Assembly: GCF_025643255.1 (NCBI RefSeq)
Contig: NZ_CP087112.1
Location: 2,728,001 to 2,792,000, forward strand
From: Halomonas sp. 7T
GTDB lineage: Bacteria > Pseudomonadota > Gammaproteobacteria > Pseudomonadales > Halomonadaceae
Reading direction: 5' to 3'
DNA length: 64,000 bases
The notes below the pieces were generated by a model. It made no database searches and was not told the origin of the DNA. It saw only the letters and a program-made list of their open reading frames with translations. The position numbers and the translations under genes were made by a program. Positions 1-64,000 of this stretch are shown piece by piece (position 1 is the first letter of the stretch; the number at the start of each line of letters is the position of its first letter).

Positions 1-443
1 TGCTGATGAATCAACTCCTTAATGTCCGCGGCCCCCATCGCAGCGTGGCCTGCCCGGGTAGCAGGAATGTTGACCGTTCGAGTAAGCAGTGCCACCGGCG
101 CAAACGCTTGGTGAGAGTACGCGGCGACTCCCGAGAGGTAGGAAAGGTCGATGGTTTGATGGCTGCCTAGCAGCGTATAGCCATCGGGGGCACTCTCTTT
201 GACGAACTGAGAACCCAGAATCGCCCCTCCTCCCGGCATGTTAACGGTGATGATAGGCGCGTCAAGATACGCTTGCGCTCGGCCAGCCACGGCACGAAAA
301 ATCACATCGGTTGCCCCACCCTCGCCGTAAGGCACCACGATGGCTACCTCAGCGGAGGGATAAGGCTCATCGGCCAGTAAAATCGCGCTCACACTAAATC
401 CCATCACCCCGATGCCAATCACGCTAAGCCAACGCAACAGCAT
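1..443 (-). CDS. TctC-family periplasmic binding protein (partial, C-terminus off window)
   Basis: This is the N-terminal part of a solute-binding protein of the tripartite tricarboxylate transporter (TctC/Bug) family; the gene continues beyond base 1. Translation from the ATG at 443 gives a hydrophobic signal segment (LLRWLSVIGIGVMGF) followed by family hallmarks: VVPYGEGGATD, then VNMPGGGAILGS, then PDGYTLLGSH. These match the conserved substrate-anchoring loops of Bug proteins, which bind small carboxylates in the periplasm and pass them to TctAB membrane subunits. No TctA or TctB gene is visible here; they may lie off the left edge, or this may be an orphan binding protein, which is common in the family. 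The substrate cannot be told. Confidence 0.8.
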   Translation of the reverse strand, partial: MLLRWLSVIGIGVMGFSVSAILLADEPYPSAEVAIVVPYGEGGATDVIFRAVAGRAQAYLDAPIITVNMPGGGAILGSQFVKESAPDGYTLLGSHQTIDLSYLSGVAAYSHQAFAPVALLTRTVNIPATRAGHAAMGAADIKELIHQ

Positions 444-559
444 TGACCAAACCCGGTAAAAGCACCTCAACCCGCGATGGCACACGCAGGCGGAATAATA
501 GATGGGTAGTGCGTGCTGCTCGCTCATGGCTTGGCATGCCTCATCCTGCTTAGCGTTAG

Positions 560-1021
560 CTACTCACCGCAACATACCTTTAATTTGCGCCCGCTACCAC
601 ATAAGCAACGCTCATTTCGACGAGGCTTCAAACGCTCGACCCGAGGCTCGCCATCCAAATACCACCAGCGCCCCTCTTCAAAACAAAAACGCGAGACTTC
701 CTCCAACACATGCCAGCCCACTGAATCACGAAAAAAAGCCCGAAAATGTACGCTCCCCGTGGTACCGCTCGGCGGAGGTGCAGCCACAATCACCAGCGAC
801 GCCCACTGTGTATCTAGGTCTGGCGGCAACTGTGCTGGCCGCGTGGTGGTATGCCACGTGTCTAAAAGATACCCCGTTTGGTTCAATACAAAGGCCGTGT
901 AACGTGAACGCATCAGCACTTCTGGGGTGGGCACTTTTGCCCCTTGAAGGTACGGCTGACAGCACTCTTTTAGCGACGTACTGCGACAACAGGGGCAACT
1001 CTCGACGGTTAGTGGCATCAT
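560..1021 (-). CDS. YchJ-like protein with two SEC-C zinc motifs
   Basis: A 153-residue protein of the YchJ/UPF0225 family. A cysteine cluster near the N-terminus (CPCCRSTSLKECC, about residues 9-21) and another at the C-terminus (RNERCLCGSGRKLKVCC) are SEC-C motifs, which bind zinc. Between them lies the NTF2-like YchJ core (RSRYTAFVLNQTGYLLDTWH). The length is close to that of E. coli YchJ. Two adjacent ATG codons (1021 and 1018) could start it; no strong ribosome binding site separates them. The biochemical role of the family is not established. It stands alone between the TctC-like gene and a divergent small gene. Confidence 0.85.
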   Translation of the reverse strand: MMPLTVESCPCCRSTSLKECCQPYLQGAKVPTPEVLMRSRYTAFVLNQTGYLLDTWHTTTRPAQLPPDLDTQWASLVIVAAPPPSGTTGSVHFRAFFRDSVGWHVLEEVSRFCFEEGRWWYLDGEPRVERLKPRRNERCLCGSGRKLKVCCGE

Positions 1022-1198
1022 AATAGTGCTCTAGCGTTTTATAGAGGGTGGGCGCAGTCAATAACTTGTTTCGGTATCGCCTAGCGTAGGTGTATCGGTG
1101 CCGCCCTAGAGTGGGTATAGTAGCAAAGCAACATCACCAGACAGACGGAGTACGTAACACGATCGATCATTCTTTCCAAACGCAGTGGAGGTTCTCCT

Positions 1199-1510
1199 AT
1201 GAAGGTTTACAAACCCGAATGGCAGTGCACGTTTAGCGTAAACGAAGGCGCGGAAGAATCAGCAACCTGGAAAGAGCGAATCGCGTGGCGGCTAAGAGCG
1301 TTTGCCGACCGCCTTGAAGGCGGTGGCCGCACGGTGAAGATCAACTGCAATGTCTCTCCCCACGTTAGCCGAGACGAAGTTGATACCTGTTTGGGAAAAG
1401 GGTTTGAGGTGACTCAGCGGCTGCTGACCCAACTTGCCCGCCAACAGGCCTGCGAAGATGTGATGCGCCATGTGAAAGCAGAGCTTTACGAAGAGCAGCA
1501 TCAGCACTAA
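1199..1510 (+). CDS. Hypothetical small protein
   Basis: A 103-residue protein I do not recognise. It starts at an ATG preceded by a clear GGAGG ribosome binding site six bases upstream and ends just before an intrinsic terminator, so it looks like a single-gene transcription unit. It has no signal peptide or membrane segment. The middle is basic (AWRLRAFADRL) and the C-terminal half is predicted helical and rich in Gln, Glu and His. Probably a cytoplasmic protein; no function is proposed. Confidence 0.7.
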   Translation: MKVYKPEWQCTFSVNEGAEESATWKERIAWRLRAFADRLEGGGRTVKINCNVSPHVSRDEVDTCLGKGFEVTQRLLTQLARQQACEDVMRHVKAELYEEQHQH

Positions 1511-1534
1511 CAGCTAGACCGTAAGCGTCTCAAG

Positions 1535-1572
1535 AAAACACCCGCCTCTTTAACCATTGGCGGGTGTTTTTT
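1535..1572 (+). terminator. Intrinsic terminator after the 103-residue gene
   Basis: A GC-rich hairpin (AACACCCGCC paired with GGCGGGTGTT) is followed by a run of T on the plus strand. The A-run on its other side could make it work for argE-side readthrough too, but argE ends downstream of it, so its main use is for the plus-strand gene. Confidence 0.85.
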
Positions 1573-1610
1573 GGCGTATTAAGTGCTTTTTCTATGCGAA
1601 TAACGCGTCG

Positions 1611-2783
1611 TCACCTTTCTGAATATGACGTTTCCAACGCTTGGCCTAAGCGTTGCATAAACGCCGTACATGTTTGTAGCTGGGCCGTTTCAATATACTC
1701 ATCCGGCTGGTGCGCCTGGGCGATACTGCCCGGCCCCAAAATAATCGTTTGCAACCCCTGCCCCTGGAACTGCCCTGCTTCTGTAGCGTAAGCCACCGCG
1801 TGGCTGCAGCAGGCATCAGGCAAATGGTCTTTGGCCAAGCGAAGCACCTGATCGTTATCGCGGTCGGCTAGGCCCGGCACCGTGACGTTTAACGGTTCTG
1901 TGACTATCTCAACCGTTTTGCCTTTCGCGATTAACTCCTCGCTAAGCTGTGCGCAGTACGCCTCAAAACGTGCATATATTTCGCTGAACGACTCCGTTGG
2001 CAGGTGGCGAATTTCCCACTCAAACTGGCACTCCCGCGCCATAATATTGATCGCCGTACCGCCTTTAATTTTGCCTACATGCAAACTGGTATGGGGCACA
2101 TTAAATGCCTCATCGACGCGGCCCTCATCGACCAATGCCGCCATGGTGTCTTCAATAAACGTCACCAGCCTTGCCGCGACGTGGATAGCCGACGTGCCTT
2201 GATTCACCTGACTGCTGTGCGCTTCACGGCCAATGACGGTAGTCCGAAGGTTGGTCGCGCCTTTTTGCGCCACCACCGGCTGCATGCTGGTGGGTTCCCC
2301 CACAATGACGTGGGCCGTCGTGGTGTAGTGTTCGTAGAAGCGTTTAATCAGGCTAGGGGCACCGACGCAGCCAATTTCCTCGTCGTAAGAAAACCCAAAA
2401 TAGATAGGCTGCTTAAGGGGCGCCTTCACCCAGGTGGGCACCATGGCGAGGGCACAGGCAATAAAGCCTTTCATATCGCAGGTGCCACGTCCGTACAAGC
2501 GGCCATCGCCGCCGTCACGGAGGGTAAACGGGTCGCTCGACCATGGCTGGCCTGCCACCGGCACTACATCGGTATGGCCAGAAAGCATGACACCGCCAGG
2601 GGCATCGGGGCCTACGCGGGCAATCAGGTTGGCTTTGGTGCCGCAGGGGCTCATGACGCGCTCTGAGCTAACGCCGTAGTCTGCCAAATAACGCTCAACA
2701 AACTCAATTAAGGCCAAATTGGAATCGCTGGAGGTGGTGTCAAACGCTACTAGTTTCGCCAGCAAGGTGGTCACGTCCGTCAT
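1611..2783 (-). CDS. argE: Acetylornithine deacetylase
   Basis: An M20 family metallopeptidase of 390 residues that removes the acetyl group from N-acetylornithine in arginine biosynthesis. Metal-binding and catalytic motifs are in order: SGHTDVVPV (His70, Asp72), YGRGTCDMKG (Asp103), FSYDEEIGCVG (Glu135/Glu136), and a C-terminal PGSIAQAHQPDEYI motif carrying the last metal-ligand histidine. The dimerisation domain spans about residues 180-290. The ATG at 2783 is preferred because the protein then begins at the conserved MTDVTTLLAKLVAFDT; an upstream in-frame start would add 20 residues that do not belong to the family. It is transcribed divergently from ugpB. Confidence 0.93.
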   Translation of the reverse strand: MTDVTTLLAKLVAFDTTSSDSNLALIEFVERYLADYGVSSERVMSPCGTKANLIARVGPDAPGGVMLSGHTDVVPVAGQPWSSDPFTLRDGGDGRLYGRGTCDMKGFIACALAMVPTWVKAPLKQPIYFGFSYDEEIGCVGAPSLIKRFYEHYTTTAHVIVGEPTSMQPVVAQKGATNLRTTVIGREAHSSQVNQGTSAIHVAARLVTFIEDTMAALVDEGRVDEAFNVPHTSLHVGKIKGGTAINIMARECQFEWEIRHLPTESFSEIYARFEAYCAQLSEELIAKGKTVEIVTEPLNVTVPGLADRDNDQVLRLAKDHLPDACCSHAVAYATEAGQFQGQGLQTIILGPGSIAQAHQPDEYIETAQLQTCTAFMQRLGQALETSYSER

Positions 2784-2887
2784 ACTGCTCTCGTTAGTTA
2801 GTCGCTCAATACACCCTATTGCAGCTAACCCTATCACCGTCATTCGCCTTTTCCTACTAGGCCGGTTTACTGACCGTTAAACGTTGA

Positions 2888-2927
2888 CTGTCACGTCGAG
2901 TTCATCGTGCATTCATGAAAACGTCAT
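2888..2927 (+). promoter_or_regulatory. Tandem Pho boxes upstream of ugpB
   Basis: Four direct repeats resembling CTGTCAT lie exactly 11 bp apart: CTGTCAC at 2888, AGTTCAT at 2899, CATTCAT at 2910 and ACGTCAT at 2921. The 7-bp repeat with 4-bp spacers is the defining pattern of PhoB binding sites. They sit 72 bp before the ugpB start, fitting known PhoB control of ugp operons. Confidence 0.8.
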
Positions 2928-2998
2928 CTACACTTTCTACTGTTCAGTGCACCCAACAACTTAATAAACGTACTGCGCACGATCCACAAGGAGCCGTT

Positions 2999-4324
2999 AT
3001 GTCTCGTTTCACGTTGCACGCGCTTGCCCTAGGGGTGGCTACCGCCACGTTTAGCCTTTCTGCCCATTCCGCGACCGAAGTCACTTGGTGGCACGCCATG
3101 GGAGGCCAGCTTGGTGAAATCCTTGAAGAAATGACGGAGGAGTTTAATGCCTCACAGGATGATTATCGCGTAACACCCAGCTACCGTGGTAATTACACCG
3201 AAACGATGACCGGTGCGATTGCGGCGTTCCGTGCGGGCGAGCAGCCCCATATTTTACAAGTGTTCGAAGTCGGCACCGGCACCATGATGAATGCTGACGG
3301 CGCCATTTATCCGGTATATCAGCTCATGGAGGATCATGGCCGCGCATTTGATCGTGACGCCTTCCTGCCTGCGGTGGTCGGCTACTACACCGACACAAAC
3401 GGCAACATGCTGTCGTTCCCGTTCAACTCCTCAACCCCGATTATGTATTACAACCGTGACGTGTTTGAGGAAGCCGGTTTAGACCCTGAACAGCCGCCAC
3501 AAACTTGGGATGAGGTCGCAGAGTACGCCACTCAAATCACCGAGTCGGGCGCTGCCAACTGTGGTTTCACCACCTCATGGCCTAGCTGGGTGATGCTGGA
3601 AAACTTCTCTGCCATGCACAACTCGCCGCTTGGCACGCTAGAAAACGGTTTTGGCGGGATTGAAACAGAGTTCAATTTCAACAATGAATTGGTTGCCCGC
3701 CACTGGGATAATTTGAAGACGTGGCAGGATACGGATGCCTTTAAGTGGGGCGGCCCTGGTTCCGGCCCAGACTCCGAACCGCTGTTCTACTCACAAGAGT
3801 GTGCGATTTTCTTTGGCTCTTCTGCATCCCGTGCGGATGTCGCGGCTAATTCCGACTTTGAAATCGGCTTTGGCATGCAGCCCTACTATGACGACGTAGA
3901 CGGTGCGCCACAGAACTCCATCATTGGCGGCGCCACCCTGTGGGCACTTCAAGGTCACACCGATGACGAGTATGAAGCCGTTGCCGCCTTCTTTGAATAC
4001 CTCTCGCAGCCTGAAGTACAAGCCCAGTGGCACCAACAAACCGGTTATCTGCCCATCACGCAAGCGGCGTGGGACTTAAGCGAAGAGCAGGGCTACTACG
4101 ACGAGAATCCAGGGGCCGATATTTCGCTGAAGCAGATGACGCTGAACGAGCCGACGGAAAACTCCAAAGGCCTGCGCTTTGGCAACTTCGTACAGATCCG
4201 CGACATTATCTCTGAAGAGATGGAAGCGGTGATGACCGGCAGTAAGTCGGGCCAGGAAGCCGCTGATTCAGCCGTTGAACGTGGTAATCGATTGCTACGC
4301 GACTTCCAATCAGCCAACCAGTAA
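2999..4324 (+). CDS. ugpB: sn-Glycerol-3-phosphate ABC transporter, periplasmic binding protein
   Basis: A 441-residue extracellular solute-binding protein (family 1). A Sec signal peptide covers about residues 1-25, with a likely cut after AHSA, and the mature protein begins TEVTWWHAMGG as in UgpB. Aromatic and binding-cleft motifs such as SFPFNSSTPIMYYN and IIGGATLWAL are typical of UgpB. The ATG at 2999 is chosen because AAGGAG precedes it and the signal peptide begins there. The longer in-frame extension to 2915 would run through the Pho-box region. It is the first gene of ugpBAEC and delivers glycerol-3-phosphate or its diesters to UgpAE for use as a phosphate or carbon source. Confidence 0.92.
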   Translation: MSRFTLHALALGVATATFSLSAHSATEVTWWHAMGGQLGEILEEMTEEFNASQDDYRVTPSYRGNYTETMTGAIAAFRAGEQPHILQVFEVGTGTMMNADGAIYPVYQLMEDHGRAFDRDAFLPAVVGYYTDTNGNMLSFPFNSSTPIMYYNRDVFEEAGLDPEQPPQTWDEVAEYATQITESGAANCGFTTSWPSWVMLENFSAMHNSPLGTLENGFGGIETEFNFNNELVARHWDNLKTWQDTDAFKWGGPGSGPDSEPLFYSQECAIFFGSSASRADVAANSDFEIGFGMQPYYDDVDGAPQNSIIGGATLWALQGHTDDEYEAVAAFFEYLSQPEVQAQWHQQTGYLPITQAAWDLSEEQGYYDENPGADISLKQMTLNEPTENSKGLRFGNFVQIRDIISEEMEAVMTGSKSGQEAADSAVERGNRLLRDFQSANQ

Positions 4325-4422
4325 GTAAGCACCCGCTCCGCCGCCTGCCCCTGGCAGGCGGCGAGCCTGTTTTTAAGTGCCCCACTTATTGGTGCCGTTT
4401 ATAGACGCAGGATACGTCGCCT

Positions 4423-5307
4423 ATGCAAACCAAACGCATGACCTTCCCAGGGCGTTTTTTGCCCTACGCCCTGCTGGCTCCTCAGGTCATTGTCACGCTG
4501 ATTTTCTTTATTTGGCCTGCCGGTCAAGCGCTTTACCAATCACTGCTGCGGGAAGACGCCTTTGGGCTACGCACCACCTTTGTGGGCTTGGAAAACTTTG
4601 CGCGACTCTTTCGCGATGGCGCTTATCTTAATTCGCTCTCAGTGACAGTGGTGTTTGCGGTAGGTACCACGCTGCTTTCCATGTCCGTTGCGCTGCTGTT
4701 AGCGAGCACGGTTAACCGCATGATCCGCTCACGCAGTACCTATACCACGCTGCTGGTATGGCCCTATGCAATTGCACCTGCCATTGCCGGTGTGCTGTGG
4801 TGGTTTATCTTCAACCCGTCGATTGGCATTGTGCCTTACATACTGGACATGGTCGGCTACCAGTGGAACCACCGTAATTCGGGCGCAGACGCCATGATGC
4901 TGGTGATTTTTGCCGCGGCCTGGAAGCAGATTTCTTATAATTTCCTGTTCTTCCTCGCTGGCTTACAGTCGATCCCTCAATCACTGATCGAAGCCTCGGC
5001 TATTGACGGCGCAAGCCCCATGAAGCGCTTCTGGACCATTGTTTTCCCGCTGCTGACGCCAACGACTTTCTTCTTGATGGTGGTTAACGTGGTTTACGCC
5101 ATGTTCGATACATTCGGCATTATTCACGCGACTACCCAAGGCGGCCCTGCTCAGGCGACCAACACACTGGTCTATAAGGTCTACGCCGATGGCTTCGTAG
5201 GCTTGAACTTAGGTTCTTCGGCCGCTCAGTCAGTGATTTTAATGGCCATTGTGGTCGCACTTACGGTAGTGCAGTTCCGCTTTATTGAGCGCCGCGTGAA
5301 CTACTAA
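4423..5307 (+). CDS. ugpA: Glycerol-3-phosphate ABC transporter permease UgpA
   Basis: A 294-residue inner-membrane permease very close to E. coli Ugp[23 protein letters not shown] at the N-terminus, [19 protein letters not shown] in the middle, and the EAA loop [15 protein letters not shown] that contacts the ATPase. About six membrane segments. The second ATG (MTFPGRF, 4438) is an alternative start. It lies 98 bp after ugpB and is followed by ugpE, with which it forms the heterodimeric channel. Confidence 0.93.
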
Positions 5308-5338
5308 TACCGCTGGCTAATTGTTTGGGAGACTTTCA

Positions 5339-6181
5339 ATGGTTGAAAACCGACCCTGGGCGAATTTTTTTGCTCACCTGACGTTAATGATTGGTGTCGC
5401 AGTGGTAGTGTTCCCTGTGTACGTTGCACTCGTGGCGTCTACCCAGGCACCGGGCGATTTGCTACGCGGCACGCTGCCGATGCTACCCGGCGCTCATGGT
5501 ATCGAGAACTTTACCCGCATGTGGCAGTCCGGCGTTTCCAACGCAGGTGCCCCACCAGCAGGCATGATGCTATGGAACAGTTTTGTTATGGCCATGGCGA
5601 TTACCATAGGAAAACTGTCGATCTCGCTACTGTCGGCGTTTGCGATTGTTTACTTCCGCTTTCGTTTTCGGATGTTCTTCTTTTGGCTAATTTTTATCAC
5701 GCTGATGCTGCCCGTCGAAGTACGCATTATTCCGACGTTTCAGGTCGTCGCAGATCTCAATATGTTGAACAGCTTCGCGGGTCTCTCAATCCCACTGATT
5801 GCCTCGGCAACGGCGACGTTCCTATTTCGTCAGTTCTTTATGACGATTCCGGAAGAGATGCTGGAAGCGGCCCGAGTCGATGGTGCTGGTCCACTCAAGT
5901 TCTTCAAAGACATCCTTATGCCGCTATCCGTTACCAATATCGCGGCGCTGTTTGTGATCATGTTCATTTATGGCTGGAACCAATACCTGTGGCCACTGCT
6001 GATCACCACCGACCCAGACTACTACACCATTGTGATGGGCATTCAGCGCATGACCTCAGAAGAGAATCCCCAGTGGCATTTGATTATGGCCGCCGTGGTA
6101 ATGGCCGCCCTGCCGCCGGTACTGGTGATTTTGTTTATGCAACGCCTGTTTGTAAAAGGCCTGACCGAGACGGAGAAATAA
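5339..6181 (+). CDS. ugpE: Glycerol-3-phosphate ABC transporter permease UgpE
   Basis: A 280-residue permease and UgpA's partner. It begins [14 protein letters not shown], matching the conserved MIENRPW start of UgpE; GGGAG lies upstream of the ATG at 5339, so a TTG further upstream is rejected. Family signatures include [23 protein letters not shown] (read as two parts, FRFRMFFFW and [12 protein letters not shown]) and the EAA loop [14 protein letters not shown]. The stop is two bases before the ugpC start, so translation is probably coupled. Confidence 0.93.
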
Positions 6182-6183
6182 CG

Positions 6184-7239
6184 ATGGCCAGCATTACCCT
6201 GGAAGGGCTAAAAAAAACCTATGCGGGCAACGTCGCTGCGGTCAAAGGGATCGACTTACAGATTGAAGACGGTGAGTTCGTGGTACTCGTTGGGCCATCC
6301 GGTTGTGGAAAATCGACCCTGCTACGGATGGTCGCTGGTCTTGAAACCATCACCGAAGGCACGCTCAAAATTGGCGATCGGGTAGTGAATAAGCTAGAGC
6401 CCGCTGAGCGCGATATCGCCATGGTGTTCCAAAACTACGCGCTTTATCCGCACATGACCGTCTACAACAACCTCGCTTATGGCTTAAAGAACCGAGGTTT
6501 CAAAAAAGATGACATTGATAAACGCGTGCGTTTAGCGGCCAAGATTCTGGAGATTGAAGACTTCCTGGAGCGCAAACCCCGCAAGCTTTCCGGCGGCCAG
6601 CGCCAACGTGTAGCGATGGGCCGAGCACTGGTCCGCGAGCCTTCAGCCTTCTTGTTTGACGAACCGCTTTCCAACCTAGACGCCAAGCTGCGTGTACAAA
6701 TGCGCGTCGAGATCAAGCAGCTTCAGCGGCGCTTAAAAACCACCAGCCTGTATGTCACCCACGACCAGCTTGAAGCCATGACCCTGGGCGACCGCCTGGT
6801 GGTGCTGAACGCTGGGCAAATCGAGCAGGTAGGCACACCCATGGAAATCTACGCTCGCCCCGCCACCATGTTTGTGGCGGAGTTCATTGGCTCCCCGGCA
6901 ATGAACATGTTGCCGCTGGCCTACCTTCAGCAGCAAAATACCCAAGGCGTGCTGAACCATCTTCCCCAGGAGACCGATACCGTCGGCATACGCCCCGACG
7001 ACATGCAGCTCACCGCGCCAGCCGAACCCTACGTCACGCTGGATGCCACTCTGATGCTGTTTGAAGCCGCCGGTGCAGAGAGCCATCTCTACGTCAACCT
7101 GGCAGGCAGCGAGCAGCCCACGGTGATTCGTGCGCAGGGCCAGCCGCCGGTAAGTGAGGGCGAAACGCTGCAAGTGTACGTGACCGAAGAGGCGCTTCAC
7201 CCATTTAATAGCAAGACCGGCCAACGCACAGAGCAATAG
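6184..7239 (+). CDS. ugpC: Glycerol-3-phosphate ABC transporter ATPase UgpC
   Basis: A 351-residue ATPase of the MalK/UgpC class. Walker [10 protein letters not shown] (about residues 38-46), Q-loop [11 protein letters not shown], signature [15 protein letters not shown], Walker [17 protein letters not shown] and H-loop [10 protein letters not shown] are all intact. The C-terminal third is the MalK-type regulatory OB-fold domain (GIRPDDMQL). The ATG at 6184 follows the ugpE stop directly. It energises the UgpAE channel. There is no ugpQ phosphodiesterase gene downstream, unlike in E. coli. Confidence 0.93.
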
Positions 7240-7291
7240 TGCTTAAACATGAGGGCTTAAGCGCTTCAACTGGCTGAGCGGACGGCCCTCA

Positions 7292-7957
7292 TTACCAAGG
7301 CAGCTTTTCACCACTGCTATGCCAAAACCCACCGCTGTTCTCTAATGTTAGCGCATCAATACGCGCCTTGATGCCAGCAGCAGCTTCCTGGGGTGAAATA
7401 TGGCCACCAAAGTTCACCATACGGGTTTGGACATAGCCTGGATGCAGCTGGGCTACGGCAATACCTTGTGGCTTAAGATCCAATGCCAACGATTTTCCAA
7501 ATGCATTGAGCGCTGCTTTGGACGCGCGATATCCATAACGACCGCCAGAATCATTATCCGCAATGGACCCCATTCGGCTGGTGATATTGGCAATTTTGCT
7601 GCCCTTTTTCAGTAACGGTAACAATGCTTCACATACGCGTAATGGCGCGTAAGCGTTGATCTCCATCTGAGTACGGATGCTGTCAAAGTCCAGGCTGCCT
7701 AGTGATTCATCCTGCAAAAGCCCTGCATTATTGATCAGCACATCGAGCGTTTCGCCTTGCAACGCGTTAGCCAGCGCAGCAACGCTTTCTGGCTGTGTTA
7801 CATCAATACCTTCGATGATGCGCTCTGCCGCCGCTTGCAGTGCGCTCGACGACTCACGGCAAACACCGATTACCCGCCAGCCGGCCTGACAGTACTGATC
7901 GGCTAATGCGAGACCTACACCTCGGTTCGCGCCCGTAATCAAAACAGTTGCTTTCAT
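7292..7957 (-). CDS. Short-chain dehydrogenase/reductase
   Basis: A 221-residue classical SDR with an NAD(P) fold. It has the glycine motif TGANRGVG (residues 8-15), the NNAG motif near residue 76, catalytic Ser about 127, and YRASK with Tyr143 and Lys147. Its short C-terminus (GGFWHSSGEKLPW) resembles the C-factor/CsgA-like SDR subgroup, whose substrates are generally unknown. It converges on ugpC, with only about 50 bp between the stops, and no clear terminator separates them. Confidence 0.85.
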   Translation of the reverse strand: MKATVLITGANRGVGLALADQYCQAGWRVIGVCRESSSALQAAAERIIEGIDVTQPESVAALANALQGETLDVLINNAGLLQDESLGSLDFDSIRTQMEINAYAPLRVCEALLPLLKKGSKIANITSRMGSIADNDSGGRYGYRASKAALNAFGKSLALDLKPQGIAVAQLHPGYVQTRMVNFGGHISPQEAAAGIKARIDALTLENSGGFWHSSGEKLPW

Positions 7958-8172
7958 TTTGGCCCCCTGCTGATTTTCTTAATGATGACAAAGAGGATAG
8001 AACTTCTATACACGTTCAGTTTAACAGGCCCTCGGCAGGCTTTTTGTAACGCCTGTCGTATCTACGGAGTAGCCTAACGCACGTCTGTCATCAGTTCTTC
8101 ATCCTGCTGTCTTACCAGTGTCACCCGCACGGCCCATTGTGTTGTTAAACGTGATGAAGGGATGAATCGCAC

Positions 8173-9336
8173 ATGCGGCTCTGTATCGTCAGCGAAACAT
8201 GGTCACCCGATGTTAACGGTGTAGCACACACCCTGGGCAGGTTATGCCGTGAACTAGCACGCCAGGGCGTCTCCGTCGATGTGATACGCCCACAACCCAA
8301 CGTTGCCGGTAGCGCATCCAGGGTGGATAACGAGCTGCAGGTGCGGCGCCTTGCGTTACCTGGCTATGCAGAGGTGCAGGTGGGGCTTGCCACGCCCGCT
8401 AGAATAGGTCGCTTTTGGCAGCCACACCGGCCTGATGTAGTGTATTTGGCTACCCAAGGCCCACTAGGCTGGGCGGCGCGTCAAGCGGCTCGTCGGTTAA
8501 AAATCCCGCTGGTAGCGGGGTGGCATACTAATTTTGACCATTATTGCCACGACTATGGCGTGCCCTGGCTGTCAGCCATTACCCGTCGTTACCTGAACTA
8601 CTTCCATAATGGCTGTGCGCTCACGTTGGTGCCTACTCACCAACAGGCAAAGACGCTGCAGCAGCAGGGCATTCACGATGTGAACGTGCTGTCTCGCGGT
8701 ATCGATGGTGAGCACTTTTCACCCGCACACCGCGACGGCCAGCTGCGCCGCCAGTGGGGCGTTACCGACCATCAGCCTGTTGCCCTTTATGTGGGACGTT
8801 TAGCGCCTGAAAAAAATTTAGCGCTGCTTCAAGAAACCCTACAGGCCATGCGCAACGTTCGCCCAGACATGGCACAGGTGATTGTGGGCGACGGCCCAGG
8901 TCGTGCCCAACTGCAAAAGGCACTACCCGAGGCGCACTTTACCGGCTTTGTCGATAAGACCACCCTGGCACGTCACTACGCCAGCGCCGACATTTTTGTG
9001 TTTCCTTCGCTGTCTGAAACCTGGGGCAACGTGGTGAGTGAAGCGATGGCCAGCGGGTTGGCAGTTGTTGCTTACCAACACGCCGCTAGCGCTGAGCTGA
9101 TCCAAAGCGGCCACAACGGCATTACCGTTGCCCCGGGCGATACCGCTGCCTTTTCACAGGCGGCCATTGAGCTATGCCAACACCCCGCTGATTACGCGCG
9201 CCTAGGCCGTGTTGCCCGGCTACGAGTGTTAGAACAGAGCTGGTCAGGCATTGCTGAACAGTTTACGCGTTACCTTCATCAAGCCCAGGAGAGCCATCAT
9301 GCGTCCACGCCCGCTTGCCGTATTCGACCGTCTTGA
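8173..9336 (+). CDS. GT4-family glycosyltransferase
   Basis: A 387-residue GT-B fold glycosyltransferase (family 4). The N-terminal domain begins MRLCIVSETWSPDVNGVAHTL and contains WHTNFDHYCHDYGVPW, typical of bacterial diacylglycerol or phosphatidylinositol glycosyltransferases. The C-terminal nucleotide-sugar site has LYVGRLAPEKN and FPSLSETWGNVVSEAMASG, including the E-x7-E motif. It probably adds a sugar to a membrane lipid. The next gene, a PAP2 phosphatase, starts inside its last 38 bases, so the two are likely translated together and act in one glycolipid or phospholipid route. The actual product is not determined. Confidence 0.85.
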   Translation: MRLCIVSETWSPDVNGVAHTLGRLCRELARQGVSVDVIRPQPNVAGSASRVDNELQVRRLALPGYAEVQVGLATPARIGRFWQPHRPDVVYLATQGPLGWAARQAARRLKIPLVAGWHTNFDHYCHDYGVPWLSAITRRYLNYFHNGCALTLVPTHQQAKTLQQQGIHDVNVLSRGIDGEHFSPAHRDGQLRRQWGVTDHQPVALYVGRLAPEKNLALLQETLQAMRNVRPDMAQVIVGDGPGRAQLQKALPEAHFTGFVDKTTLARHYASADIFVFPSLSETWGNVVSEAMASGLAVVAYQHAASAELIQSGHNGITVAPGDTAAFSQAAIELCQHPADYARLGRVARLRVLEQSWSGIAEQFTRYLHQAQESHHASTPACRIRPS

Positions 9337-9838
9337 CCTCTGGGAGTGGCGGTTTTGCCAGCGTATTACGCTGCTTAGCCTCTACCGCCCATGGCGCCTT
9401 CTGCTGCAAATAGCTAGCCGATTAGGCGACTGGCCGGTGTGGGTCGCGCTGATTGCCGCCCAGCCGTGGCTGCAGCCTCAGCATAGTTGGCGGCTGGTAC
9501 AATACGCAGCGACAGCTTGTCTGGCGATTGTGGCTTACCGGTTGCTTAAAACGCGTCTATGCCGCGAGCGGCCCTTCATCACCTATCGCAATGGCGTACA
9601 CTGCGGCGAACCTGCCCGCGACCGTTATAGCTTCCCCAGCGGCCACACCATGCATGCGGTTATGTTTTGCGTTTTAGTCGCCGCACATACCCCGTGGTTA
9701 CTGCCGATTGTGCTGCCACTTTCACTGCTGATCGCCGTATCAAGGGTGGGCCTGGGGCTGCACTACACCAGCGATGTGGTGGCAGGCGCTGCTATAGGCT
9801 ATGGGTTTGCGCTTTTAAGCCTTTATGTGATGGGCTGA
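9299..9838 (+). CDS. PAP2-family membrane phosphatase
   Basis: A 179-residue integral membrane phosphatase of the PAP2 superfamily (phosphatidic acid or undecaprenyl-diphosphate phosphatase type). The three active-site motifs are present: KTRLCRERP (residues 84-92), PSGH (113-116) and SRVGLGLHYTSD (148-159), with His116 and His154 as catalytic candidates. The ATG at 9299 is chosen because AGGAGA precedes it; it overlaps the end of the glycosyltransferase gene by 38 bases in another frame. A longer version from 9251 would add residues without family similarity. The substrate is probably a lipid phosphate. Confidence 0.87.
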   Translation: MRPRPLAVFDRLDLWEWRFCQRITLLSLYRPWRLLLQIASRLGDWPVWVALIAAQPWLQPQHSWRLVQYAATACLAIVAYRLLKTRLCRERPFITYRNGVHCGEPARDRYSFPSGHTMHAVMFCVLVAAHTPWLLPIVLPLSLLIAVSRVGLGLHYTSDVVAGAAIGYGFALLSLYVMG

Positions 9839-9923
9839 GCATAGCGATAGGTGGGAGATTTTTACGCTTAGCAGGTAAAGGTTTGAATAGCCCTATTATG
9901 TTGGGTAAATGCTGCCTATTGAA

Positions 9924-9955
9924 ACACCAACGCCCGCAGTTGCGGGCGTTGGTGT
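9924..9955. terminator. Strong inverted repeat, probable bidirectional terminator
   Basis: A near-perfect 15-bp inverted repeat (ACACCAACGCCCGCA paired with TGCGGGCGTTGGTGT) lies between the ends of the convergent PAP2 gene and a small minus-strand gene. It lacks a long T-run, so termination strength is uncertain. Confidence 0.6.
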
Positions 9956-9970
9956 GATAGCAAGGCAGGG

Positions 9971-10102
9971 TCACCGATCAGGGGGTATGTCTTCCAGATC
10001 ATCAACAGTCGCCAAGAATGATGTTTTAAACATCATGTAAATCCCAAGCCCTGAGAACACTAGAAACAGCACAAACATACATAACATCAGTACCATGGCC
10101 AT
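9971..10102 (-). CDS. Small single-pass membrane protein
   Basis: A 43-residue protein from the ATG at 10102: one long hydrophobic helix (about residues 2-24, MVLMLCMFVLFLVFSGLGIY) followed by a polar, acidic tail ending DDLEDIPPDR. AGGG lies about nine bases upstream. It ends next to the strong inverted repeat. A longer version starting at 10174 is less likely because the added part has no coding character. It resembles the many short membrane proteins of unknown role in proteobacteria. Confidence 0.5.
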   Translation of the reverse strand: MAMVLMLCMFVLFLVFSGLGIYMMFKTSFLATVDDLEDIPPDR

Positions 10103-10278
10103 AACGCTTGTCCCTGAAGATGTGCGGCAGCTGCATTGACGTTTTGTAACCGCAGATAATTGCTCATCCCGCAAGAATAGACCAAAAACCCTGCACCATC
10201 TTTACAAAAGCCGAGTGCTGCGCACGGGCATTGCTAAAAAACATTAATTATCAATATGTTAAAAAATTTAAAACACGC

Positions 10279-10308
10279 AAAAAAACCACCTCAATTAAAT
10301 GAGATGGT
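10279..10308 (-). terminator. Intrinsic terminator for a small minus-strand ORF
   Basis: Read on the minus strand, ACCATCTCA pairs with TTGAGGTGGT around a short loop and is followed by a run of seven T. The stop codon of the small ORF at 10291-10464 lies inside this hairpin, a common arrangement at true gene ends. Confidence 0.7.
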
Positions 10309-10464
10309 CGTTTTGCATCGCTGCCACTCCATGGCCTTGATGACCAGCGCCTCCATGCGTTGGTAGTAACGAGCAAGCTGAGTGTCCTCGTAAGTCCATT
10401 TCAACTGCTGGGCCTCATGCCTTCCTGTTTTGCCGGTCAGCTTACTCGCACTGTTTTCTGTCAC
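10291..10464 (-). CDS. Possible small gene or gene remnant (57 residues)
   Basis: Starting at a GTG at 10464, a 57-residue frame encodes a polar, helix-prone protein containing KWTYEDTQLARYYQRMEAL and KAMEWQRCKTTISFN. The frame is open upstream to about 10515, so it could be the 3' end of a longer decayed gene. Support comes from the amino-acid composition, which looks protein-like, and from the intrinsic terminator exactly at the stop. No good ribosome binding site is seen. I do not recognise the family. Confidence 0.4.
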   Translation of the reverse strand: MTENSASKLTGKTGRHEAQQLKWTYEDTQLARYYQRMEALVIKAMEWQRCKTTISFN

Positions 10465-10842
10465 AGCCAGTCGTTCTGCATCCTTACTGACGTTTTGCCG
10501 CTAGAGGCTACTCCGTTAGCGATAATCCTTTCGCTGTTGGCGTGAGATGACAGCTTTTCTTCAGGGTACATTTAGTACCTGCAAGCTGTAGGCCACCACC
10601 TACCAATAAACATAAAGACACTAAAAAACAAAAACTTAAATAACAAAAAGGATGCCATACTTTTGAGCAGATCAATTCAAAGATCGCTTTTATCATGTGT
10701 ACAACTGACACATGGGACAAAAAATCTCGTTAAACACCTGCGATGTGTCCTACTAAACCGATGGCATCACACGCCAACTGAGCTTATTTTACTCATTGAC
10801 CCTCATTGCCCGTGACGGGCCATTTTGTTTAAGGAATTTGCT
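10465..10842. other. Intergenic region without a clear gene
   Basis: A mostly AT-rich stretch. A 70-codon minus-strand frame (10508-10720) has a hydrophobic core but no ribosome binding site or family resemblance. Near the right end a small GC hairpin (GCCCG, TGA, CGGGC at 10808-10820) precedes the entericidin-like gene, and its promoter is presumably in this stretch. Nothing else is recognised. Confidence 0.5.
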
Positions 10843-10977
10843 ATGAAACGTACACTTTTCTTTGGCATGCTCGTACTGGCGATGCTGCTTGTAATCAGTG
10901 GCTGCAATACAGTTCGCGGCATTGGGCAAGATATTGAACAGGGCGGCGAAGCCCTCCAACGCTCAGCGAGTCGCTAA
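10843..10977 (+). CDS. Entericidin-like small lipoprotein
   Basis: A 44-residue entericidin EcnA/EcnB family lipoprotein. It has a basic start (MKRT), a hydrophobic signal, and a lipobox-type VISGC ending at Cys25, followed by the family sequence NTVRGIGQDIEQGGEAL. The cysteine would be lipidated and the short amphipathic tail held at the envelope. AAGGAA lies seven bases upstream of the ATG. E. coli EcnB is a bacteriolytic lipoprotein expressed under stress; whether this one is toxic is not known. Confidence 0.85.
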   Translation: MKRTLFFGMLVLAMLLVISGCNTVRGIGQDIEQGGEALQRSASR

Positions 10978-10982
10978 CCATT

Positions 10983-11510
10983 ATGATGACCGTCTACCTC
11001 TCCCACGGTTTAGAAAGCGGCCCAGGCGCGTTAAAGATCCAGGCGCTAAACGGCATTGCTGAACAGCTAGAGGATTGTGAACCGGTGGTGATGGACTACC
11101 GAGGAATGCCGGAACCAAAACAGCGTTTACAGCACCTGCTGGCCACCATGTCATCCCGGCGCGACACACCAGCACGCTGTGTCTTGGCAGGTTCAAGTAT
11201 TGGAGGCTGGTTAAGCGCGTCTGTAAGTGCGCAACAGCCGGTGCTTGGCTGTTTTTTACTGGCTCCTGCGCTGGGCTTACCCGACTACCCCGAAACATCG
11301 CCCACTATTCAAGCAGCCGTTACGCATATTATTCATGGGTGGCGAGATGATGTGGTTCCGCCCGACCCGGTGATTGAACGCGCCCGCCTGCAGCGGCTAT
11401 CGTTACGCTTGGTCGATGACGACCACCGTTTACACGACAATCTGGACACTATTCTTGCTGATTTTGAGCGCTTTTTAGACCAATGCGCGGCCTTTAACCG
11501 ATCACGCTAG
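10983..11510 (+). CDS. YqiA-like alpha/beta-hydrolase
   Basis: A 175-residue compact alpha/beta-hydrolase of the YqiA/UPF0227 type. It begins with VYLSHGLESGPGALK (oxyanion region), carries the nucleophile elbow GSSIGG with Ser72, an acid residue at HGWRDDVVP (Asp122 or Asp123), and a C-terminal His near DDHRLHDNL. The family includes esterases acting on short acyl chains. It begins five bases after the entericidin-like gene, so the two may share a transcript. The second Met (10986) is an equally good start. Confidence 0.8.
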   Translation: MMTVYLSHGLESGPGALKIQALNGIAEQLEDCEPVVMDYRGMPEPKQRLQHLLATMSSRRDTPARCVLAGSSIGGWLSASVSAQQPVLGCFLLAPALGLPDYPETSPTIQAAVTHIIHGWRDDVVPPDPVIERARLQRLSLRLVDDDHRLHDNLDTILADFERFLDQCAAFNRSR

Positions 11511-11597
11511 GCAATCTTCTGGGCGGTATCTCAACAAATATTCGACATACACCCCACAAACCTATACAAATAGTATACGCCAATCAGGAGAGTGCTC

Positions 11598-11774
11598 ATG
11601 TTCGGATTATTTAAGCGCGACCCCAAAAAGAAGCTACAGCAAGAGTATGAACGCAAGCTGCAGGCGGCTATGGAAGCCTCTCGTAATGGTGACATGCGAG
11701 CTAACGCCACCTTAACCGAAGAAGCCGAAGCCCTGCTGGCCGAGATCAACCGGCTCAAAGCGACTGAAAAGTAG
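11598..11774 (+). CDS. DUF6435 family protein
   Basis: A 58-residue protein starting MFGLFKRDPKKKLQQEYERK and rich in charged helix (EASRNGDMRANATLTEEAEALL), a pattern I associate with DUF6435. AGGAG lies seven bases before the ATG at 11598; an overlapping GTG at 11592 is rejected on spacing. Probably a cytoplasmic helical hairpin of unknown role. It is followed nine bases later by chaN-like gene, likely one operon. Confidence 0.75.
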   Translation: MFGLFKRDPKKKLQQEYERKLQAAMEASRNGDMRANATLTEEAEALLAEINRLKATEK

Positions 11775-11782
11775 GCGCCCCT

Positions 11783-12640
11783 ATGCGTTCACAATGGATA
11801 GCCGCCTCGCTAGCAGCGCTTAGCTTAATGCCGCTGAGCGTGAATGCCAGTTGCCCCAGCCCAGGGGAGTGGTGGCAAGCTCGCCAAGCGGTGCCCACTA
11901 GCGAGCTTCTTGTGCAGGCTGCTCAACAGCAGGTCGTGCTATTGGGCGAGCGGCATGACGCCATTGACCATCACCGCTGGCAGCTAAGTACACTGGCGGG
12001 GCTTTATGCGCTGCGTAATGAGATGATTATCGGGCTGGAGATGCTGCCACGCCATGCGCAGCCGGTATTAGATAGTTGGGTAGCAGGCGCGCTGAGTGAA
12101 GATGAGCTGTTAGAGCAGACGCAATGGCAAGAGACGTGGGGCTTTGACCCTGCGCTTTATCTGCCTATTTTTCACTTTGCGCGGTTACAGCAGATCCCGC
12201 TCATTGCTTTAAACATTACCCCGGCATTGCGCCAGCGCTTATCATCCGAGGGTTTTGATAACATTCCCGCTGACCAGCGCCACCATATTCCCGCCCCACA
12301 AGATGCTCCCGCATCCTACCAACAGAGGCTACAAGCGGTATTTGATCAACATCCCATGGCGTCAGACGACGCTGACCAGCTAACGCGCTTTATGAATGCG
12401 CAACTAAGCTGGGACGTTGCCATGGCACATGGATTGGCCGAAGAAGCACAGCAAGGGTATTTAGCGGTGGGCTTAATGGGCCTGGGCCATGTTATGTATA
12501 ACGAAGGCGTAGCTCATCAGCTTCAAGGGATGGGCGTAGAACGCACATTGAGCCTGCTCCCTTGGGAGCTTAATGGCTGCGAGCCGCCTGACCCCACCCT
12601 GGCTGATGCCGTTTTTATCTTGAATGATAGCGCTAAATAA
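11783..12640 (+). CDS. ChaN-family haem-binding lipoprotein-like protein
   Basis: A 285-residue ChaN family protein. A signal peptide of about 22 residues ends at VNASC, a weak lipobox. The ChaN signatures VVLLGERHDAIDHHRWQ (about residues 50-66) and GLEMLPRH are present, as is a late LMGLGHVMYNEGV. Campylobacter ChaN binds two stacked haems and is an iron-regulated envelope protein; the related Tiki fold is a metal-dependent hydrolase. No iron-box is evident upstream, so its regulation is not seen. Confidence 0.8.
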   Translation: MRSQWIAASLAALSLMPLSVNASCPSPGEWWQARQAVPTSELLVQAAQQQVVLLGERHDAIDHHRWQLSTLAGLYALRNEMIIGLEMLPRHAQPVLDSWVAGALSEDELLEQTQWQETWGFDPALYLPIFHFARLQQIPLIALNITPALRQRLSSEGFDNIPADQRHHIPAPQDAPASYQQRLQAVFDQHPMASDDADQLTRFMNAQLSWDVAMAHGLAEEAQQGYLAVGLMGLGHVMYNEGVAHQLQGMGVERTLSLLPWELNGCEPPDPTLADAVFILNDSAK

Positions 12641-12676
12641 CCCGACGCCTCGCCAATCAACGCTAGGTAGGATGGG

Positions 12677-13846
12677 TTATTCGCTGTTACTGACCACGCA
12701 ATTACGCCCCTTGGCCTTGGCGCGATAAAGGTATCCATCTGCGCGCTTGAGAACGTCTTCGCTGGTCTCCCCCGCCTGGGGGCAGGCTACTCCAACACTG
12801 GTAGTGACGGGCACTGGGTAACCATCGTGGTCAAACAGCATGGCGCTTTCAACGGCGTGACGAATACGCTCAGCAATGCGCGCAGCGTTGATGATATCTG
12901 CTCCCATCATCACGACCACAAACTCTTCCCCACCAAAGCGTGCCACCATATCGCCTGTGCGCACTTGCAATGCGATTACCCGAGCAAATTCACGCAGCAC
13001 TTTGTCACCAACTGAGTGGCCGTGGGTATCGTTCACTTGCTTAAAGTGATCGATATCCATCATGAGCAGCCCATACGGGATCACTTTGTCCGTGCGCGCA
13101 GCTTCGCGCTCAAGCTCTTCAAAGCGGCGCTCCAACGCGCCGCGGTTCAACAGCCCCGTGAGTGCATCGTGGGTCGCTTGCCGATAAAGCCTGAGCAGCA
13201 GGCTGAGCTGAAAATGATTTGCCGTCAGAGCAACAACTAGCAGTGCCGCTAATAGCCACTGTTCCTCTAAGCCGACCGGCGTTAGCCACGTGCCTGCTAC
13301 TTGCTGAGAGTATGTTAATAAACCTTGGAGTAGCACGCCCGCCAGAAGTGACTCTACCAACGTAAACGGAAAAATACTCAGCGATGCGACCAAAAGAAAG
13401 GGTATAAAGCTATAGCCGATCAGCGCTTGGCTATCACCGGGTGGGACCAAACTTAGCACCAATGCATAAAACAGCGCGGGTAACGCAATCAGCGTACCGG
13501 TACTAAACCGTATCCGGTGTATCTGCTCTTCACTGCGCCACGCCCACCACACTACCAGCGCAAACCCCAGCATCATCACCACACGCCCCACCAAGGTATA
13601 GCGGTGCAGTGGCTCGGGTAGCATCATCGCATCAATCAATAGCCATAACGGTGAGAGCAGTAAAAAGATAAATCCCATGGCCATTACCCGGCTGCGCAGA
13701 TAATGACCATAGGCATAGATAAAATCGCGGCTGTGATGACGTGCCGTCAGCGTATCGCGCAGCGCACTCACAGTATTTGAGAGCCAAGCGGTGTTGGCCA
13801 ATTGTGTGGAACTGACTTGACGGCGGCGTTCTAAACGCGAAGACAT
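12677..13846 (-). CDS. Membrane-bound diguanylate cyclase (GGDEF)
   Basis: A 389-residue protein with about six transmembrane helices (residues 50-220) and a C-terminal GGDEF domain. The active site reads RFGGEEF, a functional GGEEF, with the metal-binding DIDHFKQVNDTHGH and substrate segment HDALTGLLNRGALERR before it. It should make cyclic di-GMP in response to a signal sensed by the membrane part. The inhibitory-site RxxD is not obvious. The ATG at 13846 is preferred to the GTG four codons upstream. Confidence 0.85.
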   Translation of the reverse strand: MSSRLERRRQVSSTQLANTAWLSNTVSALRDTLTARHHSRDFIYAYGHYLRSRVMAMGFIFLLLSPLWLLIDAMMLPEPLHRYTLVGRVVMMLGFALVVWWAWRSEEQIHRIRFSTGTLIALPALFYALVLSLVPPGDSQALIGYSFIPFLLVASLSIFPFTLVESLLAGVLLQGLLTYSQQVAGTWLTPVGLEEQWLLAALLVVALTANHFQLSLLLRLYRQATHDALTGLLNRGALERRFEELEREAARTDKVIPYGLLMMDIDHFKQVNDTHGHSVGDKVLREFARVIALQVRTGDMVARFGGEEFVVVMMGADIINAARIAERIRHAVESAMLFDHDGYPVPVTTSVGVACPQAGETSEDVLKRADGYLYRAKAKGRNCVVSNSE

Positions 13847-13991
13847 AGCAGTGAGCACTCTGATGTATACACAGAACGTGTATATACGATTTATTATTGA
13901 GATCGCTATGCTAACGTTAAACCATCTTATACGTAACCAGCGTGATATATGTCATGCGAAGACGCTTAAACGTTTAACTTAACCGGGTGCT

Positions 13992-15422
13992 TTACCCCTC
14001 GTCGGCCAATGCAGGCAATAACGTTTTAAGTTTCCGTGTTAGCGTATTACGCCCCCAGCCCAGCAGCTCTGCCGCCTCCCCTTTTCGGCCCCCAGTATGT
14101 TTAAGCGCCGTTTCTATTAAAATGCGTTCAAAATCAGGTACGGCTTCTTCCAATAAATGGGTATGCCCTTCCGCCAAGGCGTGGTCGGCCCACTCCCGAA
14201 AGGCGGAGCGCCAGTCGCCGTGAATACTGTTTTCTGTCGCGTTTAACGTGCGTAGCTCCGGCGGCAGATCTTCGATGAGAATCTCACGCCCTGAGGCCAT
14301 CACCGTTAACCAGCGGCAAATATTTTCTAACTGCCGCACGTTGCCCGGCCAAGGCAACCGGGTAAGATGAGCCTCCGCTTCTGCGGTGAGCACTTTGATA
14401 TCCGTTGACAGCTCTTTTGCCGCCTCAGCTAAGAAGTGGCGCGTGAGTCGTGGGATATCTTCTCGACGCTCCGCGAGGCAAGGTAAGTGAACGCGGATAA
14501 CATTTAAGCGGTGAAACAAATCCTCCCGAAAGCGCCCATCGTCAACGAGCGATTCAAGGTTTTGGTGCGTGGCGGCAATAATACGCACATCCACTTTGAC
14601 CGGCGTATGCCCCCCCACGCGATAGAACTCACCATCGGCCAGCACGCGCAGCAGCCGTGTTTGCGTTTCAGCGGGCATGTCACCGATTTCATCCAAAAAC
14701 AGCGTACCGCCGTTGGCCTGCTCAAAGCGTCCCTGACGCTGCTGGGCAGCACCCGTGAAAGCACCTTTTTCATGGCCAAACAGCTCAGACTCAATTAAGT
14801 CACGCGGAATTGCCGCCATGTTCAGCGCGATAAACGGCTTACCCGCCCGGGGGCTGTGCTGGTGCAACGCCTGGGCAACGCGCTCCTTGCCCGTGCCCGA
14901 CTCCCCGTTAATTAACACCGTAATGTGCGAATGCGATAGGCGGCCGATGGCGCGAAACACTTCCTGCATAGCGGGCGCTTCGCCGATGATTTCAGCGCTT
15001 AAGCCTTCTGGAACCGTGACCGGGCGCTGACGCTCTCGGGCATGGGCCACCGCGCGGCGCACCAGTGCCAGCGCCTCGTCGACATCAAACGGCTTAGGCA
15101 AATATTCAAACGCCCCACCCTGATAAGACGCCACCGCACTATCCAAGTCTGAGTGGGCGGTCATCACAATAACGGGTAAATCCGGATGCGCATCACGCAC
15201 CCGCGACATCAGGTCCAACCCATCGATCCCCGGCATGCGAATATCGGTCACCAGCACATCCGGGGGGCTTTCTAGCAAGCGAGCCAGCGCCGTATCGGCT
15301 CGCTCAATACACTCTACCTGCAGGTCTGGCTGCGCCAGCGCGCGCTCAAGCACCCAGCGAATGGCGCGGTCATCGTCGACAATGACCACCCGTGCAACAT
15401 CGGTACGTGTCGCCTCAGTCAT
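13992..15422 (-). CDS. ntrC: Nitrogen regulation response regulator NtrC
   Basis: A 476-residue sigma-54 activator. The receiver domain has the acidic pocket VDDDRA and phospho-acceptor Asp60 (LVTDIRMPG). The AAA+ domain has Walker A GESGTGKE (about 173-180), the sigma-54 contact loop GAFTGA (220-225) and a Walker [14 protein letters not shown]. The C-terminal Fis-type helix-turn-helix reads [21 protein letters not shown]. It activates nitrogen-limitation genes such as glnA. Its ATG overlaps the ntrB stop (ATGA), so the pair is translationally coupled. Confidence 0.95.
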
Positions 15423-16477
15423 GACGCTTCTCCGGTAAAGTTAATAACTAATGGAATCAATAAACGAAATTCGGTGTGGCCAGGGCGTGAGTCGCACTCA
15501 ATCAATCCTTGGTGTTGATGCAAAATGGACTGGGCAATGGAGAGCCCTAAGCCGCTGCCTTCCGCGCGGCCGGACACCATGGGGTAAAAAAGCGTTTCGC
15601 GTAGTGCATCAGGAATACCGGGGCCGTTATCAATCACGCCAACCTCACTCACTAACCGATGGCGTTCGGCCCCTAGGGTAAATTGGCGCTTGGCGCGGGT
15701 TCGCAGGATGAGCTCTGGCGTGGGGGTGCCTGCATCGCTCATGGCCTGAACCGCGTTGCGGGCGACGTTCAGCACCGCCTGAATCATCTGCGCCTCATCG
15801 CCGGAAAGGTCGGGCAGGCTGGGGTCATAGTCACGGCTTATCGTGACGTGTGGGTGCTCAGCGATGAGCAGCGCCCGCACCCGCTCCAGCACTTTGTGAA
15901 TGTTGACCGGTTCATGTTTAACAATACGGTTTGGGCCAAGCATAGAGTCGACCAAGTCACGCAGGCGATCCACCTCTTCGACAATGATATGCGTGAACTC
16001 GCGCAGCGCCGGGTCGTCTAGGTCGCGTTCCAGCAGCTGTGCAGCACCGCGAATCCCTCCCAAGGGATTTTTGACCTCATGGGCCAGGCCACGGGCTAAA
16101 ATTTTGATGGTTTCCTGCCGAGTGGTCAGCGCTTCTTCCCGGGAAATTTGCATTAGGCGGTCGCGGGGCTCTACCTCCAACAGCAGCTCATTTTCTGACA
16201 GCGGCGTGACCGTATAGTCAACGGTTAACGGCTCACTATTGAGCGGGGTAATACGCGCCTCACGTTGGGTGAAGGGGTGAAACGCATCCCGGGCTTTGGC
16301 GAGTACGTCATCAATGCTATCGCCACTGCCTAGCAGAGTATCCAAACTGATGTTCTGTACACGGCTGAGGCTTACCGCCAGCAACGCTTCAGCAGCAGGA
16401 TTCATCCAGCGAACGCGCAAATCGCCATCCAGCAACAGCACTGCCGTTGTGAGATGTTCTAGCAAACGTTGATACAT
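15419..16477 (-). CDS. ntrB: Nitrogen regulation sensor kinase NtrB
   Basis: A 352-residue cytoplasmic histidine kinase. An N-terminal PAS domain (AVLLLDGDLRVRWMNPAAEALL) is followed by the H-box GLAHEVKNPLGGIRGAAQLL with phospho-acceptor His133, and the N, G1 and G2 boxes (NVARNAVQAM, DNGPGIP, GSGLGLSIAQSI). It phosphorylates or dephosphorylates NtrC under PII control. The start at 16477 gives the usual family length; a frame open to 16624 would add 49 unrelated residues. Confidence 0.94.
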   Translation of the reverse strand: MYQRLLEHLTTAVLLLDGDLRVRWMNPAAEALLAVSLSRVQNISLDTLLGSGDSIDDVLAKARDAFHPFTQREARITPLNSEPLTVDYTVTPLSENELLLEVEPRDRLMQISREEALTTRQETIKILARGLAHEVKNPLGGIRGAAQLLERDLDDPALREFTHIIVEEVDRLRDLVDSMLGPNRIVKHEPVNIHKVLERVRALLIAEHPHVTISRDYDPSLPDLSGDEAQMIQAVLNVARNAVQAMSDAGTPTPELILRTRAKRQFTLGAERHRLVSEVGVIDNGPGIPDALRETLFYPMVSGRAEGSGLGLSIAQSILHQHQGLIECDSRPGHTEFRLLIPLVINFTGEAS

Positions 16478-16739
16478 GGCATACCCTGAATAAGTAAGCT
16501 GACGTAATAAACTGAGACAGTAAGCTGACACAGTGTGCTGAACAGGCGCTTCAGTCATCGTAAATGATGCCACTAAAAAGGCACGCTGCCCGCCGTGCAG
16601 GAAGCGCTGCAAAAAGCACGCCAATTATCGGCAAGCGCCGAGTTGCACGGCATAAGGGCACTGTTTGCCAACATGGCGAGACGTTCTAGCGCATTAAAGC
16701 GGCGTCTTTACCAGCCAAATGCACCATTATAGTGCAACG

Positions 16740-17279
16740 CTACTCATCAGCGACGGTAATACTCACTGGGTCAGTGCGATGTTGCACTCGACCGCTGCTA
16801 TCTAATAACTCCGCCTGCAGCCGATGTTGGCCGCGCGGCAGCCCCGTTAGCCAAAAGGCATCGCTATGCAGCGCTGTCTGGCTTAGCTCACCGTTCACGA
16901 GTAGCTGAACCTGGTGATCCTCCCGAAGCGGAGGCGACACATGCAGCTCAACAGCGGTCATGCCATCGCGAATAGCAGCCCCGCGAAGGGGTGCGCTAAT
17001 CGTAAAGCGGTCGTAAGGCATAAAGGGTTGCCCAGGGCTAGCCTGGCGACGCGGGGTAGGAGGGGTAGCAGTACGGGGAGATGTGGAAACGCTAGGCAGC
17101 GGGGCGAGCGTCAACGCTTCGCCGCCGCGCTCCGGGTTATCGGTAAACGTGACCCTACCCTGCTCATCTAACACCCGGTAAACCGTTTGTGACTGCACAG
17201 CGCTTACCCACAGGCATAACGCCAGTAAACCACCTGTGAATAACACACCTTTTGCGTAAAAACGTCGTCCAATCGCCAT
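16740..17279 (-). CDS. DUF4124 domain protein
   Basis: A 179-residue exported protein. After a signal segment (VLFTGGLLALCLWVSAVQS) comes the DUF4124 motif QTVYRVLDEQGRVTFTDNPE, then a Pro/Thr-rich linker and a beta-rich C-terminal part (VQLLVNGELSQTALHSDAFWL). The domain is common in genes beside glnA-ntrBC in gammaproteobacteria, but its role is unknown. It is probably periplasmic. It lies between ntrB and the glnA terminator, in the same direction. Confidence 0.85.
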   Translation of the reverse strand: MAIGRRFYAKGVLFTGGLLALCLWVSAVQSQTVYRVLDEQGRVTFTDNPERGGEALTLAPLPSVSTSPRTATPPTPRRQASPGQPFMPYDRFTISAPLRGAAIRDGMTAVELHVSPPLREDHQVQLLVNGELSQTALHSDAFWLTGLPRGQHRLQAELLDSSGRVQHRTDPVSITVADE

Positions 17280-17311
17280 TGATTAACGTCCCATACGTTG
17301 TTTGCACTCAT

Positions 17312-17338
17312 AAAAAAACCCCGCCGAAGCGGGGTTTT
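17312..17338 (-). terminator. Intrinsic terminator downstream of glnA
   Basis: On the minus strand AAAACCCCG pairs with CGGGGTTTT around a tight loop and continues into a T-run. It separates glnA from the DUF4124-ntrB-ntrC genes, so those likely have their own promoter or rely on readthrough. Confidence 0.85.
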
Positions 17339-17406
17339 CAGGCTAATCACACCGCGAGGGTGATGTTAGCACCGTCCTTACAGATCGTTCTTAGCAAGAA
17401 TCGTTC

Positions 17407-18813
17407 TTAGCAAGAGTAGTACATGTCGAACTCAATGGGGTGAGTCGTCATGCGGATACGCTCAACGTCTTCCATCTTCAGCTCGATGTAGGCGTCGATC
17501 ATTTCGTCGGTGAACACGCCACCTTCGGTTAGGAACGCGCGGTCAACATCGAGTGCTTCCAGCGCTTGATCCAGGCTGTTTGCAACGGTCGGCACTGACT
17601 TGCCCTCTTCTGGCGGCAGGTCGTACAGGTTCTTATCCATCGCATCGCCAGGGTGGATCTTGTTCTTGATACCGTCGATACCCGCCATCAGCATCGCTGC
17701 GAACGCCAGGTAGGGGTTGGCGGTCGGATCAGGGAAGCGAGTCTCTACACGCTTGCCTTTCGGGCTAGCAGTGTAAGGAATACGGATAGAAGCAGAACGG
17801 TTGCGGGCACTGTAGGCCAGCATAACCGGCGCTTCAAAACCTGGCACCAGACGCTTGTACGAGTTAGTTGAGGCGTTGGTGAAGGCGTTCAGCGCACGGG
17901 CGTGCTTGATGATGCCGCCGATGTAGAACAGTGCCATTTCAGACAGGCCTGCATACTCGTCGCCAGCAAACTGGTTCTGACCATCTTTCCAGAAGGACTG
18001 GTGGATATGCATACCGGAACCGTTATCGCCCACCAGCGGCTTCGGCATGAAGGTAGCGGTTTTGCCGTAAGCGTGCGCCACGTTGTGGATCACGTACTTC
18101 ATTTCCTGCACTTCGTCAGCTTTCTTCACCAGCGTGTTGAACTTAACGCCGATTTCGTTCTGACCGGCGTTCGCCACTTCGTGGTGGTGAACTTCGACGG
18201 TCTGGCCAATCGCTTCCAGGGTGTTACACATCGCGCCACGAATGTCATGGAAGCTATCCACCGGGGGAACCGGGAAGTAGCCGCCTTTCAAGCGCGGGCG
18301 GTGACCCAAGTTGCCGCCTTCAACCACGTTATCAGTGGCCCAAGCGCCCTCATCAGAGGTGATTTTGTACATAGAGCCCTGGATATCAGACTTCCAGTGC
18401 ACTTCATCAAAAATGAAGAACTCTGGCTCAGGGCCGAAGAAAGCGGTATCGCCCAGGCCGGTCGACTGCAGGTAGGCTTCTGCACGCTTAGCGATAGAGC
18501 GCGGGTCGCGATCATAACCCTGCATCGTCGCAGGCTCGATGATGTCACAACGCAGGATCAGGGTAGCGTCTTCGGTGAAGGGGTCGAGGAAGGCTGTACC
18601 GTCTTCCGGACGCAGAATCATGTCGGATTCGTTGATGCCCTTCCAACCGTTGATGGAAGATCCATCAAACATTTGGCCGTTTTCAAAAAACTCCTCGTCC
18701 ACGTCCCGAGCAGGAACCGTCACGTGCTGCTCTTTACCGCGGGTGTCGGTGAAACGCAGGTCTACCCACTTAACATCATGTTCTTCAATTAGCGCGAGAG
18801 TCTTGGCTGACAT
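17407..18813 (-). CDS. glnA: Glutamine synthetase type I
   Basis: A 468-residue GSI-beta enzyme that makes glutamine from glutamate, ammonia and ATP. It begins [21 protein letters not shown]. Active-site motifs include [44 protein letters not shown] and the latch [10 protein letters not shown]. The adenylylation tyrosine is in NLYDLPPEE near residue 400, so activity is probably tuned by GlnE. The upstream region carries an NtrC site and a sigma-54 promoter. It is separated from ntrBC by a terminator and the DUF4124 gene. Confidence 0.97.
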
Positions 18814-19059
18814 AGTGTCCTCCGGAATGAGCGTGGCTTAAAGCGTAAAACAGAAAGCAATCGATAAAAATGTTATCCGACAAAACATCCAACACGCTAA
18901 GGGCACGTGCCATGTTTGTCATTCTTCTTTGCTCAACGCTTGTTTAGATAGGGAGTACAAAGCGCCCAGCAATTATTCCAAACCGGCTGTTGTGGCAGCA
19001 CCCAGCAGGGCATCTATCGACGACCCATTAGCCGCTGAACAGCTGTTTGCGAAATATAA

Positions 19060-19075
19060 AGCACAGAGCATGCCA
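19060..19075 (-). promoter_or_regulatory. Predicted sigma-54 promoter for glnA
   Basis: On the minus strand TGGCAT, then five bases, then GTGCT. The GG and GC dinucleotides are 11 bp apart, exactly as in the -24/-12 consensus. The start of transcription would be near 19049, giving a leader of about 235 nt before glnA. Confidence 0.55.
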
Positions 19076-19237
19076 ACCTTGCACCAATATGGCATCAAAA
19101 TTAAGCAACTCATTGTATTAATTAATTTAAAAATCACACCCACATGCATCCTCATGTGGCATCACACCTACCAGGGTAAGCCTACACGGCAGGCAATGCA
19201 GCAAAACGCACCAAAAATAAACAACCAACACACCATT

Positions 19238-19254
19238 TGCATTATTTTGGTGCA
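19238..19254 (-). promoter_or_regulatory. Predicted NtrC binding site
   Basis: On the minus strand the 17-mer TGCACCAAAATAATGCA matches the enterobacterial glnA NtrC site TGCACTAAAATGGTGCA at 14 of 17 positions. It lies about 190 bp upstream of the predicted sigma-54 start, a normal enhancer distance. Confidence 0.6.
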
Positions 19255-19369
19255 CAAAAATCCGGCAACCGCTATTTGCGTTAAACAACTTTCTCTTGCT
19301 ACTTAAAGAAACCAAGAACTACAATAAATTACAAACTTGGCGGGTTTCATAACATAGGAAGCCAATTTC

Positions 19370-20032
19370 ATGGGTAGGGTCTGCTTTATTGTTGATGCGC
19401 TTGTAACGGGTGCACGCTTGCCGCGTCACCTCTACTCCATTCGGCAGTCCGGCCGTGCAGATCATCGAGTGCCTATTATTGTCACCCACACCCGTACGGA
19501 TAACCGCTTAACGGAAATAGAGCAGCGCTACCAAGTACACTGCGTGATTACGCCATCACGCCCGCTGGGCGCACGCCTGAATCAAGCCGCCTATATCAGC
19601 CAAGCAGAGTGGTTGTTTATCGCGCTAAAGAAAAAAACCATCGACCCAGAGCAGTGGGACGACATTATTCCCATGCTAGATACCGCTTCACTCGACGCGT
19701 TAATCATTGTGAGCGCGCCACCACGCTTTAGCTCGCGTTTACTGCAGCGTTTAATAGGCTCAGCCATTACGGTACCGCCCTACATTGCCATTCGCCGCGC
19801 GTGGCTAGAGCGTATCGGTGGGTTTGACCCCGAGCTCGACGAGTCAGCCGTCAAGGATTTACTGCAGCGCCTCTATGCATGCCCAACACGACTGAAAACC
19901 ATCACGATCAAAACGCTACGCCTAGCCTGCTACTCATTAGCCGCGGCTAACAGCGAATGCCCACCTTCCCCCTCCCACCTACCCCTTTTTGCAAGGCTTT
20001 TTACGACTGCACGTTGTTCACGTCCACGCTGA
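19370..20032 (+). CDS. Glycosyltransferase-like protein (family 2 fold, incomplete motifs)
   Basis: A 220-residue protein with a GT-A-like layout: an N-terminal Rossmann part (VPIIVTHTRTDNRLTEIEQRY), a central AEWLFIAL where GT2 enzymes have their DXD region, and IRRAWLERIGGFDPELDESAVKDLL, typical of the GT2 acceptor region. The DXD motif itself is not evident (ALKKKTID instead), so it may be inactive or act differently. The Pro-rich C-terminus is unusual. It stands alone between glnA's control region and the next gene. Function unknown. Confidence 0.6.
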   Translation: MGRVCFIVDALVTGARLPRHLYSIRQSGRADHRVPIIVTHTRTDNRLTEIEQRYQVHCVITPSRPLGARLNQAAYISQAEWLFIALKKKTIDPEQWDDIIPMLDTASLDALIIVSAPPRFSSRLLQRLIGSAITVPPYIAIRRAWLERIGGFDPELDESAVKDLLQRLYACPTRLKTITIKTLRLACYSLAAANSECPPSPSHLPLFARLFTTARCSRPR

Positions 20033-20189
20033 GCCTGACCGACACCGCTCCCCTGGGTGACGCGTTACCCACGCAACGCAACAAAATAGTGTCTTAGCAG
20101 GTGATTACAAAGGTTGGCTGAATAGCCCCCAGGCCATCTACACTAAAAGCACTCTGATTTCTTTAATCACTTCACGTAAGGATACTGAG

Positions 20190-20510
20190 ATGCATCGGCA
20201 TATTGAGTGGGACAACCCAGGCAGCGCCAGCGTAGCGGAACACTTCAAAAACGATCCCGACCACATGCCGCCCTACCCTGGCGCCATTCTCTCCGCCCGC
20301 TACATGGGTAAAATTGTGCGTGTCAAAGTGGAAGCCTACCGCGAGGAGGAAGCCGTCAGCATTGGCAGCGTTGCGGCTATTCTCGACAAGCATGGCCACC
20401 GCTTTGAGACGCATCAAAAACTCAACCTTGGCGACATCGTCCGCCTACCCGACGACAAACGCGCTATGGAGCACTGGCAAGAGGATGACGAGGAAGACGA
20501 TAACGCTTAA
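20190..20510 (+). CDS. Hypothetical protein with acidic tail
   Basis: A 106-residue protein I do not recognise. AAGGA precedes the ATG at 20190. It has a compact beta-rich centre (GKIVRVKVEAYREEEAVSIG) and an acidic C-terminus ending WQEDDEEDDNA, a composition common in halophile cytoplasmic proteins. Its stop is 15 bp from the distal end of the CRISPR array, so the array trailer abuts this gene. Confidence 0.65.
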   Translation: MHRHIEWDNPGSASVAEHFKNDPDHMPPYPGAILSARYMGKIVRVKVEAYREEEAVSIGSVAAILDKHGHRFETHQKLNLGDIVRLPDDKRAMEHWQEDDEEDDNA

Positions 20511-20525
20511 ACCCAACCGCCTACC

Positions 20526-20553
20526 GCCCAGCGCTGCCTGGGTGGCAGCGCAC
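20526..20553 (-). repeat. Degenerate terminal CRISPR repeat
   Basis: The distal repeat keeps the 5' half and the full stem-loop (CTGCC, ACCCA, GGCAG) but has lost the handle, as expected for the last repeat, which only needs to supply the 3' end of the final crRNA. Its loop variant ACCCA is shared with the repeat at 20646. Confidence 0.9.
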
Positions 20554-22925
20554 TGAATACTGACCCGCTTAACAGCCGAGCGCTGTTTCTGAGCTGCCTG
20601 GGCGGCAGCGCACCGGTGCTGGTCACCGATATTTACCGCGCCATTTTTCTGAGCTGCCTGGGTGGCAGCGCACGGCTGCCAGGCGTAGTAGCCGCCCGCC
20701 GGTTTTTTCTGAGCTGCCTGGGCGGCAGCGCACCGGCCAACGGCGGCCCCCGCTGGACCATATAATTTCTGAGCTGCCTGGGCGGCAGCGCACTGCGTGA
20801 TTATCCTGCGCAGAACTATCACACATTTCTGAGCTGCCTGGGCGGCAGCGCACTGAGTCCTGCTGAGCGGGAGCTCCGCCATCCCTTTCTGAGCTGCCTG
20901 GGCGGCAGCGCACTAGTCGGACTCCCCGCCAGTGCTCCAAAGCATTTTCTGAGCTGCCTGGGCGGCAGCGCACAGGTGCACGACCTTTACGGCTCTACTA
21001 TTACGTTTCTGAGCTGCCTGGGCGGCAGCGCACGGGCTCAGTGATGCGTGGCAGCACCTTTTGTATTTCTGAGCTGCCTGGGCGGCAGCGCACGCCTGGG
21101 TCGTTTAAATCTGCCGCTGCTGTATTTTCTGAGCTGCCTGGGCGGCAGCGCACAGGATGGCGACGATGGCGGCGATACTGACGGCTTTCTGAGCTGCCTG
21201 GGCGGCAGCGCACCCGCTGTCACCCTCGAAATGGCGAAGCTGGAATTTCTGAGCTGCCTGGGCGGCAGCGCACGTCAAGGGCGTGAGGTTTTTACTAACG
21301 TTCGCTTTCTGAGCTGCCTGGGCGGCAGCGCACGTACCCAGCAGCGTATCCTCGCGGCCCGCTTTTTTCTGAGCTGCCTGGGCGGCAGCGCACTCTTCTA
21401 GCTCCATGTTGTCCATGGCGCTGGGTTTCTGAGCTGCCTGGGCGGCAGCGCACCACTAGCAATATGAATAATAGATTTAGAGTAATTTCTGAGCTGCCTG
21501 GGCGGCAGCGCACGTATTAAGGGATAAAATCAAGCGCCGACGAAATTTCTGAGCTGCCTGGGCGGCAGCGCACATGGCGCGCAAACCGGATGGGGAGTGG
21601 GGAATTTTCTGAGCTGCCTGGGCGGCAGCGCACTACCACCAGCGCTTAATGTATTAGCCTGTGAATTTCTGAGCTGCCTGGGCGGCAGCGCACTCATGGC
21701 GGTTCCCCTCAATCGTTATCGTATATTTCTGAGCTGCCTGGGCGGCAGCGCACGTTCCATAAGGCTACGTTTATCCCTACGCTTATTTCTGAGCTGCCTG
21801 GGCGGCAGCGCACGCTAACCCGTTTGCGTGACGAATGCCCAGGTATTTCTGAGCTGCCTGGGCGGCAGCGCACAGTGATAACCGCGCGGCCCAACTGGCG
21901 CTACTTTTCTGAGCTGCCTGGGCGGCAGCGCACACCACCATCACCACCAAAGACCGGCTGGCGTTTTTCTGAGCTGCCTGGGCGGCAGCGCACCTGACGC
22001 ATGAACTTGCGGGCGTTCTTACTGCTTTCTGAGCTGCCTGGGCGGCAGCGCACCTCCATAGCGGCCAATCTCGTGGCGATGAACTTTTCTGAGCTGCCTG
22101 GGCGGCAGCGCACCACCTGCGGAACTTTATTCGTTTCCTGATTTTTTTCTGAGCTGCCTGGGCGGCAGCGCACTTTTCTGGGCCCTTGGCTAATATCGCG
22201 TTGGATTTCTGAGCTGCCTGGGCGGCAGCGCACATGCCCCTACGGCCAGCCCGGTGATCGGCTTTTTTCTGAGCTGCCTGGGCGGCAGCGCACTGCTATA
22301 AGAGCCACGCGCAGGACGTGCGGATTTTCTGAGCTGCCTGGGCGGCAGCGCACGTTGCCATCGCCGAACAAGTTAAAGTCTTTGATTTCTGAGCTGCCTG
22401 GGCGGCAGCGCACTGGCAGCAGTCCAAGGGTAATCCGTATTCGATTTTCTGAGCTGCCTGGGCGGCAGCGCACAATTGCGATTGCTGCGATGGCGAGGAA
22501 ACCGATTTCTGAGCTGCCTGGGCGGCAGCGCACTCTGTGGCCTCCACTGCGGTTGATAGCGCCAATTTCTGAGCTGCCTGGGCGGCAGCGCACAGGCCAT
22601 GTCCTGCCAAGTAGTGAACGTTCACTTTCTGAGCTGCCTGGGCGGCAGCGCACTTGAGGTGGCCACCGCCGCAGGAAGCATCGGATTTCTGAGCTGCCTG
22701 GGCGGCAGCGCACAGGCGTCGTTAAACATATGTCCCAATTATAATTTTCTGAGCTGCCTGGGCGGCAGCGCACCTGCTACGATTGCGAGCTATACCGGGT
22801 TTTGATTTCTGAGCTGCCTGGGCGGCAGCGCACTGTAGTCGATCTGCGTGGGCAACGCGACCGTTTTTCTGAGCTGCCTGGGCGGCAGCGCACACTAATC
22901 CGTCCGGGCTTGCGCCTAACCAGTC

Positions 22926-23133
22926 TTTCTGAGCTGCCTGGGCGGCAGCGCACCAGATACGCGATATTTTCTACCCGACCATTGATTTCTGAGCTGCCTG
23001 GGCGGCAGCGCACCTGCACTCACTCAAATGCTGAGCCGCGCGGCTTTTCTGAGCTGCCTGGGCGGCAGCGCACTAAGCCCATTCCTATCTTTGTGGTCAA
23101 TCTGATTTCTGAGCTGCCTGGGCGGCAGCGCAC
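22926..23133 (-). repeat. CRISPR duplicated block, copy 1 (spacers S41-S43)
   Basis: This 208-bp segment of four repeats and three spacers is identical to 23886-24093. The copies are offset by 960 bp, exactly 16 repeat units, and the flanking spacers differ on both sides. Confidence 0.97.
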
Positions 23134-23885
23134 TGAAAAGGGGACGGGCCGCTCTGCTGAGTCGTTTTCTGAGCTGCCTGGGCGGCAGCGCACTAGCGCA
23201 ATCCTTTATCAAGCACATTTCAGCATTTCTGAGCTGCCTGGGCGGCAGCGCACATCAAGTGAAGAGAATCTTTGGCGCTCGCTTTTTTCTGAGCTGCCTG
23301 GGCGGCAGCGCACATATCTGGCTACGTCGGCGGCGTCGAGAACATTTTCTGAGCTGCCTGGGCGGCAGCGCACTAATAACCGCTGTGCCTGATATCCGGC
23401 TACCTTTTCTGAGCTGCCTGGGCGGCAGCGCACCGCTTATATCGCGGCTGGCAGTTCGTTATCAATTTCTGAGCTGCCTGGGCGGCAGCGCACAGTCACC
23501 ATTGCGCGCAATCCACTATCGCTGATTTCTGAGCTGCCTGGGCGGCAGCGCACTGTTTCTGTAGGCATTTCGCCTAGCGGCAACTTTTCTGAGCTGCCTG
23601 GGCGGCAGCGCACGACGAGACGATCAGCGGGCGGGCTTATCGCCATTTCTGAGCTGCCTGGGCGGCAGCGCACGCGCGGCGCTTCATTGATTGGGTGTTC
23701 TTTTGTTTCTGAGCTGCCTGGGCGGCAGCGCACATGATCTTCATGCGTCGACGCTCCTCACTGACTTTCTGAGCTGCCTGGGCGGCAGCGCACATGCCAT
23801 CGAGGAGCAATACCGCTTATCGTTATTTCTGAGCTGCCTGGGCGGCAGCGCACATAAACTCCACCAAATCACCCGCCTTCCAGTT

Positions 23886-24093
23886 TTTCTGAGCTGCCTG
23901 GGCGGCAGCGCACCAGATACGCGATATTTTCTACCCGACCATTGATTTCTGAGCTGCCTGGGCGGCAGCGCACCTGCACTCACTCAAATGCTGAGCCGCG
24001 CGGCTTTTCTGAGCTGCCTGGGCGGCAGCGCACTAAGCCCATTCCTATCTTTGTGGTCAATCTGATTTCTGAGCTGCCTGGGCGGCAGCGCAC
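23886..24093 (-). repeat. CRISPR duplicated block, copy 2 (spacers S57-S59)
   Basis: Second copy of the block at 22926-23133. It lies closer to the leader. Thirteen unrelated spacers separate the copies. Confidence 0.97.
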
Positions 24094-25069
24094 ACGTTAT
24101 CACCCTAAAAGCCAAAGGCGATGACTTTCTGAGCTGCCTGGGCGGCAGCGCACTTGACATTGTTCGTCATCAAGTTTTGGGAGTATTTCTGAGCTGCCTG
24201 GGCGGCAGCGCACTGATAAAAGTAAGATTAATGGATCATCACTATTTTCTGAGCTGCCTGGGCGGCAGCGCACTCTCCAAAGGTCAATTCATACCCGTTC
24301 TCATATTTCTGAGCTGCCTGGGCGGCAGCGCACGCTATTGACGAGAACGCCCAAGCGATATCTGATTTCTGAGCTGCCTGGGCGGCAGCGCACCGCTATA
24401 CTGGAACCGCTATGCCCACGTTAATTTTCTGAGCTGCCTGGGCGGCAGCGCACACCTGGGTCTCGAAAGTCGGCTGCGCTTTTGCTTTCTGAGCTGCCTG
24501 GGCGGCAGCGCACAGAGGCGTCTGCTGCCAAAGGAGTTGATGAATTTTCTGAGCTGCCTGGGCGGCAGCGCACGCGGCATCGACACCCAAGACGACCGTT
24601 ACGAATTTCTGAGCTGCCTGGGCGGCAGCGCACGCCCAGCCCCAGCGCATGGGCCTTCTGCAGCTTTTCTGAGCTGCCTGGGCGGCAGCGCACCCGGGCG
24701 GGGTGAAGTACATCATTGATTTTGTTTTCTGAGCTGCCTGGGCGGCAGCGCACTTAGCAGAACCGCACCAGAGCAGGGCGGGAAATTTCTGAGCTGCCTG
24801 GGCGGCAGCGCACGCCCTGTGGTAGTCTTAGCGCTTTTAGGAGGTTTTCTGAGCTGCCTGGGCGGCAGCGCACATTGGGATAAGCGCCGCAGCGCGGAGG
24901 GCGAATTTCTGAGCTGCCTGGGCGGCAGCGCACTAGTAGAGCCATAAAGATCATGAACCTTTACATTTCTGAGCTGCCTGGGCGGCAGCGCACTTTCGCT
25001 GTTTAACGTCGATAACCTGCTGGCATTTCTGAGCTGCCTGGGCGGCAGCGCACTAGAGCATATCAAAAT

Positions 25070-25082
25070 TAATGTGCTGATT
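25070..25082 (-). promoter_or_regulatory. IHF-like site, repeat-proximal
   Basis: On the minus strand AATCAGCACATTA matches the IHF consensus WATCAANNNNTTR with one mismatch. It lies 17-29 bp from the first repeat, the distance at which IHF bends leaders for Cas1-Cas2 integration. Confidence 0.5.
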
Positions 25083-25100
25083 GTTAAAGAGCTTTAGCCG

Positions 25101-25137
25101 AAAAAAGCGGTATCACCCTTTTCGGAGCGATACCGCT
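25101..25137 (-). terminator. Intrinsic terminator of the csy operon
   Basis: On the minus strand AGCGGTATC pairs with GATACCGCT and is followed by six T. It lies between cas6f and the array, so the csy operon and the pre-crRNA are separate transcripts. Confidence 0.85.
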
Positions 25138-25149
25138 AAGTGGTTGATT
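25137..25149 (-). promoter_or_regulatory. IHF-like site, repeat-distal
   Basis: On the minus strand AATCAACCACTTA fits the IHF consensus WATCAANNNNTTR perfectly. It lies about 84-96 bp from the first repeat. IHF is needed for spacer acquisition in type I-F systems that have been studied. Confidence 0.55.
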
Positions 25150-25182
25150 ATTGGTGGCCTATTTTGATGCTAAAAAAAAGGG

Positions 25183-25752
25183 TCAAAACCAGGGCACCGT
25201 GGCGTTGGGGCTTAGTCCGTAATGGCTAAACGCGCCCTCCGTTGCAGAAGCGACAGGTTTACCATGTGCAATAAACAGGCTAAAACGCTGTTGGGTGGAG
25301 CGGCTATTGATCTGCACAAACGGTAGCTCAATTCGTCGAGCCGCCACCTTGGCGTAAATACCCCTCGCCTCCTCTTCGCTAATGCTGTGGCGTTTGGCGT
25401 AGCGTTTGACCCTGCTTTCACTCCCCGTATTAAACTGCTTACGCGCCACGTTGATATGCCGGACACTCTCGGGCACCGTAAGCACTTCACTCACCTGGGT
25501 GTGGTCGCGCATGCCCGTTAGCCAGTCCGCACTCATTAGCTGCTGCAAACGTGTTTGCGAGCCATGTAGGCGAAGGTACTCACCTAACGTCCGGGCTCGA
25601 ACACCGTGCTTATGGCCAGGAAAACTGACGCCTACATCCACAGCCTGTAAATCAAACAGCGCCCGGTGTAGCTTGTTGTAAAGCGCGCCCATTAACATTG
25701 CCGGGGCAAAGTCAGGGTCGGGCCTTAAACGAATGTCGATATAGTGATCCAT
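25183..25752 (-). CDS. cas6f: Cas6f (Csy4) crRNA endoribonuclease
   Basis: A 189-residue protein closely matching Pseudomonas Csy4: it opens MDHYIDIRLRPDPDF and ends HYGLSPNATVPWF. The catalytic histidine is His29 (NKLHRAL) and the partner serine is Ser150 (QINSRST). It cuts pre-crRNA just 3' of the repeat stem-loop and stays bound to the crRNA 3' hairpin in the Csy complex. It is the last gene of the csy operon, three bases after cas7f, and is followed by the operon terminator. Confidence 0.97.
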   Translation of the reverse strand: MDHYIDIRLRPDPDFAPAMLMGALYNKLHRALFDLQAVDVGVSFPGHKHGVRARTLGEYLRLHGSQTRLQQLMSADWLTGMRDHTQVSEVLTVPESVRHINVARKQFNTGSESRVKRYAKRHSISEEEARGIYAKVAARRIELPFVQINSRSTQQRFSLFIAHGKPVASATEGAFSHYGLSPNATVPWF

Positions 25753-25755
25753 GGT

Positions 25756-26781
25756 TTACCCCGCTTCGCCGAATACACCGCCGCGAATCAGGGTCGCCAT
25801 GACAAAGTGCTGCTGCTCAGTGGATGGCACTGAATCCTTAATCATCCAGTTATCCAGCAGTGAGTAGAAATCCGCCTTTTGCTTTGGCTGGCGATACGCT
25901 TTGCCCTGGGTAGTTACTGAACCATAAGGCTCAACGGCAATAGGGCCTAAATCTTCATCGTTCTCATTGGGATACCAGGTGTCGATGGTACGAATGGCGT
26001 TACCCAGCTTCTGCGAGTGAATACCGGCAATATCGCTGACGTGGTAAAGCGTTTTGCTTTTGTCGCCTCGGCCCCGATCAAGAATCAGCTCTTGAGAAGG
26101 GAACACTTCTTGTCCGCTACCCATGCGGACATAGGCCATCACTTCTAGCAGTAAGTGCTGCTCACCGGCCAACGCGGAGGAGATAACTCCGGCGAGTTCT
26201 TTAAGCTCGGCGGTGTCCTCAAAGGCCCGCAACGAAAGTGACAGTGCATCAAACGTCCACTCTTTGGTGGCTTTACCCTGCGCCAATTGGCGCACGCTGA
26301 CTTCAACTTGCTCTGCCCCCATGCGGTTACGCCACAGAAAGCGACCATTAGCGAGGTTGTTGGCATAGCGATGCGCCAGCTCGCCAAAGCCTTGCGCTTG
26401 TTTATATTCGGCAACGGCTTGTTCCAGTTTGGCCTGATACTCAGCGTTATTACAGGCCGAAGGCGTTCCGGCACCAGCCAGTACGCGCAGGGTAAAGCGA
26501 GCAACCAGGGTATCCGCATCGTGGGGCAGCGTGGCGACATCGACCGTTTGTAGGTTGGGGTTTTCAATGGCGGCGTCTAACTTGGCGGGGTCCTGGTCTT
26601 TGGCTTTCAAGCGGTTGGAAATAGTGCCGCGTACTGACTTTTCACGCACCTCAACCGGCTGCCATTGCTGTTCATCTTGCCGCTTATCCCAGTTGCTGGC
26701 GTACAGCAGCGCATCGGAAGGGTCGAGCTTGCGCTCAAAAGCGAGGACGGAAGCAGTTTTAAGGGAATCGTTTTTAGCCAT
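25756..26781 (-). CDS. cas7f: Cas7f (Csy3) Csy-complex backbone protein
   Basis: A 341-residue type I-F backbone subunit; six copies coat the crRNA spacer. The sequence has the family features [21 protein letters not shown] near the start (in parts [13 protein letters not shown] and DPSDALLY) and the [15 protein letters not shown] region in the middle. The Cas7f thumbs fold every sixth guide base away from the target, which matters for the pseudo-spacer match described at 29381. It lies 15 bp after cas5f and three bases before cas6f. Confidence 0.96.
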
Positions 26782-26796
26782 GATAAAGCTCCTTGT

Positions 26797-27765
26797 TTAC
26801 TGTGCTGAGGCGCGAAGGTGATAGTCGTTATTAAGACGGTAGAGGCCCGCTTCTTCGTCGTTATCAACGTACCAAAGCAGGTCTTCAGGTTGCTTCATGC
26901 GGTGCGGGCTAACCCATTCACCCATGGAGTAGAGACTTTCGACAAAGCGGAACGGGGTCTTGGTATCACGGGCGTTGGCGACTTCACTTGGCTGGAAAAG
27001 ATCTGAAATAGCGCCATAACCCACTGGAATGGGCACCAACCAGCCGCGATAGGGCCGCTGCGCTTGCCAAACAGGCTTCTCGTTGGGCTCGCCTTCATTT
27101 TCTAACGTGCACACATGGTTAAGACGGGAGAGGTCTAACCATGCATCCAGTAAACTGGCGTCTGGATTTTGCTGTTGCAGTGTTTGAAGGTGCTCGGTGA
27201 GGTAGTCATCCCGCAGCGTGAGGGCAAAGCCCGGCAGCCAGCGCCGCTTTAAGCGCGCGAACTTTTTTTGCCGTTTTTCTTCATCGTCATCAAATGCAAC
27301 CCATTGCGGGTGTTGTTTATGGCTCGGCACGTTGCGATTGGGCACCACACTGCCACCGGCAATACGCATGCCCGATACCATCTCACTGATTTGGTGGGCG
27401 ATATCCTCATGCTCGCTTTCTGCAGCGCCGGTATCAATCGCGAAGATCAGCGTGATATCCAAATGGATACGCCCTTCTTCTACAATCGCTGCCGTGCCAC
27501 CTGATTTATCCACCGGGTTACGGGTCAGGTGAAAGCCACGAATGTAGCCACCCTCAGTGGCCTGGGCTTCAAAGTCATGGCAAATAACCCCAACGCGGCC
27601 TAACGAAATGGGAAGACTCGCCTCTACCAGCTTCCGTTCCAGAGCATGCATCAAGCCTACAAATGCACTCATGGCAGGAAAGCCCCAGGTCATTGGGCTG
27701 GAAATCGCGTTGGCGTTTTGCACGCGCAGGCGCGGCAGAACCAGAAGGTTTTTTACTTTACTCAT
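26797..27765 (-). CDS. cas5f: Cas5f (Csy2) Csy-complex tail protein
   Basis: A 322-residue Cas5f subunit, which with Cas8f forms the tail holding the crRNA 5' handle. Recognisable parts include NLLVLPRLRVQNANAISSP at the N-terminus and RGFHLTRNPVDKSGGTAAIVEEGR. The ATG at 27765 (MSKVKNLL) is preferred over an upstream GTG because it matches the family start. It overlaps the end of cas8f by eight bases, an ATGAGTAA junction, so translation is coupled. Confidence 0.95.
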   Translation of the reverse strand: MSKVKNLLVLPRLRVQNANAISSPMTWGFPAMSAFVGLMHALERKLVEASLPISLGRVGVICHDFEAQATEGGYIRGFHLTRNPVDKSGGTAAIVEEGRIHLDITLIFAIDTGAAESEHEDIAHQISEMVSGMRIAGGSVVPNRNVPSHKQHPQWVAFDDDEEKRQKKFARLKRRWLPGFALTLRDDYLTEHLQTLQQQNPDASLLDAWLDLSRLNHVCTLENEGEPNEKPVWQAQRPYRGWLVPIPVGYGAISDLFQPSEVANARDTKTPFRFVESLYSMGEWVSPHRMKQPEDLLWYVDNDEEAGLYRLNNDYHLRASAQ

Positions 27766-29140
27766 CGTCATCACCACCTGGCAGGTTGGTTAAGTCTTCC
27801 ATTAGGCTTTCCATCCATCGACGGTCACGATCCAGCATGGCTTGATGGGTAGCATCTTTTGCGAGTGTTTTCTGCCAGTGTCGAAATTCCACATCGCCTA
27901 ATGGGAGCTTTTCACCCAACGCCGCATTGAGCCAGTTAGCAAAGCGGTGGCGAACCTCGTCTGCCCACTCCACGCTGTTTCGTGCTTCACGAAAAGCGGC
28001 ATCTTGCTCGGCACGCCCCGGATCTAACCAGAAGGCTTCTTCGGCGGCCAATTCGCATTTGTCATCCGCACTCCACCCGGCGGGTAGGCTGTGCATCTGC
28101 ATGGCAAACAGCGCCAGCTCATCCATCAACATGGCGGTGTAGTCATCGCGCAGGTCGCGGGTGTGCATGTCCGTGGAGGGGTTGGTCTCAAGAAACTGCT
28201 TTAGGTCTTTAACCAAACCTTTTACGCCGCCTGTGTAATAGAAAATACCAAACGGTTTAAATACTGAATCCACTTTCATCGGCAGTCGGATGTCACGCAC
28301 ATTCCAACTAGGTGGCATTGAGGCTAATAGATAGTTATTCCCACCCCGCTCACTATTCAGCTGTGAGATATTTTGCGGCTTGGTGCCGCCCATTTTCTGT
28401 ACGGCTAGATTGGGGTAGCTGTGCACGGGTTGCTCGGCGTATTTGCCTTCCCGTTTTGCCTTACGTGTTTCTTTGGCCTCTTCGCTAAAGCGGTCATGGT
28501 TAATGGTTTGAAATACGCGGTGGGCCAGCGAGGTGGCATAGAGTGGGGCTAGTAAACGGAAGTTATCTGCGTCATTTTCTAGGTCTGCTGCATCCTCCCC
28601 CACCAGCCAATAGAGCTGTTTGCCTCGAGTATGTGAGGCGTGCTCACCCCGCGGTTCGGTAATTGCCGCAAAGGCGTTGATCCATTCTTGGGCTTGTTCG
28701 GGGTTATCGCTTAATGCTTTTGCCAACTCAGTGTCATTTTCCAGCGCACGCTCAAGCAGTGATTTCCCCTCAAATTGCAGCTTCAAGAACTTATAAACAT
28801 CCAAAGCCGCGGCGTTCCCCACGACATCGCCCGTAAAATCAGCGGATAGCGCGTGGCTGCCGACAAGACGATGGTTGTTTAGCGATTCAGGAGGGGCGTA
28901 AAGATTGGAGCCTTTGGCATCCGGGTGAATAGGTTTGAGAGAATGGGTAACGACTTGCAGTTGACCAACGCGCCTTGCTGCATCGTTGATCCAGGTATCG
29001 AATTGGAACTGCTCAACCAGTGCTTGGTATTTCGGATCGTCAGGAGCTAGCTTTTCTGCCTTGGTATCGAAGCGCTCTTTTAAGAAGGCTTCGACCAATG
29101 TTCGAAGTTGCTGCCAGCTTCCGCTAGGAATGTTAGGCAT
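27758..29140 (-). CDS. cas8f: Cas8f (Csy1) large subunit
   Basis: A 460-residue type I-F large subunit, which recognises the CC PAM and the 5' handle. Family segments include AKGSNLYAPPESLNNHRLVGSH, given here in parts as AKGSNLYAPP and NHRLVGSH, then QKMGGTKPQNISQLNSERGG and the C-terminal helical bundle. The ATG at 29140 (MPNIPSGSWQQLRTL) with AAAGGATG upstream is chosen; a longer frame to 29206 has no family support. It heads the csy operon, whose promoter appears to lie about 210-240 bp upstream beyond a structured leader. Confidence 0.95.
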   Translation of the reverse strand: MPNIPSGSWQQLRTLVEAFLKERFDTKAEKLAPDDPKYQALVEQFQFDTWINDAARRVGQLQVVTHSLKPIHPDAKGSNLYAPPESLNNHRLVGSHALSADFTGDVVGNAAALDVYKFLKLQFEGKSLLERALENDTELAKALSDNPEQAQEWINAFAAITEPRGEHASHTRGKQLYWLVGEDAADLENDADNFRLLAPLYATSLAHRVFQTINHDRFSEEAKETRKAKREGKYAEQPVHSYPNLAVQKMGGTKPQNISQLNSERGGNNYLLASMPPSWNVRDIRLPMKVDSVFKPFGIFYYTGGVKGLVKDLKQFLETNPSTDMHTRDLRDDYTAMLMDELALFAMQMHSLPAGWSADDKCELAAEEAFWLDPGRAEQDAAFREARNSVEWADEVRHRFANWLNAALGEKLPLGDVEFRHWQKTLAKDATHQAMLDRDRRWMESLMEDLTNLPGGDDDE

Positions 29141-29261
29141 TACACATCCTTTCAAACTCATATTTGGGAAACACGATAATTCGTGCCAATATAAGCCCCG
29201 AGGCAAGACACCTCGGGACGAGTTGTAAAGCGCTAAACTCTTCTAACGGAGCAATAGCCAA
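29133..29261 (-). other. Alternative leader ORF overlapping cas8f start (weak)
   Basis: A 42-codon frame from a TTG at 29261 runs into the cas8f start and stops at 29133, eight bases inside cas8f. It encodes a mildly hydrophobic peptide (SGLILARIIVFPKYEFE). The frame is open upstream to 29365 but has only a GTG at 29273 as another start. It could be a translationally coupled leader peptide or a decayed gene; it competes with the 10-codon frame for the same ribosome binding site. Confidence 0.25.
29172..29217 (-). other. Two hairpins in the cas8f leader
   Basis: On the minus strand CCCGAGG pairs with CCTCGGG (29197-29217), and CACGA pairs with TCGTG around TAAT nearer cas8f (29172-29185). Neither is followed by a T-run, so they are more likely leader structure than terminators. 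Confidence 0.5.
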
Positions 29262-29280
29262 CCACTCTCTCACCTCCTTA
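29233..29280 (-). ncRNA. Candidate CreT-like toxic mini-ORF with perfect Shine-Dalgarno
   Basis: On the minus strand TAAGGAGGTGA, an 11-nt perfect complement of the 16S 3' end, begins at 29280. A GTG follows the GG core at the best spacing (29265). It opens a 10-codon frame (MVGYCSVRRV, stop at 29233) in which codons 8 and 9 are AGA AGA. A very strong ribosome site feeding a tiny frame with tandem rare arginine codons is how the CreT RNA toxin of haloarchaeal type I-B systems sequesters tRNA. The RNA would come from the promoter targeted by the pseudo-crRNA. The frame could be chance, since the same bases read TTA GAA GAG in the 42-codon frame. Confidence 0.4.
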
Positions 29281-29296
29281 CTGCTTCCAGCAGTTA
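29280..29296 (-). other. Hairpin resembling the pseudo-repeat stem
   Basis: On the minus strand AACTGCTGGAAGCAGT forms a small hairpin directly in front of the Shine-Dalgarno. Its bases resemble the stem and loop of the first pseudo-repeat (ACTGCTGGAAAAGCAG) with two bases missing, so it may be a further decayed repeat. Confidence 0.35.
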
Positions 29297-29319
29297 CCAG
29301 CCTGATTTTTGCCTCACCA

Positions 29320-29341
29320 CTCGGCAGTGCCAGCTGCCGAG
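29320..29341 (-). other. Perfect 8-bp inverted repeat near the predicted transcript start
   Basis: CTCGGCAG and CTGCCGAG flank a 6-base loop, immediately downstream of the predicted -10 of the csy promoter. It could be an operator or a 5' RNA hairpin. Confidence 0.55.
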
Positions 29342-29349
29342 TGATTTCA

Positions 29350-29378
29350 AGAATAGACCCATCCTATAAAAATATCAA
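29350..29378 (-). promoter_or_regulatory. Predicted promoter of the csy operon
   Basis: On the minus strand TTGATA (29378-29373), 17 bases, then TATTCT (29355-29350). A second, overlapping candidate has TTGATA at 29388-29383 and TAGGAT 16 bases further. Either would start a transcript near 29343, giving a leader of about 200 nt before cas8f. Confidence 0.6.
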
Positions 29379-29380
29379 CG

Positions 29381-29402
29381 CCTATCAACATTCACTTTTT
29401 TA
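29381..29402 (+). promoter_or_regulatory. Pseudo-crRNA target site with CC PAM
   Basis: CC at 29381-29382 is followed by TATCAACATTCACTTTTT. Against the pseudo-spacer 5' end TATCATCATTCGCTTTATT it matches at positions 1-5, 7-11, 13-16 and 18-19; mismatches are at 6, 12 and 17, and the match decays after 19. Positions 6 and 12 are unpaired in type I-F complexes anyway. The site abuts one predicted -35 box and covers another. Confidence 0.75.
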
Positions 29403-29440
29403 CATAAAAAAATAACCAGCAGCACCATCATTGAAAAATC

Positions 29441-29446
29441 TATAAA
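29441..29446 (+). promoter_or_regulatory. Possible -10 box for the pseudo-crRNA
   Basis: TATAAA on the plus strand, which would start transcription near 29453, 15 bases before the first pseudo-repeat. No good -35 box is seen. Confidence 0.4.
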
Positions 29447-29467
29447 ATGGGTTTGTAGGTTAATGAT

Positions 29468-29553
29468 CTTGACTGCTGGAAAAGCAGCTCAGAAATATCA
29501 TCATTCGCTTTATTCATGGATAAGCATCATCTGCCGCACAGGCAGCGGGCCGG
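29468..29553 (+). ncRNA. Degenerate mini-CRISPR: candidate CreR/CreA crRNA-like guide RNA
   Basis: Two repeat-like units flank a 30-nt pseudo-spacer (29496-29525) on the plus strand, opposite to the cas genes. Unit 1 (29468-29495) has stem CTGCT/AGCAG around GGAAA and ends with the exact handle CTCAGAAA; the stem differs from the array's CTGCC/GGCAG by a compensatory C-G to T-A change. Unit 2 (29526-29553) keeps CTGCC, GCACA, GGCAG but not the handle. Cas6f cleavage at both would yield a crRNA-like RNA with handle, guide and 3' hairpin. CreA and CreR RNAs of other cas loci have this layout and guide the effector to a promoter without cleavage. Confidence 0.8.
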
Positions 29554-29568
29554 TGTCTATTACCGGCC
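29547..29568. terminator. Hairpin between pseudo-repeat 2 and the cas2-3 stop
   Basis: GGCCGGT and ACCGGCC flank a 7-base loop, directly after the cas2-3 stop codon (minus strand) and directly after the second pseudo-repeat (plus strand). It could end transcripts from both sides. The T-run is short. Confidence 0.5.
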
Positions 29569-29569
29569 T

Positions 29570-32500
29570 TCATTTGCTCCGCCAAAACCCCAATACCGGG
29601 TGATACCCCCAACGCTGGTTTCTAGCCGAGGCTGTCACCGTGCCGAAGGTTCGGGCGGCACGATCAAGGGAGATATCCAAGCCTTCTGCTAAGTCCGCTA
29701 GGGCTGTTAAGTAGTCGCTGGCACCCCAAGGCTGAATCCGCTCGCCCTGCTCTTTTTCTAGCGCTACCCGCACCAGCAGGCTCTCCTCCACCGGCACGTA
29801 GAGCTTTTCGCCCCGCCTTGCGCCATCGTCTACGCGGTGTAACGTCCAGGTTTCGCCGCCTTCATCGGGCAGCAGCGCGAGGGTTATTTCAGGTTCAAGC
29901 TGCTTGCGAAACGGATCACGCTGAATCAATACACCGGTTAAATGCAGTTGCGGCATCACATGCCAGCTATAGGCCCCTAAGGGCGGCGGCTTAGGTGTTT
30001 TGCCGATTCGGAGCTCTTTTTTGGTTAACGGCTCGGCGGGCTGTTCAATCATTAACTGGTGTAGCCGCTCATGCTCTAGATCAACAAGGCTATCCTTGGC
30101 GTGAAGTGTTTCTCGCGCCAGCACGCGGGGGCGGGCATCAATTACCTTGTACTCATCTTCCGTTAATAACTCACTAAGCGAGTGGCTACTTAATCGCCAT
30201 TGAAGATCTGTTTCAAAGCCAGGTTTGTGAAAGGCAGGCTTTCCAGATTGCTCTAAATGTTTGAGGTTGGTATCGAGCAGCAAAATATTGGGCGAATCAC
30301 ACGCCTGCTCGCGGTGTCGGCGTACACGGCCCGCTAGCTGGATAATCGAGCGCATGGAAGAAGGCTCTACTATCGCCCAGTCGTAATCGTGGTCGCGACC
30401 CACTTCAGTGACTGGCGAGCCCAGCACAATTAACAGGTGGTCGCTTTCTTCACTGCTATCCAATAGGCGGCGGATATCAGGCTGCTGAAACACGCGCTCG
30501 GGTTCGGCCCGTTGCAGCGTTTTATCTAACCGGCGCTCAATCTCTGAGCGCATCACCAACGGGTGGCGGGAGTGGTAAACGCAGAGGTGAATGCGCACAC
30601 CTTCTGGCGCGCCCTGCTGAAACAGAGCCCTGGCGACATCCACTAAGGGATCAATATTAGCCATGCGAACCAAGCCAAAGCTGACGCGTTTACCCGAATG
30701 CGGGTCAATGGAGTGATGCTGCTGGTGCAGCGCCAGCGCGTGCTCGCGTAGCAGCGCTGCAACCGCGGGCCTGATCTCTTCTGGGCGTTTACCTAACGCT
30801 GGCAACGCTAAAATATCGCCACGGCGGCGCACCGGGCTAGTGGCTAAGCGCTCTAACCGGCGCTTGGCAAACGCCTGATGCGTCGTTTTGAAGGTCTCGC
30901 TGCTGGCGCAGTTTTCATGCTGGCGGTCGTGCTCGTCGAACCAGGCGCAGCAGATATCCACCGCCAAGCCCGGTTCGCCACGGTGGCGTTGAAAAGCTTC
31001 ACGACCGCTGCGGTAAGCTTCATACAACCCTTCGACCAACGCAGGCGGCAAGGTGGCCGATGACAGCAGCACCCGCGATCCCAACAGCCCCGCCCAATTC
31101 ACTAACCGAGTAAGCGCAGGCAGGTCGTTGATATCGAAATCGTCGATTTCGTCGAGCACTAAATCACTGCTCATTAGCCGCAGCATAGGCACGATTTGCC
31201 GTCCGCCGCGTGTGCTTTCCGTGGCGGGCACTAGATGGTCAACGGTACATACCAAAATGGGCGCAGCGATCAGCGCGCGAGTGCCCGGCTCATCGCTCAA
31301 GCGGCGCAGCACCGGGTGATTATCAAAATTACCGTCGAACACCACGTGGGCATCTTCTTCGATCAACGCCTGTTGCGACGCCGAGCCTCGGGCTTCAGCC
31401 TGCTGCTCATAGTGTTCGAATAGGGCTTTATTGGCACTTCCCCCCACGCGTACGGCGAGTTCGTCTTCTCCCAAATTCAAGCGATCTCGTAGGGCCTGGC
31501 CAGTTTGAAGCGTCAGGGTGCGTAGCCCCAGCGCAATGCTAAACCGCGCGCCCTGCTGAGGGTCAGCCAACGCATACATGATGCGCCCATTGGCGAGGGT
31601 TTTACCGCACCCGGTGGACGCCATATTAATGCCAAAAAAGCCTTGCCGTTGGCTGCGCTCCCTTAGCGATTGGGCCAGGTCAAAGGCTTTATCTTGCCAG
31701 CGAAAACGTGGGTGGCTACTGCGCTTACGGAACCCTTTGTGGCGCGCTAAACGGGGTAAGTGGCTGTCGACGCTGGGTAGCGCGCGAGCAACCGCCGCCG
31801 CATGTTTCTCAACCCCCAGAATATGCTCATCCAATGGCTGGTTGGGCTTGCCGGTTTTGCGCACAGTATTGGCAATTAACGGGTAGTTGGGTTCGCCGCG
31901 CACGCGGTGCTGGAGGTCTTCTAGGCTTGAGTAGTGGTGGTCGGCGAGCATCAGGCTTAGCCGCGCCAAGTGCATGACGTAAGGACTATCAAGCCAATGG
32001 CGTTCATTCTCCAGCCGCAACTGTAACCGCGTGGCAAGTTTGGCGGCACGTTCACGCCAGCGGGAGGTACTCAGCGGCAACCCACCGCTGAATTTCCAGT
32101 ACGGTGCGATACGCTTAGGGTCTTGGGTTTCGGGAATCTCGTTCCACTCGGCATGGATAGAAGCAAACAGTCCGCCCAGCTGCTCTGCCTGAAGTGGCGC
32201 CTTTCCCCTGCCCCAGCGCCTTTCAGTATTGCCATCCTGTTCCGGCGGTTTTAACGGCAGGCGGTGGTGGCTGAGCACTAGCCAACCAAGTGCAGCAGCC
32301 AGCGGCGGCAAACGACTAAACACCGCCGATGTGGGGCTATCTAATCCGTCACGCTCTAACCCATCCAGCCAGTGCTGCTCTTGGTAGTCACCTTTAACCA
32401 GTCGCGCCAGCCAGGTGGCGTCGTCGTCACTGCCTACAAATGCTTGGAACAGGCGAAGCGATATCCACTCATGGCGGTATAAGTTGCGACCTTCCAACTT

Positions 32501-32914
32501 GCCTTTAAGCCGTTGCTGAAAGGCGTCGCAGGCTTTGCCCAGGTCGTGTAGTAACGCAGCAAAGGCGGTGAGCAACAGAATATCCTCGCCGTTGTGCCAG
32601 TCGTTTTCATCGCGGCGGCGCAGGATATCTCGGGCAGTGGTATTGGTGGGCACCGCGCCATTGATATTAAACCGCGAGGCATCACCCACCACCCACACCA
32701 GCTCGCTGTGGTCGTGACCCCGAATCCAGTGGCAGGCAACAGCAGTATTTTTGCGGGCGGTTTTACGCAGCAGCTTACGCAGCGTATCCAGCCCGGCCTG
32801 GGTAATCGGTGTTTGCCACGTGCGGTCGCCCCGCCGTTCGGCAAACTGGTCGAGGATACGGCGCGTTTCTTTCAGGGCATTTTTATTGCACTGGGAAATC
32901 AGCAGCACGTTCAT
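29570..32914 (-). CDS. cas3: Cas2-3 fusion nuclease-helicase (type I-F)
   Basis: A 1114-residue type I-F Cas2-Cas3 fusion. The N-terminal Cas2 domain (MNVLLISQCNKNALKETRRI onward, about 90 residues) is followed by the HD nuclease with LLHDLGKACDAF (His123, Asp124). The SF2 helicase has Walker A ASTGCGKT, the DEAH-like LVLDEIDDFD and motif III SSATLPP. It is recruited by the Csy complex to degrade targets and pairs with Cas1 for spacer acquisition. Its ATG overlaps the cas1 TGA (ATGA). A hairpin follows the stop. Confidence 0.96.
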   Translation of the reverse strand: MNVLLISQCNKNALKETRRILDQFAERRGDRTWQTPITQAGLDTLRKLLRKTARKNTAVACHWIRGHDHSELVWVVGDASRFNINGAVPTNTTARDILRRRDENDWHNGEDILLLTAFAALLHDLGKACDAFQQRLKGKLEGRNLYRHEWISLRLFQAFVGSDDDATWLARLVKGDYQEQHWLDGLERDGLDSPTSAVFSRLPPLAAALGWLVLSHHRLPLKPPEQDGNTERRWGRGKAPLQAEQLGGLFASIHAEWNEIPETQDPKRIAPYWKFSGGLPLSTSRWRERAAKLATRLQLRLENERHWLDSPYVMHLARLSLMLADHHYSSLEDLQHRVRGEPNYPLIANTVRKTGKPNQPLDEHILGVEKHAAAVARALPSVDSHLPRLARHKGFRKRSSHPRFRWQDKAFDLAQSLRERSQRQGFFGINMASTGCGKTLANGRIMYALADPQQGARFSIALGLRTLTLQTGQALRDRLNLGEDELAVRVGGSANKALFEHYEQQAEARGSASQQALIEEDAHVVFDGNFDNHPVLRRLSDEPGTRALIAAPILVCTVDHLVPATESTRGGRQIVPMLRLMSSDLVLDEIDDFDINDLPALTRLVNWAGLLGSRVLLSSATLPPALVEGLYEAYRSGREAFQRHRGEPGLAVDICCAWFDEHDRQHENCASSETFKTTHQAFAKRRLERLATSPVRRRGDILALPALGKRPEEIRPAVAALLREHALALHQQHHSIDPHSGKRVSFGLVRMANIDPLVDVARALFQQGAPEGVRIHLCVYHSRHPLVMRSEIERRLDKTLQRAEPERVFQQPDIRRLLDSSEESDHLLIVLGSPVTEVGRDHDYDWAIVEPSSMRSIIQLAGRVRRHREQACDSPNILLLDTNLKHLEQSGKPAFHKPGFETDLQWRLSSHSLSELLTEDEYKVIDARPRVLARETLHAKDSLVDLEHERLHQLMIEQPAEPLTKKELRIGKTPKPPPLGAYSWHVMPQLHLTGVLIQRDPFRKQLEPEITLALLPDEGGETWTLHRVDDGARRGEKLYVPVEESLLVRVALEKEQGERIQPWGASDYLTALADLAEGLDISLDRAARTFGTVTASARNQRWGYHPVLGFWRSK

Positions 32915-33897
32915 GAATCGCCGCTCCTCAGTTCTTGCCCCAGCGCCTGGGCGATTTCCTTGAGCGTATCAATCATAAAATCGAGGGATTCGGTGCGGGT
33001 CAAGCGTTCGATGCAGGCTTGGCGGAACTCCTGCTCTTCATCGCCGCGCATGGCGGAAATGAACGCTTGGGGCAGAATCACCGCGTCTTTCACCAGGTCC
33101 GCCACATCGAACACTAGCCCACCTCGGCGGGTTTTACCGTGGAGTACCGCCAGGCCGTGGGGAATGCCCAATACCCAAGTGGCGGTCGCCGCCAAGCCGT
33201 AGGCTAAATAGTTGCCGTGATCGAGGAAGCGGTTGGCTGGGTCGGTACCCGAGCCTCGCTTAGCACGGGTGAAGTCGCCGTAGTCAACGGCGTTCACCGC
33301 CAGCTTAAACAGCGTTTTGGCTAACCGCGCTTCCAAGGTGAGCAGATCAACGGTGCTGGGGGCTTTTTTGATTGCTTCGCGATGGTGATTCAGTGCGCTA
33401 TGCAGGTGGTCGGTAGAAATACTAAAGCCTGCATCTTTCATCACTCGGCTTGTCCACAGCGCTTCGATACGGGCAAGGCGGGCTTGCTGAAAGGCGCGGG
33501 CAGCATCCAGGCGTTTTACATCGTCAAACCAGAAGCGTACCCAGTATTGCAGGTACTCAGTGGGCCGATACTCGCTTTGTGGCGTCAGCCAAGCGACATC
33601 CACATCAACTTCGTTGGCAGCAAATAGCGGTGTACCGCCACCGCCACAAAATCCAACCAGTACACCGGCTTTAGCCAGCTCGCGCATGGCCGCTTGGGTA
33701 ATTGAGGTGCCGGTACCTAGCAATATCGAGGTGGTGTTAGCGATGGGAATATTCCAGTAGCGCGACTTACTCCCTTCATCGGTCACGTATTCCACCCGCC
33801 CACCATTCACCAATACTCGGCAGTGCTGCAGATAGTAGAGATTCGCACGTTTAGAATGCAGGATGGTTTTAAGGTCTGACGATGCGAAATCATCCAT
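32911..33897 (-). CDS. cas1: Cas1 integrase (type I-F)
   Basis: A 328-residue Cas1, very close to the Pseudomonas type I-F protein: it opens MDDFASSDLKTILHSKRANL and carries YWNIPIANTTSILLGTGTSI and GFCGGGGTPLFAANEVDVD. Metal ligands lie in the LLTLEARLAK, AVLHGKTRRGG and FDVADLVKDA segments. The ATG at 33897 is supported by AGGAGTG upstream and by the family start; a frame to 33921 adds eight unrelated residues. First gene of the cas1-cas2-3 transcript. Confidence 0.96.
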   Translation of the reverse strand: MDDFASSDLKTILHSKRANLYYLQHCRVLVNGGRVEYVTDEGSKSRYWNIPIANTTSILLGTGTSITQAAMRELAKAGVLVGFCGGGGTPLFAANEVDVDVAWLTPQSEYRPTEYLQYWVRFWFDDVKRLDAARAFQQARLARIEALWTSRVMKDAGFSISTDHLHSALNHHREAIKKAPSTVDLLTLEARLAKTLFKLAVNAVDYGDFTRAKRGSGTDPANRFLDHGNYLAYGLAATATWVLGIPHGLAVLHGKTRRGGLVFDVADLVKDAVILPQAFISAMRGDEEQEFRQACIERLTRTESLDFMIDTLKEIAQALGQELRSGDS

Positions 33898-34228
33898 GAT
33901 TACACTCCTATTTGGCTTCACCTCATCTAATCATTCTTCATCCTGGAAGGCTATTGACCTTAGTCATACTTAGCTGACTTCAACTCCACGCAAGCCACTT
34001 AGGCTCACCGTGATACGCTTCGCGAAAATGTTTGCTGCGTAACGCTATTAGACGCGACTTGATGGCGGTTCATTGCCGCGACGTTATGAGGCAGGTTTAT
34101 ACGCGCAATTCCCGTGTCAGACGATTTAGCATTGTCAGTACAACCGGAGCGCGTAAAATATCGGCCTCTTTTTTTGGTTTTACCAATTGTTATGTTATAA
34201 CTTATTTATTGGCTAGCGAGGACACTCT
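33898..34228. other. Divergent intergenic region between cas1 and the zinc operon
   Basis: A 331-bp stretch without a gene. The cas1 ribosome binding site is at its left end; no clear sigma-70 promoter for cas1 stands out. The right end holds the Zur-like site and a T-rich tract (34170-34176). I looked for a second match to the pseudo-spacer here and found none that is convincing. Confidence 0.5.
34189..34201 (+). promoter_or_regulatory. Zur-like operator
   Basis: GTTATGTTATAAC, within TTGTTATGTTATAACTTA, matches the AT-rich dyad of gammaproteobacterial Zur boxes (TGTTATAATATAACA). It lies 28 bp before the first gene of the zinc operon, as expected for zinc-dependent repression. Confidence 0.7.
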
Positions 34229-34378
34229 ATGAGTGAGCACATGCATCGCCATAACAAGGAAGGGCCTTGTCATTTTTCGCTGATGTCGTTATCGGTCGCG
34301 AAACGCTTGGGTTTGGTGGCACTGCCGCTGGTGGGGTTATGGGGGTTGGTGATATGGGCAAGCGGGTGGCCGCTATGA
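34229..34378 (+). CDS. Small His-rich membrane protein at head of zinc operon
   Basis: A 49-residue protein. The N-terminus is rich in possible metal ligands (MSEHMHRHNKEGPCHFS: four His, one Cys) and is followed by one hydrophobic helix (LGLVALPLVGLWGLVIWA). GAGG lies nine bases upstream. Its stop overlaps the znuC ATG (ATGA), which argues that it is translated and coupled to znuC. Just downstream of the Zur-like site, it may help zinc uptake. I know no named family. Confidence 0.6.
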   Translation: MSEHMHRHNKEGPCHFSLMSLSVAKRLGLVALPLVGLWGLVIWASGWPL

Positions 34379-35109
34379 GCGAGCGTTCACTCTCACGCCT
34401 GCAATTGCATGATCTACATCTTGCCCAGGGCGGACGCACGGTGCTTGAGCATGTAGATGGGGACATAAAGCCGGGTGCGATTACCGCGTTAATTGGCGCG
34501 AACGGAGCCGGCAAAAGCACGCTGATACAGGCCATTATGGGGGAGTTGCGGCCTATTAGTGGCAACGTGGTGTGCACGGTAGATAAAGCGCGCCGTGCCT
34601 GGTTGCCGCAGCAGTTAGCCCTGGATCTTACCTTTCCCATGAGTGTGGAGGAGCTGGTAATGACCGGCAGTTGGCCAAGCCATGGGGCAATGAAAGGCTA
34701 CTGCGCGGCGCATTATCGCAAAGGTCGCGACATCATGGCGCGCTTGGGCATTTCCCATTTGGCCCATCGCCCGTTGGGAGAGCTTTCCGGCGGCCAGCGC
34801 CAGCGCGCGCTGATAGGCCGAACGCTGATGCAGGAAGCGGAACTTCTGTTACTGGACGAGCCGTTTGCCAACGTAGATAGCGAAACCGTCGATATTTTGA
34901 TTCGCATTTTGCGCCAAATGGCTGATGAAGGCGTCACCATCATTATTGTTCTGCACGACATGGATCACCTACGCCGTCTGGCCGATGAGGTACTCATGCT
35001 TAACGGTGGCCATGGCCGATGGGTCGCCCCCAGCGCGCTCAACCACCAGCATGCACCGGCCCAAGTGGTGCCGTTTACTTTAGGAGGGCGTCATGCTGGC
35101 ACTGCTTGA
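34375..35109 (+). CDS. znuC: Zinc ABC transporter ATPase ZnuC
   Basis: A 244-residue ATPase. Walker A GANGAGKST, signature [15 protein letters not shown], Walker B ELLLLDEPFANVD and an H-loop in VLHDMDHLRRL are intact. The ATG at 34375 (MSERSLSRLQLHDL) is chosen because it overlaps the upstream stop and gives the usual family start; the frame is open to 34267 but the extra part is the upstream small gene read in another frame. Operon with znuB and znuA under Zur-like control. Confidence 0.93.
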   Translation: MSERSLSRLQLHDLHLAQGGRTVLEHVDGDIKPGAITALIGANGAGKSTLIQAIMGELRPISGNVVCTVDKARRAWLPQQLALDLTFPMSVEELVMTGSWPSHGAMKGYCAAHYRKGRDIMARLGISHLAHRPLGELSGGQRQRALIGRTLMQEAELLLLDEPFANVDSETVDILIRILRQMADEGVTIIIVLHDMDHLRRLADEVLMLNGGHGRWVAPSALNHQHAPAQVVPFTLGGRHAGTA

Positions 35110-35974
35110 TGCGTGGTTTGTCGCACCGTTTGATTACGGCTTTATGCGCCGCGCGGTTGTCGGCGGGCTGGCACTTTCATTGGCCGCGCCACCCCTTGGG
35201 GTTTTCTTGGTACTGCGGGGCATGAGCCTGATTGGCGATGCTATGGCCCACGCTATTTTACCTGGAGTCGCCATTGGATTTTTGCTGGCGGGCTTTTCAC
35301 TGCCGGTGATGAGCGCTGGCGGTGTTCTGTTCGGCGTGATGGTGGCGCTACTGGCAGGGGCAGTATCAAAAATGGGTGGTCAGCGTGAAGATGCGGCCAT
35401 GGCAAGTTTTTTTATTATCTCGCTAGCGGCGGGGGTATTGCTTATCTCTATGGGTGGCAGCAGCGTGGACTTAACCCATGTGTTGTTCGGCTCCATTTTG
35501 GCGATTAACTCCACTGCCCTGCTGTTAATTGCTGGCATTAGCACGCTGATTGTCATCACCCTGGCGATTATTTTCCGCGCGCTGGTGGTGGAGTGCTTAG
35601 ACCCACTGTTTTTACGTGGGCAAAGCCGGCGTAGTAGCTGGGTACACAGCATTTTTTTAGGGTTGCTGGTGCTCAACTTAACGGCGGGCTTCCAAACCTT
35701 GGGCACATTAATGGCCGTGGGGCTAATGATGCTTCCCGCTACGGCTGCGCGGTTTTGGAGTAAGCGGCTGGAAGGCTTGATTGGTATTGCCGTGGTATTG
35801 GCCATGGTCGCCAGTACCGGTGGTTTATTAATTTCGTTTCATCTTGATACCCCCTCAGGGCCGAGCATTATTTTGCTGGCCGGGGTGGGCTATCTACTGT
35901 CGGCACTGTTCGGCCGCTACCACAGCTTAGCCGCTAAGCTGCGGCGTAAAACAACGCCGCTTGCGCTTGAATAG
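35093..35974 (+). CDS. znuB: Zinc ABC transporter permease ZnuB
   Basis: A 293-residue ABC-3 family permease with about eight membrane helices. Typical parts are GGLALSLAAPPLGVFLVLRGMS at the start (in parts GGLALSLAAPPLG and VFLVLRGMSLIGDAMAH) and GFQTLGTLMAVGLMMLPAATA-like residues near 200-220 (GTLMAVGLMMLPATAARFW). AGGAGGG precedes the ATG, which lies 17 bases inside znuC. It forms the channel for zinc delivered by ZnuA. Confidence 0.93.
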   Translation: MLALLDAWFVAPFDYGFMRRAVVGGLALSLAAPPLGVFLVLRGMSLIGDAMAHAILPGVAIGFLLAGFSLPVMSAGGVLFGVMVALLAGAVSKMGGQREDAAMASFFIISLAAGVLLISMGGSSVDLTHVLFGSILAINSTALLLIAGISTLIVITLAIIFRALVVECLDPLFLRGQSRRSSWVHSIFLGLLVLNLTAGFQTLGTLMAVGLMMLPATAARFWSKRLEGLIGIAVVLAMVASTGGLLISFHLDTPSGPSIILLAGVGYLLSALFGRYHSLAAKLRRKTTPLALE

Positions 35975-36014
35975 ATGCCGTCACGTTTATTACTTAAATC
36001 GTAAGGAGTGTTGT

Positions 36015-37118
<1,104 letters not shown>

Positions 37119-37137
37119 GCCAAAAAGCTAACGACAG

Positions 37138-37164
37138 AATACCGCCGCTAGGCGGTATTTTTTT
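37138..37164 (+). terminator. Intrinsic terminator of the znu operon
   Basis: AATACCGCC pairs with GGCGGTATT around GCTA, followed by seven T. It lies 20 bp after the znuA stop. Confidence 0.9.
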
Positions 37165-37230
37165 GCGTTGCATTTTTCCCCAGGGATGGGGAGACTTGCA
37201 GAATATTCACCCCTGCAAAGAGCCAACACC

Positions 37231-37923
37231 ATGCGCCTAAACGCCAATTTTAGCCACTTTGCCTGTATCACCCCGGAACAGTACCGCTGGGTTGCCTCCC
37301 CCAGCGCAGGCGTGGAACGAATGATGCTGGATCGTATTGGCGACGAAGTGGCTCGCGCCACTAGCCTGGTGCGCTATGCGCCCAACAGCCAGTTCAGCCG
37401 CCATATCCACGACGGTGGTGAAGAAATTTTGGTGCTGGAAGGGGTTTTTGCCGATGAGCATGGCCGCTACCCTGCTGGCAGCTACTTACGCAACCCCATT
37501 GGAACGGGCCATACCCCACAAATAGGCGAAGAAGGCGCACTTATTCTGGTTAAACTACACCAGTTTGATGAAAACGATATATTACAGCTGGCCATACCTG
37601 CCCACCGCTTGCCCTGGCAGCCTGACCGTCGGTCGGGGATCACTTATAAAATGCTGCATACCTACCAAAACGAGCGGGTCAGTCTCGAGCGCTGGGAAAG
37701 CAATATCGCCATTGATTACCCAGCACTAACGGGCGGTTTGGAGCTGCTGGTGCTGGAAGGTTCGCTGTGCGATGAGAGCAGCGAGTACCCGGAAGGCAGC
37801 TGGTGCCGCTACCCACCAGGCGCAACCCCGCAACTTCGTGCAGGCCAGCATGGAGTTAGGATGTACGTGAAGCGTGGGCATCTTTTTGATGCCCTCTCCC
37901 ACGCTAGCGCGCCAACCCCATAA
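37231..37923 (+). CDS. ChrR-like double cupin protein
   Basis: A 230-residue protein with two cupin modules resembling the ChrR cupin domain. The first has RYAPNSQFSRHIHDGGEEILVL (in parts RYAPNSQFSRH and HDGGEEILVLEG), with the usual metal-binding His and Glu residues. The second (GGLELLVLEGSLCDESSEYPEG) lacks the histidines. It has no anti-sigma N-terminal domain, so it is unlikely to be a true ChrR; it may be a metal-dependent enzyme. The ATG at 37231 is preferred to a longer frame from 37168 that would begin at the terminator. Confidence 0.75.
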   Translation: MRLNANFSHFACITPEQYRWVASPSAGVERMMLDRIGDEVARATSLVRYAPNSQFSRHIHDGGEEILVLEGVFADEHGRYPAGSYLRNPIGTGHTPQIGEEGALILVKLHQFDENDILQLAIPAHRLPWQPDRRSGITYKMLHTYQNERVSLERWESNIAIDYPALTGGLELLVLEGSLCDESSEYPEGSWCRYPPGATPQLRAGQHGVRMYVKRGHLFDALSHASAPTP

Positions 37924-38269
37924 ATGGCAGCAAGGTGAGCAGCGCAATCAACACCACAGCCACCATGACAAGCGTGACCTGAAATGGATTGGCTATTAAG
38001 CGCCGCCATAACGTTGGCGCATCGCCCCTGGCCACAGCCTCTTCGTGCTCTTGGCGTGCGTTGGCTTGACGGTTTTTTTGATAGGCCGCCAACGCGGCCT
38101 CAGCGGCCCCCCGCTGAGCAGAGTTACGCAGCCAAATGGCATCGACTCCCAGGCGGAAAAACCCCGCCTGGGTTTCGTAAACGTCAAAGCCTTGTTCATC
38201 CAGCAGTTGGCGAACTTCCACGGCTTCTTCATCGGTGACATTTCGCAACCGAAACAGCAAATGAGCCAT
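37904..38269 (-). CDS. DUF6164 family membrane protein
   Basis: A 121-residue protein with a ferredoxin-like N-terminal half (LLFRLRNVTDEEAVEVRQLL, DVYETQAGFFRLGVDAIWL) and a single C-terminal transmembrane helix (FQVTLVMVAVVLIALLTLLPF). This fits DUF6164, of unknown function. It lies two bases after gloA and probably forms an operon with it. Its 3' end overlaps the convergent cupin gene by 20 bases. Confidence 0.75.
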   Translation of the reverse strand: MAHLLFRLRNVTDEEAVEVRQLLDEQGFDVYETQAGFFRLGVDAIWLRNSAQRGAAEAALAAYQKNRQANARQEHEEAVARGDAPTLWRRLIANPFQVTLVMVAVVLIALLTLLPFMGLAR

Positions 38270-38271
38270 CG

Positions 38272-38805
38272 TTAGTCGCCCATGGCCGCCATGCGGTCTG
38301 CCTGAATCACTTCGATCCAGTAGCCATCCGCATCTTTTACGAAGATGACGTCCTTCATCTTGCCTTGGTCGGCACGCTTAACGAAGGTAACCTCATGCTC
38401 GTCAAACCACGTCTGGGCGGCTTCTAAATCCGGCACATGAAAACAGATGTGGCCAAACCCCTGCGGCTCGGCGTTGCCATCATGGTAGGCAAAGTCCTGC
38501 TCATTTTCGGTGCCCCAGTTGTGGGTCAGCTCCAGCAGCCCTTTCTGGCTAAACGTCCAGGCGGTGCGGTCTTGAGTCTCTTCCGGCACGCTGTCGCTTT
38601 CTTCTAGGTTGGCTAAGAAGTAGAGTGAGAACTTCATCTCTTCGAAATCCAGCCGACGCAGCACCTGCATGCCAAACACTTTGGAGTAAAACGCCAGAGC
38701 ACGCTCAGGGTCTTTTACCCGCAGCATGGTGTGGTTTAAGCGAAACCCTTGGGTCTGGGGTGCGATAGGCGCAACGCCTGGGTGCTGTTCGCCTTTAAAC
38801 GACAT
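38272..38805 (-). CDS. gloA: Lactoylglutathione lyase (glyoxalase I)
   Basis: A 177-residue glyoxalase I of the longer, eukaryote/pseudomonad-like type, converting the methylglyoxal-glutathione adduct to S-lactoylglutathione. Key parts: FRLNHTMLRVKDPERALAFY, LLELTHNWGTENE, GFGHICFHVPD and the last metal ligand Glu in DADGYWIEVIQ. The ATG at 38805 is preceded by AGGAGA, so 48 in-frame upstream codons are excluded. The active-site metal is probably zinc in this subclass. Confidence 0.92.
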   Translation of the reverse strand: MSFKGEQHPGVAPIAPQTQGFRLNHTMLRVKDPERALAFYSKVFGMQVLRRLDFEEMKFSLYFLANLEESDSVPEETQDRTAWTFSQKGLLELTHNWGTENEQDFAYHDGNAEPQGFGHICFHVPDLEAAQTWFDEHEVTFVKRADQGKMKDVIFVKDADGYWIEVIQADRMAAMGD

Positions 38806-38994
38806 AGATCTCTCCTGCTGCTGAGTGTATGAATACAGAGTACCTTCATGGCGTCTATATTTTGACGAAGCGATGGCTTTATATAAGGCTTTAGAGTGCT
38901 GAATATCTACCCACGATAAAGCGCGGTACTGTCTTGAACGATGCTTCATGAGGGCAGCGCTTTACGAATTCTAGTCTTTACCAATGGAGTCCGC

Positions 38995-39369
38995 ATGTCA
39001 CGCGATCGTAATGTATTAGGCGAACCGCTAACGCCTTGCTGTCACTCCCCTAAAACCGGCTTTTACCGCGACGGTTTTTGCCGGGTAGGGGCCGAGGATG
39101 CAGGCGTTCACGCCGTATGCGCCATGGTGACCGAGGAGTTTTTGGCATTCTCACTCGCCCAAGGGAACGACTTAGTTACCCCACGGCCTGAGTATGCGTT
39201 TCCTGGTTTAACGCCCGGCGACCGGTGGTGCCTGTGCGCTCACCGCTGGGCCGAAGCCGCTCAGGTAGGGCTTGCGCCTCCGGTGATTCTCTCCAGCACC
39301 CATGAGCGTACGCTGGAGATTATTCCGCTAATTAAGCTACAGCAACACGCCTTGGATGCAGTGCGGTGA
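38995..39369 (+). CDS. DUF2237 family protein
   Basis: A 124-residue protein matching DUF2237: NVLGEPLTPCCHSPKTGFYRDGFC (in parts NVLGEPLTPC and PKTGFYRDGFCRVG), then VCAMVTEEFLAFSLAQGNDL and a late PGDRWCLCAHRW with Trp and two Cys. The conserved Cys and Trp pattern is shared widely in proteobacteria, but no activity is known. GGAG precedes the ATG at 38995. It is transcribed divergently from gloA. Confidence 0.82.
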   Translation: MSRDRNVLGEPLTPCCHSPKTGFYRDGFCRVGAEDAGVHAVCAMVTEEFLAFSLAQGNDLVTPRPEYAFPGLTPGDRWCLCAHRWAEAAQVGLAPPVILSSTHERTLEIIPLIKLQQHALDAVR

Positions 39370-39455
39370 CCCTAAAACAGGAAACTGGTCTCGCACCACT
39401 GGTAATTCTATGCAAAAACTCTACACTTACTTATCAAATGCTTTACAAAATAGTT

Positions 39456-39476
39456 GAGTCGCCTTTTAAGCGACTC
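39456..39476 (+). terminator. Terminator-like inverted repeat
   Basis: GAGTCGC and GCGACTC flank a 7-base loop CTTTTAA, about 87 bp after the DUF2237 gene. There is no clear T-run, so it may be a weak terminator. Confidence 0.4.
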
Positions 39477-39581
39477 GGAACGTTCTTAACGAAAGCGTTC
39501 TTAATTAGATAATTCTTACCGAAAACGCGTTTATCGAAACTCGTTAGCTGCCCCGTAGGCGGGGTCAATCTGGAGCTTGTC

Positions 39582-39926
39582 ATGACTGCAATCGATATGA
39601 CCCTGGGCGATCGCCTGACGCTAAAACAATTATCCTATGCGCTGCAAAATGGCTTTTCACCGATCGTGGAAGTTGAATCAATGGACGGTATTTATAAAGT
39701 CCGCTTTCATCACGCAAACGGTGTGTCTGATTTATGCAACAGCGAAGGGCGCGTTAGTACGTTTTTAGGTACCGGTGAAATACGCGACACCCTCGGGCAA
39801 TTGGGATTAACTCACGGTGTGCTCACTTTTGCCGATCAGTGCGGCGACGAGATGATTGGCGTAGAAGGCAAAGCGATAACGCCAGACGAAATGCTGACGT
39901 ATGGCACTCGCATTTCCTTTCGATAA
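39582..39926 (+). CDS. Hypothetical protein, possibly DUF6482-like
   Basis: A 114-residue cytoplasmic protein. The order of segments IVEVESMDGIYKVRFHHANG and GRVSTFLGTGEIRDTLGQLGL, a small beta-sheet followed by a helix, suggests the DUF6482 type, but I am not sure. GGAG lies about eight bases upstream of the ATG. No neighbour suggests a role; the thiamine riboswitch begins 80 bp downstream. Confidence 0.6.
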   Translation: MTAIDMTLGDRLTLKQLSYALQNGFSPIVEVESMDGIYKVRFHHANGVSDLCNSEGRVSTFLGTGEIRDTLGQLGLTHGVLTFADQCGDEMIGVEGKAITPDEMLTYGTRISFR

Positions 39927-40006
39927 TTCCGCTACCGGCTTTTTTGGAAAACACTTCCGTTCATCCAAGGCTTTACAGACGCTATCAAGCCAAGGATAGT
40001 AGTCAT

Positions 40007-40103
40007 CACGACAGGGGCGCCGTTATCACGGCTGAGAAGCACCCTTTGGGCTGAGAAGCACCCTTTGAACCTGAACCGGATAACACCGGCGTAGGGAGTC
40101 GTG
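40007..40103 (+). ncRNA. TPP riboswitch with an internal 19-bp tandem duplication
   Basis: THI-box signatures are CTGAGA, CCCTTTGAACCTGA and CCGG-ATAACA-CCGGCGTAGGGA, closed by stem P1 (CACGAC 40007-40012 with GTCGTG 40098-40103). The segment GGCTGAGAAGCACCCTTTG occurs twice in tandem (40030-40048 and 40049-40067). It controls thiM-thiE by thiamine diphosphate. Confidence 0.92.
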
Positions 40104-40134
40104 GTGCCTCTGCACCACCTCCCTCCCGGGAGGA
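40101..40134 (+). promoter_or_regulatory. Expression platform sequestering the thiM ribosome binding site
   Basis: GTGGTGC pairs with GCACCAC (40101-40118), sharing three bases with riboswitch P1. Next, CCTCCC (40118-40123) can pair with GGGAGG (40128-40133), the thiM ribosome binding site. This suggests translational control. Confidence 0.65.
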
Positions 40135-40138
40135 TGCT

Positions 40139-40978
40139 ATGACCCCGCACTCCTTAAACGAGTACCCGTTAAATGAATACCCGCTAGGCGATCATCTTGA
40201 ATCGCTGCGCCATTCAACACCGCTTGTTCACTGCATCACCAACTATGTAGCCATGAACAGCACTGCTAACGTGCTGCTCGCCATCGGCGCATCGCCTGCC
40301 ATGCTGCACGCTATTGAAGAAGTCGCCGACTTTACGGCAATCGCGGGCGCCCTATCTATCAATATTGGCACTCTCTCCTCGCCCTGGGCGGAGGCCATGC
40401 TCGTGGCTGCAAAAACAGCACGCCACCAAGCAATACCGTGGGTACTAGACCCAGTGGCCGTAGGCGCCACCCGCTTTCGCCAGACGCTATGCGCTGAGTT
40501 ACTCGCCCACCAGCCGACCGTCATTCGGGGTAACGCTTCAGAAATCCTGGCACTGATGGGTCTCGCTGGCCAAGGCCGCGGGGTAGATGCCACCACCTCA
40601 ATTCAAGACGCGGTTAGCGGCGCCATTGCGCTTGCCCAACGCCATGGCAGCGTAGTAGCGATGACCGGCGAAGAGGATTTTATTACCAACGGTCATCAAC
40701 ATGTTCGTCTTAAAGGCGGCCATCCCCTCATGCCTAAAGTGACGACACTCGGCTGCGGCCTTAGCGCTTTGGTCGCTGGTTTTGTAGCGTGCAACCGTGA
40801 ACACCCTTTTGAAGCCAGCACCGCTGCACTCGCCTGCTTTGCACTGGCGGGCAGCCGAGCGGGAGAACAGGCGACAGGGCCTGGCAGCTTTCAAGTCGCG
40901 CTATTAGATGCACTGTATCAACTCACCCCCAATGACCTTTCTACCGCTACTCACCTGGAGGCCGTGCATGTCGTTTGA
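40139..40978 (+). CDS. thiM: Hydroxyethylthiazole kinase
   Basis: A 279-residue ribokinase-fold enzyme that phosphorylates 4-methyl-5-(2-hydroxyethyl)thiazole in thiamine salvage. Typical parts: PLVHCITNYVAMNSTANVLL (substrate site), WVLDPVAVGATRFR, VIRGNASEILALMG and VTTLGCGLSALVAGF, where the Cys replaces the general base Asp as in known ThiM. The N-terminus repeats LNEYP twice, a small internal duplication. GGGAGGA lies five bases upstream, inside the riboswitch platform. It overlaps thiE by 11 bases. Confidence 0.95.
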   Translation: MTPHSLNEYPLNEYPLGDHLESLRHSTPLVHCITNYVAMNSTANVLLAIGASPAMLHAIEEVADFTAIAGALSINIGTLSSPWAEAMLVAAKTARHQAIPWVLDPVAVGATRFRQTLCAELLAHQPTVIRGNASEILALMGLAGQGRGVDATTSIQDAVSGAIALAQRHGSVVAMTGEEDFITNGHQHVRLKGGHPLMPKVTTLGCGLSALVAGFVACNREHPFEASTAALACFALAGSRAGEQATGPGSFQVALLDALYQLTPNDLSTATHLEAVHVV

Positions 40979-41612
40979 TCTCTCGCTTTACTTAGTAACC
41001 GACGCCAAGCTTTGCGCCCCTTTTGGCCTAGAGGCGACAATCGCGGCCGCGGTGCAGGGCGGTGTCACTATCGTGCAGCTACGCGACAAGCACGCCAGCG
41101 ACGCGCAGATGATTGCCCAGGCTAAACGCTTAAAAACCCTGCTTGCAGGTAGCGGCGTACCGCTGATTATCAACGACCGCCTTAACGTGGCCATAGAGAG
41201 TAAAGCCGATGGCCTGCACGTTGGCCAAAGCGATACAGCAGTTCATGAAGCCCACCAAGCGCTCGGCCCTAATGCTATCATCGGCCTCTCCATTAACACG
41301 CGTCCCCAACTCAATGCCGTGCCGATTGAGCTACTGGACTATGTAGGCTTAGGGCCTGTCTTTGCCACAGGTAGCAAGCAAGACCACGCTCAACCAATTG
41401 GCTTTGATGGACTGGCACAGTTGGCTGAGGTGTGCCCGCTGCCCAGCGTGGCGATTGGTGGTCTAAAGGTAGAACACGCAGCGCGTGTTAAAGTGGCAGG
41501 TGCCCACGGCCTAGCGGTAATTTCAGCTATTTGCGGTCAACCAGACCCGCGCCAGGCGGCGCAGGCCTTTTCTGAAGCGTGGCACACTCAGGAAGCAGGC
41601 ATTCCCAGCTGA
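40968..41612 (+). CDS. thiE: Thiamine phosphate synthase
   Basis: A 214-residue TIM-barrel enzyme that joins HMP-diphosphate and thiazole phosphate. It has VTIVQLRDKHASDAQMIAQA (pyrophosphate-binding Arg and Lys), LIINDRLNVAIESKADGLHVGQ (in parts LIINDRLNVA and ADGLHVGQSD), YVGLGPVFATGSK and VAIGGLK. The ATG at 40968 with GGAGG upstream is chosen. With thiM but without thiD in the window, it forms a salvage operon. Its 3' end overlaps the convergent trhP by 25 bases. Confidence 0.95.
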   Translation: MSFDLSLYLVTDAKLCAPFGLEATIAAAVQGGVTIVQLRDKHASDAQMIAQAKRLKTLLAGSGVPLIINDRLNVAIESKADGLHVGQSDTAVHEAHQALGPNAIIGLSINTRPQLNAVPIELLDYVGLGPVFATGSKQDHAQPIGFDGLAQLAEVCPLPSVAIGGLKVEHAARVKVAGAHGLAVISAICGQPDPRQAAQAFSEAWHTQEAGIPS

Positions 41613-42958
41613 ACGGTGGGAATAGACGCCGCTGGCTTGAGGTCACGCATCAGCAGCGCAAACTCAAGCTGTTCGGGCTGAATGTTCATTCCAGGTACCG
41701 GGACGCGAACTCGGTGCCCGGAACCAGGTGCCGCGTGTACGCCTTCACCACGCTGATTTTCAATATGCGCTAACGTAAAGCGACGATTACCGCCGGGCAG
41801 CATTAGCTCCATGCTATCCCCCACTTCAAAGCGGTTTTTAACCTCTATGTCGAGCACTTCCCGTGAGGCATCGTAGTCCAGCACATCGCCGACAAACTGC
41901 TGGTGCACACCAATAGAGTTGCCCTGCTCGTAGTTCTGGAATTCATCGTGAACATGGCGCCGGTAAAACCCTTCGGTGTAGCCTCGATTGGCCAGGTTCT
42001 CAAGCTCATCCATCAGCCCCATGTTAAAAGGGCGCCCAGCAACCGCGTCATCAATCGCCTGACGGTAGACCTGGGCCGTCCGCGCTACGTAATAGTAGGA
42101 CTTGGTTCGCCCTTCAATTTTTAGCGATGAGACCCCCATCTCCGCTAACCGGCCCACGTGCTGAACAGCGCGCAGGTCTTTCGAGTTCATGATGTACGTG
42201 CCGTGCTCGTCTTCATAAACAGGCATCAGCTTGCCTGGGCGCGTCACATCTTCAATCAATGCCGACAATTCATCTTCATCCTTCGCCGTAGCGGTCACCC
42301 CCTGATTGGCAGGCACCAAATCGCCCGTCTCATCGTGAGTCGCCGCCACCGTGTTGTACTTCCAGCGGCACGCGTTGGTACAGGTGCCTTGATTAGGGTC
42401 ACGGTGATTAAAATACCCCGATAGCAGGCAACGGCCTGAATAAGCAATACAGAGCGCTCCATGCACAAAGGTTTCAATTTCAAGATCCGGACACTCGGCA
42501 CGTATCTCGCCAATCTCTTCCAGCGATAGCTCGCGGGATAAAATAATCCGGCGAATGCCCTGGCGCTGCCAAAACTTAGCGGCCGCCCAGTTCACCACGT
42601 TGGACTGTACGGAGAGATGGATCTCTTGTTCTGGCCAGCGATCACGTACCATCATAATCAAGCCTGGGTCCGACATAATCAGCGCATCCGGCCGCGCTTC
42701 AATCACCGGCTCCATATCCCGCAGGTAGGTTTTTAGCTTGCTGTTATGAGGGGCAATGTTGGACGCCACATAAAACCGCTTACCGCGTGTATGGGCATAT
42801 TCAATGCCACGGTGCAGGTTATCGACCTTAAAATCGTTATTGCGCACGCGCAGCGAGTAGCGCGGCTGCCCGGCGTACACCGCATCCGCCCCGTAAGCAA
42901 AGGCGTAACGCATGTTGTTGAAGGTACCCGCAGGGGAGAGCAATTCAGGGGCTTGCAT
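41588..42958 (-). CDS. trhP: U32 family tRNA hydroxylation protein TrhP (YegQ)
   Basis: A 456-residue U32 peptidase-like protein, matching E. coli YegQ/TrhP, which takes part in prephenate-dependent 5-hydroxylation of uridine 34 in tRNA. Family parts: MQAPELLSPAGTFNNMRYAFA, FVHGALCIAYSGRCLLSGYF and the cysteine cluster NQGTCTNACRWKY, which holds iron-sulfur ligands in this group, then SLKIEGRTKS. The C-terminal domain is beta-rich (ELMLPGGNRRFTLAHIE). It stands alone; its stop lies inside the end of thiE on the other strand. Confidence 0.9.
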   Translation of the reverse strand: MQAPELLSPAGTFNNMRYAFAYGADAVYAGQPRYSLRVRNNDFKVDNLHRGIEYAHTRGKRFYVASNIAPHNSKLKTYLRDMEPVIEARPDALIMSDPGLIMMVRDRWPEQEIHLSVQSNVVNWAAAKFWQRQGIRRIILSRELSLEEIGEIRAECPDLEIETFVHGALCIAYSGRCLLSGYFNHRDPNQGTCTNACRWKYNTVAATHDETGDLVPANQGVTATAKDEDELSALIEDVTRPGKLMPVYEDEHGTYIMNSKDLRAVQHVGRLAEMGVSSLKIEGRTKSYYYVARTAQVYRQAIDDAVAGRPFNMGLMDELENLANRGYTEGFYRRHVHDEFQNYEQGNSIGVHQQFVGDVLDYDASREVLDIEVKNRFEVGDSMELMLPGGNRRFTLAHIENQRGEGVHAAPGSGHRVRVPVPGMNIQPEQLEFALLMRDLKPAASIPTVQLGMPAS

Positions 42959-43114
42959 AAACAGTCACCGTTATCAGGACGATGGCCCGCGCGTCAGTAA
43001 CGACCTAACGCGAACAGGCTAAAAGGGCCGGATTATAACCAGCCCAAACGTACTGTCTTGCTCAGCTAACGACTTTGCTGATCTGGATCAAAAAGTGGCG
43101 AGAACTTGGGCTAT

Positions 43115-43990
43115 TTAAGCGCTCGGACGGCGCTTTAGCGTTGTGCGTCGATCATGGTAGGCGATCGCCAACCCACTGCCAATAATCAGCACGCTACCTA
43201 CCCACACCCACAGATCCGGCAGCTCTCCCCAGAACCACCAGCCCAGCAGAACGGCCCAAAGCATCGCGGTGTAATCAAACGGTGCGGCGATGGCCGCCGG
43301 CGCGAAGCGGAACGCCAACGTAATAAACGCAGTGGCGCCAATACCCAGTACCCCGGCTGCTAAAAAACCAAGCCAATGCCAGGGCTGCGGCGTTTGCCAC
43401 ACCCAGGGTAAACTGACTGCTGTGATAACAAAGGGCACTAATGTCATATAGAACACCATTGCCCAAAGGTGCTCTCTGGCACCATAACGACGCGCCGTAA
43501 TCATCATGAGGGCATAAAAAAAGGCGGCCCCTAATAGCGTTAGCGTGCCTAGCTGGAACGCATCTCCCCCCGGGCGTACCACAATCAGCACGCCCACAAA
43601 ACCTACCAGCGAGGCGATCAGCACAGGTGTGTCAATACGTTCACCCAGTAGTGGCACCGACAGCAGCGTGACAAAAAGCGGTGCGACAAAGGCGATGGCC
43701 GTCGCTTCCGCCAGGGGTAGCAAGGTAAGCCCCCAGACGAAAAAGACCATCGTCGCGGTATAGATAAGTCCTCGTACCAAGTGCACGCCTGGTCGCTTCG
43801 TGCCTAACTTGCGTAGCCCACCCGCGAAGTAGGCCAGCAACGCAATCAGCGGTAACGACACCAGCGTACGAAAGAAAATGATCTGCAGCGGTGAATGCAC
43901 TTCGCCAAGCCATTTGGAAACAGCATCGCCTGATGCCAAAAAAAAGACGCCGAGGCACATGCAGAGTATGCCCTTTAACGATGTGGTCAT
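43115..43990 (-). CDS. EamA-family (DMT) transporter
   Basis: A 291-residue inner-membrane protein with ten predicted helices in two EamA repeats, typical of the drug/metabolite transporter superfamily. The first repeat ends around FVWGLTLLPLAEATAIAFVAPLF (in parts VFFVWGLTLLPLAEA and FVAPLFVTLLSVPLLGE); the second is FITLAFRFAPAAIAAPFDYTAML (FITLAFRFAPAAIAAPF). It probably exports a small metabolite, but the substrate cannot be told. No operon partners. Confidence 0.85.
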   Translation of the reverse strand: MTTSLKGILCMCLGVFFLASGDAVSKWLGEVHSPLQIIFFRTLVSLPLIALLAYFAGGLRKLGTKRPGVHLVRGLIYTATMVFFVWGLTLLPLAEATAIAFVAPLFVTLLSVPLLGERIDTPVLIASLVGFVGVLIVVRPGGDAFQLGTLTLLGAAFFYALMMITARRYGAREHLWAMVFYMTLVPFVITAVSLPWVWQTPQPWHWLGFLAAGVLGIGATAFITLAFRFAPAAIAAPFDYTAMLWAVLLGWWFWGELPDLWVWVGSVLIIGSGLAIAYHDRRTTLKRRPSA

Positions 43991-44044
43991 TCATGACTCC
44001 TCTGTTCATCCACCACGTCCTCAAGGCGCAGTAAACCACTAGCC

Positions 44045-44076
44045 AAAAAAAACCCGCCAATGCTGCATTGGCGGGG
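44045..44076 (-). terminator. Intrinsic terminator after the D,D-carboxypeptidase gene
   Basis: On the minus strand CCCGCCAATG pairs with CATTGGCGGG around CAG and is followed by eight T. Confidence 0.9.
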
Positions 44077-44097
44077 GACTATGTCGTCTTGGAACGT

Positions 44098-45468
44098 TTA
44101 CAAACTCGCGTTCACCACCATGCAATCCATGCCTTGGGCCTGCAGTGATTGGCAAGCTTGTCGTGCTCTCCCTTCATCTAATGCCACTACGCGGGCGCGA
44201 AATACGGGGGAATGCCCCCCCAGCGTATCAATGGCTACTCGGCCACCGACACTCTGAGGCAAACGCTGCGCTGCCTGCTGGGCTAACTGCTCAGCGCGAG
44301 AGGCCTGACTAAATGCACCCACTTGAATACCCCAAACACCACCAGGAGCGGAATTAGATACTGGAGAAGTAGCAGCCATCACCCGCTCTCGATCAATAAA
44401 CGCCTGTAACGGGTCTGGGTCTGCCACAACAGCAGGTTGTGAGGGCTGCTCTAACGAGCGAGCGAGCTGCTCTTCTACCGCGACTGCTGGCGTGCGAGCG
44501 GGGGATAACGTCGTTGTTACGCTGGCAAGCATAGGTTGGCTGGGCATGGTGGGCGGGGTGAGCGGCTGCCCCCTCTCTGGAAACGCCATAAACTCACGTG
44601 AAAAATTGGTATTAGCTAACCATGTGCGTTCGTCACGCAGCGCTGCACGGCTAAAGCTGCGATCTAGTAAATTGGCCATATGAGTATCCCGGGACGCGCC
44701 GGTAAACCCGCCCATCACAACGCCCACCAAACGCCGGTCATTATGCACCGCGGTTGTGGCAACGTTAAAACCTGAAGCACGAATAAAGCCCGTTTTAAGT
44801 CCATCGGCCCCCGGATAATTGCGCACTAATCGATTATGACTGGTATGACGCGTGCCGCGGTAAGTGAACTCTTGGAGGCCAAAATAGTGGTAATACTGAG
44901 GAAAATCCTGCATTACACGCACCGACAGTATCAGCATATCCCGCGCGGTAGTAATCTGCTGATCGTCCGGCAAACCCGAGGCATTTCGAAAGGTCGTCGA
45001 ATTCATGCCCAGTTCGCGAGCTTTGGCCGTCATTAAGTGACTAAACCGCTGCTCACTACCACCTAGGGCTTCGGCTACTACCACTGCTACATCGTTAGCT
45101 GAGCGTACCGCTAATGCGCGAATCGCGCTGTCGACAGGAATCGAACTACCTGCCGCCAACCAAAGCTTAGTAGCCGGCATCGCAGCCGCCTGGGCGGAAA
45201 CCGGTAAAGCCTGATTGAGGCTAAGCTCACCCTTTTCCAATGCTTCAAACGTCAGATAAAGCGTCATCATTTTGGTCAGCGAGGCAGGGTAGCGTCTTAG
45301 GTCGGCATTTTCCGCATACAGCACTTCACCATTTTCAAGATCCACCACAATGCCAGCGTAACGAGGATTGGCTTGCGCCTGCGTAAACGCCCCCAGCACC
45401 AGCAAAAAGAGTGTGAGCGGCACCCACCATAGCGCCACACCCCTTGCATACATTCCCATTGTGGCCAT
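44098..45468 (-). CDS. D-alanyl-D-alanine carboxypeptidase with SPOR domain
   Basis: A 456-residue low-molecular-weight penicillin-binding protein (S11). After a signal segment (VALWWVPLTLFLLVLGAF) come the active-site motifs SLTK (Ser63, Lys66), SAN (123-125) and KTG (225-227). After a Pro/Thr-rich linker, the C-terminus is a SPOR domain (WGIQVGAFSQASRAEQLAQQ), which binds denuded septal glycan. It should trim peptidoglycan stem peptides at the division site. The usual PBP5 C-terminal membrane anchor is replaced by SPOR. The second or third Met could also start it. Confidence 0.9.
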   Translation of the reverse strand: MATMGMYARGVALWWVPLTLFLLVLGAFTQAQANPRYAGIVVDLENGEVLYAENADLRRYPASLTKMMTLYLTFEALEKGELSLNQALPVSAQAAAMPATKLWLAAGSSIPVDSAIRALAVRSANDVAVVVAEALGGSEQRFSHLMTAKARELGMNSTTFRNASGLPDDQQITTARDMLILSVRVMQDFPQYYHYFGLQEFTYRGTRHTSHNRLVRNYPGADGLKTGFIRASGFNVATTAVHNDRRLVGVVMGGFTGASRDTHMANLLDRSFSRAALRDERTWLANTNFSREFMAFPERGQPLTPPTMPSQPMLASVTTTLSPARTPAVAVEEQLARSLEQPSQPAVVADPDPLQAFIDRERVMAATSPVSNSAPGGVWGIQVGAFSQASRAEQLAQQAAQRLPQSVGGRVAIDTLGGHSPVFRARVVALDEGRARQACQSLQAQGMDCMVVNASL

Positions 45469-45603
45469 ACATGCCCCTTGCTTATTAGACGTATGTGAAC
45501 ACTCAATAGCAGCTTAGTAATCAATAAAAACAGACTAGCACGATCGCCCCTTAAATTAACGCTTATAAAAAGAGTATATAGACTAACTATAAAACTGCAG
45601 GCA

Positions 45604-45634
45604 TAAAAAAACCGACCCAGATGGGTCGGTTTTC
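45604..45634 (-). terminator. Intrinsic terminator of the alpha operon
   Basis: On the minus strand ACCGACCC pairs with GGGTCGGT and continues into seven T, 27 bp after the rplQ stop. It closes the long ribosomal gene cluster. Confidence 0.92.
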
Positions 45635-45660
45635 ATTTTGCGTGAAAAAGAGTGCAGACG

Positions 45661-46047
45661 TTACTCTGCAGCGGCTTCTTCTTCAGCAATAGGACGATCA
45701 ACTAACTCAACGTATGCCATAGGCGCGTTGTCACCAGTGCGGAAACCGCACTTGAGAATACGGATGTAGCCACCCGGACGCTCGGCGTAACGCGGACCTA
45801 ACTCGTTAAACAGTTTACCGACGGCTTCTTTAGAGCGCGTACGGGAAAATGCTAAACGACGGTTAGCGACGCTATCCTGCTTAGCTAAGGTGATCAGCGG
45901 CTCGATAACGCGACGCAGTTCTTTAGCCTTAGGCAGGGTTGTCTTGATAACTTCATGTTCGACCAGCGAGACAGACATGTTCTTGAACATGGCCTGACGA
46001 TGCGAGCTGGTACGATTCAGATGACGACCACTCTTACGATGACGCAT
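45661..46047 (-). CDS. rplQ: 50S ribosomal protein bL17
   Basis: A 128-residue bL17, beginning [20 protein letters not shown], which lines the exit side of the large subunit. The C-terminus adds a Glu/Ala tail (EEEAAAE) after the conserved [14 protein letters not shown]. It is the last gene of the alpha operon, 39 bp after rpoA, and is followed by the operon terminator. Confidence 0.97.
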
Positions 46048-46086
46048 GGTTGTAATTCCTTACCAAACTGGGACTCAAATCGACGC

Positions 46087-47082
46087 TTACGCGGAGGCTT
46101 TATCGTCCTTCAGGCTAGCGGGTGGCCAATTTTCCAACCGCATACCAAGGGACAGACCGCGCGCTGCCAATACATCTTTGATTTCATTCAAAGACTTTTT
46201 GCCGAGGTTCGGGGTCTTCAACAGCTCAACTTCTGTGCGCTGAATCAGATCACCGATGTAGTAAATATTCTCGGCTTTTAGGCAGTTAGCGCTGCGTACG
46301 GTCAACTCAAGATCGTCTACGGGGCGCAATAGGATCGGATCAACGTGATCCTCTTCCTCTTCGACTTCCTGCTCTTTATCAGCTTCCAGGTCGACGAAGG
46401 CGGCCAGCTGCTCTTGCAGAATGGTCGCACTGCGACGGATAGCCTCTTCCGGATCCAGGGTACCGTCCGTTTCCAAATCAATAATTAGCTTATCGAGATC
46501 GGTGCGCTGCTCAACGCGAGCGGCTTCAACCGAATAGGAAACGCGACGGACAGGGCTGAAGGTAGCATCCAGCTGCAGGCGGCCAATGGCACGCGTCTCT
46601 TCATCAGAGCCACGCGCGTCAGCCGGCTCGTAACCACGACCCAGCGCGACCTTAAGCTGAATTTTCAGCTCGGCACCTTCATTAACATGCGCAATGATGT
46701 GGTCCGGGTTGACGATTTCGACGCTATGATCAAGCGCAATGTCGCCAGCGGTGACGACGGCTGGGCCCTGCTTGTTCAGCGAGAGCACCGCCTCATCGCG
46801 GCTGTGCATCTTAATCGCAACATCTTTCAAGTTCAGGAGGATTTCGATGACATCTTCCTGCACCCCTTCGAGCGCACTGTACTCGTGCTCTACACCAGCA
46901 ATCTCAGCCTCTACCACGGCAGCGCCGGGCATGGATGATAGCAGAATGCGACGAAGTGCATTCCCCAGGGTGTGGCCAAAGCCGCGCTCGAACGGTTCGA
47001 GAACGATCTTGGCATGATGTGCGCTGATTTCTTCGACCTTGATGTCGCGAGGACGAAGAAACTCTGTCACTGAACGCTGCAT
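46087..47082 (-). CDS. rpoA: RNA polymerase alpha subunit
   Basis: A 331-residue alpha subunit. The N-terminal domain for dimerisation and assembly ([20 protein letters not shown]) and the C-terminal domain ([20 protein letters not shown], then [13 protein letters not shown]) are joined by an acidic linker ([14 protein letters not shown]), more acidic than in E. coli, as in halophiles. The C-terminal domain keeps the residues that bind UP elements and activators. Fourth gene of the alpha operon. Confidence 0.98.
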
Positions 47083-47210
47083 ATGAACACCTTTCTTCAG
47101 GCTGCCAAACGGATACTGAGTACTCTAAAGTATGATACTTAAGAGCATCTGGGCGGTTAGCATTGCTATCCCGCCCAGGCCTCAAGAAGCAGAAACTAAG
47201 ATCAAACTGC

Positions 47211-47831
47211 TTACTTGGAGTACAGCTCGACAATCAGGTTTTCGTTGATGTCGGCAGTCAGGTCACCGCGTTCAGGCAGAGCCTTGAAAGTGCCTTCCAT
47301 CTTCTTGGCGTCGAGTTCGATCCAAGCGATGTCGCCACGGTTGGCCGCAATGGTCAACGCGTTTTGAATGCGCGCTTGATTCTTCGCCTTTTCGCGGATA
47401 GACACAACGTCACCGGGCTTCACTTGGTAAGAAGCAACGTTAACAGTGCGGCCATTCACGGAAATCGCCTTGTGGCTGACCAGCTGACGTGCTTCAGAGC
47501 GCGTCGAGCCAAAGCCCATGCGGTAGACGACGTTATCCAGTCGGGATTCAAGCAGCTGCAACAATACCTCACCCGTCGCACCTTTCAGGCGAGCGGCTTC
47601 TTTGTAGTAGTTGCGGAACTGCTTTTCGAGTACGCCGTACATACGACGAACTTTCTGCTTCTCGCGAAGCTGCAAGCCGTAGTCTGAAAGACGCTGACGG
47701 CGCTGGCCGTGTACACCCGGGATCTGCTCGGATTTACACTTTTTCTCGAAGGGAGTCACACCACTCTTTAGAAAGAGGTCGGTGCCTTCGCGACGAGACA
47801 ATTTGCACTTCGGTCCAATATAACGAGCCAT
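47211..47831 (-). CDS. rpsD: 30S ribosomal protein uS4
   Basis: A 206-residue uS4, a primary 16S rRNA binder and, in enterobacteria, the translational repressor of the alpha operon. It has [20 protein letters not shown] and the S4 RNA-binding domain ([20 protein letters not shown]). No N-terminal zinc cysteines, so this is the zinc-free form. A 128-bp gap separates it from rpoA. Confidence 0.98.
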
Positions 47832-47843
47832 GAATCTGTCTCC

Positions 47844-48230
47844 TTAAACGCGGCGTTTCTTAGGCGGACGGCAGCCATTATGGGGAATGGGCGTCGCGTC
47901 TACGATGCTTTGCACGCGGAAGCCGGCGGCATTCAGAGCGCGCACGGCGGATTCACGGCCGGGACCGGGGCCCTTGACCAGCACGTCTACGTTTTTCACA
48001 CCATACTCGGCTGCAGCAGTTGCTGCACGTTCACTTGCCACTTGAGCAGCGAACGGGGTGCTCTTGCGAGAACCACGAAAACCCGAACCACCGGCAGTCG
48101 CCCAAGAAAGAGCGTTGCCCTGGCGGTCTGTGATCGTCACGATCGTGTTGTTAAAAGAGGCATGGATGTGCGCTACGGCGTCCACTACCTGCTTTTTAAC
48201 CTTTTTACGGTTACTACGCGGGTTAGCCAT
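47844..48230 (-). CDS. rpsK: 30S ribosomal protein uS11
   Basis: A 128-residue uS11 of the platform, near the mRNA exit. It begins [20 protein letters not shown] and ends with the conserved [15 protein letters not shown]. It lies 12 bp upstream of rpsD in the operon direction and 52 bp after rpsM. Confidence 0.98.
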
Positions 48231-48282
48231 GTTGATGTCTATTCCTGTCTTAACGTCAGCTCTCTATTAAAGAGCCTGCGTG

Positions 48283-48639
48283 TTATTTGCGGATCGGCTT
48301 ACGCGGGCCCTTACGGGTACGCGCGTTAGTCTTGGTCCGCTGACCACGCAGCGGAAGACTACGACGATGACGCAGACCACGGTAGCAGCCTAAGTCCATG
48401 AGACGCTTAATGTTCAGCGTAACATCACGACGAAGGTCGCCTTCTACGGTGTACTTACCAACTTCAGAACGCAGGGTATCCAGCTCTTCGCTAGACAGCT
48501 CCTGGATCTTGGTAGTAGGCGCGATACCAGCGGCGGCACAAAGGTGCTGCGCGCGAGTACGGCCAATCCCGAAGATATAGGTCAGCGAGATCGCCGCATG
48601 CTTGTTGTCCGGGATATTGACGCCTGCAATACGGGCCAT
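48283..48639 (-). CDS. rpsM: 30S ribosomal protein uS13
   Basis: A 118-residue uS13 of the 30S head, which bridges to the 50S and contacts the P-site tRNA. It begins [20 protein letters not shown] and ends with the basic tail [18 protein letters not shown]. First gene of the alpha operon; a prominent inverted repeat lies in the leader just upstream. Confidence 0.98.
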
Positions 48640-48697
48640 CAGCTTACTCCGAAATTTGAGCGGCTTGCTCGTTTATTCATCTACAAAAGGCGCAATA

Positions 48698-48734
48698 GCA
48701 TACCCCTTTATGAACCTATTGGCAAGGGGTATGC
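48698..48734 (-). promoter_or_regulatory. Inverted repeat in the rpsM leader
   Basis: GCATACCCCTT and AAGGGGTATGC (11 bp each) flank a 15-base loop between rpmJ and rpsM. The place corresponds to the alpha-operon leader, where S4 binds in enterobacteria. It has no T-run and is not an obvious terminator. Confidence 0.6.
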
Positions 48735-48760
48735 TTACGCCCGCTTAAAACAACCCAGGA

Positions 48761-48874
48761 TTAACCCTGGCGCTGCTTGTGCCGCGGTTCGATGCAAATA
48801 ACGCGAACAGCGCCATTGCGACGAATGATCTTACAGTTACGGCACATCTTCTTTACGGAAGCTCGAACTTTCAT
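48761..48874 (-). CDS. rpmJ: 50S ribosomal protein bL36
   Basis: A 37-residue bL36, [20 protein letters not shown] followed by [17 protein letters not shown]. The C-x2-C, C and H ligands make it the zinc-binding form, which zinc-starved bacteria often replace by a zinc-free paralogue. It is too short to be listed by length-based gene callers. Last gene of the spc operon, after secY. Confidence 0.97.
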
Positions 48875-48925
48875 CGTTCTTTCTCCAAAAACGGCTCGCG
48901 GCACGCCAATCAGTAAGGCGACGCC

Positions 48926-50257
48926 TTAGCGCATTATGCCGCCGCTACCGTAGCCTTTCAGGTTGGACTTCTTCATCACCGAGTCATATTGATGCGACAT
49001 GAGATGCGACTGCACCTGAGCCATGAAGTCCATGATGACCACAACTACAATCAGTAACGATGTTCCGCCAAAGAAAAATGGCACGTTCCACGCTACGATC
49101 AAGAACTGAGGCATCAAGGAAACCGCAGTGATATACAAGGCACCGAACAAAGTAAGACGGGTCATTACTTTATCGATATAGCGAGCGGTCTGCTCGCCGG
49201 GGCGAATGCCCGGCAGGAAGGCGCCTGACTTTTTAAGATTGTCAGCCACATCCTTAGGGTTGAAGACCAGCGCTGTGTAAAAGAAGCAGAAGAATACCAC
49301 TGCCGCCGCGAAAAGCAAGATGTAAAGCGGTTGGCCAGGGCCTAACGCTTGTGATGCACGCTGCAACCACTCCATCCCTTCACCAGCACCCACCCACTGA
49401 CCGATCGACGCCGGGAAGAGCAGAATACTGGAAGCAAAAATTGCCGGAATAACGCCGGCCATATTCACCTTCAGGGGCAGGTAGCTACTTTGGCCTGCAT
49501 ACATCTTATTGCCCACCTGACGCCGTGGGTAATTCACTTTCAAGCGGCGTTGGCCGCGCTCAATGAATACCACAAACGCTACGGTCGCAATACCTAGCAC
49601 TGACAGCGCTAACAGCGGGAGAACATTCCAGGCCCCTTCATTGCGAGCAAGCTCAAACGCTTGCCCCACGGCACTGGGCAGCCCAGCGACGATCCCCGCG
49701 AAGATCAGCAGCGAAATACCGTTGCCGATGCCCTTCTCAGTGATCTGCTCACCTAGCCACATCATAAACACTGCGCCCGACACAAACGTGACGATAGCGG
49801 TGAAATAGAAGCTGAAGTCAGCGCTGTACGCGATGCCTTGGCTAGCCAGGCCGACGGACATGCCGGTAGCCTGGACAAATGCCAGTATCACCGTGCCGTA
49901 GCGGGTGTACTGGCTGATCTTGCGGCGGCCAGCCTCACCCTCTTTCTTGAGCTGTTCAAGATGAGGGGAGACCGCAGTCATGAGCTGCATGATAATCGAC
50001 GCCGAAATATAAGGCATAATGCCCAAGGCGAGGACGCTCATGCGCTCCAGGGCGCCACCCGAGAACATGTTAAACATGCCCAGGATGGTGCCCTGTTGCT
50101 CCCTAAACAAGGCAGCAAGCTGGTCAGGATTGATACCGGGAACGGGAATGTGGGCACCAATACGGTACACCACGATGGCGAGGAGCACGAAGCGCAAACG
50201 CGCCCACAGTTCACTCAGACCGCTGCCCATCGCCGGCATATTTCCTGACTTGGCCAT
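48926..50257 (-). CDS. secY: Preprotein translocase subunit SecY
   Basis: A 443-residue, ten-helix core of the Sec channel. Family signatures: [20 protein letters not shown] in the first part, [20 protein letters not shown] and the cytoplasmic loop around [20 protein letters not shown] that contacts SecA and ribosomes. Its start immediately follows the rplO stop with no gap, so the two are translationally coupled. Confidence 0.98.
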
Positions 50258-50692
50258 TTAGTCCTCTACCTTGCCGCCGGCGGCTTCGATCGCTTCACGG
50301 GCACCTTTGGTGACCTTGATTCCACGAACGGTAACCGCCTTTTTCAGTTCGCCGGAAAGGATGATCTTCGCATGCAGCGTTGCATCCTTTAGCACGTTGG
50401 CTTGCTTTAACGTTTCCATAGTGACTTCGTCACCGGCAACTTTAGCAAGTTCAGCCAGGCGTACTTCTTCAGATACCATTGACTTAGCGGACGTAAAACC
50501 GAACTTCGGCAAACGGCGCTGCAACGGCATCTGACCACCTTCGAAACCAGGCTTGACGCTACCGCCACTGCGTGATTTCTGACCTTTGTGGCCACGGCCG
50601 CCAGTCTTACCAAGACCGGAACCGATACCACGACCAACGCGCTTCTCAGCGTGTTTGGAGCCCGGTGCCGGACTCAGGGTATTGAGTTTCAT
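50258..50692 (-). CDS. rplO: 50S ribosomal protein uL15
   Basis: A 144-residue uL15. It begins [20 protein letters not shown], followed by the Gly/Arg-rich extension ([17 protein letters not shown]) that threads into 23S rRNA, and a globular C-terminal domain. Located between rpmD and secY, as in all gammaproteobacterial spc operons. Confidence 0.98.
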
Positions 50693-50695
50693 GGA

Positions 50696-50878
50696 TTACT
50701 CTCCCTCAACGCGCACAAGGTAGTTAACCTTGTGAATCATGCCGCGTACGGCAGGGGTGTCTTCCAGTTCAACCGAGTGACCGATGCGACGCAGACCCAG
50801 GCCCTTCATAGTAGCCTTGTGCTTGGGTAAAACGCCGATGGTGCTGCGGATCTGGGTAACCTTGATCGTTGCTGCCAT
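50696..50878 (-). CDS. rpmD: 50S ribosomal protein uL30
   Basis: A 60-residue uL30 with the full family pattern: [20 protein letters not shown], then [20 protein letters not shown] and [13 protein letters not shown]. It lies three bases from rplO and six bases from rpsE. Confidence 0.97.
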
Positions 50879-50884
50879 GGTGCC

Positions 50885-51385
50885 TTACCCCGTGATCGCT
50901 TCGACAGACAGACCGCGCTTAGCGGCGATGTCTTCCGGTGCTTGCATGGCGGAGAGACCTTTAACAGTCGCTCGTACCACGTTAACCGGGTTGGTGGAAC
51001 CGTAGCACTTGGCCAGTACATCGTGGACGCCAGCAAGCTCTAATACAGAGCGCATAGCACCACCAGCGATGATTCCGGTACCTTCAGAAGCCGGCTGCAT
51101 GTAAACCTTAGAAGCACCGTGACGGGCTTTCACCGGATACTGCAGCGTGTGGCCAGCAAGGTTAACCTTGACCATGTTGCGACGAGCTTGATCCATCGCT
51201 TTCTGAATCGCGACCGGCACTTCACGCGCCTTGCCACGACCAAAACCGACACGACCTTTACCATCACCAACGACGGTCAGCGCGGTGAAGCCGAAAATAC
51301 GACCACCTTTGACCACCTTGGCGACGCGGTTGACCTGCACTAACTTCTCTTGCAGATCACCGCTTTGCTGTTCGTTCTTCGCCAT
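50885..51385 (-). CDS. rpsE: 30S ribosomal protein uS5
   Basis: A 166-residue uS5, important for decoding accuracy. The N-terminal double-stranded-RNA-type domain has [20 protein letters not shown]; the C-terminal domain has [20 protein letters not shown]. The region where spectinomycin-resistance changes occur looks wild type. Confidence 0.98.
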
Positions 51386-51396
51386 CGTAAAACCCT

Positions 51397-51747
51397 TTAG
51401 AATTCCAGGCCGCCTTCACGAGCGGCGTCGGCCAGAGCCTTAACGCGACCGTGATACTTAAAGCCAGCACGATCGAAGGCCACCTGGGTGATGCCTGCTT
51501 CTTTAGCGCGTTCGGCAATCAGTGCACCGACCTTAGAGGCCGCGTCTGAATTACCGGTCGCACCCTCACGCAGTGCTTTGTCCAGCGTAGATGCGCTGGC
51601 CAACACTTTGCCACCATCCGGCGAGATAATCTGCGCATAGATGTGACGCGGGGTACGGTTGACGCACAGGCGATACACGCCCAGCTCGCGGATCTTGGCG
51701 CGAGCGCGGCGGGCACGACGGAGACGAGATTCTTTCTTCGCGTTCAT
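51397..51747 (-). CDS. rplR: 50S ribosomal protein uL18
   Basis: A 116-residue uL18 that binds 5S rRNA, along with uL5. The basic start [20 protein letters not shown] is followed by [20 protein letters not shown] and ends [13 protein letters not shown]. It lies 11 bp from rpsE. Confidence 0.98.
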
Positions 51748-51756
51748 AACCCTGCC

Positions 51757-52287
51757 TTACTTCTTCTTGGCTTCTTTGCGACGCACCTGCTCGTCGGCGT
51801 ACCGTACACCTTTGCCTTTATACGGCTCTGGCGGACGGAAGGCGCGGATTTCCGCGGCGCACTGGCCGAGCATCTGCTTGTCCGCGCTTTTCAGCACGAT
51901 CACGGTGTTTTTCGGCGTTTCCGCTGAGACACCCTTAGGCAGTTCATAGTCGACCGGGTGCGAGAAGCCCAGTGAAAGATTGAGCGTCTGGCCCTTAGCT
52001 TGGGCACGATAACCGACGCCTACAATTTCGAGAGTTTTTGTGAAACCCTCGGATACGCCCGTAACCAGGTTCTGAACCAAGGCGCGGGTAGTACCGGCCA
52101 TTGCCCAGCTCTTGGCAGACTCACTTGGGGCGAAGGTCAGCTGGCCATCTTCTTGGCCAATCACCACGTCTTGGTGAATGGCGAGAGACAGCGTGCCTTG
52201 GCCGCCTTTGGCGGTCAGCTGACCAGCGTCGATTTTGATCTCGACACCGGCAGGCACTTTAACCGGATATTTCGCTATGCGGGACAT
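51757..52287 (-). CDS. rplF: 50S ribosomal protein uL6
   Basis: A 176-residue uL6 near the factor-binding site, with two repeats of one fold. It starts [20 protein letters not shown] and ends with the conserved [19 protein letters not shown]. Nine bases separate it from rplR. Confidence 0.98.
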
Positions 52288-52296
52288 TCCAGCCTC

Positions 52297-52689
52297 CTAG
52301 AATACGGTGCAGATGACTTCGCCACCGACGCCTGCTTGGCGCGCGGCACGATCGGTCATGACACCATTAGAGGTGGTGACAATCGCGATACCCAGACCAT
52401 CGGCGACCTTAGGCAGGTTGTCCTTGCCCTTGTACTGGCGCAGAGACGGCTTGGAAACCCGCTGAATGTGCTCAATTACCGGCTTACCCTCAAAGTACTT
52501 GAGCGTAATGGTGAGCTCGGGCTTAACGCCTTCAGCCACCGAAAAGTCGGCAATGTAGCCTTCTTGCTTTAGCACTCGGGCCACTTCAACTTTCAGCTTG
52601 GAGGACGGCATGGTAGCCGTCTCCTTGGTGGCCATCTGCGCATTGCGGATACGGGTAAACATATCCGCCAGAGTGTCTTGCATGCTCAT
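52297..52689 (-). CDS. rpsH: 30S ribosomal protein uS8
   Basis: A 130-residue uS8, a primary 16S binder that also represses the spc operon in E. coli. It begins [20 protein letters not shown]; the alternative start two residues in gives the E. coli-like length. C-terminal RNA-binding part: [20 protein letters not shown]. Confidence 0.98.
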
Positions 52690-52721
52690 TTAATGTGCGC
52701 TCCTGATGATTCTACGTGGCG

Positions 52722-53027
52722 TTACCAGCTGGACTTTTTCAGACCAGGGACGTCGCCACGCATGGCGGCTTCACGCAGCTTGTTACGGCCGAGGCCGAAC
52801 TTGTTGTAAAAACCGTGCGGACGGCCAGTCACGCGGCAGCGGTTACGCTGACGCACCGGGCTTGAGTCGCGCGGCAGTTGCTGCAGCTTCAGCGTCGCCT
52901 CGAAACGATCTTCTTCAGAAGCGTTCACGTCCGAGATGATTTTCTTGAGCTCTGCGCGCTTAGCCGCATACTTCTCGACTAGCTGAGTACGCTTGAGCTC
53001 ACGCTCTACCATACTTTTCTTAGCCAT
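52722..53027 (-). CDS. rpsN: 30S ribosomal protein uS14 (zinc-independent form)
   Basis: A 101-residue uS14 in the long form without the C-x2-C zinc ribbon. It has [20 protein letters not shown] and the conserved [20 protein letters not shown]. It lies between rplE and rpsH. Confidence 0.98.
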
Positions 53028-53037
53028 GATCCAACCC

Positions 53038-53577
53038 TTATTTCTTGAACGGGAAGTTCAGCGCTGCTAGCAGCGCACGACCTTCCTCGTCGGTGTTGGC
53101 GGTAGTAGTGATAGTGACGTCCAGCCCCCGAACGCGATCGATTTTATCATACTCGATCTCCGGGAAGATGATCTGCTCACGCACACCCATAGAGTAATTG
53201 CCGCGACCGTCAAAGGACTTCGGGTTGAGACCACGGAAGTCACGCACGCGGGGAATTGCGATGTAAACCAAGCGGTCTAGGAAGTCCCACATACGCTCAG
53301 CGCGCAGCGTTACTTTAATACCGATCGGCCAACCTTCGCGCACCTTGAAGCCCGCGATGGACTTGCGTGCCTTGGTCACCAGCGGCTTTTGACCGGAGAG
53401 TTTCTCCATGTCGCCGATGGCATTGTCGATCAGTTTTTTATCGCTGACCGCTTCGCCGATACCCATGTTCAGAGTCACTTTCGTGATCCGGGGTACCTGC
53501 ATTACGTTGGCGTAGCTGAACTGCTCTTTGAGCTGAGCTACAACCTCGTTTTGATAACGTTCTTTCAAGTTCGCCAT
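53038..53577 (-). CDS. rplE: 50S ribosomal protein uL5
   Basis: A 179-residue uL5 that contacts 5S rRNA and the P-site tRNA. It has [20 protein letters not shown] and the loop [20 protein letters not shown]. Its start lies 18 bp downstream of the rplX stop. Confidence 0.98.
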
Positions 53578-53595
53578 TGTGCTACCCGACTCGCG

Positions 53596-53910
53596 TTAGG
53601 CGTCGATCTGCGTCTGCGTCGACTTGTAGATACGTACCTTGGTACCGTCTTCCTTAACTTGGAAGCCGACGCGATCCGCCTTACCGGTCTCCGAATTGAA
53701 GATCGCTACGTTGGACGCGTGAATCGGAGCCTCACGCTCGACGATACCGCCCTGATTACCCGCCATGGGATTCGGCTTGGTGTGACGCTTAATCATGTTC
53801 ACACCGGACACCAAGAAACGGTTTTCTAATACCCGCTTAACGGTGCCACGCTTGCCTTTATCCTTCCCGGCGATGACGATGACTTCATCGTCACGTTTGA
53901 TCTTTTGCAT
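53596..53910 (-). CDS. rplX: 50S ribosomal protein uL24
   Basis: A 104-residue uL24 with the KOW motif ([20 protein letters not shown]), one of the earliest proteins in 50S assembly. It lies 14 bp after rplN. Confidence 0.98.
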
Positions 53911-53924
53911 ATCCGCCTCGCTCC

Positions 53925-54296
53925 TTACAGCACTTCAGGCGCTAGGGAAATGATCTTCATAAACTTCTCGTTACGAAGTTCACGAGTAACCGGCCCGAAG
54001 ATACGCGTGCCGATCGGCTGTTCGTTGGTATTATTCAACAAAACTGCCGCATTTCCATCGAAACGGATCAGCGAACCGTCACTACGACGGACGCCACTAC
54101 GGGTCCGAACGACAACCGCTTTCAGCACTTGGCCTTTTTTGACCTTACCGCGCGGAATCGCTTCTTTCACCGTTACTTTAATGACATCACCAACGCGGGC
54201 GTAGCGACGGTGTGAACCGCCTAGCACCTTGATGCATTGCACCCGGCGCGCTCCGCTGTTGTCGGCGACATCCAGCATTGTCTGAGTCTGAATCAT
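53925..54296 (-). CDS. rplN: 50S ribosomal protein uL14
   Basis: A 123-residue uL14, first gene of the spc operon, nearly identical in pattern to E. coli: [20 protein letters not shown] at the start and [20 protein letters not shown] near the end. A 50-bp gap separates it from rpsQ, the end of the S10 operon. Confidence 0.98.
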
Positions 54297-54346
54297 CGGT
54301 TTTCTCCAAACCTAATCTGACTGCACTGGTTGGACAGACCTAGGGA

Positions 54347-54607
54347 TTAACCCTTGGCCTGCTCGACCACCTCGACCAGCGTCCAGGCTTTCTTCTTGGA
54401 AAGCGGACGGCACTCCTGAATGGAAACCGTATCGCCTGCCTTAGCCTGGTTCGCCTCATCATGGGCGTGCAGCTTGGTGGAGCGCTTAACGTATTTTCCG
54501 TAGATCGGGTGACGCTCACGGCGCTCGATCATAACGACGATGGATTTATCCATCTTGTCGCTCACCACCTTGCCGGTGAGCGTACGTGCTTTCTTTTCTT
54601 CGGCCAT
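54347..54607 (-). CDS. rpsQ: 30S ribosomal protein uS17
   Basis: An 86-residue uS17. The ATG at 54607 ([20 protein letters not shown]) is chosen over a GTG three codons upstream, which would overlap rpmC. OB-fold features: [19 protein letters not shown]. Last gene of the S10 operon. Confidence 0.97.
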
Positions 54608-54608
54608 C

Positions 54609-54800
54609 TCAATCACCTGCCTTCTCGTTGAGCATAGTCTTCACGCGGGCGATATCCCGACGGACCTGCTTGAGCAGATGAGTCTGGCTCAGTTGGCCAG
54701 TGGCCTTCTGCATGCGCAGGTTGAACTGCTCGCGGAGGAGCTCGAGGAGCTGCTCTTGGAGCTCTCCTGCGGACTTTTCACGAATTTCCTGGGCTTTCAT
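54609..54800 (-). CDS. rpmC: 50S ribosomal protein uL29
   Basis: A 63-residue, two-helix uL29 at the tunnel exit. It begins [20 protein letters not shown]; the ATG at 54800 overlaps the last base of the rplP stop, and a GTG one codon upstream is less likely. It lies one base from the rpsQ start. Confidence 0.97.
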
Positions 54801-55213
54801 CACATCACCGTCCGTTTTGCAAAGGTGGTGGACAGGGGCATCTTTTGGGCGGCCAGCTCAAATGCTTCACGGGCCAGCTCTTCGGATACACCTTCAATTT
54901 CATACAGGACCCGACCCGGTTGGATCTGGGCTACCCAGTACTCAACAGAACCTTTACCTTTACCCATACGAACTTCGAGCGGTTTTTTGGAAATCGGCTT
55001 ATCAGGGAAGACGCGGATCCAAATCTTACCGCCACGCTTAACGTGACGTGTGATCGCACGACGGCCGGCTTCGATCTGGCGCGCAGTGATGCGGCCACGA
55101 CCGGTTGCTTTGAGACCGTACTCCCCGAAGCTGATCTTGCTTCCGCGATGTGCTAAGCCACGGTTGCGGCCTTTCATCATCTTACGGAATTTCATACGCT
55201 TGGGCTGTAACAT
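54800..55213 (-). CDS. rplP: 50S ribosomal protein uL16
   Basis: A 137-residue uL16 near the A-site and peptidyl transferase centre. It has [20 protein letters not shown], the loop [20 protein letters not shown] and [20 protein letters not shown]. It lies 15 bp after rpsC. Confidence 0.98.
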
Positions 55214-55228
55214 CGACTCGCTCTCCCC

Positions 55229-55933
55229 TTACCTGGAACCTTTCTTCTTGGGCGCGTTGCCGGCAGGCTGCTGTTGCTTAGCCTTGGCACGAACTTCCTC
55301 GATACCGCCGAGGATTTCACCCTTGAAGATCCACACTTTGACGCCGATAACGCCGTAGGTGGTGTGAGCTTCGTAAGTGGCGTAGTCGATATCCGCACGC
55401 AACGTGTGCAACGGAACGCGACCTTCGCGGTACCATTCGGTACGTGCGATTTCAGCACCACCCAGACGACCTGACAGCTGAATCTTGATGCCGCCAGCGC
55501 CAAGACGCATTGCGTTCTGTACCGCGCGCTTCATAGCACGACGGAACATCACGCGACGCTCAAGCTGGCCCGCTACGTTAGCAGCGACTAGCTTGGCATC
55601 CAGCTCCGGCTTGCGAACTTCTTCAATGTTCACATGAACCGGAACACCCATCATCTCGGCGAGATCACGACGCAGACGGTCGACATCTTCACCTTTCTTG
55701 CCAATCACGATACCCGGACGGGCAGTGTGAATGGTGATGCGGGCATTATTGGCCGGACGCTCGATGTGAATGCGGCTTACGGAGGCGTTTTTCAGACGCT
55801 CTTCCAGGAAGCTGCGCACTTCGAGATCGTTATTGAGCTTATCGGCATAGGCGCCGCGCTCGGCATACCAGACAGAAGCATGGTCTTTGACGATGCCCAG
55901 TCGAATGCCTGTTGGATTGACTTTCTGACCCAT
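55229..55933 (-). CDS. rpsC: 30S ribosomal protein uS3
   Basis: A 234-residue uS3 lining the mRNA entry channel. It has [20 protein letters not shown] and a KH domain ([20 protein letters not shown]). The C-terminal tail is Gln/Lys-rich ([18 protein letters not shown]), a little longer than in some relatives. Confidence 0.98.
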
Positions 55934-55944
55934 CTGGTCGACTC

Positions 55945-56277
55945 CTACTTCTCGGCTACCTTGACGGTGATGTGGCAGGTGCGCTTCAAGATACGATCCG
56001 CACGCCCTTTGGCACGCGGCTTGATACGCTTGAGCGTCATGCCCTCATCGACGCAGATGGTCGAGACACGCAGCTCGTCGATATCCATGCCGTTATTTTC
56101 TTCCGCGTTTGCAATGGCGGACTGCAGCACTTTTTTGACCAATTGAGCAGCCTTCTTCGGTGAGAAGGTCAGCAGGTCGAGTGCTTCGGCGACCGGTTTA
56201 CCGCGCACCTGGTCAGCCACCAAACGGGCCTTCTGGGCGGATAAACGAGCGCCACGCAGCTTAGCTGTGACTTCCAT
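55945..56277 (-). CDS. rplV: 50S ribosomal protein uL22
   Basis: A 110-residue uL22, whose long hairpin reaches the narrow part of the exit tunnel. It has [20 protein letters not shown] and the hairpin [20 protein letters not shown]; the hairpin is intact, as in macrolide-sensitive strains. Confidence 0.98.
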
Positions 56278-56295
56278 CTCTCAATCCTCTCTGGC

Positions 56296-56571
56296 TTACC
56301 GTTTGGCTTTCTTGTCCGCCACATGCCCGCGATATGTACGGGTAGCAGCGAATTCGCCCAATTTGTGACCAACCATTTCCTCGGAAACATGCACCGGGAC
56401 GTGTTGGCGACCATTATGGACCGCGATAGTGAGGCCTACCATGTTTGGCAGGATCATCGAACGACGCGACCAAGTCTTGATCGGTTTGCGATCGTTCTTC
56501 TCCACTGCAGCCTCTACCTTCTTCAAAAGATGAAGGTCAATGAAGGGACCTTTCTTTAGTGAACGTGGCAC
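56296..56571 (-). CDS. rpsS: 30S ribosomal protein uS19
   Basis: A 91-residue uS19 of the 30S head. It has [20 protein letters not shown] and [20 protein letters not shown]. It lies 18 bp from rplV. Confidence 0.98.
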
Positions 56572-56604
56572 AGCCGTTACCTCTTAATGTCTTGGCAATT
56601 TAGA

Positions 56605-57435
56605 TTAACGCGTCTTATTACGACGACGAATAATCAGCTTGTCGGTGCGCTTGTTCTTACGCGTCTTATAACCCTTAGTCGGCACACCCCATGGGGTAAC
56701 CGGGTTACGACCACCACTGGTGCGGCCTTCACCACCACCGTGCGGGTGATCGACTGGGTTCATCGCGACACCGCGAACAGTCGGACGCACGCCTCTCCAG
56801 CGCTTCGCACCGGCCTTGCCAAGTTGACGCAGGCTGTGCTCAGAGTTGCTCACCTCACCCAAGGTCGCGCGGCACTCAGCCAACACTTTACGCATTTCAC
56901 CAGAGCGAAGACGTAGTGTGGCGTAGTTACCTTCACGAGCAACCAGCTGGGCGCTTGTACCGGCACTGCGTGCAATCTGCGCGCCTTTACCCGGCTTCAG
57001 TTCGATACCGTGAACGGTAGAGCCAAGCGGGATGTTACGCAGCGGCAATGCATTGCCTTTTTTAATGGGCGCGTTAACACCAGATTCCAGCACGTCACCC
57101 GCGCTGACACCTTTCGGTGCGATGATGTAACGACGCTCGCCATCGGCGTACTTCAACAGTGCAATGTGCGCACTGCGGTTCGGATCGTGCTCCAGACGCT
57201 CAACAGTGGCAGGAACGCCATCTTTGGTGCGTTTGAAGTCGATCAACCGATAGTGATGACGGTGACCACCGCCCACGTGGCGGGTGGTGATGCGACCGTT
57301 ATTATTACGGCCACCGGACTTGGACTGCTTTTCCAAAAGCGGTGCATAAGCACGGCCTTTGAACAGTTCCTCACCAACGATCTTAACGACGTGGCGACGA
57401 CCGGCGGATGTGGGTTTGGTCTTGACGATTGCCAT
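56605..57435 (-). CDS. rplB: 50S ribosomal protein uL2
   Basis: A 276-residue uL2, needed for subunit association and peptidyl transfer. It has [20 protein letters not shown] and the active-centre loop [20 protein letters not shown] with the conserved His. It lies between rplW and rpsS. Confidence 0.98.
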
Positions 57436-57452
57436 TATCCGTACTCCTGCCC

Positions 57453-57749
57453 TTATTCGGCGCCAGAGAAGTCTTCGAGCGTTTCACCCGCAGCCAGGGT
57501 CACATACGCTTTGCGGTAACCCTTACGCAGGCCAACGCCGTGAGCAGTACGCTTGGTTTTACCCTTGACGTTCAACACTTGAACGCCACCGACCTTCTTG
57601 CCGAAGAGTGCTTCAACGGCCTTCTTGATCTCGGGCTTGGTAGCATCAGATGCCACCTTGAAAACGTACTGGTTACGCTCTGCTGCCATCGCGGCCTTTT
57701 CGGTCACGTGCGGTCCAAGCAGAACCTTGAATACGCGTTCCTGGTTCAT
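57453..57749 (-). CDS. rplW: 50S ribosomal protein uL23
   Basis: A 98-residue uL23 at the tunnel exit, where trigger factor and SRP dock. It has [20 protein letters not shown] and [20 protein letters not shown]. Its ATG overlaps the rplD stop (ATGA). Confidence 0.98.
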
Positions 57750-58351
57750 GCCAGCTTCTCCTCGAATTTACGCAGGGCGGAGACGGTAACCAGGACCTTA
57801 TCAAAGGCTACCAGGCTTACCGGATCAGCTGCCGCGACATCCACCACGTCAACGTGGGGAAGGTTGCGTGCGGCCAAATAGAGCTTTTCGTCCATGTCTT
57901 CAGTGACGATCAACACTTTCTCAAGGTTGAGCTCTTTCAGCTTGGCAGCGACCTGCTTGGTCTTCGGCGCTTCTACGCTGAACTCTTCAACAGCGACTAA
58001 ACGCTCTTGACGAATCAGTTCGGACAGGATGGAACGCATCGCCGCGCGGTACATTTTGCGGTTAACTTTCTGCGAGTGGTCCTGAGGACGCGCTGCGAAA
58101 GTGACACCGCCGCTGCGCCATAGCGGGGAGCGAATGGTACCGGCACGTGCACGACCGGTGCCCTTCTGACGCCATGGCTTTTTACCACCACCACGTACGT
58201 CGGAACGGTTCTTTTGAGCGCGAGTACCTTGACGACCACCGGCCAAATAGGCAGTGACAACCTGGTGAACCAGCGCTTCGTTGAATTCTTTGCCAAAAGT
58301 GGCGTCGGCTACTTCAACGGTACCCGTGCCTGCAGCAAGATTCAGATTCAT
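57746..58351 (-). CDS. rplD: 50S ribosomal protein uL4
   Basis: A 201-residue uL4, a tunnel-wall protein that in E. coli also represses its own operon. The conserved loop is [20 protein letters not shown]. It overlaps rplW by four bases. Confidence 0.98.
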
Positions 58352-58366
58352 TGGTAATTATCCCCT

Positions 58367-59005
58367 TCAGCCAGCTTTCACGGCGCTGCGAACGATAACA
58401 TCGCTACCGGTCGCGCCCGGAACAGCACCTTTGATCAGCAGCAGGTTACGCTCGGCGTCGACACGGACGATCTCAAGGCTCTGTACGGTGCAGCGGGCGT
58501 TACCCATCTGACCGGCCATCTTTTTGCCTTTAAATACGCGACCCGGTGTCTGACACATGCCGATAGAACCCGGCGCGCGGTGCGACAAGGAATTACCATG
58601 CGTCATGTCTTGGGTACGGAAGTTCCAGCGCTTAACAGCACCCTGGAAGCCTTTACCCTTAGAGGTGCCGGTCACGTCGATCATTTGACCAGCTTCGAAG
58701 AGGGATACGGTGAGTTCGCCACCCACTTCAGGAGCTTCTTCGCCTTCTGCAAGACGAAATTCCATCAGTGAACGACCAGCCTCAACACCCGCCTTGGCAA
58801 ACTGACCCGCTTGCGCTTTGGTGAGGTGCTTGGCTTTACGAGAACCTGTCGTCACCTGAACCGCTGCATAACCGTCAGACTCAAGGGTCTTAACGCGCGT
58901 TACACGGTTAGGATCAACTTCAATAACGGTCACGGGCACAGAAGCGCCGTCTTCGGTAAAGACACGGGTCATCCCGGCCTTTTTACCGACTAAACCGATA
59001 GTCAT
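58367..59005 (-). CDS. rplC: 50S ribosomal protein uL3
   Basis: A 212-residue uL3, an early assembly protein close to the peptidyl transferase centre. It has [20 protein letters not shown] and the loop [20 protein letters not shown], carrying the Gln that PrmB methylates in relatives. Confidence 0.98.
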
Positions 59006-59153
59006 ACTCAGTCTCCTATAGTGTACGGGGCTATCACCCGCTATGGCTGCCCTTTCCAGAGCATTCCACTAGCACATTGTGTGGCGCCTCACGGCGCGGC
59101 GGCTGCTGCTCACGAACATTGGTGAGCGCTGGGCCGCGAAGTGACTAGTGTAA
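59006..59153 (-). other. rpsJ-rplC intergenic region
   Basis: A 148-bp gap inside the S10 operon, longer than usual. It contains a GC-rich potential hairpin (GGGCCGCGAAG and GCGGCGGC regions are not perfectly matched) but no gene or clear terminator. Confidence 0.4.
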
Positions 59154-59465
59154 TTAGTCGAGCTTGATTTGCACGTCTACGCCAGCGGCGAGATCGAGCT
59201 TCATCAGCGCATCAACGGTTTTTTCAGTTGGCTCAACAATGTCGAGCACACGCTTGTGAGTACGAATCTCATACTGATCGCGCGCATCTTTATTCACGTG
59301 CGGTGAAATCAGGATGGTATAGCGCTCGCGGTTGGTCGGCAGCGGAATGGGACCACGAACCTGAGCACCAGTACGCTTAGCGGTTTCGACGATTTCCGCT
59401 GTGGACTGATCAATCAGGCGATGGTCGAACGCTTTCAACCGAATGCGAATCTTTTGGTTCTGCAT
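59154..59465 (-). CDS. rpsJ: 30S ribosomal protein uS10
   Basis: A 103-residue uS10, also the transcription antitermination factor NusE. It begins [20 protein letters not shown] and has [20 protein letters not shown]. First gene of the S10 operon, whose promoter and leader must lie in the 160 bp between it and tuf. Confidence 0.98.
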
Positions 59466-59579
59466 TTGCCCTAAACTCCAATGGATGTCGACGGCGCGAG
59501 CCGTCTACCCACGCATTCAAAGGATGCGCATTATAGGCACGCCAAAAGCCCATGTCAAACATTTGCTATTGGTGCGCAG

Positions 59580-59605
59580 AAAAGGGGGCTCGTAAGAGCC
59601 CCCTT
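59580..59605 (-). terminator. Intrinsic terminator of the str operon (after tuf)
   Basis: On the minus strand AAGGGGGCTC pairs with GAGCCCCCTT around TTAC, followed by T. It lies just after the tuf stop. Confidence 0.88.
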
Positions 59606-59625
59606 GATCAATCAATCAAGCAAGC

Positions 59626-60819
59626 TTACTTGATGATTTTTGCAACAACGCCAGCACCAACGGTACGACCACCTTCGCGAATAGCGAAGCGCAGACCGTC
59701 GTCCATAGCGATCGGAGCAATCAGGGTAACAACCATTTTCACGTTGTCGCCCGGCATAACCATTTCAACGCCTTCCGGCAGTTCACAAGTACCGGTTACG
59801 TCGGTGGTACGGAAGTAGAACTGAGGACGGTAGCCCTTGAAGAACGGCGTGTGACGACCACCTTCTTCTTTGGACAGTACGTAAACTTCTGCTTCAAACG
59901 TGGTGTGCGGGTTGATGGTGCCCGGCTTGGCCAGTACCTGACCACGCTCGACGTCATCACGCTTAGTACCACGCAGCAGGGCGCCAACGTTCTCACCTGC
60001 ACGACCTTCGTCGAGCAGCTTACGGAACATTTCAACACCGGTAACGATGGTTTTAGTGGTGTCGCGGATACCCACGATTTCCACTTCTTCGCCTGCTTTA
60101 ACGATACCGCGCTCTACACGACCGGTAACAACAGTACCGCGGCCAGAGATAGAGAACACGTCTTCGATCGGCATCAGGAACGGCTGGTCGATAGCGCGCT
60201 CCGGCTCAGGAATGTACTCATCCAGAGCCTTGATCAGGTTAGCTACCGCAGTAGTACCCATGCCGTTCTCATCTTCACCGTTCAGCGCCATCAGGGCAGA
60301 ACCAGTGATGATCGGCGTGTCGTCACCCGGGAAGTCGTACTCGTCGAGAAGTTCACGGACTTCCATTTCGACCAGCTCAAGCAGCTCTTCGTCATCGACC
60401 ATGTCCGCTTTGTTCAGGAACACAACGATGAACGGAACGCCAACCTGACGAGACAGCAGGATGTGCTCGCGGGTTTGCGGCATCGGGCCGTCAGCGGCAG
60501 AACATACCAGGATCGCGCCGTCCATCTGCGCAGCACCGGTAATCATGTTCTTGACGTAGTCAGCGTGTCCTGGGCAGTCGACGTGCGCGTAGTGGCGCTC
60601 TTCAGACTGATACTCAACGTGAGACGTTGCGATAGTGATACCGCGCTCACGCTCTTCAGGAGCGTTGTCAATGGTGTCGAACTCGCGCCAGTCACCGCCG
60701 AAAACTTCGGCAGATACGCGGGTCAGGGCCGCTGTCAGAGTCGTTTTACCGTGGTCGACGTGACCAATGGTGCCGACGTTGACGTGCGGTTTGGAACGTT
60801 CAAATTTTTCCTTAGCCAC
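59626..60819 (-). CDS. tuf: Elongation factor Tu
   Basis: A 397-residue EF-Tu that brings aminoacyl-tRNA to the ribosome. GTPase motifs: G1 GHVDHGKT, G3 DCPGHADY and G4 NKADM, followed by domains 2 and 3. Last gene of the str operon, 29 bp after fusA. A second tuf copy is usual in gammaproteobacteria but is not in this window. Confidence 0.98.
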
Positions 60820-60848
60820 TGCTATAACCTCTTTACGTTAGCTAACGG

Positions 60849-62972
60849 TTAACCGTTTTGGTTGATGACGGCTTCTACGACGCTGGAGGGCGCCTCGTCG
60901 TACTTCGCGAACTCCATAGAGTAGCTCGCACGGCCCTGGGACTGAGAGCGCAGATCGGTTGCATAACCGAACATCTCACCCAGCGGCACCGTTGCGCGGA
61001 TGACTTTACCAGAAGAGGAGTCATCCATGCCCTGCACCAGACCGCGACGACGGTTCAGGTCACCCATGACGTCACCCATAAACTCTTCGGGGGTCACGAC
61101 CTCGACCTTCATCACCGGTTCCAGCAGCACGGCCTTGGCCTTCCTGGCACCTTCTTTAACCGCCATGGAAGAAGCAATCTTAAACGCAGTCTCGTTAGAG
61201 TCTACGTCATGGTAAGAGCCATCAAACAGCGTCACTTTCACGTCGATCATCGGGTAACCCGCGATAACCCCGTTCTTCAGCTGCTCGTAAGCCCCTTTTT
61301 CTACCGCCGGGATGTACTCTTTAGGGACAACACCGCCGACGATTTCATTGATGAACTTGAAGAAGATTTCATCATCACCTTCGCCCTTCTCTTCCGCGGT
61401 CAGCGGCTCGATACGCAGGTGTACATGACCGTATTGACCACGACCACCTGATTGGCGTACGAACTTACCTTCTTGCTCGACGCTGCCACGAATCGTTTCG
61501 CGATAGGCTACTTGCGGCTTACCGATATTGGCTTCGACCTTAAACTCGCGACGCATGCGGTCAACGATGATATCCAGGTGCAGCTCGCCCATACCAGAGA
61601 TGATAGTCTGGCCGGTCTCCTCGTCGGTCTTAACCTGGAAGGAGGGATCTTCCTGAGCCAGCTTGCCCAGCGCAACGCCCATCTTCTCTTGGTCAGCCTT
61701 GGATTTCGGCTCTACGGCAACCGAGATTACCGGATCCGGGAACTCCATGCGCTCAAGAACGATCTTGTTGTCGATGTCACACAGGGTGTCACCTGTGGTC
61801 ACATCTTTCAGACCGATACAGGCAGCGATGTCGCCCGCCAATACTTCTTTGATCTCTTCGCGTGAGTTGGCGTGCATCTGTACGATACGACCAACACGCT
61901 CTTTCTTCTGTTTAACGGAGTTATAAACGCCGTCACCAGACTTCAGAACGCCCGAGTAAACGCGGATGAACGTCAGGGTACCAACAAAGGGGTCGGTGGC
62001 AATTTTAAATGCCAGCGCCGCGAACGGTGCACTATCGTCTGCTTCACGCGTTGCAACCGTACCATCTTTGTCGTCCAACTCACCTTCGATTGCCTTAACT
62101 TCAGTCGGAGAAGGCATATACTCGATAACACCGTCTAACACTGCCTGGACACCTTTGTTCTTAAAGGCAGAACCACAGGTAACCAGGACAATCTCATTAG
62201 CCAGCGTACGCGCACGAAGACCCGCTTTGATTTCTTCAATGGTCAGCTCCCCACCTTCGAGGTACTTATCCATTAATTCATCAGAGCCTTCGGCGGCGGC
62301 TTCAACCATCTGCTCGCGATACTCTTCAGCCTTCTCCTGCAGCTCAGCTGGAATATCAACAAGCTGGTAGTTCATACCCAGACTTTCCTCGTCCCACAGG
62401 ATAGCTTTCATCTGGATAAGATCGATAACGCCTTTGAAATCTTCTTCCGTGCCCCAGTTAATCTGGATAGGCACAGCATTAGCATTCAAGCGCTCTTTAA
62501 GCTGATCAACGACCATAAAGAAGTCTGCGCCGGTACGGTCCATCTTGTTGACGAACACCATGCGCGGAACTTCATACTTATTAGCCTGACGCCATACAGT
62601 TTCAGTTTGCGGCTGAACGCCTGACGAGCCGCACAGTACAACAACTGCGCCATCAAGAACACGCAGAGAACGCTCGACTTCGATAGTGAAGTCAACGTGC
62701 CCTGGGGTGTCGATGATATTGACACGGTGCTCAGGAAACTGCTTGTCCATGCCCTGCCAGAAACAGGTAGTCGCAGCAGAGGTAATGGTAATACCACGCT
62801 CCTGCTCCTGCTCCATCCAGTCCATGGTAGCTGCACCGTCATGCACCTCACCTACTTTGTGGGAAAGGCCGGTATAAAAAAGCACACGCTCTGTTGTCGT
62901 GGTTTTACCCGCGTCAACGTGAGCGACGATACCGATATTACGATAGCGATTTAGTGGAGTCTTGCGTGCCAC
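60849..62972 (-). CDS. fusA: Elongation factor G
   Basis: A 707-residue translocase. GTPase motifs [20 protein letters not shown] and [10 protein letters not shown] are near the N-terminus; domains II-V follow, ending with the tip-domain region [20 protein letters not shown] and [17 protein letters not shown]. It lies between rpsG and tuf. Confidence 0.98.
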
Positions 62973-63139
62973 GGTGAAACTCCCGTTAGTTGGCGATGCT
63001 CGTTAATCCAGCGGTGCGCTTCCTGCCCATGCCGCCGCTGCCATCGGCAACGATAGCAGCGGTGTGTTGCAGCCAGGCGATAAAACATGTTAACGCAGCG
63101 CAACCGGCAGAAAGAAACACAAACTTAGAGACGCCGAGC

Positions 63140-63610
63140 TTAGAAGCGATAGTGAGAGAAGGCCTTGTTGGCTTCTGCCATGCGGTGCACGTCTTCACGC
63201 TTCTTAACAGCAGAGCCTTTACCTTCAGCGGCATCCAGCATTTCACCCGCTAGGCGCTGAACCATCGTTTTTTCACCGCGACGACGCGCTGCGTCAACCA
63301 GCCAGCGCATTGCTAGCGCCTGGCGGCGTGACGGACGAACTTCAACCGGCACCTGATAGGTCGCACCACCTACGCGGCGCGACTTGACTTCGACCATCGG
63401 CTGGATAGTTTCCAGCGCCTTGTCGAAAATCTCCAGCGGCTCTTCATTACTACGCTCGGCAACCTTGTCCAACGCACCATAAACGATGCGCTCAGCTATG
63501 GACTTCTTGCCGCTGATCATCAGGTGGTTCATGAACTTCGCCAGACGCTCACTTCCGAACTTAGGATCCGGCAGGATTTCGCGTTTAGCTACAACTCTTC
63601 TTCTAGGCAT
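63140..63610 (-). CDS. rpsG: 30S ribosomal protein uS7
   Basis: A 156-residue uS7, a primary binder of the 16S 3' domain and str-operon repressor in E. coli. It begins [20 protein letters not shown] and ends [15 protein letters not shown] 167-bp gap to fusA contains no gene. Confidence 0.98.
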
Positions 63611-63752
63611 GATAAGCCCTCAATTAAGGATCCTTCAGGTAAACCCGGAACTCTCGCACTTAAAGTGCTGCCCGACCTTACTCTTATCAGACCGTCATAT
63701 TCGCATTAAAGGTAACAACGCATTTACATCATGCGCTACGGATCAAGACGCC

Positions 63753-64000
<248 letters not shown>

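Follow-up and report, generated by a model that had tools for sequence, protein, structure and literature searches.

The DNA analysed here (the window, 64,000 nucleotides of Halomonas sp. 7T) belongs to a genome of one contig, 3,634,557 bases long, a chromosome of the Halomonas/Vreelandella family, and the named Cas8f proteins nearest to that of the window come from strains of Halomonas and Vreelandella. Its minus strand carries a complete type I-F locus (cas1, cas2-3, cas8f, cas5f, cas7f, cas6f), with cas2-3 (Cas3f) at 29570..32914, cas8f (csy1) at 27758..29140, and cas5f (csy2), cas7f (csy3) and cas6f (csy4) together at 25183..27777. The likelier start of cas8f is the ATG at 29140; the listed open reading frame extends to 29206. 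Below the cas genes lies a CRISPR array with the repeat GTGCGCTGCCGCCCAGGCAGCTCAGAAA, in which a run of three spacers, the first of them CAGATACGCGATATTTTCTACCCGACCATTGA, is present twice (22954-23105 and 23914-24065) as an internal duplication. Further along, the window contains a TPP riboswitch (Rfam RF00059) at 40003-40114.

The gap between cas2-3 and cas8f

Between cas2-3 and cas8f, the plus strand carries a two-repeat mini-CRISPR. The first degenerate repeat (psiR1, 29468..29495) has a five-pair stem, CTGCT/AGCAG, and its last 12 nt, GCAGCTCAGAAA, are identical to those of the array repeat, so that an 8-nt crRNA 5' handle is predicted. The 30-nt spacer that follows (psiS, 29496..29525), TATCATCATTCGCTTTATT, is the predicted guide, that is, the spacer of a putative CreA. 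The second degenerate repeat (psiR2, 29526..29553) retains an intact stem, CTGCC-GCACA-GGCAG. A guide between two degenerate repeats with a hairpin suited to Cas6f is an arrangement known from CreTA, and both stems are present here.

On the same strand, the CC at 29381-29382 is followed by TATCAACATTCACTTTTTT. This PAM and protospacer (29381..29402) form the sole genomic copy of a site that equals the guide at 16 of the first 19 positions, with mismatches within positions 1-20 falling at 6, 12, 17 and 20. The first-pass annotation of the window had reported just such a match behind a CC PAM (14 of 16, 16 of 19), with seed mismatches at 6 and 12 and fading past position 19, and the sequence agrees with it in each respect: the rest of positions 1-16 is identical, and 3 of 11 positions match at 20-30. 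The distance of about 115 bp that it gave from the mini-CRISPR holds for site to spacer and fails for repeat 1, which is 87 bp away. None of 5000 shuffled spacers equalled the match in the 496-bp stretch spanning the gap; with positions 6 and 12 left as N, the pattern has a single hit in the 3.63-Mb genome, at this very site, and the reversed control pattern has none. Searches of phage and plasmid collections with the gap region gave no match at an E of 1e-5, and a guide pattern like that of the window, sought among phage- and plasmid-type copies, gave none either.

The target lies beside a predicted minus-strand promoter (29350..29378), for which the promoter scan gives the boxes TTGATA (29378-29373) and TATTCT (29355-29350) separated by 17 nt. 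The CC-flanked 16-of-19 match thus sits at a predicted promoter, as in CreTA, 2 nt from the -35-like box, and bound Csy would, we infer, occupy the promoter's upstream edge. Promoter-like sites number three in 29000-29600 on both strands, compared to a shuffle mean of 0.5. Both the abutting -35 box and an overlapping alternative promoter had been proposed before, and the scan recovers the two of them, the latter at 29388-29361. The earlier label of "csy promoter" is not retained, since a mini-ORF and then a terminator-like stem separate this promoter from cas8f.

Read from the site along the minus strand, the order is promoter, a stem-loop at the predicted 5' end of a small RNA (29318..29343, from folding), a strong Shine-Dalgarno sequence AAGGAGGTG (29271..29279), a creT-like mini-ORF of 33 bp (29233..29265; GTG GTT GGC TAT TGC TCC GTT AGA AGA GTT TAG), a terminator-like stem-loop in the interval between mini-ORF and cas8f (29195..29219) and the cas8f start at 29140. 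A mini-ORF behind a strong Shine-Dalgarno sequence, placed past the site and running opposite to the guide, is again what characterizes CreTA. The terminator scan returned one site against a shuffle mean of 0.6, and since such sites are equally common in shuffles, the separation from cas8f is uncertain. Outside the region of the mini-gene promoter, the promoter scan gave no minus-strand candidate before cas8f, and some read-through into cas8f is therefore favoured.

Guide and target in related type I-F loci

Guide-target pairs were sought in 98 I-F loci. In the family, 275 genomes were searched and 75 of the 79 with a match yielded a Cas8f locus; in the order, 390 genomes were searched, 52 had a match and 30 were available as loci, and with 7 of these already in the set, 23 were added. 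Four weak family matches (G240, G241, G242, G253) and 22 order matches without loci fall outside the sample. A script sought a degenerate I-F repeat in a range that reached from 200 bp within cas8f to no more than 1.6 kb ahead of it, and then took the best CC-flanked match to the spacer on either strand. Acceptance was scored on 14 core positions (1-16 without 6 and 12; 17-20 were likewise unused). Two family rows (L007, L010), with guide-like stems on the other strand and 10/14, were judged chance and removed, so that 38 of 40 rows were retained; L094 was entered by hand with a score of 10/14. Five accepted pairs score 11 or lower (L009, L084, L094, L106, L133).

Guide and target are found in 49 of the 98 loci, 38 of 75 within the family and 11 of 23 outside it. 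A core score of at least 13/14 is reached by 37 of the 49 own pairs and by none of 2174 unrelated pairings of spacer and region; at least 12/14 is reached by 44 and by 2, respectively, and at least 11/14 by 34 of the unrelated pairings. The accepted pairs make up 26 seed families, and guide and target are altered jointly between close relatives (L001-L003; L011/L014). Based on these scores, the number of seed families and the joint changes, the guide-target matching is understood as coevolution, not chance.

The mismatches in the 48 distinct pairs are distributed most unevenly. There are none at positions 1-5 and 7, but 38 at position 6, 35 at position 12 and 30 at position 18, compared to a chance expectation of 36 of 48 per position; the remaining counts are 6, 2, 2 and 4 at positions 8 to 11, 4, 14, 10, 9 and 10 at positions 13 to 17, and 18 and 26 at positions 19 and 20. 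The low counts within positions 1-16 are partly by choice, because all of these except 6 and 12 were used for acceptance. By seed family, position 6 is mostly mismatched in 19 of 26, 12 in 17 and 18 in 17, compared to 5 for position 17 and 9 for position 19. Guide positions 6 and 12 therefore look unread, and 18 nearly so. In type I effectors every sixth base is flipped out, and the earlier reading of positions 6 and 12 as flipped-out bases gains support from mismatch counts that are those of chance. The mismatch at position 6 is dispensable, 10 of the 48 pairs matching there, and in three loci (L088, L107, L108) the guide matches its target at 16 of 16 positions. Two of these, L107 and L108, are distant I-F loci that have no mini-ORF; positions 6 and 12 match in them too. 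Spacer lengths range from 13 to 33 nt according to an automatic stem search, and several spacers are too short for a full R-loop, which makes binding of the target without cleavage plausible.

Placement of the site relative to the promoter is likewise shared. Among the 28 loci that have both a guide pair and a mini-ORF, the -35-like box begins 0-3 nt past the PAM in 25, and in 19 the promoter scores 9.0 or more, a threshold below which 95% of random stretches fall; the window scores 10.5. A CC-flanked target was sought and not found in two mini-ORF loci, L103 and L136. As 47 of the 98 loci have neither part, in addition to these two with a mini-ORF and no target found, the module is dispensable. 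L103 combines an AGA-AGA mini-ORF with a repeat-like element, so that a decayed guide or a changed PAM is possible there. The best target of L112, L114 and L137 is a minus-strand one; the first two also have their mini-CRISPR inverted, and their target may be another gene.

The mini-ORF, its rare codons and its start-codon hairpin

The first scan for mini-ORFs required a Shine-Dalgarno sequence, a short open reading frame and two adjacent rare codons. It was positive in 30 of the 98 upstream regions, with a background of 11 in 1.58 Mb of strand (0.0067 per region); L092, which is unlike the others and probably a chance hit, was dropped and L065, which has no near stop, was added, to give 30 mini-ORFs. 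Because that scan demanded the rare pair, the search was redone without the demand. Shine-Dalgarno sequence, short open reading frame and start hairpin together retrieved 27 of the 98 loci, a motif at codons 3-4 retrieved 25, and a rare-codon pair was present in 27 of 27 and 25 of 25, respectively, with backgrounds of 8 (hairpin) and 2 (codon motif) in 1.27 Mb.

The pair is AGA-AGA in 12 of the 30 mini-ORFs, ATA-ATA in 12, AGG-containing in 3, TTA-TTA in 2 and AGA-ATA in 1, and it is placed at codons 8-9 in 28 and at codons 6-7 in L088 and L089. In the window, where the tandem AGA lies at 29244-29239, the three least used codons are AGA, AGG and ATA (47 open reading frames, 15,169 codons), AGA being the rarest at 1.98 per 1000; TTA, with rank 30 of 61, is not rare there. 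The sequence AGA-AGA occurs three times among 15,122 pairs of neighbouring codons in the window's other open reading frames, and of the 60 tRNA genes in the tRNA scan a single one is a tRNA-Arg(tct). Two consecutive rare codons, as in haloarchaeal CreT, are thus present in the form of AGA AGA. Viral copies of creT were considered and rejected: none of seven creT-like pattern matches in viral contigs has a rare pair at codons 8-9, and none has a stop inside the 16 codons inspected.

The start codon itself is embedded in a hairpin. In the window it spans mini-ORF nt 1-15 (29265-29251), with the pairs G-C, U-G, G-U and G-U. The four pairs 1-15, 2-14, 3-13 and 4-12 are kept in 82 of 84 cells across 21 distinct sequences, and the hairpin is complete in 19 of the 21 (the exceptions are L102 and L136). 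None of 10000 shuffles was equally good, and registers shifted by -3 to +6 gave at most 12 complete hairpins (at -3). Position 15 covaries with the start codon, ATG going with U in 7 of 7 and GTG with C in 13 of 14 (Fisher 7e-5, uncorrected for kinship), and loop nt 5-9 are mostly UUGGC, UUAGC or similar.

On a tree of 97 Cas8f proteins, the mini-ORF labels need 33 changes, compared to a shuffled mean of 46.6, and the starred branches of this quick tree with long branches imply a minimum of 6 gain or loss events for ATA and of 10 for AGA. The window (AGA) adjoins L001-L003 (ATA), which have a rather dissimilar gap sequence; L097 and L098 have nearly the window's mini-ORF, but with AGG-AGG. It is likely that cassette exchange and codon change have both been at work.

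Interpretation and alternative explanations

There exist clear likenesses between the gap in the window and CreTA of Acinetobacter sp. WCHA45, which is described in PMC10097628 as a type I-F module in the cas3-csy1 gap with a divergent two-repeat guide, a CC PAM, guide mismatches at 6, 11 and 18, and a 33-bp mini-ORF with a strong Shine-Dalgarno sequence. Same gap, divergent guide, CC PAM, partial match, 33-bp mini-ORF and start-codon hairpin are common to both, the Acinetobacter I-F CreT requiring a hairpin that pairs mini-ORF nt 1-4 with 15-12 (PMC10097628). Beyond the features described for WCHA45, the window has the stem at the predicted 5' end and the tandem rare pair at codons 8-9; and its site is upstream of the -35 box, whereas the WCHA45 target is downstream of the start site (PMC10097628). 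Toxicity of the WCHA45 CreT is lost by synonymous changes in codons 2, 3 and 5, codons 2 and 3 being TTT and AGC (PMC10097628). Sequestration of a tRNA is therefore disfavoured there, and hairpin and rare codons may have other roles here.

With haloarchaeal CreTA, the window shares strong initiation signals, tandem AGA or AUA codons, a stable stem-loop and repression of a promoter by partial pairing, as predicted here and described in PMC8501985. The I-B CreT concerned has tandem AGA (H. hispanica, AGA-AGA) or AUA (H. hubeiense, AUA-AUA), with one natural AUA-to-AGA switch and engineered AGA/AGG variants (PMC8501985). The Halomonas-type set extends these pairs by AGG-AGG, AGG-AGA, TTA-TTA and AGA-ATA. 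Haloarchaeal CreTA differs in being archaeal, of type I-B, dependent on a TTC PAM and located beside cas6, and the text seen of PMC8501985 describes no start-codon hairpin for it. CreTA as treated in the part seen of PMC9458426 likewise concerns I-B, and in the available excerpt of PMC12654330 the terms Halomonas and CreTA are unconnected. Among the matches listed, no title dealt with CreTA in the Halomonas/Vreelandella family; the supplement of PMC10097628, with its dozen homologues, or Shmakov 2023 may list some of the loci.

Based on the collective evidence, in which the relatives compared are not independent of one another, the guide is understood as a CreA antitoxin and the RNA of the 33-bp mini-ORF as a CreT toxin, together a CRISPR-repressed toxin-antitoxin pair, and we would place the probability of this reading at about three in four. 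The sequence comparisons give good support to guide-directed repression by Csy, the main object of which is most likely the CreT-like toxin RNA. To proceed, the mechanism would require processing of the mini-CRISPR by Cas6f into the guide. Csy loaded with the guide would bind the site without cleavage by Cas2-3, because pairing ends at about 19 nt, and would keep RNA polymerase off the mini-gene promoter. If Csy or Cas6f were lost or blocked, CreT would be produced, and the combination of strong initiation at its hairpin start with two AGA codons could occupy initiating ribosomes and the single-gene tRNA-Arg(UCU). Growth arrest or death would result, as a punishment of CRISPR failure. Any effect on cas8f would arise from read-through beyond the terminator-like stem.

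The same elements allow a wider but more tentative proposal, which we regard as possible rather than probable, of a rebuild-or-die switch. The toxin RNA and, through read-through, the csy genes would be driven by one Csy-repressed promoter; on failure, the CRISPR system would first have an opportunity to rebuild, and killing of the cell would follow. Start-codon hairpin and tandem rare codons would be joined on one scaffold, on which the pair has been swapped between Arg (AGA, AGG), Ile (AUA) and Leu (UUA) across the order, and loss of the toxin would leave a pure autorepressor of cas8f.

The guide could alternatively be a CreR, with Csy chiefly repressing the cas8f operon in a feedback loop and the mini-ORF as a by-product or upstream open reading frame. 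CreR guides, which autorepress, are reported for types I-B, I-E and V-A (review PMC13131331, seen in part), and CreR of Liu et al. 2023 is described in reviews as repressing cas genes, generally with no coupled toxin. Here, as in CreR, a mini-CRISPR guide has limited pairing to a promoter at a cas operon. Guide-directed autorepression as an idea is not new. Shmakov et al. 2023 (NAR 51:8150) reportedly described mini-arrays with standalone repeats whose spacers partly match cas8 promoters, and an I-F1 example is said to have been tested there as a regulatory guide.

The negative feedback of Csy on its own genes that the first-pass annotation had envisaged can be judged on the same grounds: the guide's CC-flanked target next to a predicted promoter speaks for it, and what is not supported is cas8f as the main object. 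Since the creT-like mini-gene and the terminator-like stem precede cas8f, autorepression by Csy is at most a second effect in the window, where feedback on cas8f via read-through is possible. CreR implies that the targeted promoter drives cas genes and that no toxin gene is coupled to it. In the window, mini-ORF and stem intervene, yet the mini-gene's promoter-like site is the sole one on the minus strand before cas8f; and a creT-like mini-ORF of predicted toxicity lies under the promoter. In L068, some 500 bp separate the mini-gene from cas8f, with a long stem and then a T-rich stretch in between. Covarying mini-ORF, hairpin and rare pair recur jointly, which would be needless for pure autorepression. 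For the window, we consequently hold the CreR explanation to be unlikely.

The balance changes in other loci, for 21 of the 98 (21 of the 49 with a guide) have the guide and no mini-ORF. Four of them (L056, L062, L101, L106) have a protospacer whose end coincides with a -10-like box, similar to TATAAT or TACAAT, right before the cas8f start, and in L087 and L107 the PAM adjoins a -35-like TTGAC with cas8f directly after. By their sequence, these six fit CreR, and the earlier feedback model describes them better. Comparison of L058 and L069 with L070, L061 and L065 reveals a clean deletion of Shine-Dalgarno sequence, mini-ORF and terminator, with guide, site, promoter and cas8f leader retained before cas8f and the guide still at 13/14. 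A toxin guard can thus probably turn into an autorepressor, and for these two loci, too, the earlier feedback model is the better fit.

That the mini-ORF might be a leader peptide, with ribosomes stalling at the AGA pair to alter the stem and so attenuate cas8f, is suggested by the layout in the window of a short open reading frame with tandem rare codons and then a stem-loop ahead of an operon. Leader peptides of amino-acid operons are built in the same way. The pair varies between Arg, Ile and Leu among relatives, which is odd for the sensing of one tRNA; the L068 mini-ORF is, as mentioned, far from cas8f; and the start codon itself lies within the conserved hairpin, all of which makes attenuation quite improbable. 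That the match is a coincidence, or the remnant of a self-spacer now without function, as the 47 loci with neither part might suggest, is hardly credible, being already contradicted by the covarying matches in 26 seed families, the absence of any cross comparison at 13/14 or better and the concentration of mismatches at 6, 12 and 18.

If the CreTA reading is true, bacterial CRISPR addiction modules would be far commoner than the few Acinetobacter cases, occurring as guide plus mini-ORF in 28 of 98 I-F loci. The 48 distinct pairs constitute natural data on how Csy reads its target, with a match that fades past about 16-19, and the swappable codon pairs on one scaffold would render the idea of tRNA sequestration testable. 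The natural deletions of creT would represent a route linking toxin guarding and autorepression. Expression studies of such cas loci would have to reckon with a likely toxin in the operon gap.

A minor observation concerns other small genes at this position. The examples run of such small proteins, from loci with a guide and from gaps with none accepted, had no Pfam match, and their NCBIfam matches were at best weak and far below the cut-offs. In eight loci (L005, L006, L007, L008, L010, L012, L013, L015) no guide was accepted in the gap between cas2-3 and cas8f, which is seemingly filled by a divergent open reading frame of about 60 aa, HicB-like by eye. In L009, L011 and L014, the guide is accompanied by two small open reading frames that resemble HicA/HicB by eye and lie on the cas2-3 side of the mini-CRISPR.
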